Shown here: positions 1 through 64,000 of the stretch, in pieces
Numbering within the stretch: the first letter of the stretch is position 1
Layout: each line of letters starts with the position of its first letter
Assembly (NCBI RefSeq): GCF_026157085.1
Contig: NZ_JANPVN010000001.1
Span: 2,136,001-2,200,000, forward strand
Direction of reading: 5' to 3'
Origin: Sphingomicrobium arenosum
GTDB lineage: Bacteria > Pseudomonadota > Alphaproteobacteria > Sphingomonadales > Sphingomonadaceae
Length of the DNA stretch: 64,000 bases
The notes under the pieces: generated by a model
The model's input: only the letters and a program-made list of their open reading frames with translations
The model's database searches: none
What the model was told of the DNA's origin: nothing
Position numbers and translations under genes: made by a program

Positions 1-3000
1 GCTGGAGAATTGCGCGCCGATCCAGTCGAGGCGACGGCGGCATCGGCGGAGATAGCGGCGGCCCTCAAGGGGCTGTCGAAGACAGACCGCGATGATCAAC
101 CCGACAGCGCCAAGGCGGGAAAAAAGTCCGATACGGTTACGGACAGCGCCGGGCTGCTGGCCGATACCGACGACAAGGGTGCTGGCAAACAGCCAATTGT
201 CGGGGCGGCGCCTGTCGCAGCGAACACGCCGGCCGATAAGGCCAGCGCGCTCTATCGTCTTCGCGACTTGGCACGATGGCGCCCTGTGGCCGAGCTGCGG
301 CATGCGTTGGACACGCCGCTTATCCCGATGGCGGTGGCCGCGCTCGGCTTGGCGGGCCTCCTGATCGGCCTGGCCGTTCCGCACCCGCTTTCTCCAATAT
401 GGATACCGGCCGCAGCGGGACTTTTTCTTTTCGGTGGGGTGCTGGAAATGCTGTCCCTGCACCGCCGCCAGCAGTGCGCGGCAAAGGATCTCGCGGCTAG
501 TCGGCGATTGGTGAAGGCGATTGCCCATCATGCCTCCGCCGCCATCCTGCATTGCGATCCGGCCGGCACACCGGTCTGGGCAAATGCGGCGTGGCGCGAC
601 TTCGCCCGGCTGGGACCGGACGAGGCACTCGATGGCATGTGGCTGTCGCGGCTCAACCCCGCCGATGCGGTGCAGTTCGATCTCCTGTGGTCGCGGGTGC
701 AGATCACCAAGGAAGATGCCGAGCTCGAGGTGAGCGCCCCCCATCCGGCGGGAAGCGAGAATTTTGCGCTCTCGATCCATGCGCTGGTCGAAGGACAGCG
801 CTGTATCGGTTTCCTCGTCACGCTCGACGATATCACCTCGCGGCGGCGCAATGCCGAGGCGCTCGAACGATCGGAGCGGCTCTATCGGCTCGTCGCCGAG
901 AATAGCCGCGACATCATTTTGCGGCTCGACCTCGAGGCCAAGGTGCTCTTCGCGTCCTCCGCTGCCGACCGCGTGCTTGGCCATGCACCGGCGGCGCTTT
1001 CCGGCCAATCGATCCGCCCGCTGGTACACGGGCACGATTGGCCTGTCTTTACCCATGTCCTGTCGGACTTGCTGATCGGCTCGGAGCCGCCCGAATTGCG
1101 GTTCCGGCTTCGCCACGCGGACGGGCGCTGGCGGTGGGTCGAGGCGATGTTCCAGCTGGTCTATGATCGCACCGGTCACCCGCGCGAGATGATCGCGACG
1201 CTGCGTGACATCCACCGCCGCCAGCTCACCGAGGACATGATGACCGAAAGCGCGGCCAAGCTGCGCGACACCAACCGGCTGCTCACGCTGGCCGAGGAAC
1301 TCGCGGGCGTGGCGCATTGGCGCTTTTCCTTTGCCGACGGCGGGTTCGACCATGGCCACCAGCTGTATCGGATGCTCGGCCAGGTGCCCGGCAGGCTGAT
1401 CGAGGCGCGCACCCTTCTACGCCATCTCGACCCCGCGATGCGGTCGAAACTGTTCAATGCAGTGCGCGAAGCGCGGCGGCGCCGGTCGAGCGTGGAATGT
1501 TCGATCCATTTCGCGGTTGGCGAGGACCAACGTCATGCGCGGCTCGCGCTGCAGGCCGAACGCGATACCAAGGGGCAGGTCGTCGGGCTCATCGGGATCA
1601 CCAGCGACATCACCGAGGAACGCCGGGCGCGGCGCGAGATGATCGACGCCCGCGATGCCGCTCGCGCGGCGGCGAGCGGCAGGGCGCAATTTCTCGCCAC
1701 CATGAGCCATGAAATCCGCACCCCGATGACGGGCGTGATCGGCATCATCGACCTGCTGCGAGACAATCCCGACGCGCGGGCGCGGGCGGCGCATCTCGAG
1801 ACGCTGTCCGCAAGCGCACAGCATCTCCTGTCGATCCTCGACGAAATCCTCGACTTCTCGCGCCTCGACGGCGGGCATCTAGAGCTGGCGCAGGCGGATT
1901 TCCGGGTGGAGACATTGGTCGCCGAGTTGATTGACCTGTACGCGCCTGGTGCGCGGGCCAAGGGGATCGGGCTTCGTCTCGAGGAGGATATTGGCGCCCC
2001 CCTTCCCGCCTGCGGCGACCCGCAGCGGCTGCGCCAGGTACTGTCCAACCTCTTGTCCAACGCCATCAAGTTTACCGAGGCGGGCGAGGTCGTGGTCGAA
2101 CTGTCGCGACGTTCGCGGATCGACGAGCAGTGCTGGACCATCGCCGTGCGCGACAGCGGAATCGGCATGGCGCCCACCGCCATTCCGGCGCTGTTCGAAC
2201 CCTTTGCGCAGGCCGATGACAGTCTGTCGCGCCCGCGTTCGGGTACCGGTCTCGGTCTCGCCATCGCACAAAGGATCGCCAAAGTGATGGGCGGTGATAT
2301 CGCGGTCGAGAGCGCGCCGCGGCAGGGCAGCTGCTTCACCCTGACACTCGCGCTGCCGGTCGGCGAAGAGCCCGCGGTCGCGACCACGCGGGCGAGCGCG
2401 GCGCCTTCTCGTCTGCTCGACCTGCTCGTCGCCGAGGACAATGCGGTCAACCAGATGCTGATCCGCACCATGCTGGGCGCGCGCGGACATCGCGTGACCT
2501 GCGTCGGCGACGGGCTCGCGGCCGTGGATGCGGTGCGCGGCGGCTATTTCGATGCAGTGGTGATGGACATGCAGATGCCCGAAATGGACGGCATCGCCGC
2601 GACGCGGCAAATTCGCGGAATCGAAGGTGCACGAGGAAAGCTGCCGATCATCGCCTTGTCGGCGGACGCCTCGCCCGAGCGGCGCCGCTTCTATGACAAT
2701 GCAGGGCTCGATGCCTTCCTCACCAAGCCCATCGACCGCGACGCCCTCCTCGCGACGATCGAGACTCTGGTCGGCGCGCGCGATGGTGACAAAGAGGGGG
2801 AGGGCTCCCCGCCGCGTGTCGCCGGCGACGTTCCCGGGAAAGCGGCCAAGGCCGACGAGCGAGCTACCGACACGTTGCTCGACCATGACCGGCTCGATGC
2901 GTTGGACAGCGCGCTTGGCGCGACGCGGCTCGACAACCTTCTCGGCCTGCTGCGTGTCGAACTCGAGCTGCGCCCGGCGCAGATCGAGCGGGCGATCGAG

Positions 3001-3228
3001 GCAGGCGACTTCACCAAGCTCGCGAGCGAGGCGCATATCCTGAAGGGGGCCGCTGCCAGCGCAGGGGCCTGCCGCGTCGCCAAGGTAGCGGCGAGGCTCG
3101 AGGGGGCGTTGGGCGAAAGAAGCGCGCGGACCTTGCTCGCCGACCTCGATCATGTCGCGGAAGCGACGCTCGGGGCGGTCGAAGAAGAGCGCGCTGCCCG
3201 CCAGACGCAGGCCGCCCGTAGCGCCTGA
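1..3228 (+). CDS. Hybrid sensor histidine kinase with PAS, receiver and Hpt domains (5' end outside window)
   Basis: The frame is open from the first base, so the true start may lie upstream; the first possible start inside is TTG at 10, and numbering is from there. Two hydrophobic stretches lie at about residues 103-125 and 129-151. PAS-like sensor regions follow, the clearest around 290-410. The phospho-acceptor motif SHEIRTPM has His567, followed by the N box (NLLSNAIKF), the G1 box DSGIGM and the G2 box GTGLGLA. A receiver domain has Asp853 in VMDMQMPEMDG, and a C-terminal Hpt domain has His1009 in AHILKGAA. This is a full four-step phosphorelay (His-Asp-His) in one inner-membrane protein. 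No response-regulator output gene sits beside it, so the target is unknown. The N-terminal 90 residues are low complexity and probably disordered. Confidence 0.93.
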   Translation, partial: AGELRADPVEATAASAEIAAALKGLSKTDRDDQPDSAKAGKKSDTVTDSAGLLADTDDKGAGKQPIVGAAPVAANTPADKASALYRLRDLARWRPVAELRHALDTPLIPMAVAALGLAGLLIGLAVPHPLSPIWIPAAAGLFLFGGVLEMLSLHRRQQCAAKDLAASRRLVKAIAHHASAAILHCDPAGTPVWANAAWRDFARLGPDEALDGMWLSRLNPADAVQFDLLWSRVQITKEDAELEVSAPHPAGSENFALSIHALVEGQRCIGFLVTLDDITSRRRNAEALERSERLYRLVAENSRDIILRLDLEAKVLFASSAADRVLGHAPAALSGQSIRPLVHGHDWPVFTHVLSDLLIGSEPPELRFRLRHADGRWRWVEAMFQLVYDRTGHPREMIATLRDIHRRQLTEDMMTESAAKLRDTNRLLTLAEELAGVAHWRFSFADGGFDHGHQLYRMLGQVPGRLIEARTLLRHLDPAMRSKLFNAVREARRRRSSVECSIHFAVGEDQRHARLALQAERDTKGQVVGLIGITSDITEERRARREMIDARDAARAAASGRAQFLATMSHEIRTPMTGVIGIIDLLRDNPDARARAAHLETLSASAQHLLSILDEILDFSRLDGGHLELAQADFRVETLVAELIDLYAPGARAKGIGLRLEEDIGAPLPACGDPQRLRQVLSNLLSNAIKFTEAGEVVVELSRRSRIDEQCWTIAVRDSGIGMAPTAIPALFEPFAQADDSLSRPRSGTGLGLAIAQRIAKVMGGDIAVESAPRQGSCFTLTLALPVGEEPAVATTRASAAPSRLLDLLVAEDNAVNQMLIRTMLGARGHRVTCVGDGLAAVDAVRGGYFDAVVMDMQMPEMDGIAATRQIRGIEGARGKLPIIALSADASPERRRFYDNAGLDAFLTKPIDRDALLATIETLVGARDGDKEGEGSPPRVAGDVPGKAAKADERATDTLLDHDRLDALDSALGATRLDNLLGLLRVELELRPAQIERAIEAGDFTKLASEAHILKGAAASAGACRVAKVAARLEGALGERSARTLLADLDHVAEATLGAVEEERAARQTQAARSA

Positions 3229-3476
3229 CGCCGCCGCCGCGTGATCGCATCCACCGCTGTCCGCGTACCGAGCGCCCGATTGCGCCCCAGTCGTCGAATT
3301 CGCGCGTTCGACGGTCGATCACGACGACGGCGGCGCCGGGTTCTGTAAACTCGCCACGCGGCCCGCGATCATCCCGCCCGCAAAGGGGCTAGCGCATCAT
3401 CCCCTGCGCGCTATAACGAAAGACTATTCGGTCGATCCCGGCCGCAACACGACCATTTTTCGGGGGCTTGCAGCAC

Positions 3477-4577
3477 ATGAAAGCGACGTTGGAACGGGCG
3501 GTTCTCCTCAAGAGCCTCGGCCATGTTCAATCGGTGGTGGAGCGCCGCAACACCATTCCCATCCTGTCCAACGTGCTGCTCGAGGCGGGCGACAATGGGC
3601 TCCGCCTGATGGCCACCGACCTCGACCTCCAGGTCGACGAGACCGTCGCCGCCGAGGTCAGCCAGCAGGGCGCGACCACCGTGCCCGCGCACACCTTCTT
3701 CGACATCGTCCGCAAGCTGCCCGAGGGTGCGCAGGTCGAACTGACCGCCGCCGATGGCAAGATGCAGGTCCTTGCCGGGCGTGCGCGCTTCAACCTCCAG
3801 ACGCTGCCGCGCGACGATTTCCCCGTCATCGCCGAGGGCGAATTGCCGCACCGCTTCGAACTGCCCGCCGCGACGCTGCGACAGATCATCGACAAGACGC
3901 GCTTCGCCATCTCCAACGAAGAGACGCGCTATTATCTGATGGGCATCTTCTTCCACGTCACCGACGATGCGATGAAGGCCGCCGCGACCGACGGCCACCG
4001 CCTCGCGCGCGTGACGGTCGAGAAGCCCGAGGGCTCGGACGGCATGCCCGACATTATCGTGCCCAAGAAGTGCGTCGGCGAATTGCGCAAGCTGCTCGAC
4101 GAGGTCGACGGCACGGTCGAGGTCTCGCTGTCGGATAGCAAGATCCGCTTCGGACTCGGCGCGGCGGTGCTGACGTCCAAGCTCATCGACGGCAAGTTCC
4201 CCGACTACAATCGCGTCATCCCGACCGCCAACGACAAGCTTTTGAAGCTCGATCCCAAGAGCTTCATGGCGGGCGTCGACCGCGTCGCCACCATCGCCAG
4301 CGAGAAGACCCGCGCGGTCAAGATGGCGGTTTCGGACAACACGGTGACTCTGTCGGTGACCAGTCCCGAAAATGGCGTCGCGGTGGAAGAAATACCTGCC
4401 GACTACAAGAATGACGGGCTCGAGATCGGCTTCAACGCGCGCTACCTCATGGACATCCTCCACGAGATCGAGGGCGATACGGTCGAAGTGCATCTCGCCG
4501 ATGCGGCGGCACCGACGCTGTTGCGCGAGAAGGACGACAGCCCCGCGCTCTACGTCCTGATGCCGATGCGCGTCTGA
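3477..4577 (+). CDS. dnaN: DNA polymerase III subunit beta (sliding clamp)
   Basis: This 366-residue protein is the size of a bacterial beta clamp. It starts MKATLERAVLLKSLG, keeps the RRNTIPILSNV motif near residue 20 and ends in the typical MPMRV tail. Three similar clamp domains of about 120 residues each are expected to form half of the dimeric ring that tethers polymerase III to DNA. I chose ATG 3477, which matches the family N terminus; an in-frame TTG lies three codons earlier at 3468. A TATAAC hexamer at about 3413-3418 may be the -10 element. The gene belongs to the conserved dnaN-recF-gyrB block, but dnaA is not directly upstream here. Confidence 0.98.
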   Translation: MKATLERAVLLKSLGHVQSVVERRNTIPILSNVLLEAGDNGLRLMATDLDLQVDETVAAEVSQQGATTVPAHTFFDIVRKLPEGAQVELTAADGKMQVLAGRARFNLQTLPRDDFPVIAEGELPHRFELPAATLRQIIDKTRFAISNEETRYYLMGIFFHVTDDAMKAAATDGHRLARVTVEKPEGSDGMPDIIVPKKCVGELRKLLDEVDGTVEVSLSDSKIRFGLGAAVLTSKLIDGKFPDYNRVIPTANDKLLKLDPKSFMAGVDRVATIASEKTRAVKMAVSDNTVTLSVTSPENGVAVEEIPADYKNDGLEIGFNARYLMDILHEIEGDTVEVHLADAAAPTLLREKDDSPALYVLMPMRV

Positions 4578-4935
4578 ACCGCCGAGCGCTCCCGCGTCGA
4601 GGGACGCGGAAGACCGGCCGGCGGGGCGCGGTAGCGAGCCCGACCGACGCGGCTCGCGGCCGCACGCGAGCCTCATGACTACGATAGTGTCATGTGCCCG
4701 AGAGTCTTCGGCTTTCCCACCCTCACCCGAGCGCGCCAAGGCGCGCCACCCTCTCCCGCCAGCGGGAGAGGGGGTTTTTCGCCGCTTATTCGCTGGAATG
4801 CGGCGCGCTGCGCTGGCGTCGCGAACTTCCAGACAGGCCGCTTCGCGGCGGGATTGATGCGATTACGAGCAGTTATCAGGGCGGTGCCCGTCCCCCATGC
4901 TTGATCCGGGACCGGTCGCGGGCCAAGCAAGTAAG
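4578..4935. other. dnaN-recF intergenic region with hairpins
   Basis: No convincing gene lies in these 358 bases. They hold several inverted repeats. The first is CCGCGTC/GACGCGG at 4592-4598 and 4603-4609. The second is GGCTCGCG/CGCGAGCC at 4651-4658 and 4665-4672. The third is the strong hairpin at 4749-4772, listed separately. Open frames crossing the region only translate these repeats. Confidence 0.6.
4749..4779 (+). terminator. Hairpin with T run downstream of dnaN; resembles a dispersed repeat
   Basis: Arms CCCTCTCCCGC (4749-4759) and GCGGGAGAGGG (4762-4772) are perfectly complementary over 11 bp and separated by only 2 bases. TTTTT follows at 4775-4779. This is a plausible rho-independent terminator for dnaN. 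A second inverted repeat, GCGCGCC-AA-GGCGCGCC, precedes it. Hairpins of this sequence type recur as dispersed intergenic repeats in many proteobacterial genomes, so it may be a repeat copy serving as a terminator. Confidence 0.6.
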
Positions 4936-5991
4936 GTGATCACGCGCCTCTCCCTTACCGATTTTCGCAATCACGCCGATACGCTGCTCGAACCGGGGGC
5001 GGGGTTCAATGTGCTGACGGGGCCCAATGGGGCGGGCAAGACCAATGTGCTCGAGGCGATCAGTCTGCTCTCGCCCGGGCGCGGTTTGCGGCGCGCGGCG
5101 CTCCGCACGATGGCGCGCGGCGACGGGGACTTAGGGTTCGCCATTGCCGCGCGGCTGGGCGACGGCGCCGATGTCGGCGTGGGGACGCAGGCCAATGCGC
5201 CCGACCGGCGCGTCGTGCGGATCAATGGCGCTGCGGGGGCGGCATCAGCGCTGGCCGAGCGGATCGCGATCCTCTGGCTCACCCCCGCCATGGACCGCCT
5301 GTTCCTCGAGGGCGCGGCAGGGCGGCGCGCCTTTCTCGACCGGCTCACGCTGGCGCTCGAACCCGATCATGCGCGCAACGCCAGCATCTACGAGCAGGCG
5401 ATGCGCGAGCGCAATCGGCTGTTGTCGGAGGAAGAGCGGCCCGATGCGGCGTGGCTCGACGGGCTTGAACTCAAGATGGCTGAAGCTGGTCATGCGCTCC
5501 ACGATGCGCGCGCCCGGACGGTGGCGGTCTTGGACGGCGCAGGCGGGGGCGATGACGATTTCCCGGCCGCGCGTCTGTCGCTCGAAGGCTATGATGGCGG
5601 CGACCTCGCACGGTCGCTGGCGGAGGGGCGGCGGCGCGATGCGGCGGCGGGGCGGACGCTGTCGGGCCCGCATCGCAGCGATCTTGCCGTGACCTATGGC
5701 GCCAAGGGGCAGGCGGCGGCGGACTGTTCGACCGGCGAACAGAAGGCGCTGCTGCTCGGGCTCGTGCTGGCCCACGCCGACAAGGTGCGCGCGCAGCGTG
5801 GGCTCGATCCGGTGCTGCTGCTAGACGAGGTGGCAGCGCATCTCGATCCCGATCGTCGCGCCGCTCTCTACGACCGGCTGGCCGGACGGGGACAGGTGTT
5901 CATGACCGGCACCGAGCCTGCCTTGTTCGACGCGGTGGGGGAAGCAACGCGGTTCAGCGTGCGCGGTGGCGCTCTGGTTCGGGATCGGTAG
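4936..5991 (+). CDS. recF: DNA replication and repair protein RecF
   Basis: This is an SMC-like ATPase that helps load RecA at single-strand gaps. It opens with [12 protein letters not shown], the usual RecF N terminus. A Walker A motif GPNGAGKT lies near residue 29, an ABC-type signature STGEQKALL near residue 264, and a Walker B region [11 protein letters not shown] near residue 293. I chose GTG 4936 (351 residues) because it matches the family start. An in-frame ATG at 4897 would add 13 residues with no homologous look and no ribosome binding site. The last 38 bases overlap the convergent DUF2254 gene. Confidence 0.95.
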
Positions 5992-7246
5992 CGCCGAAGG
6001 CCGCTTCATGCGCCTCGCACAGCCGCTCGCGGTCGTCGGGGTGATCGAGATTGTCGAGGGCGCGATCGCGGGCTTGTTCGGCGACGTGACGAAAGGCGTC
6101 CCTTGCTTCGCCTGCGCGCGTCGCGATCGAACCCAGCACGTCCTGTAGGCGCATCTGCACCTCGACGAGACCGGCGCCGTCACGGGCGATGGGGATGACG
6201 AGGTCGCGCACCATTTCCTCTAGGCTCAAGGCTGGTTCGACAACGCCGCCGAGGTCGCGGCTGCCGCCTTCGTCGCAGGCATCGATGAACCGGTCGAAGA
6301 CGCGCAGGCCAGCGGCGAGTACGGCGATGGCGGTGCCGGGGTCGTTGACGGCGGGCGAGAGAGCGCGGCTGGCGATTTCACCCAGCACGGTGATGCCGAA
6401 GCGCGGATCCTGGTCGAAATCGCGGCTGTCGGTGACCGTGAAGGCACGTTTGAGACGGCGCGGCAGGTCGTCGCAATCCTCCTCGGCCTCGTCGGGGACG
6501 GTCTTGGTCCAGGCAAGCGGGCGGTCGCGCCCGACGAAGGTACCCGCCGGGGCGCCGACATGGACGATCACGCCGCAGCGTTCCGCGAGCTCGGAGAGCT
6601 TCGAGCGGTCGACATGGGCGACATAGCCGCTGCGGTCGGGAAAGGCGGCGCAGCCCGCCCGGCCGGCAGGGTGACGCGCGTCGCGCCCGGTGAGTTTGAG
6701 CGGCCCCTTATAGTCCTCGACGGCGCCGCGCGCCTTCTTCTCGACCCGCTCGATGGTGTCGGAGACACGTCCGAAATGGGTCAGTTGGCCGATCCAGCGC
6801 AGCAGCACGATGGAGATCCATGCGATGACGATGACGGTGCCGACGAGGAGCACGGCGCGGCCCTGGACGCCGTAGTAATTGGCCTTGAGCGCGATGATGC
6901 CGACGATGGCGAACAGGAACGCGCCGAGGAAGGTCGAGAGCGCGTTTTGCGCGGCGGCATCCTCGACCAGCAGTTCGGTAGCGCGCGGCGTGCCATTCTG
7001 GCTGGCGCCAGAGAAAGCGGTGACCATCGCGGTCAGCGAAAAGGTGGTGACCGCAAGCATGGAGGAAGCGAGGACGGTGAGGACATTGTCGACCGCATCG
7101 GCGCCGATCTTGCCGAATTCGTAGGGGATGAGCGGCGCGAGCCGCTTCGCCGCAAGCGCCAGCAAGACCGACAGGAACGCGATGAGCGCAGCGCGGAACC
7201 AGATCCGCTTGGTCAACTGCATGATGAACCAGCGCCAGCGTGACAT
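5954..7246 (-). CDS. DUF2254 family membrane protein
   Basis: This 430-residue protein has four probable membrane segments in its first 160 residues (about 18-38, 52-78, 103-123 and 133-155), followed by a long soluble part. It matches DUF2254, a family of uncharacterised inner-membrane proteins. The start is ATG 7246, preceded by GGAG ten bases upstream. An open frame continues further upstream but lacks a good start signal. The 3' end overlaps the end of recF by 38 bp, so the two transcripts are antisense there. Its position between recF and gyrB breaks up the usual replication block. The function is unknown. Confidence 0.85.
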
Positions 7247-7338
7247 CGGCGGTAAACTCCTTCTTTTGCCCATAACGAGGCAGCGGCGCTTTCGTCGCAT
7301 CGGGATTGACGCTAGCCTTCGAGCAGAAAGAGGCGGCG

Positions 7339-8787
7339 ATGCGGCTGGACCGGCGGGAAATGCTGATGGCAAGCGGCGCTACCGCGATGCTCGGCGCTAT
7401 GCCGGTGAAGGGCGGGGTGGCCGCCAGCGACGCCGATATCGCGGTGCGCCTGCTGCATCGTTATCATCCCGGCTTGCTGCGGTATCAGACCGACGGGGAA
7501 TGGCAGCGCAGCGTCGCGGGCTTTCGCCACCGCTTCGGGACGGCGACTTCGCTCGACAAGCAGTTTCTCGCGCTGGCCCGGCTGCTCGGCAGGGTGCGTT
7601 GCAGCCATACGCACATCAATCCCACCAACCAGTCGGAGACGATGGTCGCCGCGCACCTCGGCGCCGCGCGGCTGCTGCCATTCAACTTCACCTGGCATGG
7701 GTCGCGGATGATCGTGACGGACGACCCGCACGGGCTCGGGCTGGAGGCAGGGCAGGAAATTTCTACCGTCAATCGCGTGCCGGTCCGAGGCCTGCAGCGC
7801 GCATTGCTGGGCTATACGCGTGCCGACGGGGCGCTGGACGACAAGCGGCGCGCGCTGCTTACGGTCGGCGAAGCACGGCAATTCGAGACCTTCGACTGGT
7901 TGACCGCCCCCATGCGCCTCTGGGGCGAGCGAGTGCTGATCGGCCTCGGGGGGAAGATGCGCGTGCCGGAGGAGCGCATCTTCGACACGATCACGCTGGA
8001 AAGGCGCCGCGCGCTGGCACCGCCGCCCTTGCCGCGCGATGCGGCCACAGCATGGTGGACGATGGAGAAGCGCGGCGGCATCGCGGTGCTGAGGATGCCG
8101 AGTTGGGCGGTGTTCAATACGGATTGGGAGTGGCAGGGTTGGCTCGATGCGCAGCTCGACGCCATGGCGGGCGACGGGACGCGCGGGCTTGTGATCGACC
8201 TGCGGGGTAACGAGGGCGGCTATTTCGATTGCGGCCGCGCGCTGATCGAGCGGATCGCCGGGGCGCCTGTGCCCTTGCCTGCGGAGGAGCGGCTGACCCG
8301 GCTCGGCACCGTGGCCGATGAGGATCGGCCCTATCTGACGACATGGGACGACAGCCTCTACACGGTCGGCGCGGCCTTCCCCGACGCTGGCGGCGGGATG
8401 CGGCGGGTGCCCATCGAGGGCGAGCGGGTCATTCGTCCGCGAGGGGCCCGCTTTGCGGGCGCCGTCGCGCTGTTGGTCGGGGCCGACAATAGCTCGGCCA
8501 CGGGGATCTTCGCGCAGCTGGTCAAGGAAAACCGGCTCGGACTGCTGGTGGGGCAGGAAACGGGGCGAAATCAGCGCGGCGGCAATGGCGATGCCTTCTT
8601 CTTCGCGCGCCTGCCGGCGAGCGATCTTTCGTTCGACATTCCTCTGGTGGCGAGCCACGTGGTGGGCTTCCAACCCAATGCCGGGACCCTTCCCGACGTC
8701 CCCGTGCCGCTGGCCGCGACGCTGCGATCCGACGGGGTGGATGTGATGCTCGAGGCAGCGCTCAGGAGCCTTGGCGTTCGGGGCTGA
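7339..8787 (+). CDS. Exported S41-family peptidase homologue
   Basis: This 482-residue protein begins with a twin-arginine-like signal (LDRREMLMASGATAMLGA), suggesting Tat export. The S41 core is visible in VIDLRGNEGGYF and in the later block GADNSSATGIFAQL, whose serine sits at the expected nucleophile position, followed by VGQETG. The lysine used by CtpA-type enzymes (in the KTFGKG-type motif) is absent here (TGRNQRGG). The protein is therefore closer to tricorn/IRBP-like S41 members or may be inactive. ATG 7339 is preceded by an AGAAAGAGG ribosome binding site. It lies just upstream of gyrB in the same direction, with a 181-bp gap. Confidence 0.82.
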   Translation: MRLDRREMLMASGATAMLGAMPVKGGVAASDADIAVRLLHRYHPGLLRYQTDGEWQRSVAGFRHRFGTATSLDKQFLALARLLGRVRCSHTHINPTNQSETMVAAHLGAARLLPFNFTWHGSRMIVTDDPHGLGLEAGQEISTVNRVPVRGLQRALLGYTRADGALDDKRRALLTVGEARQFETFDWLTAPMRLWGERVLIGLGGKMRVPEERIFDTITLERRRALAPPPLPRDAATAWWTMEKRGGIAVLRMPSWAVFNTDWEWQGWLDAQLDAMAGDGTRGLVIDLRGNEGGYFDCGRALIERIAGAPVPLPAEERLTRLGTVADEDRPYLTTWDDSLYTVGAAFPDAGGGMRRVPIEGERVIRPRGARFAGAVALLVGADNSSATGIFAQLVKENRLGLLVGQETGRNQRGGNGDAFFFARLPASDLSFDIPLVASHVVGFQPNAGTLPDVPVPLAATLRSDGVDVMLEAALRSLGVRG

Positions 8788-8950
8788 TCGCCGGGCGCTT
8801 TCCCTTAGCGAAAACAGGGCCGAAAGGCTTGGTTTCGCACGCGCTTTCTGCCATAAATCCAAGATGAAATTCGGGCCCTTCTCCTCCCTGCGCCGACCGC
8901 CGCTCCGCGGCTAGGGCGCCCGGCCTCGAAAATCCCTTCCAAACCATTGA

Positions 8951-11391
<2,441 letters not shown>

Positions 11392-11392
<1 letters not shown>

Positions 11393-11874
11393 TGCGCTTC
11401 GCCCTGCTCCTCCCGCTACTGCTCGCCGGTTGCGCGCCGGTCGAGACGGCGGCGGAGACGCAGGACGAGATCGAGCGCGTCGCCCTGGAGCGCTTCTTCA
11501 CCGAGGCGCGCGAGCTCGAGGGGCATCTGGCAAAAGCGTTCGCCTGCCTCGAGCTGGGCGAGGTCAAGACGACTGCGCGGCGCGATGCCCCCGACGAAGT
11601 CATCGCGGCGCTGGCGGGGGAGTGGGGTGTCCCGGTCTATCCCGCTTCTGCCTGTTCGACGGGCGAAAATGGCGTCATCGTCGCGCCGAATGGGGTGACG
11701 GGCGGCAAGATGCTCCGCGTGTCGAGCCTCTCCTGCTCGCCGGTCGATCGGCGCTGCGAGGCCAGCATCTCTTACTATGTCGCCAACCTTGCGGCGGGCG
11801 GCACGGAAGTGACGCTCACGCACGAGGGCGGCGCCTGGGTCGTGCGGCGCAGCGAGAGCATGTGGATCAGCTGA
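11392..11874 (+). CDS. Small lipoprotein of unknown function
   Basis: The protein has 160 residues and begins with a lipoprotein signal, MRFALLLPLLLAGCAPV, with Cys at residue 15. The mature part has no domain I recognise and contains three further cysteines (about residues 50, 84 and 109) plus a C-terminal region predicted to be beta-rich. The ATG overlaps the gyrB stop as TGATG, implying translational coupling with gyrB. The downstream pullulanase gene is convergent and only 13 bp away, with no clear terminator between them. Confidence 0.75.
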
Positions 11875-11887
11875 GAGACCTGCGCCC

Positions 11888-14491
11888 TCAATCCTTCACC
11901 ACGAACACGGCCGTCGTCAGCGATGGCACCGCGTCGGGGCGTGCGGCGCGCAGGACGGCATCGTCCGAGGCAGCCTGCACCGGGTGGAGCGCATAGGCGG
12001 CGGGATCGGCGTCGAGGGCCTGTGTTTCCCGGGTGGCGTTGAAGACCACCATCAAATCTCCCGGATCGCCCTCGCCGAGCATCATCACGATGAGGCCCGG
12101 TATCTGATCGGGCCCCGTGTTGAGGAAGCGCAGTTTGGCCTGCACTTCCTCGGCGCTTTTCATGCGGAATAGCGGGCTGGCCATCCGGAGGGCGAATAGT
12201 TCTTCGAGATGAGCGGTGGCGCGCGCGATGTCGGATGACGTCATTTCCAGCCGCGGGTCGGCGAGGAGAGCCCGGGCGTGCGGCCAGTCGACCTCATTGT
12301 CCTGTTTGGGCGGTAGCCCGCGGCCCCAATGGTGGCGCTGGCCCGAGAAATCGACCGCGTTGAACCAGTCGCCGCTATTGTAGCTGTTGTGATCGAGGCT
12401 CTTGGTCCGCAGCAATTCCTGCCCGGCGTGGATGAAGGGCATGCCCTGCGCCAGGACGATCAGGCTGGTGGCCATGTTCTGCCAGCGAACGCGCTCTTCA
12501 CGGCTGATGTCGCGGGGCAGGCGCCAGGCATTGTTGTCGAACAGCGTCGGATTGTCGTGCGCGGCGGCGTAATTGACGCTTTCCTGCGGGTCGGAGACGT
12601 AGCCCACGGGGTGGCCGTCATAATCGAGCTCGCGCGCGGCTTTCAGCGTGCCATCGGCGCTGATGAAGCGATAGTCGGCGAGGCTGCCGGCGAGCCCGGC
12701 GCGGACGTGATCGGTGAGGGTGAGGAGCCGTGCACGCGCCGCGGCATCGGCGCTGGTCATCGCATTGGGCGCGGTAAAGAGGCCGCTGGCGAAGCCTTGC
12801 GTGGTTATTGCCTCGTCGCCGCGGCTGTTGTAGCGACCGCCGCGAAGGGCATCGCGGAAGCGGTCGTTGAAGGTGCCGATCCCGCTGCCCGCGCCCATAT
12901 TGGCCTGGTCGGCCTGGACGAAGCGGGCATCGCCGCCGACCTCGCCATAATCCCAACCTTCGCCATAGATGAGGAGGTCGGCACCATCGACGCCGTCCTT
13001 CGCGAGGGTGAGCTGCGCAAGGTCGGCCTTCTCGGCGAGGATGTGATCCTTCGCATGGTGCGCCATGAGGTCGAAGCGAAAGCCCGAGACCTTGTAATCG
13101 CGCGCCCATACCATGAGCCCGTCGCGCATCAGCTTTTCCATCATCACGCGCTCGGTCGCGGTGTTGGAGCAGCAGGTCGAATTGGCGACGCTGCCGTCTT
13201 CCATCAGCCGCTGGTAATAGCCCGGCACGATGCGATCGAGCACGGCGCGATCCGATTGGCCGTGGCCGGGGGTGTGGTTGAAGACGACATCGAGCACGGT
13301 GCCGAGCCCGATGGCATCGAGACCCATCACCATCGCGCGAAACTCGCGGATGCGCGCGGTGCCGTCGGGGTCGGAGGCGTAGGAGCCTTCGGGCGCGAGA
13401 TAGTGCAGGGGGTCGTAGCACCAGTTGAAGCCATCCGTTTCGTCGGCGGCATCGAGGATCTGCTGCTGGACTTCGCTGGCAGGTCCGTAATCGTCGAGAC
13501 CGACGGGTTCGACGCGATGGTCCGCGCGCTCCTCGATCGAGGCGCAGTCATTGGTGGGCAGTAGATGCACGTCACTGAGGCCAGCATTGGCGAGGCGCGA
13601 CAGGTGCTTCACGCCGGCGGTCGCGGGGTCGGCGAAGGCGGCGTATCGACCGCGCTTCTCGACCGGAATCCCAGTGTCGCCGATCGAGAAATCGCGCACG
13701 TGGAGTTCGTAGATGGAGCGGTTCTCGGCCGCACCGTCGAGGTCGCGCGCAAAGGCGTCCCATCCCTCGGGCTTGGTCGCGGGGTCGTCCATGTCCACGA
13801 TCAGCGTACGCCCCGCATTGGCGGCAAGGCCGAGGGCATAGGGGTCGGTGACCATGTTGGTCTCGATCCGGCCCGTGGTGGGGGCGTGGACCTCGACTTC
13901 GTAGAGGTAATAGGCGCCTTTCCAGTCAGGCTCGCCCGTGACGGACCAGACGCCCGAGGCGGGGTCCTCGGTCATCGGCCGGACGGCTCGGGCAGGTCCG
14001 GTGGGGGTGTCGAACAGGTGGAGTTTCACCGAGCGGGCGGTGGGGGCCCAGAGCGCGATGGCGAGGCTGCCGTCGTCGGCAAAACGCGCGCCGAGCCGTG
14101 CGCTCTTGGCGGCATCGGCATAAAGCGCATCGAGGACCGGGCCGATCTGAAGCCCCGTACGATCGAGCGCAACCGGGCCTTTGAGCATCTGGCGAACGTC
14201 GTCGCGCGCGGCATCGAGCCGCCACAAGGCGAGGCCTTCGAGATGCGGGTGGGCGGCGGCGAGCGCGCCGTCGACCTTGCCTGCAGGCGCGAGAGAATGG
14301 CGCATCGTCCCGGCAAGCAAGGTCGGTGCGATCACGCCGTCGTAAGCGATCAGGTCGGGGGCGAGCCAGTGCGCGCGGGCATCGCCGGGGCGCACCCAGT
14401 CGGTGGCGGCGCTCTCCACCGTGACCGGCGCGCAGCCGCTCGACGCCACCAGTGCGGCGACCAGCGCGCCCGCTAGATACCTACCCCGCAT
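11888..14491 (-). CDS. Lipoprotein pullulanase (GH13 alpha-1,6-glucosidase)
   Basis: This is an 867-residue debranching enzyme acting on alpha-1,6 bonds of pullulan, starch or glycogen. A lipoprotein signal ends in ALVASSGCAPV; the residue after the Cys is Ala, so outer-membrane sorting is expected. An N-terminal CBM48-type region precedes the GH13 barrel. The type I pullulanase motif appears as NWCYDPLHY, and catalytic regions are DVVFNHT, GFRFDLMAHH (nucleophile Asp), IYGEGWDYG (acid/base Glu) and AAHDNPTLFD. ATG 14491 is chosen; a GTG one codon earlier is possible, and GAGGAG lies just upstream. The same chromosome region carries a full T2SS, and pullulanase is the classic T2SS substrate in Klebsiella; a link here is only inference. 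Confidence 0.92.
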   Translation of the reverse strand: MRGRYLAGALVAALVASSGCAPVTVESAATDWVRPGDARAHWLAPDLIAYDGVIAPTLLAGTMRHSLAPAGKVDGALAAAHPHLEGLALWRLDAARDDVRQMLKGPVALDRTGLQIGPVLDALYADAAKSARLGARFADDGSLAIALWAPTARSVKLHLFDTPTGPARAVRPMTEDPASGVWSVTGEPDWKGAYYLYEVEVHAPTTGRIETNMVTDPYALGLAANAGRTLIVDMDDPATKPEGWDAFARDLDGAAENRSIYELHVRDFSIGDTGIPVEKRGRYAAFADPATAGVKHLSRLANAGLSDVHLLPTNDCASIEERADHRVEPVGLDDYGPASEVQQQILDAADETDGFNWCYDPLHYLAPEGSYASDPDGTARIREFRAMVMGLDAIGLGTVLDVVFNHTPGHGQSDRAVLDRIVPGYYQRLMEDGSVANSTCCSNTATERVMMEKLMRDGLMVWARDYKVSGFRFDLMAHHAKDHILAEKADLAQLTLAKDGVDGADLLIYGEGWDYGEVGGDARFVQADQANMGAGSGIGTFNDRFRDALRGGRYNSRGDEAITTQGFASGLFTAPNAMTSADAAARARLLTLTDHVRAGLAGSLADYRFISADGTLKAARELDYDGHPVGYVSDPQESVNYAAAHDNPTLFDNNAWRLPRDISREERVRWQNMATSLIVLAQGMPFIHAGQELLRTKSLDHNSYNSGDWFNAVDFSGQRHHWGRGLPPKQDNEVDWPHARALLADPRLEMTSSDIARATAHLEELFALRMASPLFRMKSAEEVQAKLRFLNTGPDQIPGLIVMMLGEGDPGDLMVVFNATRETQALDADPAAYALHPVQAASDDAVLRAARPDAVPSLTTAVFVVKD

Positions 14492-14583
14492 CACTCGCTC
14501 CTCTTTTCCTGACGGACGCGACCATTGCGGGCGGGCGGGCGTTCGGCAATCTGTATAGGTATGCAGACCCCCGAAAGGACTCG

Positions 14584-15366
14584 ATGAACCTCACCATTGC
14601 CTCGTTCAACATCAGGAAAGCGCTCGGCACCGATCGCAAGCGCGATCCCCTGCGCATCTTGAAGGTGCTCGAAGAGGTAAACCCCGACATCGTCGTCCTG
14701 CAGGAAGCCGACAAGCGCGTGGGTACACGCGGCGCGGCGCTGCCGCACGAGCTGGTTGCCGAGCACGGCCATTGGCGCCCGGTTCCGGCGGCACGCAGCC
14801 ATGACAAGCTGCTCGATCTCGTGCCCCAGCATCCGCTGACGCAGCCATTCCTCGACCGGCTAGATACGCGCAATTTGGGTTGGCACGGCAATGCGATCCT
14901 CGTGCGCGAGGACCATGAGGTGGAAGAGGCGATGTGCCTCGATCTGCCCAGCCTCGAGCCGCGTGGGGCGCTGCTCGCGCAACTGACGGTGGACGGCCAG
15001 CCGCTGCGGGTGATCGGCGCGCATCTCGATCTGTCGGGTCTTTATCGGAAACGGCAGGTGGCGCATCTCCTCGAGACGATCGAGGCGCTGGGGCATGATC
15101 GTCCGACGATCATCGCGGGCGACACCAACGAATGGCGGACGGGGGCGAACAGCCTCGATGCGCTGGAGGAGCGCTTTGCCTGCGCGGCCTGCGGTCCGAG
15201 CTATCATACGCGAAAACCCATCGCGACATTGGACCGGATCTTCGTCGACAAGAGGCTGACCGTCTTCGAGAGCGGCGTGCACCGCAGCGTCGCAGCGAAA
15301 GCGGCGAGCGATCACCTGCCGGTCTGGGCCAAGGTGGGGTTCGCGCCGCCGGTGAAGGCCGACTAG
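14584..15366 (+). CDS. Endonuclease/exonuclease/phosphatase family protein
   Basis: The 260-residue protein carries the metal-dependent EEP fold signatures: ASFNIRKALG at the start, VVLQEAD near residue 40, IGAHLD, AGDTNEWR and the C-terminal SDHLPVWAK. These supply the Asp, Glu and His ligands of DNase I-like phosphodiesterases. There is no signal peptide, so it is probably cytoplasmic. Substrate could be DNA or a phosphoester such as a phospholipid headgroup; the sequence does not decide. ATG 14584 follows GAAAGGACTC. It diverges from the pullulanase gene across 92 bp, and its last 4 bases overlap the end of rpoN. Confidence 0.85.
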   Translation: MNLTIASFNIRKALGTDRKRDPLRILKVLEEVNPDIVVLQEADKRVGTRGAALPHELVAEHGHWRPVPAARSHDKLLDLVPQHPLTQPFLDRLDTRNLGWHGNAILVREDHEVEEAMCLDLPSLEPRGALLAQLTVDGQPLRVIGAHLDLSGLYRKRQVAHLLETIEALGHDRPTIIAGDTNEWRTGANSLDALEERFACAACGPSYHTRKPIATLDRIFVDKRLTVFESGVHRSVAAKAASDHLPVWAKVGFAPPVKAD

Positions 15367-16796
15367 CCGCCCTGCATCTTGCGTTGGCGGCGGCGCTGGA
15401 CGCTCGATCCGATGCCCATCGCTTCGCGATATTTGGCCACCGTGCGGCGGGCGAGGTCGTAACCCTGCCCCTGGAGCAGGGTGACGAGCGCATCGTCGGA
15501 GAGGATCTTGTCTTCCTCGTCGATCAGTTTCTTGATGGCGGCCTTGACCGCGAGCGCGCTGGCGCCGTCCTCGCTGTCGGCCGAACCGACGCCCGAGCCG
15601 AAGAAATATTTAAGTTCGTATAGACCGCGTTCGCAGAAGAGATATTTGTTCGAGGTCACGCGGCTGACGGTGGATTCGTGCACCTCCACCTTCTCGGCGA
15701 CAGCAGCGAGCGTGAGGGGTTTGAGCGCCGACACGCCCTCGCGGAAGAAACCTTCCTGCACTCGCACGATCTGGATCGCGGTCTTGAGGATGGTCTGGGC
15801 GCGCTGGTCCAGCGCCTTCACCAGCCAGTTGGCGCTTTGCAGATGGTCGGCGAGCCAGGCTTTCGATGCCTTGTCCGATGCGCCGGCCTTCAGTTCGGCA
15901 TGATAAGCGCGGTTGACGAGAACGCGGGGGAGGGCGTCGGGGTTGAGCTCCACCTCCCAACCATCCTTGCCCTCGCGCACGAGGACGTCGGGGACGATCT
16001 CGGTCGCGGGGGTGGAGGAGAATTGGCAGCCGGGCTTGGGGTCGTAGGCGCGCAATTCGCGGACCATGTCGGCCAGGTCTTCCTCGTCGACGCGGCAAAT
16101 GCGCAGGAGATCCTTCATGCGGCCCTTGGCGAGGAGGTCGAGATTGTCGATCAGTCGCGCCATGGCGGGGTCGTAGCGGTCGGCGGCCTTGGCCTGCAGC
16201 GCGAGGCATTCGGCGAGGCTGCGCGCGGCGATGCCCGGCGGGTCGAGATCCTGCACGAGCGCGAGCGCTTCTTCGAGCTCGGCCTCGGGCGCCCCGAGAC
16301 TGTCCGCCAGATCGATCAGCGATCGCTCCAGATAACCTGTGTCGGCTAGGCTGTGGACGATGGCTTCGGCGAGCGCCCCGATGGAGCCGCCCGTGCCCGA
16401 CAGCTGGTCGAGCAGATGCTCCTTCAGACTGTGCGGACGCGATTCAAGGCGGTCGAAGTCGAACGCCTCGCCTGCCTCGTTCATCGGCAGGTCGGGGAGG
16501 CTGTCGGTGTCGCGCGCGGCCTCGCTAGCGTCATAGTCGAGCGCGGACTCGCCCGTCGAAAAATCATCGGCGCCGGTGGGGTCGGGGGCATCGTCGAAGC
16601 CGTCACCGACATCGTCTGTGGTTGCCTCGGGCTTGTCGCCGCCTTCCTCGAGCAGCGGGTTCTTGGCCAGTTCCTCCGCAACCACGGCCTCGATCTCGAT
16701 GCTCGACAGCGCGAGCAGCTTGATCGCCTGCTGCAGCTGCTGGGTCATGACCAGCGACTGCGTCTGGCGAATATCGAGGGAGGGGCCGAGCGCCAT
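15363..16796 (-). CDS. rpoN: RNA polymerase sigma-54 factor
   Basis: The protein has 477 residues. Region I has the glutamine-rich QTQSLVMTQQLQQAIKLL and NPLLE stretch bound by enhancer-binding ATPases. An acidic region II follows at about 55-110. The DNA-binding end shows HESTVSRVTSNKYL (helix-turn-helix) and the RpoN box ARRTVAKYRE near the C terminus. It follows lptB by 11 bp in the lptC-lptA-lptB-rpoN order common in proteobacteria. The usual hpf/ptsN genes are not downstream; the operon instead ends against the convergent nuclease gene with a 4-bp overlap. Confidence 0.97.
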   Translation of the reverse strand: MALGPSLDIRQTQSLVMTQQLQQAIKLLALSSIEIEAVVAEELAKNPLLEEGGDKPEATTDDVGDGFDDAPDPTGADDFSTGESALDYDASEAARDTDSLPDLPMNEAGEAFDFDRLESRPHSLKEHLLDQLSGTGGSIGALAEAIVHSLADTGYLERSLIDLADSLGAPEAELEEALALVQDLDPPGIAARSLAECLALQAKAADRYDPAMARLIDNLDLLAKGRMKDLLRICRVDEEDLADMVRELRAYDPKPGCQFSSTPATEIVPDVLVREGKDGWEVELNPDALPRVLVNRAYHAELKAGASDKASKAWLADHLQSANWLVKALDQRAQTILKTAIQIVRVQEGFFREGVSALKPLTLAAVAEKVEVHESTVSRVTSNKYLFCERGLYELKYFFGSGVGSADSEDGASALAVKAAIKKLIDEEDKILSDDALVTLLQGQGYDLARRTVAKYREAMGIGSSVQRRRQRKMQGG

Positions 16797-16807
16797 GTGC
16801 GTCGGCC

Positions 16808-17590
16808 CTAGAGCGCGAAGCTTTCGCCGAGGTAGAGGCGCCGCACTTCGGCGTCGGCGACGAGTGCTTGAGGCGTGCCCTGAAACAGCACCTGCCCGTC
16901 ATAGATGATGCAGGCGCGATCGACGATGTCGAGCATCTCGCGAACATTATGGTCGGTGATGAGGACGCCGATGTCGCGCTGCTTCAATTCCTTGATGAGG
17001 TCGCGAATGTCGCCGATCGACAAGGGGTCGATGCCCGCGAAAGGTTCGTCGAGCAGCATGATCGACGGGCTGGCGGCGAGCGCGCGGGCGATCTCGCAGC
17101 GGCGGCGCTCGCCCCCCGAGAGCGCCATCGCCGGGCTCTGGCGCAGGCGCTGGAGCCCGAATTCGTCGAGCAATTGCTCGAGCCGGGTCTCGCGCGCGGC
17201 GCGGTCGGGTTCGGAAATTTCGAGGACCGAGAGTATATTCTGTTCCACCGTCAGGCCGCGAAAGATCGAGGTTTCCTGCGGCAGATAGCCGAGGCCGAGG
17301 ATGGCGCGGCGATACATGGGCAGGCCGGTGATGTCGTTTCCGTCAAGGACGATGCGACCCGAATCGGGGCGGACGAGACCCATGACCGAGTAGAAGCTCG
17401 TGGTCTTGCCCGCGCCATTGGGGCCGAGGAGGCCGACGACCTCGCCCCGCGCCACCGCCATCGACACGTCCTTCAGGACGACATTCTTGCCATAGCTCTT
17501 GGCGATCGAATTCACCTGGAGGCCGCGATAGGCGACTTCCTCCGGGACTTCGGAAAGGTCGGTCCGATGGAGGTCGGCCTGATCGTGCAT
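16808..17590 (-). CDS. lptB: LPS export ABC transporter ATP-binding protein LptB
   Basis: This 260-residue ATPase powers LPS extraction from the inner membrane with LptFG. The Walker A motif GPNGAGKTT lies near residue 56, the signature LSGGERRR near 140, the Walker B segment is IMLLDEPFAGID, and a switch His lies in ITDHNVREML. The ATG at 17590 overlaps the lptA stop as TGATG; an in-frame TTG one codon upstream is less likely. A roughly 20-residue N-terminal extension precedes the ABC domain. Confidence 0.97.
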   Translation of the reverse strand: MHDQADLHRTDLSEVPEEVAYRGLQVNSIAKSYGKNVVLKDVSMAVARGEVVGLLGPNGAGKTTSFYSVMGLVRPDSGRIVLDGNDITGLPMYRRAILGLGYLPQETSIFRGLTVEQNILSVLEISEPDRAARETRLEQLLDEFGLQRLRQSPAMALSGGERRRCEIARALAASPSIMLLDEPFAGIDPLSIGDIRDLIKELKQRDIGVLITDHNVREMLDIVDRACIIYDGQVLFQGTPQALVADAEVRRLYLGESFAL

Positions 17591-18120
17591 CAATTGCGAT
17601 CCGGCACGGTGAAGCGGCCGGTGACGCGCCCGCCGCGCTGGTCCACGCCGCGCGGACCGCCGTCGATGACCGCGCGGCCCGAATCGAGATCGATGGTCAG
17701 GCGCGAACCACGCAATTCGTTGCGGCCCTGGCGCAGCTCGACATCGCCGACCAGCGTGATGATGCCGCCATCGAGGTCGTAGACGGCATAGTCGCCGCGC
17801 GCGGTCTCGGCACCTGAGGAGACGGTCACCCCGCCCGAGGCGTCGAGCCGCTGGATGTCGATCCCGCCCTGCGAGGCGTAGGCGATCCTGAGCCGCGCGG
17901 TGCGCAGCGTGAGGCCCGCCTGCTGGACGACGACATTGCCGACGAACAGCGCACGATCGTCGCGGTCCTGCACCTCGATGCGATCGGCCGCAACCTCGAC
18001 GGGCGCGCTGATGTCATGACCCGCGAGCGCCGAATTGGTGTCCTGCTTAAAGGCCGACGCACCGGTGGCGGCGGCGAGCAACAGGGCGGCGATGATCGAT
18101 TTGGCATGCATATTGCTCAT
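17590..18120 (-). CDS. lptA: Periplasmic LPS transport protein LptA
   Basis: The 176-residue protein has a signal peptide (IIAALLLAAATGASA) followed by an OstA/LptA beta-jellyroll domain. That domain contains the repeated pattern in VEVAADRIEVQDRDDRALF, GNVVVQQAGLTLR and GDVELRQGRNELRG. LptA forms the periplasmic bridge between LptC and LptD. The gene sits between lptC (ATGA overlap) and lptB (TGATG overlap). An alternative ATG lies three codons inside (18111), giving a shorter n-region. Confidence 0.93.
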   Translation of the reverse strand: MSNMHAKSIIAALLLAAATGASAFKQDTNSALAGHDISAPVEVAADRIEVQDRDDRALFVGNVVVQQAGLTLRTARLRIAYASQGGIDIQRLDASGGVTVSSGAETARGDYAVYDLDGGIITLVGDVELRQGRNELRGSRLTIDLDSGRAVIDGGPRGVDQRGGRVTGRFTVPDRN

Positions 18121-18755
18121 CTGACCGCCCCTTGCGCGATTTTCAAGCGGGCACGGCCCGTCAGTGCGACCGAACGGTCGTCGAGATCGGCGGCGAGCCC
18201 GCCTGCCGTGAAGGTGCCGAGCCGGGTTGCGCCCGAGACCGCGCCGTCGGACCGCAGCATCTTGGTATCGAGGTCGAGCGTGACGTCGGCGGTGTCGAGG
18301 CGATAGCCGTCGGGGCCAGTGACGCTGAGCCGGCCGGGCACGGCGATGATCTTGCGTTCTATGTCGTAGCGCGAGCGCGGGGCGCGGACGATGACAGGGC
18401 CGTCCTCGGTATCGAGCCGCGCCGCCATGCCCGCGATGTTGACGATCGGCACGCGGCTGGTTTCCTGCACCGCCTCATTGGCGACGATGAGGAATTTGCG
18501 CCCCTCGTCATCTTCGCCGCGATAGCGGGCCTTTTCCACCCGCATCCGCTCCTCGGCCTGGTCGACCTCGGTCTTGTCGAGGATAAAATTATTTTCCTCG
18601 CGATTGGAAAAGGGCGCGATCGTGAGGACGAGGAATATCGCCACGAAGGCGGCGGGCAGGAGCCATTTGGCGAGGCGGACGAGCGAATCGTGGCGGCTGC
18701 CCGGCTCGGCCCAGCGGCGCTTTTGCGCGCGTTCCTCTCGGGCCAGCTGGCTCAT
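18117..18755 (-). CDS. lptC: LPS export protein LptC
   Basis: The protein has 212 residues, with one membrane helix at about 29-47 (KWLLPAAFVAIFLVLTIAPF) and a periplasmic beta-rich domain, the LptC architecture. It would receive LPS from LptBFG and pass it to LptA. The start has a good ribosome binding site (GGGAGAGG). The stop overlaps lptA by 4 bp and the RNase D-like gene ends 9 bp upstream, so one operon is likely. Confidence 0.92.
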   Translation of the reverse strand: MSQLAREERAQKRRWAEPGSRHDSLVRLAKWLLPAAFVAIFLVLTIAPFSNREENNFILDKTEVDQAEERMRVEKARYRGEDDEGRKFLIVANEAVQETSRVPIVNIAGMAARLDTEDGPVIVRAPRSRYDIERKIIAVPGRLSVTGPDGYRLDTADVTLDLDTKMLRSDGAVSGATRLGTFTAGGLAADLDDRSVALTGRARLKIAQGAVR

Positions 18756-18764
18756 GCCTCTCCC

Positions 18765-19385
18765 TTAGCTGTGCGCCAGCAGGTCGACCTCGTCCCAACC
18801 CTCGAGGTCGAGCAGCGCTCGCGTGGGAAGGAAATCGAAGATGCCCTGCGCCAGTTCCATCCGGCTTTCCCGCAGGAGGCGGCGGTCGAGCTCTTCCTTG
18901 AGGCGATGGAGGAAGCGCACATCGGAAGCGGCATAGTCGCGTTGGGCCTCGGACAGGTCGGGCCCGCCCCAGTCGGATGACTGCTGCTGCTTGGAAATGT
19001 CTTCGGACAAGAGCTCCTTGACCAGTTCCTTGAGGCCATGGCGGTCGGTGTAGGTGCGCACGAGGCGGCTCGCGGTACGGGTGCAATAAAGCGGCGCCGC
19101 CATGATGCCGAGATAGGCAGCCATGATGCCGATGTCGAAGCGCGCGAAATGATAAAGCTTGAGGCGGTCCTCATCGCCGAGCAGCGCCTTCAGATTGGGC
19201 GCGGCATAGTCGGAATCGGGCGAGAATCGGACGAGATGTTCATCGCCGTTTCCGTCGGACAATTGGACGAGGCAGAGGCGGTCGCGGCCGGGCATGAGAC
19301 CCATGGCTTCCGTATCGACCGCGATGGGCCCGTCGCCGAAGGTGACGTCGTCGGGGAGGTCTTCCTCGTGAAAATATACCGCCAT
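18765..19385 (-). CDS. rnd: Ribonuclease D-like 3'-5' exonuclease
   Basis: The 206-residue protein is a lone DEDDy exonuclease domain. AVDTEAMGL supplies the first Asp and Glu, HFARFDIGI the second Asp, and DYAASDVRFL the Tyr-x3-Asp motif. It lacks the HRDC domains found C-terminal in Escherichia coli RNase D (about 375 residues). This short form is common in alphaproteobacteria just upstream of lptC. ATG 19385 is supported by GAGGAAG eight bases upstream; the longer open frame to 19589 lacks conserved sequence. Confidence 0.9.
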   Translation of the reverse strand: MAVYFHEEDLPDDVTFGDGPIAVDTEAMGLMPGRDRLCLVQLSDGNGDEHLVRFSPDSDYAAPNLKALLGDEDRLKLYHFARFDIGIMAAYLGIMAAPLYCTRTASRLVRTYTDRHGLKELVKELLSEDISKQQQSSDWGGPDLSEAQRDYAASDVRFLHRLKEELDRRLLRESRMELAQGIFDFLPTRALLDLEGWDEVDLLAHS

Positions 19386-19513
19386 TCCCGCAGCTTCCTC
19401 TCGTAGATACTCTGTTCTGGCGCGCTCATAGCCGGACCCCGGTGCGAGGACCAGACCCCCTGCCGCGGCGAAATGCCACGAAACGGTAGGAGTGACATGG
19501 TTTATCGTGTAAG

Positions 19514-19546
19514 CATGATCATGAATGCGGGCCGAATCCCGGATTC
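19514..19546. promoter_or_regulatory. Two short palindromes upstream of the cold-shock gene
   Basis: CATGATCATG (19514-19523) and GAATCCCGGATTC (19534-19546) are perfect dyads. They lie in the roughly 240-bp divergent region between the RNase D gene and the double cold-shock gene. They could be operators or elements of a cold-responsive leader. No promoter hexamers are clear enough to assign. Confidence 0.3.
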
Positions 19547-19627
19547 TTTCGCGGCGGGGGGATGGTCCCGGTAGGCCCCTGTCGCTCACGAGTTTTTCCG
19601 GGACGGAATGATAAAGTCTGGACGGGC

Positions 19628-20491
19628 ATGGGTTACGATAGAGGGCGTAAGGGCGACCGCGGTGGACGTGGTCGTGACAAGCGTGAAGGCGGTTTCTTCG
19701 GCGAAGACAATTACCAGGAACGCGGCGGTTTCGACGACCGTAGCGGCGGTGGTGGCGGCGGCGGCTATCGCGGCGCTGGCGGCGGCGGTGGTTACCGCGG
19801 CGGCGGCGGCGGCGGCGGCGGCTATGGCGGCGGTGACCGCGGTGGTGGCTACGGCGGCGGCGGTGGCAGCGGCTACGGCGGCGGCGATCGTGGCGGCGGT
19901 TACGGCGGCGGCGGTGGCGGTGGCTATCGCGGCGGCGGTGGCGGCGGCGGCGGCGGCTATCGTGGCGGCGGTGGTGGCGGCATGCCCCCGCAGGTCGTCG
20001 GCGAAGGCAAGGGCGTCGTCAAATTCTTCAATCCGCAGAAGGGCTTCGGCTTCATCGTTCGCGATGACGGCGGCGAAGACGTCTTCGTGCACATCAGCGC
20101 GGTCGAGCAGGCGGGTCTTTCGGACCTTGCCGACGGCCAGCCGCTCAACTTCACCCTCGTCGATCGTGGCGGCCGCATCAGCGCGACCAACCTCGAGATC
20201 GAGGGCGAGCCGATGGCGGTCGAACGTGGCGGCGGCGGCGACCGAGGCCCGGGTGGCAACACCCGCGAGCTGACCGGTGAAACCGCGACCGGCACCGTGA
20301 AGTTCTTCAATGCCATGAAGGGCTTCGGCTTCATCCAGCGTGATGACGGCCAGCCCGATGCCTTCGTGCATATTTCGGCGGTCGAACGCGCCGGCCTTCC
20401 CTCGATCAACGAGGGCGACCGGTTCGAATTCGACCTCGAGGTCGACAAGCGCGGCAAATATGCCGCCGTGAACCTGAAGCCCTCGAGCTAG
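19628..20491 (+). CDS. Glycine-rich protein with two cold-shock domains
   Basis: The protein has 287 residues. Residues 1-39 are basic and rich in Arg-Gly. Residues 40-118 are almost pure glycine interspersed with Tyr-Arg and Asp-Arg (YRGGGG, YGGGDRGG). Two cold-shock domains follow, at about 125-195 (VKFFNPQKGFGFI with VFVHIS) and 217-285 (VKFFNAMKGFGFI with AFVHIS). Each CSD binds single-stranded RNA or DNA through the RNP1 and RNP2 motifs. Two-CSD proteins are known in alphaproteobacteria, but the long RGG/YGG-type head resembles eukaryotic glycine-rich RNA-binding proteins and suggests RNA chaperoning or condensate formation. ATG 19628 is chosen because upstream sequence is not protein-like. 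A strong terminator follows. Confidence 0.9.
   Translation: MGYDRGRKGDRGGRGRDKREGGFFGEDNYQERGGFDDRSGGGGGGGYRGAGGGGGYRGGGGGGGGYGGGDRGGGYGGGGGSGYGGGDRGGGYGGGGGGGYRGGGGGGGGGYRGGGGGGMPPQVVGEGKGVVKFFNPQKGFGFIVRDDGGEDVFVHISAVEQAGLSDLADGQPLNFTLVDRGGRISATNLEIEGEPMAVERGGGGDRGPGGNTRELTGETATGTVKFFNAMKGFGFIQRDDGQPDAFVHISAVERAGLPSINEGDRFEFDLEVDKRGKYAAVNLKPSS
19745..19981 (+). repeat. GGN trinucleotide tract coding poly-glycine
   Basis: About 237 bp of near-continuous GGC/GGT codons are broken by tat-cgt/cgc (Tyr-Arg) and gac/gat-cgt/cgc (Asp-Arg) units. The tract is in frame in the double cold-shock gene. Such simple repeats are prone to slippage, so length may differ between strains; changes in multiples of three would keep the frame. 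Confidence 0.8.
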
Positions 20492-20517
20492 GGTTCGTAC
20501 AGCGACCGAATGAATGA

Positions 20518-20549
20518 CGCCGCTCCCTGACAAAGGGGGCGGCGTTTTT
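20518..20549 (+). terminator. Rho-independent terminator of the cold-shock gene
   Basis: A ten-pair stem (CGCCGCTCCC, 20518-20527, with GGGGGCGGCG, 20535-20544, one T-G pair) has a 7-base loop and is followed by TTTTT at 20545-20549. It lies 26 bp after the stop codon. Confidence 0.88.
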
Positions 20550-20630
20550 CGTGATGGGCGTGCGGCCCGATGCGTCGTCTGTCCACCACGACTGGTCTCA
20601 CAAAAGAAAAAAGAGTGGTTGTGATGCAGC

Positions 20631-20650
20631 CGCAGGCATGAGAGCCTGCG
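20631..20650 (+). other. Perfect hairpin in leader of the 107-residue protein gene
   Basis: CGCAGGC (20631-20637) and GCCTGCG (20644-20650) form a 7-bp stem with loop ATGAGA. It lies 43 bp before the next ATG and has no T run. A purine-rich A tract (20601-20613) flanked by TCACAA/TTGTGA (20598-20603 and 20619-20624) lies just upstream. A structured 5' leader is possible. Confidence 0.35.
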
Positions 20651-20692
20651 CCGCAGATCAACCCTAACTTCCTAAAAAACCGGAGACTTTTC

Positions 20693-21016
20693 ATGCTGAC
20701 CCTCATGGCCCTCGCGCTTCAGGGCGCGCCGATCAGCGACGCCACCAGTCTCGAATATGACCTGCAGTGCGTCTCGGCGCTGTCCTTCGCGGCGCAGCAG
20801 GAGGGTGCGGACCGCGCCGGCCTGGTGCCGCTGTCGACCTTCTATCTCGGGCGCATCGATGCGCGCGGGGTGAGCGACGAGGCGATCGTTGCGGCGGCAA
20901 AGGCGGCCATGCCCAAGCTACAGGGCGCCGATGTCGGCGCGGTGCTCGAATCCTGTGCGGGGCGGATGGACGCCGCCAATTCGCGCATCGACGCGATCAA
21001 TCGCGCCAACGGCTAG
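20693..21016 (+). CDS. Hypothetical protein, 107 residues
   Basis: I do not recognise this protein. It starts MLTLMALALQGAPISD, which is hydrophobic for about 10 residues and could be a short signal peptide. The rest is helical and Ala-rich, with two cysteines (near residues 27 and 89) that could form a disulfide if exported. CGGAG lies 8 bases before the ATG. It sits alone between the cold-shock terminator and the convergent ligase gene. Confidence 0.65.
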   Translation: MLTLMALALQGAPISDATSLEYDLQCVSALSFAAQQEGADRAGLVPLSTFYLGRIDARGVSDEAIVAAAKAAMPKLQGADVGAVLESCAGRMDAANSRIDAINRANG

Positions 21017-21022
21017 GCCGCC

Positions 21023-22609
21023 TCAGGTCACCAGCTTCTCGAGGCCGGCGATGGTGTCGGCCTCGTGCGCGGGCTTGTCGTCGCGGATGCGGGCGATGCG
21101 GGGGAAACGCATGGCGAGCCCCGACTTGTGCCGCGCCGAGGCGTGGATCGAATCGAAAGCGACCTCGAGGACAAGACTCTTGTCCACCTCGCGCACCGGC
21201 CCGAAGCGGTTGACGGTGTTGTTGCGCACGAACTTGTCGAGCCATTTGAGCTCCTCGTCGGTGAAGCCGAAATAGGCCTTGCCGACGGGGAGCAACTGGC
21301 CGTCCTCGGTCCAGCAGCCAAAGGTATAGTCGGAAAAGAAGCTCGAGCGTTTGCCGCTGCCGCGCTGGGCATACATCATGACGCAATCGGCAGTCAGCGG
21401 GTCGCGCTTCCATTTGTACCACAGGCCGGTGCGGCGCCCCGCGACATAGGGCGAATCGCGGCGCTTGAGCATCAAGCCCTCGACGCCCGAATCGCGGGCT
21501 TCGTCGCGCAGGGCCTCGAGATGGTCGAAGGAGCGCGCCTCGACGATCTCGCTGAGGTCGAAACGGTCGGGGTCGAGCCGGGGCAGGAAGGACTCGAGTT
21601 TCTCGCGGCGGTCGCTCCAGCCCAAAGCGCGCACGTCCTCCTTGCCGTGGATGAGGATATCGTAGAGGCGAACGAAGGCGGGTGCCTCCTTGAGCATCTT
21701 CGCGCTTACCGTCTTGCGCCCCAATCGTTGCTGGAGCGCGTTGAAACTGCCCGCTTCGCCGCCCTGATAATCGCCGCGTATCAGCAATTCGCCGTCGACC
21801 ACGCCCTCTTCCTCGAAGGCGGCGCAGACGTCGGGAAAGCTGGCGCCGATATCATCGCCGGTGCGGCTATAGAGGCGGGTCTCACCGCCCGCGCGCACGA
21901 GTTGGACGCGGATCCCATCCCATTTCCATTCGGCGGCATAGTCGGCAAGGTCGATGCGCTCGTCATCCTCGAGCGGGTGGGCGAGCATGAAGGGCCGGAA
22001 GACGGGCAGGTCGGCGACGTCGGGCGGCTCGGTCCGCCCCTCGGCCCAGTCGAACAATTCGGTGAAGGGGGGCGCAAAGGCGTGCCAGACCTCTTCGACC
22101 TGGTCGACGTCGAGCTCGAAGGCTTGCGCAAAGGCAACCTTGGCGAGGCGCGCCGAGACGCCGACACGAAGCCCTCCGCTCGCCAGCTTGATCAGCGCAT
22201 AGCGGCCCGAGGGGTCGAGATGGTCGAGCATGTCGGCCAAGAGGCGCGGCGCGTCGGCTTTCTTCGCCGCCGACAGCTGCGCGACCGCGTCGGACAGGCG
22301 GATGGTGCCATCGTCGATCATCGGTCGCCCGTCGGCGGCTTGGTCCCACAGGAGCGAGATCGTCTCCGCCGAATCGCCGACATAGTCGCGGCTCATCTTA
22401 TAGAGAACGGGGTCGATCCGCTCCTCGGCCAGCGCGCGGATGGCGGCGGGTTTGACATGCGGGATATCCAGCGTATTGGTCAGCGCGGCAAGCGCCAGCC
22501 CGCGATCGGGATCGGGCTGGCTCTTGAGATAGTCACCGATCCGGCGCAGCTTGGCATTGCGGCTGCGCGTGTAGGTGAGGTCGTCGAGGAGCTGGCTGAA
22601 CGGACGCAT
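21023..22609 (-). CDS. ATP-dependent DNA ligase (cisplatin-damage-response type)
   Basis: The 528-residue ligase has an N-terminal helical DNA-binding domain of about 200 residues, then the nucleotidyltransferase core. Motif I is EWKWDGIR, whose Lys becomes adenylated; later motifs include VVDGELL, EGLMLKRRDSPY and WYKWKRD. An OB-fold domain ends the protein. It matches the bacterial ATP-dependent ligase family annotated as cisplatin damage response ligase. In many genomes this gene clusters with a DEXH helicase, a metallo-beta-lactamase-fold exonuclease and a phosphodiesterase; none of these lies beside it here. The neighbour upstream is dps, 33 bp away on the same strand. Confidence 0.92.
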   Translation of the reverse strand: MRPFSQLLDDLTYTRSRNAKLRRIGDYLKSQPDPDRGLALAALTNTLDIPHVKPAAIRALAEERIDPVLYKMSRDYVGDSAETISLLWDQAADGRPMIDDGTIRLSDAVAQLSAAKKADAPRLLADMLDHLDPSGRYALIKLASGGLRVGVSARLAKVAFAQAFELDVDQVEEVWHAFAPPFTELFDWAEGRTEPPDVADLPVFRPFMLAHPLEDDERIDLADYAAEWKWDGIRVQLVRAGGETRLYSRTGDDIGASFPDVCAAFEEEGVVDGELLIRGDYQGGEAGSFNALQQRLGRKTVSAKMLKEAPAFVRLYDILIHGKEDVRALGWSDRREKLESFLPRLDPDRFDLSEIVEARSFDHLEALRDEARDSGVEGLMLKRRDSPYVAGRRTGLWYKWKRDPLTADCVMMYAQRGSGKRSSFFSDYTFGCWTEDGQLLPVGKAYFGFTDEELKWLDKFVRNNTVNRFGPVREVDKSLVLEVAFDSIHASARHKSGLAMRFPRIARIRDDKPAHEADTIAGLEKLVT

Positions 22610-22642
22610 GGAGGCTCAACCCCTCGCCGCCGCGATTCGCTC

Positions 22643-23134
22643 CTACCCCTTTTGGGCGGCCTCGAAGAGGAACCAGGCGCGTTCTTCGGCGGCGTCGGTC
22701 CATTCATCGACGATGGCGCTGGTCGCATTGTCCTTGGCCGCGTCGGCGACATCTTTCAATTCGCGCAGGGACTCGACCAGCGCGAGATTGTCGTCGCGCA
22801 GTTCCTTGAGCATGGTGGCCGGAGCCACAAACTCCTCGTCATTGTCGGACAAGGTTTGGTGGCGGGCGATGTCGCCGATCGAGCGCAAGCTGGTGTTGCC
22901 CGTCTTGCGCACGCGTTCGGCAATGGCGTCGGTGGTGCCGAGAATGGCGGCCGCCTGCTCATCGAACATCAGGTGATAGTCGCGAAAATGCGGGCCCGAG
23001 ACGTGCCAGTGAAAATTTTTGGTCTTGAGGTAGAGCGCATAGCTGTCGGCAAGCACGCGGTTGAGGCCCGAGGCGACATCCTCGATCTTGTTGGACTTGA
23101 GGTCGGTCGGGGTGGCCAGCTTGGCGGTCGTCAT
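22643..23134 (-). CDS. dps: Dps-family DNA-protecting ferritin-like protein
   Basis: The 163-residue protein has the Dps fold signatures: KNFHWHVSGPHFRDYHLMFDE supplies His and Asp/Glu ligands of the inter-subunit ferroxidase site, and DEWTDAAEERAWFL lies in the last helix. Dps dodecamers oxidise Fe(II) with hydrogen peroxide and coat DNA under stress. A GGAGAAAG ribosome binding site precedes the ATG. It is divergent from rpmG across 193 bp and may be co-transcribed with the downstream ligase, which would pair DNA protection with repair. Confidence 0.92.
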   Translation of the reverse strand: MTTAKLATPTDLKSNKIEDVASGLNRVLADSYALYLKTKNFHWHVSGPHFRDYHLMFDEQAAAILGTTDAIAERVRKTGNTSLRSIGDIARHQTLSDNDEEFVAPATMLKELRDDNLALVESLRELKDVADAAKDNATSAIVDEWTDAAEERAWFLFEAAQKG

Positions 23135-23231
23135 TGTCTTTCTCCGTTCAAATCGTCTCTTGGGCAGTCAACGAATGGCCGGGGCGCCGGGTTCTAGGGA
23201 GTTTGTCGCTCACAGGGATCGACCCGCTCAC

Positions 23232-23237
23232 TTGACA
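23232..23237 (+). promoter_or_regulatory. Possible -35 element (TTGACA) of rpmG
   Basis: A perfect TTGACA lies 91 bp upstream of the rpmG start. No good -10 hexamer stands at 17 bp spacing (CAAAGA is the nearest), so the call is tentative. Confidence 0.3.
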
Positions 23238-23327
23238 GAATCGCGTCAATGCGACAAAGACGCGCTCGATCCGGGGCGGCCTGTTGCGCCGCCTTTCTTT
23301 TTTCACTGTTTTCTAGCGGGATAGACC

Positions 23328-23495
23328 ATGGCCAAGCCGGCAACCGTCAAGATCAAGCTCGTCAGCACTGCCGACACGGGCTTCTTCTATGTCACCAAGA
23401 AGAATCCGCGGAACATCACCGAAAAGATGAGCTTCCGTAAATATGATCCCGTCGTGCGCAAGCATGTCGAGTTCAAGGAAGCCAAGATCAAGTAG
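23328..23495 (+). CDS. rpmG: 50S ribosomal protein L33
   Basis: A 55-residue protein with the L33 pattern: it starts [18 protein letters not shown] and continues with [20 protein letters not shown] and a C-terminal KEAKIK. It lacks the zinc-binding cysteine pairs, so it is the zinc-independent form. This short gene converges on divK; rpmG, divK and DUF3572 lie together, as often seen in alphaproteobacteria. Confidence 0.95.
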
Positions 23496-23501
23496 TCCGG
23501 C

Positions 23502-23525
23502 TCGCTCGTCCTTCGGGAGGAGCGA
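23502..23525. terminator. TTCG-loop hairpin between rpmG and divK
   Basis: TCGCTCGTCC (23502-23511) pairs with GGAGGAGCGA (23516-23525), with a single G-G mismatch, around a TTCG tetraloop. It begins 7 bp after the rpmG stop and could serve both convergent genes. No T run follows on either strand, so it may be a processing or stabilising hairpin. Confidence 0.4.
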
Positions 23526-23548
23526 ATCGCCTTGATCGACGCACCGGT

Positions 23549-24013
23549 TCAGCCGGCAGCGGGAGGAACGGGGTCGCTTGCGGCCCCGTTTTCCTGCGTC
23601 TGCGAAACGGGCGCGGTGGCTTCCTCGGGACAATCCTCGGGAAGCGGGCCCTCGGCGAGCAGCGCATCGACGGTTTCGGCGAAACGCGCCACCGAGATGG
23701 GCTTGGAGACATAGGCCTGCGCACCCGCCTCGCGGATACGCTCGTCGTCGCCCTCTCCGGCATAGGCCGTCACCGCCATGATCGGCACGCGGCACAACTC
23801 CGCATCGGCGCGCAGGAGACGCATCAGCTCCATGCCGTCGACATGGGGCAGCTGGATGTCGGTGATGACGAGGTCGGGTTTCAGCTCGCGCGCGACGTCC
23901 ATCGCCTCGCGGCTGTCGGTCACGCCGCGCGTGTCATGGCCATGCGCATTCAAAAGATCGCAGAACAGCTTGATGTTGAGGGCATTGTCCTCGACAATCA
24001 TGATCCGAGCCAT
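23549..24013 (-). CDS. divK: Single-domain response regulator, DivK-like
   Basis: The 154-residue protein is a stand-alone receiver domain: acidic pair in VEDN, phospho-acceptor Asp52 in VITDIQLPHVDG, Thr in VTAYAG and Lys in YVSKPIS. The wording EDNALNIKLFCDLL and SKPIS is close to Caulobacter DivK, which controls cell-cycle kinases. It carries an extra C-terminal tail of about 30 acidic/Pro-rich residues. The start ATG 24013 (MARIMIVED) matches the family. pleD, which often follows divK, is absent; DUF3572 is divergent 52 bp away. Confidence 0.85.
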   Translation of the reverse strand: MARIMIVEDNALNIKLFCDLLNAHGHDTRGVTDSREAMDVARELKPDLVITDIQLPHVDGMELMRLLRADAELCRVPIMAVTAYAGEGDDERIREAGAQAYVSKPISVARFAETVDALLAEGPLPEDCPEEATAPVSQTQENGAASDPVPPAAG

Positions 24014-24065
24014 GTGGCGCACCCCGTTCACGCGAAAACCAACCGTTCCTCAGGCGCAATAGGCG

Positions 24066-24332
24066 ATGATGCCCGAAAATCCAAACGATCCCCACATCTT
24101 GGGCCTTCGGGCGCTCGCCGCGACTCTGGGCGAACAGCGCAGGGCCGAGCGCTTGCTCAGCACCACCGGCCTCAGCGTCGAAGCGCTGCGCGCGGGAGCG
24201 AGCGATCCGACGATGCTGGCCGCCACCCTCGCTTTTCTCGAGGCGCACGAGCCTGACCTTCTCGACGTTGCCGCCGAAATCGGGGTGAGACCCGAGGAAC
24301 TCGTGCGCGCCCATGCGTTGCTCGACCGATGA
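24066..24332 (+). CDS. DUF3572 family protein
   Basis: The small helical protein of 88 residues matches DUF3572, found next to divK in alphaproteobacteria. Key parts are LGLRALAATLGEQRRAERLL and FLEAHEPDLLDVAAEIG. No catalytic motif is visible. Two adjacent ATG codons (24066, 24069) are possible starts. Its stop overlaps the next gene by 4 bp. Confidence 0.82.
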   Translation: MMPENPNDPHILGLRALAATLGEQRRAERLLSTTGLSVEALRAGASDPTMLAATLAFLEAHEPDLLDVAAEIGVRPEELVRAHALLDR

Positions 24333-24967
24333 ATAGGACGACGTCACGCGGCCAATCGCGGCCATTACTCATTTGCGACTGCGACGAGGTGCTACTGCAC
24401 ATGGTCGCACATTTCGAGGACTGGCTCGCCGAGAGCGAGGGAATCCGTTTCAACCTCGAGAGCGGCAAGTTCGCCGATGGGCTGACCTATCATGAGGGCG
24501 GTCATCTCGTGCCCGAGGAAGAGGTCTGGCCGCTGCTCGAGAAATTCTTCCGCGGCGAGATGCATCGCCAGACGCTGGTGCCGGGTGCCGCCGAGGCGCT
24601 GGGGGCGCTGGGCGAGCAGGGCGATATCGTCATCCTCACCAACATCGGCCATGAAGCGCATGGCTTCCGCGTCGAGCAGTTGAAGGGCTTCGGTCTCGAT
24701 CACGAGGTGGTGACCAATCGCGGCGGCAAGGGACGCCCGGTGATGGAGCTGCTGCGAAAGCATCACCCGAGCCGGGCGGTGTTCGTCGACGACCTGTCGG
24801 TCCAGCACCGTTCGGTCGCCAAGCATGCGCCGGGCGTGAAGCGGCTGCACATGGTCGCCGAACCGCGCCTTGCCCCTGCCGTGCCGCCATCGCGCCATGC
24901 GCATGCGCGAATCGACGACTGGGGCCTGGCGACACAGTGGATTCTCGACCAATGGGGGAAAGCATGA
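24329..24967 (+). CDS. HAD-superfamily hydrolase
   Basis: The 212-residue protein has HAD motifs: CDCDEVLL with the nucleophile Asp, VILTNIG with Thr, a conserved Lys in RGGKGRP, and AVFVDDL with the paired Asp. It is probably a cytoplasmic phosphatase of unknown substrate. It overlaps DUF3572 upstream (4 bp) and the SDR gene downstream (ATGA), so it belongs to one operon. Confidence 0.83.
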   Translation: MNRTTSRGQSRPLLICDCDEVLLHMVAHFEDWLAESEGIRFNLESGKFADGLTYHEGGHLVPEEEVWPLLEKFFRGEMHRQTLVPGAAEALGALGEQGDIVILTNIGHEAHGFRVEQLKGFGLDHEVVTNRGGKGRPVMELLRKHHPSRAVFVDDLSVQHRSVAKHAPGVKRLHMVAEPRLAPAVPPSRHAHARIDDWGLATQWILDQWGKA

Positions 24968-25713
24968 GCCGTACTGCCTTCATCACCGGGGCGACCTCGG
25001 GCATCGGCGCAGCCTCGGCGCGCGCGCTCGCGGGCGAGGGCTGGCGGATCATCGGGCTGGGGCGCCGCAAGGACCGATTGGAGGCACTGGGCGAGGAATT
25101 GGGCGATGGCTTGCTGCCGATCACCGGCGACATGCGCGACCTCGAGGACCTGCAGCGCATCGTGCGCCAGCTGCCCGAGGATTGGCAGGGGGTGGACCTC
25201 CTTCTCAACAATGCCGGGCTCGCGCCGCCGATGGACGATTTTCAGGACGCCGAGCTCGAGGCGCAATTGAATGCCATGCACACCAACATGGACGGGCTGG
25301 TCACGTTGACGCGGGCGCTGCTGCCGAGCCTCATCGAGCGCAAGGGCAGCATCATCAACCTGTCGAGCGTGGCGGGAAGCTATCCCTATCGCGGCGGCGC
25401 GGTCTATGGCGCGACCAAGGCCTTCCTGACGCAATTCGGGCTGAGCCTGCGTAGCGATCTGTCCGGCACCGGGGTGCGCGTGGTGTCGATCGAGCCGGGC
25501 ATGGTCGAGACCGAATTCACGCTGGTGCGCAATGGCGGCGATCACGCCGCGTCCGACCAGCTTTATGCCGACATGGCGCCGCTGACCGCGCAGGACATTG
25601 CCGAGACCGTGCGCTGGTGCGCGATGCTGCCCGCTCATGTGAACATCAACCGGCTCGAAGTCATGCCGACCAACCAGAGTTTCGCGGGCTTTGCCGTGCA
25701 CCGCGAGTCTTGA
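24964..25713 (+). CDS. Short-chain dehydrogenase (YdfG-like)
   Basis: The 249-residue SDR has a cofactor motif TGATSGIGAA, NNAGLAPPM, a catalytic Ser in NLSSVAGSYPY, and YGATKAFL with Tyr and Lys. The arginines in LGRRKDRL favour NADP(H). The closest known type is the 3-hydroxy acid/serine dehydrogenase YdfG. ATG 24964 overlaps the HAD stop by 4 bp. Confidence 0.88.
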   Translation: MSRTAFITGATSGIGAASARALAGEGWRIIGLGRRKDRLEALGEELGDGLLPITGDMRDLEDLQRIVRQLPEDWQGVDLLLNNAGLAPPMDDFQDAELEAQLNAMHTNMDGLVTLTRALLPSLIERKGSIINLSSVAGSYPYRGGAVYGATKAFLTQFGLSLRSDLSGTGVRVVSIEPGMVETEFTLVRNGGDHAASDQLYADMAPLTAQDIAETVRWCAMLPAHVNINRLEVMPTNQSFAGFAVHRES

Positions 25714-25744
25714 CGCTGACACGCGCAGGAGGCAGGGCGAGGCC

Positions 25745-26206
25745 ATGTCGATCGAAGCAAAACTGCAAGAGCTGGGCATCACCCTGCCCGAACCCGCCGC
25801 CCCGGTGGCGTCCTACCTTCCCGCGGTCGAAGCGGGCGGTTTCCTCCACGTCTCGGGCCAGATCTCGATGCGCGAGGATGGCTCGCTCATTCTCGGCACG
25901 CTGGGCGAGGACGTCAATCTCGACGGCGGCATCGCGGCGGCGCGGCGCTGCGGGATCATGTTGATTGCGCAGATGAAGGCGGCGCTGGGCGACCTCGACC
26001 GGGTCGAGAAGATCGTCAAGCTGGGCGGCTTCGTCAATTCGGCGAGCGACTTCACCGACCAGCCCAAGGTCGTCAACGGCGCGTCGGACCTGATGCAGGA
26101 GGTGTTCGGCGAGGCCGGGCGTCATGCGCGCTCGGCAGTCGGCGTTAACACCCTCCCCCTCGGCGTCGCGGTCGAGGTCGATGCGATCGTCAAGATCAGG
26201 GACTGA
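25745..26206 (+). CDS. RidA/YjgF-family protein
   Basis: A 153-residue member of the RidA family, with family sequences LHVSGQISMREDG, VKLGGFVNSASDF, and GRHARSAVGVNTLPLGVAVEVDA. RidA proteins hydrolyse reactive enamine/imine intermediates. The conserved Arg of active RidA lies in ARSAVG. GGAGGCAGGGCGAGG precedes the ATG. It is 31 bp after the SDR and overlaps the next gene. Confidence 0.9.
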   Translation: MSIEAKLQELGITLPEPAAPVASYLPAVEAGGFLHVSGQISMREDGSLILGTLGEDVNLDGGIAAARRCGIMLIAQMKAALGDLDRVEKIVKLGGFVNSASDFTDQPKVVNGASDLMQEVFGEAGRHARSAVGVNTLPLGVAVEVDAIVKIRD

Positions 26207-26909
26207 TCCCCTCGATCCCGGGCCGGGTGGGTTCGCCCACCGCGGCCTGCATGACGAATCGATTCCGGAAAATTCGCTGGCAGCCTTCGAGGCGGCGATC
26301 GCGCGGGGCTGCGGCATCGAATGCGATATCCAGCTGTCGGGCTGCCACACCGCCATGGTCTTTCACGACCGCGACGGGAGGCGTTTGTGCGGTAACGAGC
26401 ACCGGCTGGCGGACCATGATGCGCAAACGATCGGCGGATGGTCGATCGGCACGTCCGCCGAGCGGGTCCCGAGCCTCGCGCAGTTGCTCGAGCTGGTCGA
26501 CGGGCGCGTGCCGATCCTCGTCGAATTGAAGGAAGAGCACCGCAATGGCGAACGGGTCGCGGCGGCCGCTTTGCGCGCGCTCAGCGGCTACGAGGGGCCG
26601 GTCGGGGTGATGAGCTTTTCCGCGCGGGCGATGCGCTTCGTGCGGATCACCGCGCCCGAGGTGCGGCGTGGACTCGTTCTGTCGGACCGTGACGTCGCGC
26701 TGCGACGCTGGGACAAGAGGCAACGCGCGCAGCCGCAGTTTCTCGCGGTGAAGGTCAGCCTCGTCGACCGGGGTTGGGTGCAATCGGCGCGCGGCGAGAT
26801 GCCGGTCTACAGCTGGACCGCGCGCACGCCCGAACAGGCGGCAAGGCTTGCCAAGTTCGTCGACGCCCCCATCTGGGAAGGCGATGGCGACCCGCGAACC
26901 CGACCCTGA
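26181..26909 (+). CDS. Glycerophosphodiester phosphodiesterase family protein
   Basis: The 242-residue protein has the GDPD TIM-barrel motifs: FAHRGLH, ENSLAAFEAAI, a metal-binding Glu-x-Asp in IECDIQLS, VFHDRDG and LVELKEE. It hydrolyses glycerophosphodiesters to glycerol-3-phosphate and an alcohol. There is no signal peptide, so it acts in the cytoplasm. The start is uncertain: ATG 26181 overlaps ridA by 26 bp but is the only reasonable one before HRGLH. The 3' end overlaps the following gene by 26 bp. Confidence 0.85.
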   Translation: MRSSRSGTDPLDPGPGGFAHRGLHDESIPENSLAAFEAAIARGCGIECDIQLSGCHTAMVFHDRDGRRLCGNEHRLADHDAQTIGGWSIGTSAERVPSLAQLLELVDGRVPILVELKEEHRNGERVAAAALRALSGYEGPVGVMSFSARAMRFVRITAPEVRRGLVLSDRDVALRRWDKRQRAQPQFLAVKVSLVDRGWVQSARGEMPVYSWTARTPEQAARLAKFVDAPIWEGDGDPRTRP

Positions 26910-28017
26910 ATTGAGCGCGCGGCTGCTGGCGTCGATCCATGGCGTCTCGGCAGATCGGTGGGACGCGCTGGCGGGCACGGCTGATCCGTTCGTCGGCCAT
27001 GCATTTCTGTCGCTCCTCGAGGATACCTTGAGCGTCGGCGAGGGGACGGGATGGTCGCCGCTGTACATGCTCGTCGATCGCGAGGGCGAGGTCGTGGGCG
27101 CGGCGCCCGCCTATCTCAAGGCACACAGCCAAGGCGAATATGTCTTCGATCACGGCTGGGCCGATGCCTATGATCGGGCGGGCGGCGACTATTATCCCAA
27201 GCTCCAGGTGGCGGTGCCATTCACCCCCTGTCCGGGACCCAGATTGCTGGGGGATCGGGCGGCGCTTATCGCGGGGCTCGAGGCGGCGGCGGTACAGAAC
27301 GGGCTGTCCGGGGTTCATGCGACCTTTATCGAAGAGGCCGACCGCGAGGCGTTCACAGCGCGCGGCTGGCTGGTCCGCGAAGGCGTGCAGTTTCATTGGC
27401 GAAACCGCGGCTATGCGACGTTCGACGACTTTCTCGCCCAGCTGTCGAGCAATCGGCGCAAGAATATTCGCAAGGAGCGGGCGCGCAGCGTGGAGGGGCT
27501 GGAGATCGAGACGCTGCGCGGCGCCGAGATCGGACCCGAGGCGGTCGAGGCGATGTGGCATTTCTATCAGGATACGGGGAGCCGCAAATGGGGCTTCCCC
27601 TATCTGACGCGCGCCTTTTTCGACGGCATGGTCGAGGCGCTGGGCGATGCGCTGCTGCTGTTCCTCGCGCGCGAGGAGGGGGTGCCGGTGGCAGGCGCGC
27701 TCAACCTCGTCGGCGCCGACACGCTCTACGGGCGCTATTGGGGGACGGTGGTGGACCGGCCCGGATTGCACTTCGAACTGAGCTATTATCGCGCCATCGA
27801 CTGGGCGATCGCGCATGGGCTCAAGACCGTGCAAGCCGGCGCCCAAGGCGAGCATAAGCTGATGCGGGGATACGAGCCCGTTCGCACCTATAGCGCGCAT
27901 TACCTGCCCGACCCCGGATTTCGCGCGGCGGTGGCGGATTTCCTCGAGCGCGAGAAAGTGGCGGTGACGCAGGAGTTGGCGTGGGCGGCCGAGCAACTGC
28001 CCTTCCGCAAGGGCTGA
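26884..28017 (+). CDS. GNAT/FemAB-like N-acyltransferase (COG3146 type)
   Basis: The 377-residue protein resembles the alphaproteobacterial DUF482/COG3146 family, a double-GNAT fold related to FemAB peptidoglycan transferases. Recognisable parts are FVGHAFLSLLEDTLSVGEGT, LSSNRRKNIRKER and AGAQGEHKLMRGYEPVRTYS. The substrate is unknown. ATG 26884 follows GGGAAGGC. It ends the run of same-strand genes that starts with DUF3572. Confidence 0.82.
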   Translation: MATREPDPELSARLLASIHGVSADRWDALAGTADPFVGHAFLSLLEDTLSVGEGTGWSPLYMLVDREGEVVGAAPAYLKAHSQGEYVFDHGWADAYDRAGGDYYPKLQVAVPFTPCPGPRLLGDRAALIAGLEAAAVQNGLSGVHATFIEEADREAFTARGWLVREGVQFHWRNRGYATFDDFLAQLSSNRRKNIRKERARSVEGLEIETLRGAEIGPEAVEAMWHFYQDTGSRKWGFPYLTRAFFDGMVEALGDALLLFLAREEGVPVAGALNLVGADTLYGRYWGTVVDRPGLHFELSYYRAIDWAIAHGLKTVQAGAQGEHKLMRGYEPVRTYSAHYLPDPGFRAAVADFLEREKVAVTQELAWAAEQLPFRKG

Positions 28018-28020
28018 ACC

Positions 28021-28935
28021 CTATTCTTCGCCGAAGACAGCGACCTCGCGGGTCCCGTCGTGCGCGGCAAGGCCGCGGTACATGCCGGGCGTGGTAAAGC
28101 TCCATGCGGCATCGCCCTCGGGGGAGACTGCGATGAGGCCGCCAGTGCCACCCATCTCGCTGATCTCGGCCAGCACGTCGTCGAGCGCCTTTTGCAGATC
28201 ATGGCCGCAAAAACGCATGCGCGCGCAAATTTCGTGCGCGGCGGCGGCGCGGATGAAGATTTCGCCGAGCCCGGTGGCCGACACGGCGGCGGCACGATCG
28301 TCGGCATAGGTGCCCGCGCCGATCAAGGGCGAGTCGCCGATGCGGCCCCATTTCTTGGCGGTGAGCCCGCCCGTCGAGGTGGCGGCGGCGACATGGCCGT
28401 TTGCATCGACCGCGACCGCGCCGATGGTGCCATATTTGATCTCGGCATCGAAGGCGTCGTGGCCGCGCGCGAGAAGCTCGTCCAATTGGCGGCGCCGCTC
28501 GGGGGTGACGAACCAGCTGTTGGCAACCTGTTCGAGCCCGGCCTCGCGAGCGAATTCGTCGGCGCCTTCCTTCGCGATGAGGACATGCGGGCTGTCCTCC
28601 ATCACCTTGCGCGCGGCGCTGATCGGGGCCCGCGTCGAGCGCAGCCCTGCGACCGCCCCGGCGTGGCGGCCGTTGCCGTCCATGATCGCGGCGTCGCATT
28701 CGACATGGCCGTCGGCGGCCAGCACGCTGCCACGCCCGGCGTTGAAGGCGGGATCTTCCTCGAGCACTCGGGCGGCGGCCTCGACCGCATCGACCGCGCT
28801 GCCGCCGTCAGATAGGATCGCCGCGCCCGCTTCGAGCGCATCGGACAGGCCGGCGCGCGCATCGCGTTCGTGCTGGGGGTCGAGATGGCCTGGCCGCATC
28901 GCGCCGGAGCCGCCATGGATCATGAGCTTCCACAT
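28021..28935 (-). CDS. Isoaspartyl peptidase/L-asparaginase, cytoplasmic
   Basis: The 304-residue Ntn-hydrolase of the plant-type asparaginase family starts MWKLMIHGGSGAMRPG. The autocleavage Thr lies in KYGTIGAVAVD. Substrate-loop sequences include KWGRIGDSPLIGAGTYAD and SATGLGE. It hydrolyses beta-aspartyl dipeptides and asparagine. There is no signal peptide. A second copy with a signal peptide lies at 31478-32554. Confidence 0.93.
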   Translation of the reverse strand: MWKLMIHGGSGAMRPGHLDPQHERDARAGLSDALEAGAAILSDGGSAVDAVEAAARVLEEDPAFNAGRGSVLAADGHVECDAAIMDGNGRHAGAVAGLRSTRAPISAARKVMEDSPHVLIAKEGADEFAREAGLEQVANSWFVTPERRRQLDELLARGHDAFDAEIKYGTIGAVAVDANGHVAAATSTGGLTAKKWGRIGDSPLIGAGTYADDRAAAVSATGLGEIFIRAAAAHEICARMRFCGHDLQKALDDVLAEISEMGGTGGLIAVSPEGDAAWSFTTPGMYRGLAAHDGTREVAVFGEE

Positions 28936-28999
28936 GGCGACCGGCCTAGACCGGGTAGAGGCAATTTGCCAAGGCGCGTGGGTTAAGACGGCGACAAGA

Positions 29000-29040
29000 A
29001 TATCTGATATCTATTTTTCATTCACCGCGTTATGAACGCG
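29000..29040 (+). promoter_or_regulatory. Palindromes in front of the ribbon-helix-helix gene
   Basis: ATATCTGATAT (29000-29010) and CGCGTT-ATG-AACGCG (29026-29040) are perfect dyads in an unusually AT-rich 60-bp stretch. The second ends directly before the ATG at 29042, where a bound repressor or RNA hairpin could block initiation. They are natural candidates for autoregulation by the RHH protein. Confidence 0.45.
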
Positions 29041-29041
29041 C

Positions 29042-29242
29042 ATGGCCCAGCGCAAAGCCTATCCCCTGCGGCTCGACCCCGCCCTGTTCGACAAGATCGA
29101 GATGCTGGCGGGAATCGAATTGCGCTCGACAAATGCCGAGATCGAGGCCCTATTGGTCGAGGCCCTGCGCGCGCGCGGCGTCAGGGTCGATGCGCCGCCC
29201 CCGGTGCGGCGCGGACGTCCGCGCAAGCAGGAGGGCGAGTGA
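29042..29242 (+). CDS. Arc-like ribbon-helix-helix DNA-binding protein
   Basis: The 66-residue protein resembles Arc/MetJ-type RHH proteins: a beta strand YPLRLDPALFDKIEML, then helices with RSTNAEIEALLVEALRARGV. The tail PPPVRRGRPRKQEGE contains GRP flanked by basic residues, like an AT-hook minor-groove binder. It is likely a dimeric transcription regulator. It overlaps the next small membrane protein by one base. Confidence 0.8.
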   Translation: MAQRKAYPLRLDPALFDKIEMLAGIELRSTNAEIEALLVEALRARGVRVDAPPPVRRGRPRKQEGE

Positions 29243-29508
29243 TGAAAGACGGGTCGAACGGCTGGTTCTATGCCAAGCGCTACGGCTATGGCGCGGGGTG
29301 GCCGCGAAGCTGGCAGGGCTGGGTCGTACTGGTGCTTTATCTTTCCTCGGCGCTGGCCGCCGCCTTGCTCCTCGCCGAGAGCAGCATGATCGCCTTTATC
29401 GCGGTGATGGCCGCGCTGACGGGCGCGTTCCTCATCATCGCCAAGAGGACAACGACGGGCGGCTGGAAATGGCGCATGGGCGAGGACCGCGAAGGCGGCA
29501 CCTGGTAG
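29242..29508 (+). CDS. Small membrane protein, 88 residues
   Basis: I do not recognise this protein. It has a short aromatic N terminus (GWFYAKRYGYGAGWP) followed by two membrane helices, at about 26-46 (GWVVLVLYLSSALAAALLLA) and 49-66 (MIAFIAVMAALTGAFLII), and a Trp-containing tail (GGWKWRMG). The ATG overlaps the stop of the RHH gene (TGATG). A longer reading from ATG 29032 is possible in this frame but would overlap most of the RHH gene. The coupling suggests its dosage is tied to the RHH regulator. Confidence 0.72.
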   Translation: MKDGSNGWFYAKRYGYGAGWPRSWQGWVVLVLYLSSALAAALLLAESSMIAFIAVMAALTGAFLIIAKRTTTGGWKWRMGEDREGGTW

Positions 29509-29511
29509 GCG

Positions 29512-30528
29512 TCAGTCTGCGTCGACAGCGCAGGGATTGCCCGAGGGCAACCTGTGGAGCCGCTCGAGATAGTCCTCCATCGGGTCCATTCCCATCTCGG
29601 CACGCCGCTCGGCGAGACCCTCGGGGTCGATGAGCCCATTGGGGATGTGCCGCTCGCCATCGCATTGATGCGGGTCGCGGAATTGCGAACCGTACAGCTG
29701 TTCCCCGCGCAATTCGATCATCACCCGGTCGGTGAGCATGGCGACCTGGTGCGGCTTGACGTTCCCGCGAGCAAGCGCCGCGCGCATGGCGTCGAGCGCG
29801 TCGAGCTGGAACCACGGCACCCCGTCGGCATGCTGGACGGTATAGAAGAGCGCTGTCTGCTCATCGACGGTCAGCGTGTCGGCCGCTGGCCATCCATCGG
29901 CGAGTATCGGTTTGACCAGCGTGACATTCCGCCGGATCTCGCGGTCGATGGCGTCGCGATAGACCTGCCACGCCAATTTGCGCTCTGCCGCATCCAGCCC
30001 GTCGCGAGGGGCGGCGAAGAAATCGCTCATGAAGAATTGATCGGTCGTCTCGACAAGCGGCGAGACCACACGCGCATAATGCGGGGACGCGGGGTCGGGC
30101 GTGACGGCGCGCACGGCATCGATGACGGCATAGCGGTGGGCGAGATACGCTTCCCAGCGTCCGAGTGCCTCAAGGAAGGTCGCGCGATCGTCGAACTCTT
30201 CGACCGTCTCGCGCCAATCGGGGTGGAGCGCGCCGCATTCAGCGATGGAATAGGTGATCGGCTGCGTTTGCTCCATGCCCCGCTTGGCCACCTCGGCCTC
30301 CGAACGCGCCTGGCCCCAGTCACGGCATTGAGCATGCCAGGCCATCGCCTCGGCATAGAGGACGCGTTCTTCGGACGGGGCGTCGGCGAAGGCGCCGCCG
30401 AGCCACTCGAGCCCGCCGCTGCGCTTGAATTCGCCATGCTCCGCCAGATAGGGCGCGAGCGCTTCGGGCGGCGCGGGCGCGGGGCCCGGGTCGGTGAAAG
30501 CGATGGCGACAGCAATAGTCAGCAGCAT
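29512..30528 (-). CDS. Hypothetical exported protein, DUF6624-like
   Basis: The 338-residue protein has a short hydrophobic start (MLLTIAVAIAFTDPGPAPAPP), perhaps a signal peptide. The C-terminal half has DEQTALFYTVQHAD and MLTDRVMIELRGEQLYGSQF, which resemble DUF6624. No catalytic residues are assigned. A good ribosome binding site (AGGGAG) precedes ATG 30528. It lies 71 bp downstream of the P1 nuclease on the same strand. Confidence 0.68.
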   Translation of the reverse strand: MLLTIAVAIAFTDPGPAPAPPEALAPYLAEHGEFKRSGGLEWLGGAFADAPSEERVLYAEAMAWHAQCRDWGQARSEAEVAKRGMEQTQPITYSIAECGALHPDWRETVEEFDDRATFLEALGRWEAYLAHRYAVIDAVRAVTPDPASPHYARVVSPLVETTDQFFMSDFFAAPRDGLDAAERKLAWQVYRDAIDREIRRNVTLVKPILADGWPAADTLTVDEQTALFYTVQHADGVPWFQLDALDAMRAALARGNVKPHQVAMLTDRVMIELRGEQLYGSQFRDPHQCDGERHIPNGLIDPEGLAERRAEMGMDPMEDYLERLHRLPSGNPCAVDAD

Positions 30529-30599
30529 GAACGTCTCCCTCTGGCGCGAAGGCTATGGGGAGGAAGGGGGCTGTCGCCCGGCTTTCTACGAACAGCGGG

Positions 30600-31481
30600 T
30601 CAGAAGCGACGGAAGCGAGGGGCCGTGCCGTCGATCAGCGCCTCATCGAGCAGGCGGGCAAGGCGCATGCCGCCCTTGACCGCGCTCACCCGCATCACCG
30701 GGATCAGCGTCTCGATGTCGGCCTGGCTGAGCACCGGGCGCTCGACCTCGGCATCGCACGGGTCGGCATCGAGGAGCAGCGGATAGGCATAGTCCTTCGA
30801 CACCGTCCACATCTCGCGGCTCCAGTCGACGACGTCGCCTGCCTTGAAACCATCGAGCTCGGCGCGGCTATACCCGGTGACGATCCCCTCCGGCCCGCCA
30901 GGAGGCGTGGTGAAGCTGCGCTCGGCGAGATAGCCGTCCCAGATGGCGTGGAGATTGGTCTCGGGGATGAGGCCGTAATGGGCGTCGACCGCATTGCCGC
31001 CGCGGTCGGCCATGTCGCCCGCGTGCATCGGCTGGTGCAGGTCGCCGACGAAATGGAGGAGGAAGGCGAGCGCCTCGACGCGCACGCTGGTGGGCAGGCT
31101 CTTGTCAGCGAGCAGGCGGGCGTTGCGCTCGACCTGTGCGGCGACGCAATTGCCGCCCTCGCAGGGCGGGCCGAGGTCGAAGGGCTTGCAGATGTTGACA
31201 TTCTGATAGTGCCACGGCGAGGCATAGCCATAGCGGTCGGGCATGCCCTTGATACAATCGGCCCAGATGCTGGCGAGTTCGACGGTGTCGATCGGGCATT
31301 CGTCGGTCTCGAGCCGATCGCCCTCGGCAAGCAGCGCGAGGATCGCGGCGCGCGTTTCGGGGCGTACCTCATTGAGGGCGATGCGCGCGACGAGGCCGTG
31401 GCCATATTCCCAATAAGCGGCGGCCGGGCTCGCGATGAACAGCGATGCGGCCGTGCACAGGGCCGCGAGGAAACGGATCAT
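30600..31481 (-). CDS. S1/P1-type nuclease
   Basis: The 293-residue protein has a signal peptide ending SPAAA, so the mature N terminus begins YWEYGH. This fits the family, where an N-terminal Trp binds zinc. Further zinc ligands appear in WHYQNV, LLHFVGDLHQPMHAGD and NLHAIWD. P1 nucleases degrade single-stranded RNA and DNA and remove 3' phosphates, so a role in scavenging extracellular nucleotides or phosphate is likely. The start overlaps the stop of the exported asparaginase gene (ATGA). Confidence 0.92.
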   Translation of the reverse strand: MIRFLAALCTAASLFIASPAAAYWEYGHGLVARIALNEVRPETRAAILALLAEGDRLETDECPIDTVELASIWADCIKGMPDRYGYASPWHYQNVNICKPFDLGPPCEGGNCVAAQVERNARLLADKSLPTSVRVEALAFLLHFVGDLHQPMHAGDMADRGGNAVDAHYGLIPETNLHAIWDGYLAERSFTTPPGGPEGIVTGYSRAELDGFKAGDVVDWSREMWTVSKDYAYPLLLDADPCDAEVERPVLSQADIETLIPVMRVSAVKGGMRLARLLDEALIDGTAPRFRRF

Positions 31482-32554
31482 TCTTCGTCCTTGTAGATGG
31501 CGACGGCGCGCCAGCCTTGGCTGGTCGAATGGCCGCGATACATGCCGGGTGTGTCGAAGCTGTAGATGGGCGCACCAGTCGAGGAAAGTCCGATAACGCC
31601 GCCCGATCCGTCGAGTTCGCCGACGCGGGCGATCAGGTGATCGGCAGCCCGCTGCAGCTGTTGATGCGGGGCGAGCGGGATGATCAGCGTCGTGCCGCGT
31701 TTCGCCAATTCCTCGGCGGGCGGCGTGGCGGAAACGTCCATCGTGCAGATGGCGTGAGCGACCGACAAACGGATGAATTTCTCGCCCGTCCCCGTCGCCG
31801 AAATGCCGCAGCGGTCGTTGGCATAGGTGCCCGCGCCGATGATGGGCGAATCGCCGATGCGGCCCCAGCGCTTGCCGGTCATGCCGCCGGTCGAGGTGCC
31901 AGCGCTGATGACGCCATGCACGTCGAGCGCGACCGCGCCGACGGTGCCGAACTTATGGTCGATGTCGAGCTGGCTGAGCTGTTCCTGCGCCTCTACATGC
32001 GCCTTGTAGCGAATCAGCGCGTCGTGGCGCTCCTGCGTGTAGAAATAGGCGGGGTCGACCTGTTCGAGGCCCTTTTGCGTCGCGAAGGTGTCGGCGCCTT
32101 CGCCCGAGAGGAGGACGTGGGGGCTGTCCTCCATCACCGCGCGCGCCGCGAGGATGGGGTGGCGGGTGGTCGACAGGCCCGCGACCGCGCCGGCCTCCAG
32201 CGTGTCGCCGCGCATGATCGAGGCGTCGAGGCTGTTGGTACCTTCCCAGGTAAAGACCGCGCCGCGCCCCGCATTGAAATTGGGGTCGTCCTCTAGCAGC
32301 GTGATCGCAGCGGTCACGGCGTCCATCGACGAGCCGCCATCGCGTAGCACCGCTTCGCCTGCTCGCAGAGCCGCATCGAGCGCGGCGCGAATTTCGGCAT
32401 CCTTCTCGGCGCTCATATTCTCGCGCAGGATCGTGCCCGCGCCGCCATGGATGACGATCGACCAGCGCGGTTCGGAAGTCGGCGCTTCATCGTGATGGTC
32501 GGCGGCGTCGGTGGCGGCAGCAGTGGCCAGCGTCAGGGCGATCAGAAGCGACAT
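31478..32554 (-). CDS. Isoaspartyl peptidase/L-asparaginase, exported
   Basis: The 358-residue paralogue of the gene at 28021-28935 carries an N-terminal signal-like segment, MSLLIALTLATAAATDAA, absent from that gene. The nucleophile Thr lies in HKFGTVGAVALD, and KRWGRIGDSPIIGAGTYAND and SATGTGEKFI are conserved. A longer linker (about residues 160-190) differs from the cytoplasmic copy. It probably works in the periplasm on beta-aspartyl peptides or asparagine. It is coupled by overlap to the P1 nuclease, suggesting a nutrient-scavenging operon. Confidence 0.9.
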   Translation of the reverse strand: MSLLIALTLATAAATDAADHHDEAPTSEPRWSIVIHGGAGTILRENMSAEKDAEIRAALDAALRAGEAVLRDGGSSMDAVTAAITLLEDDPNFNAGRGAVFTWEGTNSLDASIMRGDTLEAGAVAGLSTTRHPILAARAVMEDSPHVLLSGEGADTFATQKGLEQVDPAYFYTQERHDALIRYKAHVEAQEQLSQLDIDHKFGTVGAVALDVHGVISAGTSTGGMTGKRWGRIGDSPIIGAGTYANDRCGISATGTGEKFIRLSVAHAICTMDVSATPPAEELAKRGTTLIIPLAPHQQLQRAADHLIARVGELDGSGGVIGLSSTGAPIYSFDTPGMYRGHSTSQGWRAVAIYKDEE

Positions 32555-32583
32555 GAAGGTCTCCTAGCGGGTCGGCAGCGGCG

Positions 32584-33249
32584 CTACCACGGGATGTTGG
32601 CGCCGTCATAGGCCACGAAGCGACCCGTATTGTCGAGAGTGGTTTCTTCGATCCGCTGCCTTAGGCCCGAGACGCTGGTCTTGGTGTCGATCAAGGCATT
32701 GGGGCCGCCCATGTCGGTCTCGACCCAGCCGGGGTGGAGCATGGCGACGGCGATCCCGTCGCTCCGAAAATCATGTGCGAGGCTCTTCCAGGCTGCATTC
32801 ACCGCCGCCTTGGACGAGCGATAGGGGATGGAGCCCCCCGACGAATTGTCGGCGATCGAGCCCATCTTGCTGGTCAGCACGACCATCTTCTTCTGCTCGG
32901 ACTTGGCGACATTGGGGCGCAGGCGCTGGGCGAGAAGGGTGGGGGCGATGACATTGACTTCCATCAGCTCGAGCCAGCCGTCGCGTTCGGGCTCGCGCGG
33001 GCCGTAGATGCCGGCATTGTTGATGAAGACGTCGACCACCTGATCGCCTAATTCGCCCATGAAGCGGTCGACCTCATTTGCATCGAGGACGTCGAGCCGG
33101 TGCGCGCGCACGCCCTCGATTCCGCCGAGGTCGGCGATGTCGCCCTGGCTACGTGCGGTGGCGATGACGTCCCAGCCGTCGGCGGCATATTGAGTCGCGA
33201 ATTCGCGGCCGATGCCGCGGCTGGCGCCGGTGATGAGGACGGTGGGCAT
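32584..33249 (-). CDS. Short-chain dehydrogenase/reductase
   Basis: The 221-residue SDR starts MPTVLITGASRGIGREFA and has INNAGIYG, a catalytic Ser region at VLTSKMGS, then YRSSKAAVNAAWKSL with Tyr and Lys. It resembles the C-factor-like SDRs (CsgA type). It lies 29 bp upstream of the exported asparaginase gene and may head that operon. Confidence 0.88.
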   Translation of the reverse strand: MPTVLITGASRGIGREFATQYAADGWDVIATARSQGDIADLGGIEGVRAHRLDVLDANEVDRFMGELGDQVVDVFINNAGIYGPREPERDGWLELMEVNVIAPTLLAQRLRPNVAKSEQKKMVVLTSKMGSIADNSSGGSIPYRSSKAAVNAAWKSLAHDFRSDGIAVAMLHPGWVETDMGGPNALIDTKTSVSGLRQRIEETTLDNTGRFVAYDGANIPW

Positions 33250-33314
33250 GGCTCTGGTCTCCTTGAAGCTTCAGCCCGCCAACGCTGGCAGTGCCCCGCA
33301 AGGTTCCAGAAAGC

Positions 33315-34328
33315 TCAGTGGCGATGGCCGGTCCACCAGCGCCAACCCATGTAGGCGCCCCATTGCAACACGAGCAGCAGCCCGCAGATCCACACCACGT
33401 TCCAAAAGGCGTGGCTGTCGTTCGTGCCGGGCATTCCCGCGACATTGATGCCGAGGAGGCCGGTGAGGAAGCCCAACGGCAAGAACACCGAGGCGACGAG
33501 GGTGAGGAGCGAATTGGTGCGCTCCGACGAGGCCAGGGCGCGGGCGCGCAGTTCGTCCTGCAGCACCAGCGCGCTTTCCTTCGACACGTCGATATCGTCG
33601 AGATAGCGGCGCAGGCGCTCGATCGTCTCGCCGATCTCGCGCCGGTCCTCGACGTCGAACCAGGGCAGGTCGGCGCGGGCGATGGCCTCGAGCGCATTGT
33701 GCTGAGGTCCCATGTGGCGCTTCAGGGCGAGGCAGTTGCGGCGGATCGCGCTCGTCTTCGACAGGATCATGTCGCCTTCATTGTCGAGGTCGGCCTCCTC
33801 GAACCGGTCGATGACCTCGTTCATGTCGACGATCGCGCGGTTCATCCGGGCGACGAGATGCTCGACCAGTTCGGTGACGAGCGCGCCGGCATCGACCGGT
33901 CCGATGCCCCTGTCGAGCAGCCCGACCACCTCGCGCGGGGTCTGGAGCGGGTCGCGGCGCAGCGTCACGAAAATGCGCCCGTCGGTCCACAGCTGCATCG
34001 AGATCATGTCCTCGGGCTCGGCGTCGGGATTGAAGTTGATGCCGCGCAGGACCGCGATGAGCGTATCGCCCTCTCGGGTGGCGCGTGGGCGATTGCCGTC
34101 GTCGATGAGCATTTCGGCGATGGGTTCGGGCACGGCAAGCCGCGTCTCCAGCCACGGCTCGACGTCTTCGTGCGTGCGGCACAGGTGGATCCACAAGAGT
34201 TCGCCGGGCGCGGGCTCGGCGTGACGGGCCTCCCCCCAGTCCAGCGGGCGGGCGCCGCCCTGGCCATCGAGCAGGCGGGCGAAGAGCAGCGGGCTGGTCG
34301 CGTCGGGCGCGGCATCGGTGTCGGTCAT
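33315..34328 (-). CDS. zntB: CorA-family metal transporter, ZntB-like
   Basis: The 337-residue protein has a large cytoplasmic N-terminal domain and two C-terminal helices, at about 275-292 ([18 protein letters not shown]) and 308-328 ([19 protein letters not shown]). The loop GINVAGMPG between them fits the ZntB variant of the CorA GxN selectivity motif. It should form a homopentameric Zn2+ or Mg2+ channel in the inner membrane. ATG 34328 gives the family N terminus; the gene diverges from ispG across 79 bp. Confidence 0.9.
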
Positions 34329-34407
34329 GATGGCGAAACGAGCATTGCCGCGACATGGACGCAAGTCCCGCCTTGGGTTCGTCATTTCCTGCGTCTATAT
34401 CATCCTC

Positions 34408-35532
34408 ATGTCCGCAATCCGTCCGTGGCGCACGATCGAGCGCCGAACCTCTCGCCAGATCATGGTCGGCAATGTCCCCGTCGGGGGCGATGCGCCGATT
34501 TCGGTGCAGACCATGACCAACACGCCCACCTCGGATGCGAAGGCGACGATCGACCAGATCCGTCGCTGCGAGGAGGCGGGCGTCGACATCATCCGCGTCT
34601 CCTGTCCCGATACCGACAGCACGGCGGCGATGCCTGAGATCGTGAAGGCCGCCAACGTGCCGATCGTCGCGGACATCCATTTCCACTACAAGCGCGCCTT
34701 GGAAGCCGCCGATGCGGGCGCGGCGTGCCTTCGCATCAACCCCGGCAACATCGGGTCGGACGAACGGGTGAAGGAAGTCATCCGCGCGGCCAAGGCCAAT
34801 GGCTGCGCGATCCGCATCGGGGTCAATGCGGGCAGCCTCGAGAAGCACCTGCTGGAAAAATATGGCGAGCCCTGTCCCGACGCGCTGGTCGAAAGCGCGA
34901 TGGACCATATCAAAATCCTGCAGGACCATGATTTCCACGACTATAAGGTCGCGGTGAAGGCGAGCGACCTGATGCTCGCGGTGGCGGCCTATGGCGAACT
35001 CGCCGCGCAGGTCGACTGCCCGCTACACCTCGGCATCACCGAGGCGGGCGGGCTCATCGGCGGGACGGTGAAGTCGGCGCTCGGCATCGGCTCGCTCTTG
35101 TGGGCGGGCATCGGCGACACCATCCGCGTGTCGCTGTCGGCCGAACCCGAGGACGAGGTGCGCGTCGGTTACGAGATTCTCAAGTCGCTCGGCCTCAGGT
35201 CGCGCGGCGTGCGGGTAGTGAGCTGCCCGTCCTGTGCGCGCCAGGGTTTCGACGTCATCCGCACGGTGCAGACGCTTGAAGAGCGGCTCCAGCATATCAA
35301 GACGCCGATGAGCCTTTCCGTGCTCGGCTGCGTCGTCAACGGCCCCGGCGAAGCGCGCGAGACCGATATCGGGGTAACTGGCGGGGGCAACGGCAGCCAC
35401 ATGGTGTATCTTTCGGGCGTGAAGGACCACCACATCCAGGACGAGAGCATGGTCGATCACATCGTCCGTCTCGTCGAGGAAAAGGCGGCGAAGATCGAGG
35501 CGGGAGAGGCCGAGGCCTTCGTGCCGCATTAG
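34408..35532 (+). CDS. ispG: 4-hydroxy-3-methylbut-2-en-1-yl diphosphate synthase (IspG)
   Basis: The 374-residue enzyme performs the sixth step of the MEP isoprenoid pathway. [21 protein letters not shown] and RINPGNIGS belong to the TIM barrel. The 4Fe-4S cluster ligands are in CPSCARQGF and [14 protein letters not shown] 34408 is chosen to match the family start [14 protein letters not shown]; the frame is open further upstream. The stop TAG overlaps the next GTG start by 1 bp. Confidence 0.97.
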
Positions 35533-36464
35533 TGCTCCACGTCGTCCACCACGCCGATTACATGGCACCGCACCCGGCGCGCGGCACCTTCAAGTTCGAC
35601 AAATATATGCTGGTGATGGAGGCGCTGCGGAAGAGCGGCGCGGCGATCACCGAACATGCGCCGCCGCCGATGCCACGGCATTGGCTCGAGGCGGTGCATG
35701 ATCCCGATTATGTCGCCGAGGTCTTCGAGGCGCGCGTTCCGTACGACAAGGAACGGCGGATCGGTTTTCCGGTGACGGCGCGAATCCGCGACCGCGTGCG
35801 CCATACCAATGGCGGGACGTGGCTCGCGGCCCGGCTGGCGATGGCGCATGGCTATGCCGCCAATAGCGCGGCGGGAAGCCACCATGCGGGCTATGACACG
35901 GGCGCAGGCTATTGCGTATTTAACGACCTCGCGGTGGCCGCCAATCGCCTGATCGAGGAGGGCGATGCGCGCCAGATTCTCATCGTCGATCTCGACGTCC
36001 ACCAGGGGGACGGCACCGCTAGCCTGACCGCGGGACGCGGCGATATCGTCACCTTTTCGATTCATGCCGAGAAGAATTTCCCAGTGCGCAAGGCGGCGAG
36101 CGACGTGGATATCGGCCTGCCCGACGGCACTGGTGACGACGCCTATCTGGCAGTGCTGGCGCGCGAATTGCCCGCGCTGGTCGAACGGGTGGCGCCCGAT
36201 CTCATCCTCTACCAGGCCGGGGTCGACCCGCATGAGGGCGACAAGCTTGGACGGCTGGCGCTGACGCATGACGGGCTCGCGGCACGCGACCGGTTGGTGG
36301 TGCGGACGGCACGCTCGTGCGGCGTGCCGGTCGCCAGCGCATTGGGCGGGGGCTATGGCGAGGACCAGCGCGAAGTGGCCGCACGTCATGCCGCCTCGAT
36401 GCTCGCCATGGCCGACGAAAATCGCGGCTTTCCCGCGCCGTTCGGGGTCGCAGCGCTTTCTTAA
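35532..36464 (+). CDS. Histone deacetylase-family protein
   Basis: The 310-residue protein shows the zinc-dependent deacetylase fold: [18 protein letters not shown] with the His pair, [13 protein letters not shown] with Asp and His ligands, and [10 protein letters not shown] with the last Asp. Bacterial members deacetylate polyamines or small molecules, or remove acetyl groups from proteins such as acetyl-CoA synthetase. It uses GTG at 35532 overlapping the ispG stop, so the two are coupled. Confidence 0.9.
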
Positions 36465-36488
36465 GGGCTGGCGCGCTATGGCAGGCGC

Positions 36489-37004
36489 ATGAAGGGCTTT
36501 GCCGCCATGATCTGCCTGTTCGCTCTGGTCGTCGCCGTGGCGATGCCCGAGGCACCCGGCGTCGATCAGGGCGGGGCCGGCGAAATTCTGGTCGATGCCG
36601 CCGACGCGGCGCCATCTTCGACAGCGAGCCATGCCAACATCTACGGTGCCGTCGCGTTCGAACGGGGGCCGGGCGGTCATTTCTACACCAGCGCCGAGGT
36701 CGATGGTCGCGGCGTGCGTTTCCTCGTCGATACCGGAGCGACAGGGGTCGTACTGACCGAGGCCAGCGCAAGGCAGGTCGGCATCGCGCTCGATCCTGCC
36801 AGCTACCAAATCGTCGGGCGACAGGTCTCGGGCGAAATTCGCGGCCAGTTCGTCACGCTGTCCAGCGTGCGCGTCGGCGACAAAAGGGTCGACAATGTCG
36901 CCGGGGTCGTCGTCGAGGGCGCGCAGGAGAATTTGCTCGGCCAGTCCTATCTCACCCGCGCCGGGCGGATCGAGATGGACGGCGATACCATGACCCTGCG
37001 CTAG
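36489..37004 (+). CDS. Retropepsin-like aspartic protease, TIGR02281 type
   Basis: The 171-residue protein begins with one hydrophobic segment (MKGFAAMICLFALVVAVAMP) that anchors or exports it. The retropepsin active site is FLVDTGATGVVLTE, with Asp near residue 82. One motif per chain means it must dimerise to be active. A conserved closing part is LLGQSYLTRAGRIEMDGD. The substrate is unknown. It follows the deacetylase by 24 bp. Confidence 0.87.
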   Translation: MKGFAAMICLFALVVAVAMPEAPGVDQGGAGEILVDAADAAPSSTASHANIYGAVAFERGPGGHFYTSAEVDGRGVRFLVDTGATGVVLTEASARQVGIALDPASYQIVGRQVSGEIRGQFVTLSSVRVGDKRVDNVAGVVVEGAQENLLGQSYLTRAGRIEMDGDTMTLR

Positions 37005-37057
37005 TCGTTCGACGAGCGAGGATCGACAAGCAGCGAGTGACACGGCAATGGCGGGCC

Positions 37058-37960
37058 GTGAGCCAGCACCGTTCCTCTTCGCTATCCGCCTTTTTCGGCG
37101 CGGTCCTCGCCATCGGTTTCCTGTCGGCAATGGATGCCGCAATGAAAACGGTGAGCCTCGACTATGGCGCCTATGCGGCGCTGGCGTGGCGCACCGTGAT
37201 CGCGACTCCGCTGCTCGCCATCCCCTATTTCCTGTGGCGCAACGGGCCGCCGAGCGCGCGCAGCATGCGCTTCCATCTTCTGCGCGGCACGATGATGGTG
37301 CCGATGAGCTACACCTTCTTCTTTGGCCTCGTGTACGTGCCCATGGCGCAGGCGATCGCGCTCGCCTTCGTCTCGCCGCTCTTCTCGCTGTGGCTGGCGC
37401 GCGTTCTGCTCAAGGAAGAGGTGGGGCGAAGCGTGCTGTCGGGTTCGATCCTCGCCTTTTGCGGCGTGAGCCTCATCTTTTTCGGACAGGCGCAGGCCGA
37501 CCTCGGGCGCGAGGCGCTGCTCGGCAGCCTGTCGATCCTCGTCTCGGCGATCCTTTACGCCTTCAACATCATCCTGATGCGCCAGCAGAGCCAGGAGGCC
37601 GGACCGATCGAGGTCGCTTTCTATTATTTCGCCGTTTCGGGGCTCGGCTTCTGGCTGGTGGCGCTGGTGGTCGGCGCGCCGCCGCTGCCGCGCGGCACCC
37701 CGGTGGCGATGGGGCTGGCGACCCTCCTCAGCATCTGCGGGATGATGGGGCTGGCCTGGGCCTATGCGCGCGCCGAGGCGAGCTATCTGTCGACCAGCGA
37801 ATATTCGGGCTTCCTGTGGGGCGCCTTCTTCGGATTCGTCGTCTTCGACGAGGTGCCGAGCGGCTGGACCGTGCTGGGCGGCGCCTTCATCGTAGCGGGC
37901 AGCTGGATCGCCGCACGGGTGACGCCCGAGCCTGGCCCGACGCTTGAAGCGAGCCCCTAG
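37058..37960 (+). CDS. DMT-family (EamA) transporter
   Basis: The roughly 300-residue integral membrane protein has about ten helices in two EamA repeats. The first begins FFGAVLAIGFLSAMDAAMKT and the second near residue 160. It is a drug/metabolite exporter of unknown substrate. The start is uncertain: GTG 37058 or GTG 37037 both precede the first helix and neither has a strong ribosome binding site. The stop overlaps the convergent amidase gene by 4 bp. Confidence 0.85.
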   Translation: MSQHRSSSLSAFFGAVLAIGFLSAMDAAMKTVSLDYGAYAALAWRTVIATPLLAIPYFLWRNGPPSARSMRFHLLRGTMMVPMSYTFFFGLVYVPMAQAIALAFVSPLFSLWLARVLLKEEVGRSVLSGSILAFCGVSLIFFGQAQADLGREALLGSLSILVSAILYAFNIILMRQQSQEAGPIEVAFYYFAVSGLGFWLVALVVGAPPLPRGTPVAMGLATLLSICGMMGLAWAYARAEASYLSTSEYSGFLWGAFFGFVVFDEVPSGWTVLGGAFIVAGSWIAARVTPEPGPTLEASP

Positions 37961-39489
37961 CGCACCGGTTCGAGCGCGGGCGCGATCGGCGCCAGATCGA
38001 AGCTCGAGGCGTGAAATTGCGGGCGCGGCAAGTCGCCGCGCAGCTGCTCATAGGCATGGCCGAGCGCGAGGATGGCGGGATCGTCCCACTTGGTGCCGAC
38101 AAAGCTCAGCCCCACCGGCAGGCCGCGCACCAGCCCCATCGGCACGGTGAGGTGCGGATAGCCTGCCCATGCCGCGAGATAACCGGCACCCCCGCCATGC
38201 CAATCATCGCCATGGACATGGTCGATGAGCATCGCGGGAGCGGTCGTGGGAAAGATGAGCGCGTCGAGATCGTGCGCGGCGAGCAGGCGGTCGATACCCT
38301 CGGGGCCCGCCCAGTTAAGGTTGGCGGCGACACCCTCGACATAAGCGGGATCGTCGATCCGGGTCTTCTCCGCCTTCTCGAAGATGGACTGGTCGAAAAT
38401 CGCAAGCTCGCGCGGATTGGCGGCGTTGAAGGCGATGAGGTCGGCGAGGGTTCGTGTCTCGACGCTCGCGGGGGTCGAGGCGAGATAGCGGTTCAGGCCA
38501 TCGCGAAATTCGGTGAGGAGGATTTTGTAGCTGATCTCGCCGTCGAGCCGTTCGGCGCCGATCTCCTCGATGCTGACGAGGGTCGCACCGGCGGCGACAA
38601 GCTGCGCCTTGGCGGTATCGAAGGCGGCGTCAGTGCCGAAGCCGGTGGCAAATTCCAGCACGCCGAGGCGTTTGCCTGCGAGGCTGGCGTCCCGGAGCGC
38701 GGCGACGAAGCGGCCGCGATAGGCATCGGCGCGCGCGGTCGCCGGGTCGGCGGGGTCGCTGCCCGCGATGGCGTCCATTACCCAGGCGGCCTGATCGACA
38801 TAGCGCGTCATCGGGCCAGCCGTATCCTGCGTGACCGAAATGGGGACAATGTGGGTGCGGCTGACCATGCCGACCGAGGGCTTGAAGCCGACGACGCCGT
38901 TCATCGCGGCGGGGCAGGTGATCGAGCCATTGGTCTCGGTCCCGATGGCGATGTCGACATAGCCCGCCGCGACCGCCGCGCCCGAGCCTGACGAGGAGCC
39001 GCAGGGGCTGCGGTCGAGCGCCCAGGGGTTGAAGGTCTGGCCGCCGATGCCCGACCAGCCACTGTTCGAATTTTCCGAGCGGAAATTGGCCCATTCGCTG
39101 AGGTTGGTCTTGCCGAGGATGACGGCGCCGGCGCTGCGCAGGCGGGCGACCAATGGGGCATCGCGGCCCGTGACATTGTTGGCGAGCGCAAGGCTGCCCG
39201 CCGTCGTCGGTAGCGGGCCGGCGGCCTCGATATTGTCCTTGAGGAGGACGGGCATGCCCGCGAGCGGGCCGCCAATGCGGGCGGCGTCGATAGCGCGCGC
39301 CTGGTCGAGCGCGGTGGGGTCGATGGCGATGACCGCCTGGACCGCATCGTCATGGCGCTCGATCGCCGCGAGGGCATCCTCGGTCCGCTGCTCGGCGCCA
39401 TCGGCGCGGGGCGTGATGATGGTCGGCGTACTCGCGCAGGCGGCGAGCAGACAGGCAATGGAGGGCGCCAGCATATGGACCTTTTGCAT
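37957..39489 (-). CDS. Lipoprotein amidase (amidase signature family)
   Basis: The 510-residue protein begins with a lipoprotein signal ending LLAACAS. Amidase-signature residues are present: Lys in [12 protein letters not shown], Ser in the glycine/serine block [13 protein letters not shown], and the cis-Ser in IGTETNGSI. Such enzymes hydrolyse C-terminal or side-chain amides; peptide amides are possible. ATG 39489 is preceded by AGGAAAAG. It is divergent from a TonB-dependent receptor, 84 bp apart, so uptake and hydrolysis of a common substrate is an attractive guess. Confidence 0.9.
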
Positions 39490-39573
39490 AAGACACTTTT
39501 CCTGCGACCGATTGTTACGAGAAGGCAATTGCATGTTGTTCAGCAACTGGCCAGTGCCGCGCTGTCAGGCCGA

Positions 39574-42261
39574 ATGCGGCGCGTTGCGGGAGTTTCAAGA
39601 ACGATGGTCAGCCAGCTCGCGATCAGCATCGCCTCGCTCCTGTTGATGCAGGACGCCGCCGCGCAGGAGGCGGGCGCGACCGTCCCCGAGGACGACAGCG
39701 ACCCCATCATCGTCACCGGCACGGCCCCGCGCGGCTCGGTGCTGGGCGATGTCGAGCCGATCCTGACGCTCGATGCGCGCGACGTGCGCGCCACGGGGGC
39801 GACCAGCGTCAGCGAATTGCTCGAGGTGCTCGCGCCCGAACTGGGCTCGACCCGAGGCCGGGGCGGCGGGCGACCGATCATCCTTGTCGACGGGCGGCGC
39901 ATTTCAGGCTGGCGCGAGATGCGCGACCTGCCCACCGAGGCGATCGAGCGGGTCGAGGTGCTGCCCGAGGAAGTGGCGCTCAGCTACGGCTATCGCGCCG
40001 ACCAGCGGGTCGTGAATTTCGTGCTGCGCGAGAATTTCTATTCGACCACGATTGAGACGGAAGTGCGCTTCCCCACCTCGGGCGGGCGCATGGGGGGCGA
40101 GTTCGAGGTCGGTCGCCTGATGCTCAGCCCCGGCAAGCGCACCAGCGTGGACGTACAGTATGAACGCGACGGGCTTTTGACCGAGGACGAACGCGACATC
40201 GCGCTCGATCCGGTCGAAACGGTCGACGGCCCGATCGACCCGCGTCCATTTCGTAGCCTCGTCGGCGCGACCGAGACCTTGCAGATCACCGGGGTGGCGA
40301 AGCGCCCGCTGGGCGAGGCATCGGCGACCGCGACGGCAGGGTTTGAAGAGACCAATGTGAAGAGCCTGCTCGGACCGTTGGTCGCCACATTGGATGTGCC
40401 TGCCGACAGCCCCTTTGCCGACGGCGAGGCGGTGCGCGTGGTGCGTGATGCGCAGGCCGGGGCGCTGACGCGCAATCGGCGCAGTCGCGGCGGCTCGTTC
40501 GAATTTGCGGTCAATTCGGCGCCGGGCGACTGGCGCTGGTCGACGACGGGCAGTCTCGAATTGTCCGAAACGCGCACGCGCACCGATGAGGGCGCCGACG
40601 TCGGCGTCCTGCAGGCGGGGCTCGATGCCTTGTCGCCGGGCTTTGATCCTTTTGGCGTTCTCCTGTTCGACACGCTGTTGCCCCGGAGCGAAGCGCGCTC
40701 GCGCACGCTGCGGGCCGAAGTGGACGCGCAGCTGTCAGGCATCGTCATGGAAACGGCGGCGGGGGAGTCGGCAACCACGCTGACCGCGCGGGCGACCCAT
40801 CTAGGTATCCACAGCGAGGAGCGGATCGAGACGCTCCTGAGCGAGACGACGCTCGAGCGACAGCGTCTCGCCGCGACCGCGAGCCTCGACGTGCCGCTGC
40901 TCGATGCCAGCGCGGTGGGCGACTTGTCGCTCAACCTCAACGCGGAGGTCGAGGAGCTGTCGGACTTCGGCCTGCTGACGCTCTACGGCGCGGGCGTGAA
41001 TTTCAAACCGACGCGGCGGCTCGATCTCATCGTCAGTGTCACCGTAGAGGAGGGCGCGCCGAGCCTCAGCCAGCTGGGCGACCCGCGGATTACCGACCCC
41101 GCCGCGCGCGTGCTCGATCTCGTCACCGGCGAGACCGTGCTGGCGGCGGTGACGACGGGTGGTAATCCGGCGCTTCTCGCCGACCGTCGGACGGTGTGGA
41201 AGCTGGGCGCAGGCTATGACATATCGATGAAGGACGAGGACTGGTCGCTCGATCTTCGTGCCGATTTCACCTCGAGCCGGATCAGCGATCCGATTCAGGG
41301 CTTTCCCGAACTGACCCCGGCGATCGAGGCGGCCTTTCCCGAGCGGGTGACGCGCGATGGGGACGGGCGGCTGGTGGCGCTCGACATCACCCCGATCAAC
41401 GTTGCGGAGGAACGGCGCGACACGCTGCGCTGGGGGTTGAATTTCAGGAAGCGGCTCGAACCCAATCCGCCATCCGAGGCGACCATGGCCCGTTTTCGCG
41501 AACGGATGCGGGGTATGCGCGGACGCGGCAGCGGCGGCGGCGAGCGTCCTGCAGCCGCCGGCGGCGAAGGGCCGCCCGCGCCGAGGCAGGGCCAGCAGTC
41601 GCAGCAAGGCGGGCAAATGCAGCAGGCCAGCGGCGGCGGCGAGCAGGCAGCAGGGGGCGAGCAGCAGGCCCGTCGCGGGCGCGGCGGGGGTGGCGGACCG
41701 ATGGGGCGCTTCGGTTCGTCGCGTGGGCCCCATGGCGGGCGGCTCTACGGGTCGATCACGCATGAGGTGAATTTCACCGACGAGCGGCTGATCGACGAGG
41801 ACGGACCTCTGCTCGATTATCTCGACGGCGCCTCGCTCGGGCGTTTCGGCGGACGTTCCCGTCACAAGGTTGAGAGCCGCTTCGGGCTGTTCAACAACGG
41901 GTTCGGCGCGCGCGTGAGTGTCGACTGGTACGGCCCTACGCGGGTCGATACCGGCGTCGGCGAACTGCGCTATGACGATTACGGGACGGTCGACCTCAGG
42001 CTCTATGCCAATCTTGGCGAGCGGATGGACCTGTTGTCGCGCCACCCCTGGCTGCGCGGCTCGTCGGTGCGGATCGGGATCGACAATCTGCTCGACGAGC
42101 GCCCGCGGGTGACCGACGAGACGGGCGCGGTGCCGCTCGCCTATCAGCCCGCGCTGTTGCGACCCGAGGGGCGGACCTTCGCCATCGAATTCAGGAAGCT
42201 GTTCATCCCGCGCCAGTTCATGCGCGAGGAAATGCGGCGCCGCCGCGACGGCGGCGCCTGA
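39574..42261 (+). CDS. TonB-dependent receptor with glycine/glutamine-rich barrel insert
   Basis: The 895-residue outer-membrane protein has a signal peptide from ATG 39574 (MRRVAGVSRTMVSQLAISIA, cleavage after AQ). ATG 39604 is an alternative. The plug domain runs over about residues 45-150, with IIVTGTAPRG, VLDGR-like ILVDGRRISGWR and EAIERVEVLPEE. The rest is a beta barrel. Two oddities stand out. Residues about 645-715 form a low-complexity loop rich in Gly, Gln, Ala and Arg (GGGERPAAAGG, GQQSQQGGQMQQ). The protein also continues about 18 charged residues past the last aromatic-ended strand (EFRKLF), instead of ending in Phe. The substrate is unknown. Confidence 0.85.
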   Translation: MRRVAGVSRTMVSQLAISIASLLLMQDAAAQEAGATVPEDDSDPIIVTGTAPRGSVLGDVEPILTLDARDVRATGATSVSELLEVLAPELGSTRGRGGGRPIILVDGRRISGWREMRDLPTEAIERVEVLPEEVALSYGYRADQRVVNFVLRENFYSTTIETEVRFPTSGGRMGGEFEVGRLMLSPGKRTSVDVQYERDGLLTEDERDIALDPVETVDGPIDPRPFRSLVGATETLQITGVAKRPLGEASATATAGFEETNVKSLLGPLVATLDVPADSPFADGEAVRVVRDAQAGALTRNRRSRGGSFEFAVNSAPGDWRWSTTGSLELSETRTRTDEGADVGVLQAGLDALSPGFDPFGVLLFDTLLPRSEARSRTLRAEVDAQLSGIVMETAAGESATTLTARATHLGIHSEERIETLLSETTLERQRLAATASLDVPLLDASAVGDLSLNLNAEVEELSDFGLLTLYGAGVNFKPTRRLDLIVSVTVEEGAPSLSQLGDPRITDPAARVLDLVTGETVLAAVTTGGNPALLADRRTVWKLGAGYDISMKDEDWSLDLRADFTSSRISDPIQGFPELTPAIEAAFPERVTRDGDGRLVALDITPINVAEERRDTLRWGLNFRKRLEPNPPSEATMARFRERMRGMRGRGSGGGERPAAAGGEGPPAPRQGQQSQQGGQMQQASGGGEQAAGGEQQARRGRGGGGGPMGRFGSSRGPHGGRLYGSITHEVNFTDERLIDEDGPLLDYLDGASLGRFGGRSRHKVESRFGLFNNGFGARVSVDWYGPTRVDTGVGELRYDDYGTVDLRLYANLGERMDLLSRHPWLRGSSVRIGIDNLLDERPRVTDETGAVPLAYQPALLRPEGRTFAIEFRKLFIPRQFMREEMRRRRDGGA

Positions 42262-42268
42262 GGAGCGA

Positions 42269-42802
42269 TTACTTTGTCGTCTGGCAGCGGGTGATGGCGT
42301 CGCGCACGACCTGGAGCGCGTCATCCTTGCCGCCCCAATGACCGATGCGCACCCACTTCTCGCTCTCGAGATCCTTATAGTGGGTGAAGAAGTGGTTGAT
42401 CTGCTCGACCACGATCGGCGGCAGGTCGGTATAGTCCTCGACATCCTTGTAATAGGGCGAGACCTTGGTGACCGGGACCGCGAGCAGCTTTTCATCGCCG
42501 CCGGCCTCATCCTCGAGGTGGAGGACGCCGATCGGGCGCGCCTTGATGACGGTGCCGGGCAGCAGCGTCCAGCGGGTCATGACGAGGCAGTCCAGCGGAT
42601 CGCCGTCGTCGCACAGCGTCTGCGGGATGAAGCCATAGTTGGTCGGATAGCGCATCGGCGTGTGCAGGATGCGGTCGACGAACATGGCGCCCGACTTCTT
42701 GTCGAATTCATATTTGACCGGTTCGCCGCCGATCGGGACTTCGATGAAGACGTTGAGTTCATGGGGGGCGTTGTCGCCCACGGGGATGAGGTCGATGTTC
42801 AT
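42269..42802 (-). CDS. ppa: Inorganic pyrophosphatase
   Basis: The 177-residue family I pyrophosphatase has EVPIGGEPVKYEFDK, the signature DGDPLDCLVM with metal-binding Asp residues, and YKDVEDYTDLPP. It hydrolyses PPi from biosynthetic reactions. GGGAG precedes the ATG. It converges on the receptor gene with a 7-bp gap and diverges from hisS across 104 bp. Confidence 0.97.
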   Translation of the reverse strand: MNIDLIPVGDNAPHELNVFIEVPIGGEPVKYEFDKKSGAMFVDRILHTPMRYPTNYGFIPQTLCDDGDPLDCLVMTRWTLLPGTVIKARPIGVLHLEDEAGGDEKLLAVPVTKVSPYYKDVEDYTDLPPIVVEQINHFFTHYKDLESEKWVRIGHWGGKDDALQVVRDAITRCQTTK

Positions 42803-42906
42803 GGTGGCGCTCCCTTAGTGATCTGAAAGCGCGGTGCAAGACACTTCGGTTCCAATGCGTTGAAAACGGGTGGAAAGGGGGCTCGTGAGCGGCTAATCGC
42901 GGCGGC

Positions 42907-44186
42907 ATGAGCAAATTGCGACCCATCAAGGGCACCCAGAGCCTGACCGGCGAGGCGGCCGAGCGTTTCAACCATGTCGTGCGCACCTTCGACGAGGTGC
43001 GGCGGCTTTATGGCTTCATGCGCGTCGAAGTGCCGATGTTCGAACAGACGGGCGTGTTCGCGCGCACGATGGGCGAGACGAGCGATGTCGTGTCGAAGGA
43101 AATGTGGAGCTTCGAATCGCGCTCCGAAGGTTCGGTGACGCTGCGCCCCGAATTCACCGCGGGGATCGCGCGCGCCTATCTGTCCGAGGGCTGGAAGCAA
43201 TATGCGCCGATGAAGGTCGCGACGCATGGCGCGGCCTTCCGCTACGAGCGCCCGCAGAAGGGGCGTTATCGCCAGTTCCACCAGTTGGACGCCGAGGTGC
43301 TGGGGAGCGATGATCCGATGGCCGATGTCGAGCTGCTGTGCTTTGGCGCGCAGTTGCTCGAGGAATTGGGCATCGGTGGTGTCACGCTGAAGCTCAATAC
43401 GCTTGGTGATACGGAAAGCCGCGACAATTGGCGCGCGGCGCTGATCGAGCATTTCTCTGCCCATCGCGACGAGCTGTCGGAGGATTCGCAGCTGCGGCTC
43501 GAGAAGAATCCGCTGCGTATCCTCGATTCGAAGGATCCGCGCGACCGACCCTTCGCCGACAGCGCACCCGCGATGGTGCTGACGCCCGAGGCCGAGGACT
43601 TCTTCGGCGCGGTGACGGCGGGATTGGATGCGGCAGGCGTCGCCTATGAGCGCGACACGCATCTCGTACGCGGGCTCGATTATTATCGCCATACGGCGTT
43701 CGAATTCGTCACCGACCAGCTGGGCGCGCAGGGCACCGTGCTGGCGGGCGGGCGCTATGACGGGCTGATCGAACAATTGGGCGGGCCGCACACCCCCGCG
43801 GTCGGCTGGGCCGCCGGGGTCGAGCGGCTGGCGATGCTGATCGGCGAGGACGAGGCGAGCGAGGGCATCGAGGCCGCCGTGCTGCCGATGGGCGATGCCG
43901 CGCGCCCCCACGCAATTGCCGCCGCGCAGATATTGCGCGGGGCAGGGATCAGCGCCGAGATTTTCTGGTCGGGCAAGATGGCCAAGCGCATGAGCCGCGC
44001 CGATGCCGCCGGTGCCGGCGCCGCGCTGATCATCGGCGATGAGGAAGTCGCGGCCGGCACCGTCCAGTATAAGGATCTGAAAACCGGCGAGCAGCGCCAG
44101 CTGACGCCCGCCGAGACGATCGAACCCATCACCGACATCGCCGCCGAGGCGATGCTGGCCGAGTGGGACACGGAGGAGCAGGTCTG

Positions 44187-44187
<1 letters not shown>
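42907..44187 (+). CDS. hisS: Histidine--tRNA ligase
   Basis: The 426-residue class II synthetase carries motif 2, [16 protein letters not shown], of ordinary bacterial HisRS. This suggests it recognises tRNA-His with a standard G-1. The histidine-A motif [15 protein letters not shown] and motif 3 GVERLAMLI are present, as is a C-terminal anticodon domain (from about 330). The stop overlaps the prfA start (TGATG). hisS-prfA-prmC is a translation operon. Confidence 0.97.
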
Positions 44188-45259
<1,072 letters not shown>

Positions 45260-45263
<4 letters not shown>

Positions 45264-46081
45264 GGTCTGGCCTGACGCTGGGCGAGGCGGCGGCGCGGCT
45301 CGAGCGGGTCAGCGATACGCCGCGCCTCGATGCCGAACTGCTGCTCGCGCATTCGCTCGGCGTGGAGCGTGATCGCTTGCTGCTCGATGGCGTGCGCGAC
45401 GGCGGGGCCGACTTTGCCGCGCTGGTCGAACGACGCGCGGGCGGCGAGCCACTCGCCTACCTCACCGGCAGCCGCCATTTCTGGACGGTCGAGATCAAGG
45501 TCGGTCCCGGCGTGCTGATCCCGCGGCCAGACTCGGAGACGCTGCTCGATGCCGCCGCCGCGCATTTTCGCGGGACGGCGGGACCCAGGCGCGTGCTCGA
45601 TCTCGGCACGGGGCCGGGGAGCTTGCTGCTCGCCGCGCTCGACGAGTGGCCTCGCGCGAGCGGGGTCGGCGTGGATGCCAGCGAGGTAGCGCTCGGCTAT
45701 GCGCGGGCCAACGCCGAGGCGCTTGGGATGGCGGATCGCGCTGCCTTCGCCATCGGCGATTGGGGGGCGGGGCTGGTGGAGCGGTTCGACCTCATCCTGT
45801 GCAACCCGCCCTATATCGCCGAAGGCGATGCGGAGGTCGCGCGCGATGTCGCCGCGCACGAGCCGCACGAGGCGCTCTATGCGGGCGAATCGGGGCTCGA
45901 TGATTATCGGCGCATCGTGCCGCAATTGGCGGGGCTGCTCGGCGAGGCTGGGCTGGCGGTGCTCGAAATCGGCCATAGCCAGGCCGAATCGGTTGCAAAA
46001 TTGTTGGAAGCGGCGGGCTTTTCGCCGGTGCTCCACCGCGATCTGGCGGGCCGGGCGCGGGCGCTTTCTATCACCGGTTGA
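45260..46081 (+). CDS. prmC: Release factor glutamine methyltransferase
   Basis: The 273-residue SAM-dependent methyltransferase modifies the GGQ glutamine of RF1 and RF2. It has an N-terminal helical domain, then [13 protein letters not shown] (SAM binding) and the catalytic LCNPPYI motif. RPDSETLL is also conserved. A GTG start at 45260 overlaps the prfA stop (GTGA). Confidence 0.95.
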
Positions 46082-46329
46082 TGAAAAAGCTTGGATTCTG
46101 GCAGTATGAGAGCTAAACCGGGGTTCGGAACGGGGCTCCGCCAGATTTGTCACACCGACGCTTCGACGGCGCACCAGTCCAAGACACTCCCATCACATGA
46201 CTGCCCGCGCTGCCTTTTTGGCGGATGCGCGCGGTAAAGGAGTTGGGATCCGTGCGGCCGACGGCCCCTTGCCCCGGCCGGCCCCTGGCGCCGCCTTCGG
46301 GCGCGCCCTTGAAACAAGGGACGAGATTT

Positions 46330-46857
46330 TTGATCAGTAATCGTCAGAACCGGCGGCGTGGCCGCGGTGGACAACGTGGACCGCAGGGCGGCCGTAGCGA
46401 CAATCGCAATCGCGGCAACGCCTCGCAGCTTCTCGAAAAATATAAGGGCCTCGCGCGCGATGCCCAGATGCAGGGCGACCGCGTCCAGGCCGAATATTAC
46501 CTGCAATATGCGGATCATTATTTCCGCGTGCTCGAGGAAATCCGCCTCGAGCAGGAAAAGCGGCAGGACCGGCAGGACAACAAGCAACAGAATCAGGGTA
46601 GGAAGCGCCGCGACGACGATGATCGCGACGATGACGACCGCGACGACGAGCGCGACGAGGCCGAGGACAAGCCCGAGAAGAAGACGCGGCGCAAGCCCAA
46701 GGCCGACAAGGCCGATAAGGGCAACGACGAGGGCGAGGACAAGCCGCAGCGCAAGCCGCGTGCCCGTCGCAAGAAGGACGATGATGCCGACAAGGGCGGG
46801 TTCCTAGAGGCCCTGCCCCCGTCGATCGGGGCGGACGACGAGGCCGACGCAGCCTGA
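46330..46857 (+). CDS. DUF4167 family protein, highly charged
   Basis: The 175-residue protein begins SNRQNRRRGRGGQRGPQGGRS and has the conserved DUF4167 core LLEKYKGLARDAQMQGDRVQAE followed by YYLQYADHYFRVL. A tail of alternating Asp/Arg and Lys clusters follows and is probably disordered. The RG-rich head and charged tail suggest RNA or ribosome binding. It sits after prmC as in other alphaproteobacteria. The likely start is TTG 46330 with GGGACGAG upstream; ATG 46225 in the same frame would add 35 residues of unlikely sequence. Confidence 0.82.
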   Translation: MISNRQNRRRGRGGQRGPQGGRSDNRNRGNASQLLEKYKGLARDAQMQGDRVQAEYYLQYADHYFRVLEEIRLEQEKRQDRQDNKQQNQGRKRRDDDDRDDDDRDDERDEAEDKPEKKTRRKPKADKADKGNDEGEDKPQRKPRARRKKDDDADKGGFLEALPPSIGADDEADAA

Positions 46858-46860
46858 CGC

Positions 46861-47601
46861 CTAGAGGAAGGATGCGCTGGCGAGCGTGACGGCGAAGGCC
46901 GCCGCCGCCAGCGCGCTTCCCAGCGGATATTCGCGCCCCGCGTCGCGATGCGCGCCGGTGAGGAGCGCGACCGCCAACAGCCCCGCGCTCGCGACCAGCA
47001 GGATCGGGGCGAGCAACCACCAGCCGGTCCAAAGGCCGATGGCGCCCATGAGCTTCGGATCGCCCGCGCCCATCCCTTCCACCCCGCGCAGGCGCTGGTG
47101 AAGAAGCCGCAGCGCGGCCAAGAAAGCGAATCCCACCAGTCCGCCGATCAGCCGATCAGGCAGCAAGGCGCCGCTTGCGAACGTGCCGAGCATCAACCCG
47201 GCGAGCGCCAGCAGCAGCACCAGGCGATCGGGCAACCATAGATGGCGCGCATCGATCCAGCCGAGCGGAAGCAGGATCCAGCCGAACAATGCGATCGACC
47301 CGGCCTGCGCCAAGGGCAGCAGCGCCGCGCTCGACGCGCCGATGGCGGCGGCGACCAGCTCGATGGCGAGATGCTCGCGGGCGATCGGAGCGCCGCAATG
47401 ACGGCAGCGACCGCGTAGCGCGAGGTGACTGAGGATCGGGACGAGATCGAGGGGCCCGAGCGGGACATCACAGGATTCGCAGGCCGAGCGGCCCTCGAGC
47501 GCCGAGCGGTCGTCAGGAAAGCGACGAACGATCGTGGCGATGAAGCTACCGACAATGGCACCAAGGACGGCGCCGCCAAGGACGAGTAGCGCGTGGCTCA
47601 A
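46861..47601 (-). CDS. gspO: Prepilin peptidase GspO
   Basis: The 246-residue membrane protein cleaves and N-methylates the T2SS pseudopilins. The cytoplasmic loop has two CxxC pairs (CESC, CRHC) typical of full-length prepilin peptidases. The catalytic aspartates lie in WIDARHLWLPD and GMGAGDPKLM. About seven helices are visible. It is the last gene of the gsp operon, overlapping gspN by 4 bp and ending 3 bp from the convergent DUF4167 gene. Confidence 0.93.
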   Translation of the reverse strand: MSHALLVLGGAVLGAIVGSFIATIVRRFPDDRSALEGRSACESCDVPLGPLDLVPILSHLALRGRCRHCGAPIAREHLAIELVAAAIGASSAALLPLAQAGSIALFGWILLPLGWIDARHLWLPDRLVLLLALAGLMLGTFASGALLPDRLIGGLVGFAFLAALRLLHQRLRGVEGMGAGDPKLMGAIGLWTGWWLLAPILLVASAGLLAVALLTGAHRDAGREYPLGSALAAAAFAVTLASASFL

Positions 47602-48308
47602 TCGAGACGGCCGGCGACGCGCAGCGACCAGCCGGCATCACCCCGGGCGAAGCCATAAGCTGCCAGCGCCTCGCCGAGTGCGGGTGGGGCGCCGCTGATG
47701 GTGACGATCGTCTCCAGATTGCCCTCGGCATCGAGCGCGAGCTCGACCTCTTCGGCGCCGCGCGGGCCGCTCAACAGCGCCACCACGCGACCGTCCTCGG
47801 CGCAGGAAACGGGGCCCGACAGTTCGCCGCCCAGAAAGGCGATGGCAGCGGCGGGAATGGCGGTGACGGTGCCCTGCGCCTGCTTGCAGCCCCCGGTATC
47901 GAACAGGGCGTCGACGCGGTCGAAGCGGAGCGCCTCGATCGGCAGGGGAGCGACCAGACCGGCGATGGCGACGCGGCCGTCGAGGCTGGCAACGCCTTCC
48001 GAAGGGCCCGAGAGGAAGAAGCGGCCGCTCAAGGGACCGTCGGGATCGCCGAGGCGTTCGACGGCGACTTCGGTGCGGCCGATGACCAGCGGCAGCGGGC
48101 GCAAGGCGACATCGAAGCTGCCGAGCCGTTCGCGCCCGAGCATCGCATCGCCGATCCGGCCCGACCAGACGCTGCCCGCGACCTGCCGTGCCGAGAGGAG
48201 CGAGGATTGCCCCAGCGCCATGTCCATCGCGAGGCGGAGCGGGAAGAGGGTGACGAGCGCCACCGCGAACACCACGACCGAAAAGAGGATCCAGCGCCGC
48301 GTCATCAT
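47598..48308 (-). CDS. gspN: Type II secretion protein GspN
   Basis: The 236-residue protein has one N-terminal membrane helix (RWILFSVVVFAVALVTLFPL) and a periplasmic domain with GSVWSGRIGDAMLG, typical of GspN. It is not required in all T2SSs. It overlaps gspM and gspO by ATGA junctions. Confidence 0.85.
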   Translation of the reverse strand: MMTRRWILFSVVVFAVALVTLFPLRLAMDMALGQSSLLSARQVAGSVWSGRIGDAMLGRERLGSFDVALRPLPLVIGRTEVAVERLGDPDGPLSGRFFLSGPSEGVASLDGRVAIAGLVAPLPIEALRFDRVDALFDTGGCKQAQGTVTAIPAAAIAFLGGELSGPVSCAEDGRVVALLSGPRGAEEVELALDAEGNLETIVTISGAPPALGEALAAYGFARGDAGWSLRVAGRLD

Positions 48309-48778
48309 CTTGCCCTCGCCAGCACAAGGTCGACCTCGACCCCGCCTTCGCCATTGTCGGTGAGACGCATGGCCTCGATCGCGACCCCGGCAGCGGTCAG
48401 CTGGCCGATCCAGGCGAGCACGGCGTCGGCGCGCGCCTGCGCGATGGTGACCTGCGTGCGATCGTCGCCGCTGGTGACGTTGCTGGTGAGCGCGAAGCCC
48501 GCCTGTGCGGCAGAGGCGGCGACATAATCGCCGACCGGCTGGTCGATGCGGCTGGTGCCTGCGCCGTTGCCGCCGTCCAAATCCTCGGCGAGCAGGCGGG
48601 TGCGACCATAACGCTCGCTCGCTTCGAGATAATGGTCGCGCGCGCCGTCGTGCCAGCCGAGCGCCGGGGCGATGAACAGGAACCAGGCGAGGATCGGGAC
48701 GGCGATGAGCGCCATCACGCCGAGCATCACCTGTTCACGGCGGCTGCGCGCGCGGTACCAGTCCGTCAGCGGGCTCAC
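48305..48778 (-). CDS. gspM: Type II secretion protein GspM
   Basis: The 157-residue inner-membrane protein has a cytoplasmic start (SPLTDWYRARSRREQVML), one helix at about 20-40, and a ferredoxin-like periplasmic domain. It partners with GspL. It uses GTG 48778 overlapping the gspL stop (GTGA); the longer open frame upstream is only a shadow of gspL. Confidence 0.85.
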   Translation of the reverse strand: MSPLTDWYRARSRREQVMLGVMALIAVPILAWFLFIAPALGWHDGARDHYLEASERYGRTRLLAEDLDGGNGAGTSRIDQPVGDYVAASAAQAGFALTSNVTSGDDRTQVTIAQARADAVLAWIGQLTAAGVAIEAMRLTDNGEGGVEVDLVLARAR

Positions 48779-49875
48779 GCGCCACCTCGCATCGTCAGAT
48801 CGACCGCTGCGCGCCCATCGCCGCCGGCGACCGGATTGGCGGTGACGATCCAGCCGCGCTGCTGGAGCGTGAGAAGAACGCGGTTGACCGCGGCACTGTC
48901 GGCGGAAACCAGCCGGGCGCTGAGCGTGCCACTGGCGTTCCAGTCGATCATGCCCGCCTCGACGCCGACCTCGGGCTGCATTGCGGCAAGCAGGCTGGCG
49001 ATCATCTGGGTGGCGTCGGCGCGGGCTGCCCCGCCGCTGCCGAGCGCGGTGCGCAATTCGGCCTCGGCGGCCTCGGCGGTGACCGGGCGGCCCAGCGCCG
49101 CGGTGGCGATGGCGGCGGTTTCGCGGTCGAGCGCGCCGGCCTCGGCATCCCACTTGAGGGCCTTCGCGACGGGAATGGCGATGGCGGCCAGCAGGATCAG
49201 CCCGACGAGGATCGCGAATTCGCGCAAGCGCTTGGGATCGGGCTTCCAGCGCCGCACTCGCGCGAAGCGGCCTTGGCGCAGGTCGATGGGCACGCCGTCT
49301 TCGAGGTTGGCGAATCGATCGAGGAGTGCCTCATTGTCGAGGCTATGGACGAAGTCGTCGCCCACCAGCGCGGCCATGAGCGCGGGGTCGTCGGGCATGG
49401 CGAGCCCGTCCTTCGCGATCACCTTGTGCGGGCCGAAGCGAGCCTCGTGCCAGTCGCCGTCGCGCGGCAGGAGGGCGGCGGCGGGGACGATGCGGTCGAG
49501 CGCCACGTCCTGCACGGTGGCCCAGTCGAGCCAGCCTTGCATCCGCGCGGCATCCGTAGTGGCGATCCAGCCAGCCGTCGACGTCGCGGCATGGGGGTCG
49601 GCGCCCAGCGCCTTGTCCTCGGCCTGCAAACGCGCCGCCGTGCGCGCCTGCGCGCTGGCCAAGTCGTCGGGATCGCGCGCTTCGAGCCGGACGTCGGCGG
49701 GACCGACGAGGCCGATCGTCGTGACGGGCTCGCGGGCGCGATCGGCGCTGCGCGGCAGCCAGCCGCTGTCGGTGCCATGGGCGAGGAGGCGGCCATCGGC
49801 GACCTCCCACCAGGGGCAGGCGGCAGGTGCGTCGGCGCGGCCCGGCAGCCATAGGAGAAGCGCGCGGCCTACCAT
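48775..49875 (-). CDS. gspL: Type II secretion protein GspL
   Basis: The 366-residue protein has an actin-like cytoplasmic domain that recruits the GspE ATPase, a membrane helix at about 225-243 (FAILVGLILLAAIAIPVAKAL) and a periplasmic ferredoxin-like domain ending the protein. It overlaps gspK by 7 bp and gspM by 4 bp. Confidence 0.88.
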   Translation of the reverse strand: MVGRALLLWLPGRADAPAACPWWEVADGRLLAHGTDSGWLPRSADRAREPVTTIGLVGPADVRLEARDPDDLASAQARTAARLQAEDKALGADPHAATSTAGWIATTDAARMQGWLDWATVQDVALDRIVPAAALLPRDGDWHEARFGPHKVIAKDGLAMPDDPALMAALVGDDFVHSLDNEALLDRFANLEDGVPIDLRQGRFARVRRWKPDPKRLREFAILVGLILLAAIAIPVAKALKWDAEAGALDRETAAIATAALGRPVTAEAAEAELRTALGSGGAARADATQMIASLLAAMQPEVGVEAGMIDWNASGTLSARLVSADSAAVNRVLLTLQQRGWIVTANPVAGGDGRAAVDLTMRGGA

Positions 49876-50834
49876 GTGCTGGTCCAGCGGCGGGCGTGGA
49901 GCAGCGCGCGGTCGTCTTCCACCGAAAAGAGCGCTTCCTGCCGCAATTCCCCATCCCCTTCGCCGACCCGCGTCACGAGCCGGAAAAAACGTGTCTCAAC
50001 CGCCACCTGCGCATCGCGGCCCTGGTTCGGCGTGATACCGCGCAGGGGCCCCGTCTGCCAGAAGTCGACCACCGAGCCGTAGCCGCCCCGGGGGCGTGCT
50101 AGCAACTGGGCACGTGCCGCACCGAGGCTGATCTGCTCGGGATCGAGCATGGCCAGCAACGCGGCGCGGTCAGGGGAGAGCGTTTCCACGTTGATCGTGA
50201 CAGGGTCGTGACTGGGCAGCGCGCACAGCCAGGGGCGGAGCATGGCCCAGGTCGCGGCGTCCATGCCCTCGATGGCGGCGAGTTCATTGGCACTGGCGAG
50301 CGCGCGATTGGGGACGGGGTCGCCATTCGCGAGGCGTTCGTTACCCAAGGGTCGCGACAACAGGTCGCTGTCGACCGCATCGGCGGCAGCATCGGCGAGC
50401 TGCTGTGCGCGGCTTTCGGGCAGGCCGAGCAGCGCGAGAAAGTCGCGGAACAGGAAGACGCGGCGCGCGGTCGCCTGCAATTCGCCCGATGCCCGGCGGC
50501 GAGCAAGCGCATTGACGTTGAAGCAGTTGGTGCCGTCCTCGATGCGCGCGCGCACGATTTCGCCATCGGGCAGGGTGATCGAGCGCTCGACCCCGAGGAG
50601 CGCGGCCTGGTCCCCGCCCGATAGCTGCGCGGCCTCGATGAGACGGGCGGCGGCGAGGCTTTCGGCCATGGCAAGCCATTGGCGGCCCTGCGTGGCGACC
50701 TGCGCATTGCCCGCGAGACGGGTCGACAGGCTGAGGCGATCCAATGCGGTCGCGGCGATCGCGGCCATAACGGCGACGATGAGCAGGACAGAGAGCAGCG
50801 CGGTGCCCTTTTCGCGGCGCGGGCGCCGGGTCAC
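49869..50834 (-). CDS. gspK: Type II secretion minor pseudopilin GspK
   Basis: The 321-residue protein is the large minor pseudopilin that caps the pilus tip. The prepilin leader REKG precedes the hydrophobic helix TALLSVLLIVAVMAAIA; the usual Phe and Glu5 are missing, as is normal for GspK. A large soluble domain follows, with the conserved CFNVNAL. GTG 50834 overlaps the gspJ stop. Confidence 0.9.
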   Translation of the reverse strand: MTRRPRREKGTALLSVLLIVAVMAAIAATALDRLSLSTRLAGNAQVATQGRQWLAMAESLAAARLIEAAQLSGGDQAALLGVERSITLPDGEIVRARIEDGTNCFNVNALARRRASGELQATARRVFLFRDFLALLGLPESRAQQLADAAADAVDSDLLSRPLGNERLANGDPVPNRALASANELAAIEGMDAATWAMLRPWLCALPSHDPVTINVETLSPDRAALLAMLDPEQISLGAARAQLLARPRGGYGSVVDFWQTGPLRGITPNQGRDAQVAVETRFFRLVTRVGEGDGELRQEALFSVEDDRALLHARRWTSTW

Positions 50835-51463
50835 GATGCGACCTCGATGCCGGTGCCCGCGCGCTGTTCGGCGCGGCCTTCGTAGGGACTGAGCGGGGGC
50901 AGCGCGACGATGAAGTCGGTGGCGGGCAGGCGCGGCGCGGTCAGGGTCAGGCGCACGGCGCGGGGGAGCGGGTCGCCCGAGGCGTCGGGCCAACTGTCGA
51001 CCCATCCGCCTGCTCTATCGCGATAGGCGAGCGTCATGCTGCCTAGCGGATCGATGAGGATGGCGTCGGGGAGGCGGGCATCGCCGCCATCCATGGCTTC
51101 GAAGGTCAGGCGTTTGAGGGCGCCGCCCTCGGCGATCCAGCCGGTCCGGCGAAGGTCGCTCGACGGCGCCTCGCCGAGCGCGATGACGCCCCCGCGCACG
51201 AACTGCATGCTGGTGGCGGTGCCGGTGAAGGCGGGGCGCGGCTGGCTGCTGGCATCTGTGGTGGGGCGGATGACGGCTTGCCCGAGGTCGGCCTCGAGGA
51301 GTAGGGCGATGCGTTCGAGCTGCGCCTGTTCGGACAGGCTGGTGTCGACCGCGGCTTGCGTGTCGGCGCTGGCGCGCAGCAGCCCCACGCCCGCGCTGGC
51401 GAGCAACGCGAAGATGGTGAGGCCGACGAGCATCTCGACCAGCGTGAAGCCGCCCTGCCGCAT
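50831..51463 (-). CDS. gspJ: Type II secretion minor pseudopilin GspJ
   Basis: The 210-residue protein has the leader MRQGG followed by FTLVEMLVGLTIFALLA, with Glu5 present. It forms the tip complex with GspI and GspK. The ATG overlaps the gspI stop by one base. Confidence 0.92.
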   Translation of the reverse strand: MRQGGFTLVEMLVGLTIFALLASAGVGLLRASADTQAAVDTSLSEQAQLERIALLLEADLGQAVIRPTTDASSQPRPAFTGTATSMQFVRGGVIALGEAPSSDLRRTGWIAEGGALKRLTFEAMDGGDARLPDAILIDPLGSMTLAYRDRAGGWVDSWPDASGDPLPRAVRLTLTAPRLPATDFIVALPPLSPYEGRAEQRAGTGIEVAS

Positions 51464-51831
51464 CAGCGCTCGATCCGCTTCACGGTGACGAGGCGCTTTG
51501 AGGGGCCGCCCGCCAGCGGGCGCGCGGTGATGGTGACGGCGAGAAAGCGCGGGTCGGGGGTGGGGGACACGTCGGTGATGACGGCGAAGGCCTGTCCGCC
51601 ATTGACGACCTGCTTCGAGGATTGGCCGCGTGTCGGGGCGGCAGGATCGGAGGTGACGAGCGCGGCCTCGTTGGCGGCGACGAGGCGGGCGAGGCCGTTC
51701 TCGCGCAGGTTCGCGGCGGTCGAGACGGCGTAACCGTCGATCCGCAGCAGCGCTAGCGCGGCGATCGAGAAGATGCTCAGGGCGACGAGCATCTCGATGA
51801 GGGTGAAGCCGCGTGTCGTCCGCATGGTCAC
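51463..51831 (-). CDS. gspI: Type II secretion minor pseudopilin GspI
   Basis: The 122-residue protein has the leader TRG followed by FTLIEMLVALSIFSIAALAL. GTG 51831 overlaps the gspH stop as GTGA; ATG 51825 two codons inside is an equally good start. It nucleates the pseudopilus tip with GspJ and GspK. Confidence 0.92.
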   Translation of the reverse strand: MTMRTTRGFTLIEMLVALSIFSIAALALLRIDGYAVSTAANLRENGLARLVAANEAALVTSDPAAPTRGQSSKQVVNGGQAFAVITDVSPTPDPRFLAVTITARPLAGGPSKRLVTVKRIER

Positions 51832-52298
51832 AGCGCCTCGACGCTGCCGTTGGCGGCAATGGCGACGGTCGCGGTGCGCCCTTCCGGATCATCGAGGATG
51901 AAGACGGTGGGGGCCGACGGCATGCCGAGATTGTCGAAGCGGAGCCCGAGGGGCTCGCCCGACGTGCGCGCCGTTACGCCATCGGCAAAGGCGGTGCGCC
52001 CGTCGAAACGGTTCGAATCGAGTGGCACCCATTCGCCCTGACGATATTGTTCGAAGGCGAATCCGGCAGGGGAGACGCTGAGCCCGGTGGGATTGCCGCG
52101 CAGGATCGCCTCGTCGCGCAGTGCCGCGATACGCCCGGCGAGCATGACGGCCTCCGAGCGCGCGGCATCGGCGGGGCGCATGGTCAGCACGACCGCGGTC
52201 GCGGCAAGGCCGAGGAGGACGAGCACGACCATCAGTTCGACCAGCGTGAAACCGGCAGAACGAGGTGGGTGCCTCCTAGCCGGCGGTGATGTCGGCAT
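51828..52298 (-). CDS. gspH: Type II secretion minor pseudopilin GspH
   Basis: The 156-residue protein has the leader PPRSAG followed by FTLVELMVVLVLLGLAA. ATG 52298 overlaps the end of gspG by 23 bp and gives a 17-residue leader. Longer readings run inside gspG and are unlikely. Confidence 0.88.
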   Translation of the reverse strand: MPTSPPARRHPPRSAGFTLVELMVVLVLLGLAATAVVLTMRPADAARSEAVMLAGRIAALRDEAILRGNPTGLSVSPAGFAFEQYRQGEWVPLDSNRFDGRTAFADGVTARTSGEPLGLRFDNLGMPSAPTVFILDDPEGRTATVAIAANGSVEAL

Positions 52299-52713
52299 TC
52301 TCGCCTTCGCCGCCGGGCGCGCCGTCGGCGCCCATGCTGTAGATCTCGTAGGGGCCGCCGTCGGGAGCGGGGATGCGGATCTGATAGGGATTGCCCCACG
52401 GATCGTTGGGAATGTCGCGGACATAGCCGCCGGGGCGATAGCGGTCGGGCTGGGCGAGGCCGGCGGGCGGGCTCTTCAGCGCCTCGATCGAAGCGGGAAA
52501 GGCGAAATTGTCGATCCGATACTGCTCGGCGGCATTTTTCAGCTGCGCGATGTCGGCCTGCGCCTTGGTGACATTGGCCTTGTCGAGGCTGGGGAGCACG
52601 TTGATCATGACGACGGTGCCGAGCAGGCCGATGATGACGATGACGACCATCAGCTCGACGAGGGTGAAGCCGTTCTTGCGCTTCTTGGCGCCGTTGGCGG
52701 TGGGACGGGTCAT
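52276..52713 (-). CDS. gspG: Type II secretion major pseudopilin GspG
   Basis: The 145-residue protein has the leader KKRKNG followed by FTLVELMVVIVIIGLLGT. The C-terminal part has the calcium-site region DPWGNPYQ and GGEGENADI of major pseudopilins. It assembles into the periplasmic pseudopilus that pushes substrates through GspD. Confidence 0.95.
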   Translation of the reverse strand: MTRPTANGAKKRKNGFTLVELMVVIVIIGLLGTVVMINVLPSLDKANVTKAQADIAQLKNAAEQYRIDNFAFPASIEALKSPPAGLAQPDRYRPGGYVRDIPNDPWGNPYQIRIPAPDGGPYEIYSMGADGAPGGEGENADITAG

Positions 52714-52716
52714 GAC

Positions 52717-53945
52717 TTATCCGATCAGGGTCTGCAGTTGGAGGATGGGCATCAGGATGGCGAGCACGATGGCGGCCACCAGCGCCCCCATGATGATGAT
52801 GATAAGCGGTTCGAGCAAGGCCAGCGCGCTGCTCGTGAAGGTGTCGAATTCGCGCTCGAGATAATCGGCGGCCTGCGACAGCATGGGGCCGAGCTGGCCC
52901 GCGCTTTCGCCGCTGGCGGTGAGGTGGACGAGGAGCGGCGGGAAGAGGCCGGTGCGTTTCAAGGCGCCCGACAGGCTGCCGCCGCCGCGAATCTCTTCCT
53001 CCATCGCCCGCGTCGCAGCAGCGAGACGGCGGTTGGAGATGGTGCGCGCGGTGAGCGCGAGGCCCTCGACCAGCGGCAGCCGCGCGGCGACCATGGTGGC
53101 GAGCGTGCGCGCCATGCGCGCGGCGTTGAGATCGCGCAGCAGCCGCCCGAAGAAGGGCAAGCGCAACAGCCAGCTGTCGAATTTCAGGCGAAAGGGTTCG
53201 TTGCGAAGCATCGCGCCGAGCAGCGCGACCGCGCCGAGGATGAGGAGGCCGAGGAGCCACCACCAGTTCGCCAGGAAGTCGGACAGCGCGATGACCACGC
53301 GGGTGATGAAGGGGAGCTGCTGGCCGACGTCCTCGAACTGTTCGACGACTTTTGGGACCACCGCGATCATCAGCGCGGCGACGACGCCAATGGCGACTAG
53401 CGTGAGGACGGCGGGGTAGGCGAGCGCGCTTAAAAGCTTGGAGCGCATCTGCGCCTGGCGTTCCTGCAAGGCGGCGAGGCGGTCCAATTGTTCGGACAAG
53501 GTGCCCGAACTCTCGCCCGCCGCGACCATCGCGCGGTAGAGCGGGTCGAAGCTTCGGGGTTCGCGGCCCAGCGCATCGGCGAGACGGCGACCCTCGACGA
53601 CCTGGTCGGCGACGCGGTTCACCACCGCGCGATGTTCGGGCTTTTCGGACTGGCGCGCGATGGTGCGTAGCGCTTCTTCCAGCGGCGAGACCTTGATGAG
53701 GGTCGCCAGCTGGCGGGTGAAGAGGACGCGCGCCTTGGCATTGAAATGCTTAGCCCGCGACAGGCTGATCTGCTTGGCGCCGACGCCAACGCTCGGCGCT
53801 GCCTTGTCGGCGGCGGTCAGGCGAACGGGCAGCAGGCGGCGCTTCTCGAGCGCGGCGCGGGCTTCGGCCTCGCTGCCCGCGTCGATCTGGCCGCGCTTTT
53901 CACGGCCCTTGGCGTCGACCGCCAGATAGGCGAAGCGAGCGGCCA

Positions 53946-53946
<1 letters not shown>
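52717..53946 (-). CDS. gspF: Type II secretion inner-membrane platform protein GspF
   Basis: The 409-residue polytopic protein has two repeated GspF domains (about 75-195 and 275-400) and three helices near 170-190, 225-245 and 380-400. Conserved pieces are TRQLATLIKVSPLEEAL and PPLLVHLTASGESAG. It overlaps the gspE stop at its start. Confidence 0.95.
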
Positions 53947-55546
<1,600 letters not shown>

Positions 55547-55550
<4 letters not shown>

Positions 55551-57694
55551 TCCTCGCCCTCCAGCGGTTCTCCCGTCTGCGAGGCGGGCAGCTCCACCAC
55601 GGCGGGCGGACGATAATATTGATCACCGGGGGCAAGCGGCGCGGCGACCGGCGCGGCGGCACCCAGATAGTCGCGCACCAGCGCGTCGAGCGAGGGCTCG
55701 TAGCCCGGATTATTGTACCATTGCGCGGTGCGCATATAGTCGTAGCGGCGCGCGGTCATGGCCCGCGCATCGGCGGCATCGCGGATGATGGTCGGGCGAA
55801 TGAAGACCATGAGATTGGTCTTGTTGCGCGCCCGGCTGCGCGACTTGAACAGTTCGCCCAGGAGCGGGATGTCGCCGAGGAGCGGGATCTTCTCGATGGT
55901 CTTGCGCTCATTTTCATCGAGCAGCCCGCCGATGGCGAGGATCTCGCCGTCATCGACGGTCAGCACGGTCTTGAACTCGCGCTTGTTGATGACGAGATCG
56001 GCCGAGCCTTGCGCGACCGGTCCCGCGACCGAGCTGACCTCCTGGCGGATGAAGAGCTTGATCGAGCCCGAGCTGTTGACCTGTGGCTTCACGTCCAGCT
56101 GGATGCCGACATTCTGCCGCTCGACGGTGCGGAAGGCGTTGTCGAAGTTGGAGGAGAGGGCCTCGCCCGTGGTGATCGGCACTTCCTGGCCGACCAGCAA
56201 GCGCGCTTCCTGATTGTCGAGCGTGAGGATCGACGGGGTCGAGAGGATGTTCGATTCGGTGTCCGACTGGACCGCGTTGACGATGGCACCGAACAATGCA
56301 TTGCCCGCAAGGTTGACGACGCCCCCCGCCAGCCCGCCGGTGGTGTTAAGGAGCGAGGCGGCGGCGGCCTCGTTGACGCTGTCGCCAAGCGGATTGTCGT
56401 AGGTGGTGGTCACCACCCCGTCCGAATTGACGCTGGTCTCGCGGCCCAGTTCGTAATTGGCGATGGCACCGCCGACCGCGAGGATATTGGGCTGGGCGTT
56501 CGAATAATTGGCGGCGAGGAAGGGCGAATTCTCGCCCGCGAGCAGGAACTGGACACCGAGCTGGCGCGCGGCATTGTCGCCGATCTCGACGATGATCGCC
56601 TCGACCAGCACCTGCTCGCGGCGCGTGTCCAGCTGGCGAACGATCTCGCCGATCTGGCGCTGCACGTTGGAATTAGCGGCGACGATGATCGCATTGGTGC
56701 CCGAGTAGCGGGTGACGACGGCGGGGCCGAAGCGGGCAATGCCGTTGTTCGTCGTGCTGACGGTTTGCGTCATGGCGGGTTGGGCGGGCGGCTGCGCCGG
56801 GCCGGCGCCCGTGCCTTCGCCTTCCTGCCCGCGGATGAAGCCGGGTTCGGAGGAGGTAACGGTGACCGGCTGGCCGAGCAGCTGCTGGAGCACCGGAAGC
56901 AGCGCCTCGGCATCGGCATGTTCGAGCCAGTAGATGCGGATATCGTTGCCGCCAGCGGCCTGTGCGTCGAGTTCGCGGGCGAGCGAGGCGTAGCGCGCGA
57001 CGCTCTCGGCGGGGCCGCGCAGGGCGAGGCCGTTGGCGCTGTCGATGGCGCTGACCTGCACCGGGGCGGCGATGCCTTCGTTGCCGCCGTTGAGGCCCTC
57101 CAATGCCTCGGCGACTTCGCGTGCGCCGGCATTTTCCAGATAGACGATATCGGCGGTCGAATTGTCGGTGTCGATGCGGCCGATGAGATTGCGGATGCGC
57201 ACGACATTGTCGGCATAGTCGGCGACGATGATCGAATTGGCGTTGCGATTGGCGGTGATCGAGCCTTCCGAGCTGATCAGCGGGCGCAGTGTCTCGATGG
57301 CACCGGCGGCCTCGACCGTTTCGAGCCGGAAGATCTCGGTGACGAACTGGTTTCGTGCCGCGCCGCGCAGGCCGCCCGTGGGCTGGGTCGCGGCCCCTTG
57401 CGCCGGCTGGATGCGATAGCCCCCCTGGATGGGAATGGCGACGAGCCCATTGGCGCGCAGCGTGGCGAGAAAGACCTCGAAATATTCGGACCGCGACAGC
57501 GAGCGGTTGGTCACGACGCTGATCGACTGGTTGACGCGGCTGTCGACGACGAAGGTGAGGCCCGTCACGCGGGCGGCATCGTCGACGAAGGCGCGCACGT
57601 CGGCCTCGCGGAAATTGAGCATATATTGCGCGCTCGCCACCGAGGGCGTGGCGGCCATGATGCAGGCGGCGGTGAGGAGGGCGAGACGCTTCAT
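55547..57694 (-). CDS. gspD: Type II secretion outer-membrane secretin GspD
   Basis: The 715-residue protein has a signal peptide (ends VASA) and an N0 domain starting YMLNFREADVRAFVDDA. N1-N3 repeats follow (VRIRNLIGRID, RQIGEIVRQLD). The secretin channel domain has VEAIIVEI, NILSTPSILTLDNQEA and VGQEVPI. It ends with a C-terminal tail of about 60 residues after the channel, a possible pilotin-binding S domain. It forms the 12-15-mer outer-membrane channel. Confidence 0.97.
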
Positions 57695-57710
57695 GACGAT
57701 ATGCCTTGTC

Positions 57711-58529
57711 TTACAGGTTGACCGCGATCGGCACGGTCTGGGCGCCGCGCTCGACCATCAGGCGAATGCGGGCGGCGGGTTTCAATGAGGATTTCAACTG
57801 GTCGATGTCGGCCTGGCTGTCGACGGGGACGTCGTTGACCGAGACGATGACGTCGCCGGCGCGCAGCCCGATGACCGACAGCAGGGCGGGATCGGTGGTG
57901 ATGGGCAGGCGGATGCCGGTGATCTTCCCCCCGGTGCGGCGCGGTTCGAATTCGAAGTCGGGGATCATCGCCTGCGCGGCGGCTTCGGTGCCGGCGGCGG
58001 CGCTGCTGGTATCGGGCACCTCGATCGTATCGGCGGGCAGCGCGCCATCGAGATAGAGCATCTCGCGTACGCCGCCGCGGTCGAGCACGACATGGTCGAA
58101 GGCCACCTCGGCGAGGCGAACGCCGGGGGAGACTTCATCGCCGACGGCGAAGCTCTGCTGCACCCCGTCCTCGCCCGCAATGATCGCGCTGCCCGTCCCC
58201 GCGCCGCGATTGAGGAGGGTGCCGAACAGCTGGAGATCGAGATCGGTAACGCTCTCGCCCCCCGCCGCGACAGTGGCCGGGGTGCCGGGGAAGGGATCGT
58301 AGCTCGACAAGAGGGCATCGCGCGCGCCGTCCGACAGGAAACGCGGTGCCGCGACGCGCCAGTCGCCGAGCGGCCCAACGGGGGTGACGAGCACCCACAA
58401 AAGGCGTGCAAGCAACGCGGCGAGGATGGCGATCAGGCAGGCGCGCGCGATCAGGTGCAGCTCGGCAAAGGCGAGCCGGTCGCGGCGCCCGGGACGGGCC
58501 TTGAGAATCGAAGCGAACATTGATGCCAT
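57711..58529 (-). CDS. gspC: Type II secretion protein GspC
   Basis: The 272-residue protein is the first gene of the gsp operon. It has one membrane helix at about 28-50, a homology-region domain at about 90-160 (LQLFGTLLNRG, VQQSFAVGDEVSPGVRLAEV) that binds GspD, and a C-terminal PDZ domain (GLRAGDVIVSVNDVPV). It links inner-membrane platform and secretin and helps select substrates. A row of GTC half-sites lies 36-71 bp upstream of its start. Confidence 0.92.
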   Translation of the reverse strand: MASMFASILKARPGRRDRLAFAELHLIARACLIAILAALLARLLWVLVTPVGPLGDWRVAAPRFLSDGARDALLSSYDPFPGTPATVAAGGESVTDLDLQLFGTLLNRGAGTGSAIIAGEDGVQQSFAVGDEVSPGVRLAEVAFDHVVLDRGGVREMLYLDGALPADTIEVPDTSSAAAGTEAAAQAMIPDFEFEPRRTGGKITGIRLPITTDPALLSVIGLRAGDVIVSVNDVPVDSQADIDQLKSSLKPAARIRLMVERGAQTVPIAVNL

Positions 58530-58562
58530 TCCCGCTGGATTTCCTAGCGATGATCGGGACTT

Positions 58563-58602
58563 GTGACTCTATGAAGACATGATTTTGACGCAAATGCGAC
58601 AA
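58563..58602 (-). promoter_or_regulatory. Tandem Pho-box-like array upstream of gspC
   Basis: On the minus strand, TTGTCGC-ATTT-GCGTCAA-AATC-ATGTCTT-CATA-GAGTCAC holds four 7-bp units separated by 4-bp A/T-rich spacers. The GTC triplets begin at 58600, 58589, 58578 and 58567, exactly 11 bp apart. The PhoB consensus is two CTGTCAT-like 7-mers with a 4-bp spacer, so this looks like two adjacent Pho boxes. It ends 33 bp before the gspC start, leaving room for a -10 element and the AGGAAA ribosome binding site. Confidence 0.65.
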
Positions 58603-58603
58603 G

Positions 58604-58646
58604 AAAAGGGGTCGGACGCCGCATCCGGCCTCCGACCCCTCTTTTT
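58604..58646. terminator. Bidirectional terminator after the TonB-dependent receptor
   Basis: AGGGGTCGGA (58607-58616) pairs with TCCGACCCCT (58631-58640), with an inner GCCG/CGGC extension across one mismatch. TTTTT follows on the plus strand (58642-58646) and TTTT on the minus strand (58607-58604). It ends the receptor transcript just before the gspC promoter region. Confidence 0.8.
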
Positions 58647-58659
58647 GGCAGACCTGTTG

Positions 58660-61419
58660 CTAGAAGGTCAGCGAGGCCGACAGCGAATAGGTCGTGCCCC
58701 GATCATAGGTCTGGATGAGCAGCTCGCTGTCGTTCAGCGTCTGCACCTCCTCATAATCGGTGCCGAGGATGTTGCGCACCTCGGCCTTCACCTCGAGCTC
58801 CTTCGAGCCGACCTCGAACCCCTCGCGCCAGACGACGTCGAGGTTCACCCCGGGGGTCTCGATATAGTCGGGCGTGCCATTGGGACCGCGCGCAGTGACG
58901 CGGTCGGACGCGTAGGTCAGGAGAATGGTCTGCTGCGACAGGCGCTCCTCGTTCTCGAGGCCGAGTTGCAGGTTGACGAGATGCTCCGACTGCCCCGTCA
59001 GCGGCGCGCCATCGTTGAAGATCGAACTGGCAAGCGTTTCGGCGGGCTGGCTGACGAAGCTGATCGTGGTGTCCTCGGGCCCCACCACCAGTTCGGACTG
59101 GGTGTAGGTGTAGTTGGTGATCAGCGCGAGGCGACGATCGGCAAGGAAACCGCTGTCCATCCCCATGTCGTAGAAGGGGAGATATTTGCGGAATTCCAGC
59201 TCGGCACCATAGAGCCGCGCCTTGGGGGCGTTGGCAAAGCTGGTGATCGAGAAGGAGCCGATGTTGGTCGCGGTCGATTCGATCGGTCGGTCGATCTCCT
59301 TGTAGAAACCGGCGAGGCTGACGATCTGGTCGCGCGCGAAATAATATTCGTAGCGCGCATCCAGGTTGAAGATTTCGCTGTCGGTGAGGAACTGCGAGCC
59401 GAAGAAGGTGCGACCGCTTTCGTAATCGACGAATGGCTGCGGCGCGAGTTCGCGGAACTGCGGGCGGGCAATCGTCTTGGACGCGCCGAAGCGCAGCTGC
59501 ATGTCGTCGGCGAAGTTCCAGGTCAGCGTGCCGGCGGGAAGCCAGTAGCTGCGCTCGAGGCTGGTCTCCGCCGCCGGGGTCTCGCCGAACAGGGTGACCG
59601 GGGTCACCGTCTGGGTGCCGTCCTCGTAGCGCACGCCGATGTTGAGCAGGATGTCGCTGGCGGGCTCGACCTCGAGCATGCCGTAGACCGCCTGCGTCTC
59701 GAGCGCCGCCTGATAGGCCGCGGTGCCGAGGCCGCCCGTCGTCTCGCGCAACGTGATGTCGCTGGTGTGGACGTTATAGTCGCTCAAGAGATAGTCGATG
59801 CGCTGCTGGGCGATATAGTCGGGCAGCGCGGCGAGCGGGAAGAAGTCGAAATCGCGGCGGATCGCCTCGCGGCTATTGTCCGAATAGGCGTAACCGACCG
59901 ACGCCGTGATCGGCATGGCGGTGGGCAGGTAATAGGCAAGGTCGACCGCGCCGTACCACAGCTCGTCGTCCAGTTCGGAGAAGCTCAGCGTGGCCGAGTT
60001 GCCCGGCGAGCGCAGGTCATTGACGTAATCGTCGAACTCGGTGCTGTAGACATAGCTGTAGGCGCGCTCGTACGGCGCGTCGCGGCGCGACTTGGCGTAG
60101 GACCCGCGCAGGTCGATATTGAGATCGCCTACTTCGAATTCGCCGACCGCCTGAACATCGTAGAGTTCGCGTTCGAAATAGCTGGTCGCGCCCTGCTGGA
60201 GCGTGGGGTTGTCGGGATCGATCTTCGAGATCGCCTCGAAGTCCTCGCCCGCCTTGATTTGTGCTTCCTTGAGCGCGTCGCGGATATAGACGCCGACGAG
60301 GCGCAGCTTCTGGTCATCCAGGCTGAAGGTCGTGCTCGCCATGCCGTTCACGACGACGCGGTTCTGGGTCGAGACGTAATCGAAGGTCTGTTGGGCGAAG
60401 AGTTCGGCATCGGGGGTGTCGACCGCGCCCAGTGCGACGCCGAATTCGCGCTTGCCCGCGCGGGTGCGCCAGCTGTTCGAGATGCCGCCGACGACGATGA
60501 CGCCAAGGTCCATCGCGCCGAGCTCGAACGTCTGGCCCGCGCCGAGGTCGGCCGACCAGTTGACCGGCACATCGTTTGTGCGCTGGATGAGGTTGGTCGA
60601 GGCGTTGTCGAGGCTGGCGGTCAGGTCCTTGATCTCATCGAGCGAGAAATTTTCGCCGCGGGTGATGCGATTTCCCGACGCGAAGGCGCTGGCCAGATTG
60701 GCGGGCAGCGAGCGATTGCCATCGTCATAGCCGAGGAAATCGGTCGAGCTGCCCCAATAAGTGTAGCCGAGGTTGAGGCTGGTCTCGCTGTCGTAGCCGA
60801 TCCCGCCGCCGACCGAGAAGAAGCCTTCGTCGGGGACCGAACGGGTGGTGAGGTTGATGACGCCGCCACCGAATTCGCCGGGATAGTTGGCGGAATAGCT
60901 CTTCTGGACGACCGTCGAGGCGATGATCGAGGTGGGGAAGAGGTCCAATGGGACGACGCGGCGGAGCGGCTCGGGGCTGGGCAGCGGGGCCCCGTTCAAG
61001 AGCGCCGAGCTATAGCGCTCCCCCAGGCCGCGCACATAGACGAAGCGGCCGCCGACGACCGACAGGCCGGTGACGCGCTCGAGCGCCGAGGCGATGTCGC
61101 CGTCGCCGGTACGGGCGATGTCCTCGGCCGACAGGACCGAGACGACTTCGGGCGTGGCGCGCACGGGGTTGGGAATATAGGTGCCGCGGATGATGATGGG
61201 ATCATCGTCGTCGCGGTCCGCGCCGGGGCCCGAGATCTCGACCTGTGGATCGCTCGCGCCCGGCTGGGCGGCGTCGAGGGTCTCGTCCTGCTGGTCTTCG
61301 GGGTCGCCGACCATGCTGGCAGAGGGCGAAGCGGGCGGGGCATCCTGCGCGAACGCGGGGGCCGCGGCGAAAAGCGCGGTGGTCGCGAGCAGGGCGGAAA
61401 GCGTGGCGGTCTTGGTCAT
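58660..61419 (-). CDS. TonB-dependent receptor next to the T2SS operon
   Basis: The 919-residue outer-membrane receptor has a signal peptide (AAPAFAQ at residues 19-25), an acidic linker, then DDDDPIIIRGTYIP at about 70-84. The plug domain has VVSVLSAEDIARTGDGDIAS and FVYVRGLGERYSS. A 22-strand-type barrel ends in the expected Phe (TYSLSASLTF). ATG 61419 is chosen; the frame extends upstream but without signal-peptide sense. It lies 89 bp after the ElpS-like lipoprotein gene on the same strand and is separated from gspC by a terminator. Co-regulation with the lipoprotein is likely; the ligand is unknown, phosphate compounds being a reasonable guess. Confidence 0.93.
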   Translation of the reverse strand: MTKTATLSALLATTALFAAAPAFAQDAPPASPSASMVGDPEDQQDETLDAAQPGASDPQVEISGPGADRDDDDPIIIRGTYIPNPVRATPEVVSVLSAEDIARTGDGDIASALERVTGLSVVGGRFVYVRGLGERYSSALLNGAPLPSPEPLRRVVPLDLFPTSIIASTVVQKSYSANYPGEFGGGVINLTTRSVPDEGFFSVGGGIGYDSETSLNLGYTYWGSSTDFLGYDDGNRSLPANLASAFASGNRITRGENFSLDEIKDLTASLDNASTNLIQRTNDVPVNWSADLGAGQTFELGAMDLGVIVVGGISNSWRTRAGKREFGVALGAVDTPDAELFAQQTFDYVSTQNRVVVNGMASTTFSLDDQKLRLVGVYIRDALKEAQIKAGEDFEAISKIDPDNPTLQQGATSYFERELYDVQAVGEFEVGDLNIDLRGSYAKSRRDAPYERAYSYVYSTEFDDYVNDLRSPGNSATLSFSELDDELWYGAVDLAYYLPTAMPITASVGYAYSDNSREAIRRDFDFFPLAALPDYIAQQRIDYLLSDYNVHTSDITLRETTGGLGTAAYQAALETQAVYGMLEVEPASDILLNIGVRYEDGTQTVTPVTLFGETPAAETSLERSYWLPAGTLTWNFADDMQLRFGASKTIARPQFRELAPQPFVDYESGRTFFGSQFLTDSEIFNLDARYEYYFARDQIVSLAGFYKEIDRPIESTATNIGSFSITSFANAPKARLYGAELEFRKYLPFYDMGMDSGFLADRRLALITNYTYTQSELVVGPEDTTISFVSQPAETLASSIFNDGAPLTGQSEHLVNLQLGLENEERLSQQTILLTYASDRVTARGPNGTPDYIETPGVNLDVVWREGFEVGSKELEVKAEVRNILGTDYEEVQTLNDSELLIQTYDRGTTYSLSASLTF

Positions 61420-61454
61420 CGGGAGATCTTCCGTGCGCGTCTTGTCGAACAATG

Positions 61455-61484
61455 GGGGAGCGGCAGCCCTGGCCGCCGCTCCCC
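61455..61484 (-). other. Intercistronic hairpin between lipoprotein and receptor genes
   Basis: GGGGAGCGGC (61455-61464) and GCCGCTCCCC (61475-61484) form a perfect 10-bp stem with a 10-base loop. Only a weak T-rich run (ATTGTTC) follows on the minus strand. It may act as an attenuator or as an mRNA-stabilising element that makes the lipoprotein message more abundant than that of the receptor. Confidence 0.6.
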
Positions 61485-61508
61485 GCATGTGGGTCCGGGT
61501 GCGGCGGC

Positions 61509-63074
61509 TTAGCCGGCGTCCGGGATGTCGAGGCAGCTCATCTGGCCGGTCAGGCCACAGGTCCAGCCGACCCACCAATCGTCGTTGGCGTCCTCGACCG
61601 CGCCGACATAGTCGACCGCGTCGAAGAAGCTGGCGAACTGGAGGTCGCTGTAATCGTCGACTTCGGCCGCCGCACTGGCGTTGACGAAATTCACCGCCGA
61701 GATCGAATAGGGCGAGGGCAGCGTGATCGAGCTGTCGTAGGTGGTGTTGCTGGTACCATCGAACAGCGCCGCGATTTCGGCGATCGAGACGCCGTCGCTG
61801 GCGCCCGAGTCATCCTTGAACGGAGTGGCGGTGCAATCGAGATAGACGCCCTTGATTCGCGGCGCGCCTAGTTCCTCGCCAAGACCCGTGGTCTCATCGA
61901 CCGTGTTCTGCTCGTCGAAGTCGATGCAGGGGCCGGTCGAGACGATGAGACCGTTGTACATCGCGATGTCGGCAGCGCCGCGAACGTGGACATATTCGCC
62001 GGTCCGCGGGGTGATGAAGGTAAAGTTGGCGATCTCGATGTTGGTGCGCGGCAGGAGCGCCTGGTCACCCGGCGAGTCGATTTCCATCAGCTTGTCGCCG
62101 CCGGTGTCGCGCTGGATCACGAGCGCATATTGGATCGCGCCCTTGAAGCCGTTGTCGGCGTCGATCGAATCATCGTCATTGCCGGTCAGGACCAGATACT
62201 TCTGGTTCACGCGGCCACCGAACCATTCGATGCCATCGTCCGAGCTGTTGTGCACCTGGACATGGTTGAAGGTCGTGCCCGACCCGACGCCCGCCAGCGT
62301 GATACCGTTCAATTCGCTGTTTTCGGCGGCCTTGTAGCCCGAGTAGCGGATCTGCAGATATTCGATCACGCCCGAATTGTCGGCGGCGTCGGTGCCGCCA
62401 TAAAGCGAACCGGCGGTGCCTTCAACCTGGAGGCCGCAGGGCGCGCTGGTGGTGCCGTCGCCGCAGCCTTCGGCCGGGGCCTGGCCGAGGATGACGAGGC
62501 CGCCCCATTCGCCGATCGAGTCGGCATTCGCTTCGCCGATCACGTTCGAGCGCGAGGTCAGGACGACCGGTGCGCTGGCCGTGCCCTGGACGAAGATCTG
62601 CGACCCGCGATTGACGACGAGGAAGTCGGCCTGTGTGCGGCCATAGGCCACGACGCCCGCATCGAAGGTGATGCTGCCGGCATCGCCGCCTGCGAGGTTG
62701 CCGTCGGCGCCCATATCCACGCCGACCTCGGTCTTGCCGCCGATCGTGTAGATGACGCCCGCGACATTCTCGACGAACAGGTCGTCGGTGATGAGCTGCG
62801 GGAGCTGGCAGATGCGACGATTGTCGCCCGAACCCGCGCCGCCCACTTCGATCGTGCCGAAGTTGGTGAAGCCGGTGGGGCAGGCGTCGGCCGCTTCGCC
62901 GCCGGTGCCGCCACCGCCGCCGCCACCGCCACCACCACCGGTGACCGGGGGAACGACGACGATCACGCCATCGCCGGGCGAGGCGACATCATCGGCGCCG
63001 CACGCCGACAAGGCGGCGCTGGCCGCGCCGAGAAGGAAAAGGTTACGAAGGGTCGTCGAACGCTTGGTCATCAT
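61509..63074 (-). CDS. ElpS-like surface lipoprotein with beta-helix repeats
   Basis: The 521-residue protein has a lipoprotein signal (LFLLGAASAALSACGAD), a Gly-rich linker (about 40-60) that would reach away from the membrane, and a domain with parallel beta-helix features. That domain includes repeated segments such as NGITLAGVGSG, FNHVQVHNSSDDGIEWFGG and KYLVLTGNDDDSID. Several cysteine pairs are present. It is not an enzyme I can name. The position in front of a TonB-dependent receptor and a full gsp operon resembles the elpS locus of Caulobacter crescentus, where ElpS is a surface lipoprotein made in phosphate starvation and released with T2SS help. Homology to ElpS is not proven here. 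Alternative ATG is at 63071. Confidence 0.75.
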   Translation of the reverse strand: MMTKRSTTLRNLFLLGAASAALSACGADDVASPGDGVIVVVPPVTGGGGGGGGGGGTGGEAADACPTGFTNFGTIEVGGAGSGDNRRICQLPQLITDDLFVENVAGVIYTIGGKTEVGVDMGADGNLAGGDAGSITFDAGVVAYGRTQADFLVVNRGSQIFVQGTASAPVVLTSRSNVIGEANADSIGEWGGLVILGQAPAEGCGDGTTSAPCGLQVEGTAGSLYGGTDAADNSGVIEYLQIRYSGYKAAENSELNGITLAGVGSGTTFNHVQVHNSSDDGIEWFGGRVNQKYLVLTGNDDDSIDADNGFKGAIQYALVIQRDTGGDKLMEIDSPGDQALLPRTNIEIANFTFITPRTGEYVHVRGAADIAMYNGLIVSTGPCIDFDEQNTVDETTGLGEELGAPRIKGVYLDCTATPFKDDSGASDGVSIAEIAALFDGTSNTTYDSSITLPSPYSISAVNFVNASAAAEVDDYSDLQFASFFDAVDYVGAVEDANDDWWVGWTCGLTGQMSCLDIPDAG

Positions 63075-63194
63075 TGGGTCTCCGCGTGGCGGTGGTTAGA
63101 CAAAGCCAGGGAGACAGGTGCGCATGACGCCGCGCCCGACCCCCCGATCCACTGCGGGACTAGGAGGCGCGATTTACGTCATGATGCAGGTTCG

Positions 63195-63278
63195 ATGACG
63201 CCGGATCGACGTTTTCGTGACGGACGCGATATGGCGGCGTGACAAGCGCATCGCCCCCACTTGACGCCTTTGTGACGT
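63195..63278 (-). promoter_or_regulatory. Extended Pho-box-like array upstream of the ElpS-like gene
   Basis: Minus-strand GTC half-sites begin at 63276 (GTCAC), 63265 (GTCAA), 63243 (GTCAC), 63221 (GTCAC), 63210 (GTCGA) and 63199 (GTCAT). All fall on one 11-bp lattice; the steps are 11, 22, 22, 11 and 11 bp. The best pair, ACGTCAC-AAAG-GCGTCAA, has the 7-4-7 form of a Pho box. The array ends 121 bp before the gene start. Confidence 0.65.
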
Positions 63279-63314
63279 GGCGGCGGTGGTGCCTGTAAAA
63301 GCGCGATATTCCGG

Positions 63315-63330
63315 CCGGTCCATGGACCGG
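63315..63330. other. 16-bp perfect palindrome
   Basis: CCGGTCCATGGACCGG lies 41 bp downstream of the thioesterase gene and 37 bp beyond the outer end of the Pho-like array. It could be a weak terminator stem for the thioesterase (no T run) or a dimeric repressor site. Confidence 0.4.
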
Positions 63331-63371
63331 GGCGCGGGTGCGGCGTGAAAGTCACGCCATCACGGGAAGCG

Positions 63372-63773
63372 TCAGTCCTGGCGGTCGTCGGGCTCGCTCG
63401 CCGAATCGACCGGCCGCGGGCGGGCGTTGGCGTCGATTGCGACAAAGGTGAAGGACGCCTCGGTCACCTTCACGTCGCGCGCGCCCCCGTCGCGGGTGGC
63501 GACGACCTCGATGCGGATGGTCATCGAGGTGCGCCCGACCCGCTCGACATCGGCGTAGACGCTGATCAGGTCGTGCAGCAGGATGGGGGCGATAAACTCC
63601 ATGCGGTCGATCGCCACGGTGGCGACCTGCCCGCGCGCGCGGCGCGCGGCAACGATGCCGCCCGCGATATCCATCTGGCTGAGCACCCAGCCGCCGAAGA
63701 TATGGCCGTTGGCATTGATGTCGGCGGGGCGCGGGACGACGCGCAGGATGGCCTGGAGACCGTCGCGGTTCAT
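63372..63773 (-). CDS. Acyl-CoA thioesterase, YciA-like hotdog protein
   Basis: The 133-residue single-hotdog thioesterase has the motif DINANGHIFGGWVLSQMDIAGG with the catalytic Asp (in MDIAGG), then VDRMEF-like AIDRMEFIAPILLHD. It hydrolyses acyl-CoA in the cytoplasm. Its start overlaps the next upstream gene by 4 bp. Confidence 0.92.
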   Translation of the reverse strand: MNRDGLQAILRVVPRPADINANGHIFGGWVLSQMDIAGGIVAARRARGQVATVAIDRMEFIAPILLHDLISVYADVERVGRTSMTIRIEVVATRDGGARDVKVTEASFTFVAIDANARPRPVDSASEPDDRQD

Positions 63774-64000
63774 TGGGGGTCCTTGTCGATGAGGGCGTTG
63801 CTGTCATGCGCCTCGGCGTCATGGCCGCTGCGCGCGCTATAATACATGATCGCCATCAGGAAGGAGGCGACCAGCACGCTGCCGCCGGCGAGGATCGCCA
63901 CGGCGAGCAGCAGGTGGATGGTCGGGGCCTCGCTGTTCTTGAAGGTGATGGCCACCGCGAGCAGCGCGCAGCCGAGCGAGAAGAGCGCCAGGCGACGCAG
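63770..64000 (-). CDS. Small membrane protein, truncated by the window edge
   Basis: The frame is open to the last base on the minus strand. It encodes two hydrophobic segments: RRLALFSLGCALLAVAITF near the edge, and IHLLLAVAILAGGSVLVASF further on. A His/Asp/Ala-rich tail follows. GTG 63955 would start inside the first helix, so the true start probably lies outside the window. No family is recognised. It is coupled to the thioesterase gene. Confidence 0.6.
   Translation of the reverse strand: MRRLALFSLGCALLAVAITFKNSEAPTIHLLLAVAILAGGSVLVASFLMAIMYYSARSGHDAEAHDSNALIDKDPQ

Follow-up and report, generated by a model that had tools for sequence, protein, structure and literature searches.

The window, that is, the whole stretch of 64,000 nucleotides of Sphingomicrobium arenosum DNA analysed here, carries a type II secretion system (T2SS) operon of 13 genes in the order gspC, D, E, F, G, H, I, J, K, L, M, N and O, all in one direction. 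Pfam gathering scores are reached by all of the 13 genes except gspL (22.4 vs 29.6 bits), which was assigned by gene order. Where the starts are clear, the genes overlap or are separated by at most 16 bp. The thirteen-gene operon that the earlier note had placed behind a repeat array was thereby recovered from gspC to gspO. As judged by sequence search, GspC has one match in the 2.56-Mb genome, and gspC-gspO is the only T2SS operon found in it. In front of the operon lie a gene for a TonB-dependent receptor and, upstream of the latter, a gene for a predicted lipoprotein of 521 aa that has no Pfam or NCBIfam match. The features are listed below in the direction of transcription.

63173..63278, minus strand: second PHO-like array, in front of the lipoprotein gene, with units spaced by multiples of 11 bp
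61509..63074, minus strand: gene for the 521-aa predicted lipoprotein (lipobox by eye), upstream of the receptor gene
58660..61578, minus strand: TonB-dependent receptor gene, upstream of gspC
58604..58643, minus strand: terminator hairpin after the receptor gene, adjoining the array upstream (fold of 58598-58646)
58563..58602, minus strand: PHO-like array of four 7-bp units at an 11-bp period (sequence, pattern and matrix scans, conservation)
58602-58596, minus strand: array unit 1, TTGTCGC
58591-58585, minus strand: array unit 2, GCGTCAA
58580-58574, minus strand: array unit 3, ATGTCTT
58569-58563, minus strand: array unit 4, GAGTCAC
58542..58547, minus strand: candidate -10 hexamer CTAGGA
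57711..58529, minus strand: gspC (Pfam T2SSC), start probably 58520
55547..57694, minus strand: gspD, secretin
53946..55550, minus strand: gspE, ATPase
52717..53946, minus strand: gspF
52276..52713, minus strand: gspG
51828..52424, minus strand: gspH (longest frame; start probably further in)
51463..51831, minus strand: gspI
50831..51892, minus strand: gspJ (longest frame; start probably further in)
49869..51005, minus strand: gspK (longest frame)
48775..49875, minus strand: gspL (weak Pfam match below the cut-off; assigned by order)
48305..49153, minus strand: gspM (longest frame)
47598..48308, minus strand: gspN
46861..47601, minus strand: gspO, prepilin peptidase

The array consists of four GTC units placed exactly 11 bp apart (58602-58563) on the strand of gspC, and its 4-bp spacers (ATTT, AATC and CATA) hold A or T at 10 of 12 positions, so that the sequence is as it had been described. 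The array thus has the layout that characterises a PHO box, with 7-bp direct repeats in tandem and A/T-rich spacers of 4 bp, which makes units of 11 bp. The match to the CTGTCAT repeat covers only 17 of 28 positions, with 4 or 5 of 7 per unit, and the best match in the genus reaches 22 of 28 (the gspC array of locus L008). Since the ATG of relatives aligns with the fourth codon of the annotated frame, the true start of gspC is probably at 58520, not 58529, 42 bp past the end of the array.

On its upstream side the array adjoins a hairpin (-34.8 kcal/mol, z -6.4) that has a short stretch rich in T behind it; this bears out the proposed location downstream of a terminator. A simple terminator scan of 57600-63500 returned 0 terminators; it missed this hairpin because its rules (loop of 3-8, five T in eight) did not fit. 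The sigma70 scan of the minus strand found no consensus promoter in the same interval, including at gspC, and the Rfam search of the whole window gave no match.

Relation of the array to pst promoters

The promoters of pst operons are classical PhoB targets beyond Caulobacter. In Caulobacter itself, they are named as PhoB targets in an excerpt of PMC11208175. We built a 29-bp matrix on the promoters in front of the pst operons of 20 genomes in the genus, leaving out gspC; 19 of the sites were taken by pattern and one by hand. Among the 127,944 placements of this matrix in the window, the highest score (15.0) was obtained at 63195 on the minus strand, before the lipoprotein gene, the second (9.5) at 58563 on the minus strand, which is the gspC array, and the third (7.8) at 49613 on the plus strand. 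This rank, together with a shared pattern, indicates that the gspC array and the pst operon of this genus carry the same type of motif. The comparison with the array at 63195-63278 that had been suggested earlier thus showed the two arrays to be the top two matrix sites of the window, with the gspC array being the weaker one.

When both strands of the 2.56-Mb genome are searched, the pattern GTC(N8GTC)x3 occurs a single time, at the gspC array, and its reversed control does not occur; this uniqueness is partly due to choice, because the pattern was derived from the gspC array itself. The shared pattern GTCA-N7-GT-N9-GTCA has five matches in the genome (control 0), three of which lie before pstS, gspC and the lipoprotein gene. 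It is not independent evidence, since it was composed with the pst and gspC sites already seen. The other two matches look like chance; one lies inside a gene for histidine biosynthesis and the other close to an integrase-like gene, the two genes having been named by eye.

The pst promoter of this genome sits between a histidine-kinase gene at the position of phoR and a PBP_like_2 gene at that of pstS, and is followed by the PBP_like_2 gene, pstC and, about 3 kb after pstC, phoB. In the other 19 genomes phoR and pstS were named by position only, and the low score of one pst region (L091) is an artefact of its beginning 6 bp too late. A PhoB ortholog over the curated cut-off was found in 20 of the 20 genomes tested (333.8 bits here vs a cut-off of 296.2), and the ortholog of this genome matches solved PhoB chains, e.g., the DNA-binding domain 1gxp_A with 92.9 bits. 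At an E value of 1e-50 the PhoB model gives 3 to 5 matches per genome in all 20, but a single one exceeds the cut-off in each, which implies that PhoB paralogs exist in each genome.

The distance from the array to a possible -10 element was also compared between loci. Counted from the G of the last in-register GTC, a TA begins at exactly 16 nt in 15 of 19 gspC arrays from other genera, as against 0 of 10 arrays of the own genus (15/29 overall; the count omits the near-duplicates L116-L118, L120, L121 and L123 and all of L145-L184). At the gspC promoter studied here, the only TA within 36 nt lies at 22, half a turn off, and belongs to the candidate hexamer CTAGGA. The pst regions have TA at 27 or 28 in 14 of 20 cases, one turn beyond 16. 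The -10 boxes are degenerate here. The array before the lipoprotein gene has a -10 candidate, CTAGTC, in the usual phase after a further in-register GTAAA. The upstream regions of the lipoprotein gene reach a score of 8 in 15 of 18 cases (controls: 0/18 on the other strand and 0/18 downstream), and 12 of the 15 scoring arrays, that of the own genome included, have TA in the same 11-bp phase.

Distribution of the array in the genus and the family

A GspC match was obtained for 23 of 61 genomes (own included); within the genus there were 12 full-length matches and two further, weak partial ones. Ten of the 12 genus gspC upstream regions score at least 8 with the pst matrix, and no array was present in the remaining two (G018 and G008). 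When the unit columns alone were scored at these 12 loci, eight passed 8 at a spacing of 11, compared with one at a spacing of 8 and one at 10; the locus passing at 8 is the own region, which scored 9.6 there vs 8.9 at spacing 11.

A TonB receptor gene directly precedes gspC at seven of the 12 genus loci, and all seven have the array. The five loci without the receptor (G005, G018, G034, G008 and G010) have it in three cases. One of them is that of S. astaxanthinifaciens (G005), in which the 1.5 kb in front of gspC gave no receptor match and contain a thioesterase gene instead, and which has no match to the 521-aa lipoprotein. The array of this genome is identical to that of the own genome at 31 of 40 positions, compared with 10 of 40 in the upstream and 11 of 40 in the downstream flank. 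There is less contrast in G012, where the receptor is present (array 25/40, flanks 14/40 and 19/40). The retention of the array in S. astaxanthinifaciens without the receptor implies that it goes with gspC and not with the preceding gene.

The 521-aa lipoprotein was found in 8 of the 12 genus genomes with a GspC match and in 0 of 8 without one, with the GspC status being judged by sequence search only. Outside the genus it was found in 10 of the 10 genomes tried, among them one without a Pfam GspC match (G068). The protein is a candidate T2SS cargo.

In the Sphingomonadaceae sample, GspC was detected in 146 of 298 genomes and 46 of 91 genera. We scored 66 family loci, namely the 30 top matches plus one or more loci for every remaining genus, and arrays with a score of at least 8 were found at 41 of them, representing 23 of the 46 T2SS-bearing genera; in the sample, the other 23 genera have no gspC array over the threshold. 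The same regions reverse-complemented gave 4 of 66, and downstream regions 0 of 66. Scored by unit columns alone, 23 of 30 family loci reached 12 at a spacing of 11, compared with none of 30 at spacings of 8-10 and 12-15. Where a receptor match lies in front of gspC, 25 of 26 family loci have the array, compared with 16 of 40 where none does; by genus, the figures are 10 of 11 vs 13 of 35 (Fisher p 0.004, relatedness ignored). This distribution suggests that the family has T2SSs of a phosphate-linked type, often linked to a receptor as well, next to others, and that a presumed PHO-controlled T2SS is common but not universal in sphingomonads. Thus, the proposed comparison with other sphingomonad gspC upstream regions was borne out in the genus and in half of the T2SS-bearing genera sampled.

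At order level outside the family, three of eight scored loci reach 8, the partial hits L026-L029 being excluded from this count. At class level outside the family, none of eight scored loci (7 genomes) has an array, and one downstream control region reached 8.5; the Caulobacter case is therefore not confirmed by sequence. None of the three named Novosphingobium gspC loci scores.

Some loci deserve separate mention. In genomes with two T2SSs, the second gspC stayed below 8 at four of four loci (L179-L182), and the paralogous systems may be regulated differently. However, one of these loci (L180) and a primary locus (L184), both below 8, agree over two units with CTGTCAT-N4-CTGTCAT at 12 of 14 positions, which means that the threshold misses some two-unit boxes and that the split between paralogs is unproved. 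In the genus g92 (L167, L183 and L184), sub-threshold GTCAT/GTAAC units precede gspC with apparently mixed 10- and 11-bp spacings. A strong PHO-like site (24.6) lies on the strand opposite to gspC at locus L174 (G144), where it perhaps serves a divergent phosphate-regulated gene.

Proposed phosphate control of the T2SS operon and its alternatives

It is likely that the array is a PHO box before the T2SS operon, through which PhoB would turn on gspC-gspO in low phosphate. The earlier note had read the units as PhoB half-sites and had placed the whole secretion machine under phosphate control. This reading draws support from the fact that a motif derived from pst promoters finds the site, from the recurrence of the array before gspC (10 of 12 genus loci and 23 of 46 family genera) and from the PhoB ortholog encoded behind pstC in the same genome. 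PhoB control of the operon is therefore a well-supported proposal, but we infer the binding of PhoB, activation, the transcription start and the physiological role from sequence.

When phosphate is scarce, PhoR would phosphorylate PhoB, and PhoB~P would bind the 11-bp units head to tail along a single face of the helix (for the mechanism, see the excerpt of PMC4415409). The gspC array would offer room for two adjacent PhoB dimers, and these would bring sigma70 RNA polymerase to a promoter shortly before gspC and switch on gspC-gspO. The lipoprotein and TonB-receptor genes, with their own PHO array, would be co-induced and form a phosphate-scavenging island together with the operon. The main weakness of this reading is the atypical -10 spacing. 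The -10 element of the gspC promoter may have no TA, the geometry may be different in this genus, or activation may be weak. The finding that none of the 10 genus arrays has TA at the usual distance slightly lowered our confidence in the PHO box, which was marginally higher before.

The last of these options leads to the alternative that PhoB binds poorly to a weak box and that the operon is expressed mainly from another, phosphate-independent promoter. The low agreement with CTGTCAT and the genus-wide displacement of the -10 candidate speak for it, as does the fact that the Caulobacter operon responds weakly to poor medium (excerpt of PMC2996285). However, decay would not have left the array so much more alike than its flanks in the own genome and S. 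astaxanthinifaciens, the strong hairpin should limit read-through from upstream, and the sigma70 scan of 57600-63500 offers no consensus promoter on the minus strand for such expression; we regard this alternative as unlikely. It is similarly improbable, and in our estimate a shade more so, that the 11-bp GTC array is bound by another regulator of the OmpR/PhoB family, ChvI-like or similar, instead of PhoB. Proteins of this family such as ChvI also use direct repeats one turn apart, PhoB paralogs are present in all 20 genomes, and ChvI of S. meliloti is reported in an excerpt of PMC9731502 to act on GCC-N8-GCC, which has an equal 11-bp period. Nevertheless, the core of the array is GTC or GTCA and not GCC, so that the GCC-N8-GCC pattern is absent from it; moreover, the matrix that finds the gspC site was trained on pst promoters, and like sites are located before pstS, gspC and the lipoprotein gene. 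That the array is a product of chance with no regulatory meaning can practically be dismissed: the motif is short and was picked by eye out of a long window, but it is the single match of its pattern in the genome, ranks second with an independent matrix, and is backed by the family-wide conservation and the spacing control.

With PhoB control as the preferred reading, a broader scenario can be put forward, which we hold to be possible rather than probable. In about half of the T2SS-bearing Sphingomonadaceae genera, the T2SS might be a dedicated phosphate-starvation machine, forming one island with the PHO-controlled lipoprotein and TonB receptor; it would export the lipoprotein (or phosphatases) to the surface, and what is released would be imported by the receptor, whereas the T2SSs of the other genera would lack phosphate control. 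As a conserved PHO array would tell when the T2SS is made, its cargo should be sought in low-phosphate medium.

Comparison with known systems

Caulobacter and the sphingomonads belong to different orders. For the PhoB regulon of Caulobacter, the primary source is Lubin et al. (2016). The excerpt of PMC11208175 lists the C. crescentus T2SS among the PhoB-regulated genes; the sphingomonad case would thus add to a known type of regulation and extend it to another order. Our limited search of titles and abstracts retrieved nothing on a T2SS under phosphate control in sphingomonads, and PMC9123166, as far as its excerpt goes, treats PhoB of a Rhizobium. According to excerpts of PMC2996285, the release of the lipoprotein ElpS by Caulobacter in low phosphate is T2SS-dependent, gspE and gspL mRNAs rise only 1.7-fold in poor medium and a GspL fusion protein is unchanged. 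The same excerpts give the order cc0170-cc0171-gspC..N, i.e., a hypothetical protein, a TonB receptor and gspC onward, which is the order found here. The likeness is one of placement, with the TonB-receptor gene of the window occupying the place of cc0171 before gspC. The two loci differ in gspO, which has the opposite orientation in Caulobacter and is in line with the operon here.

As to the binding site, the PHO box described in excerpts of PMC3131613 and PMC4415409 has the same layout of 7-bp direct repeats and 4-bp A/T-rich spacers, whereas the four units studied here depart from CTGTCAT in two or three of seven positions each and the -10 distance is atypical. The Sinorhizobium ChvI sites in the excerpt of PMC9731502 resemble the array in being trinucleotide direct repeats with an 11-bp period, but their core is GCC instead of GTC, and ChvI is tied to the cell envelope and not to phosphate. 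The Hxc T2SS of Pseudomonas aeruginosa, which in the excerpt of PMC7035377 secretes the alkaline phosphatase LapA and is part of the low-phosphate gene set, offers a parallel; it differs in being tied to sigma-VreI together with PhoB and in belonging to another bacterial class.
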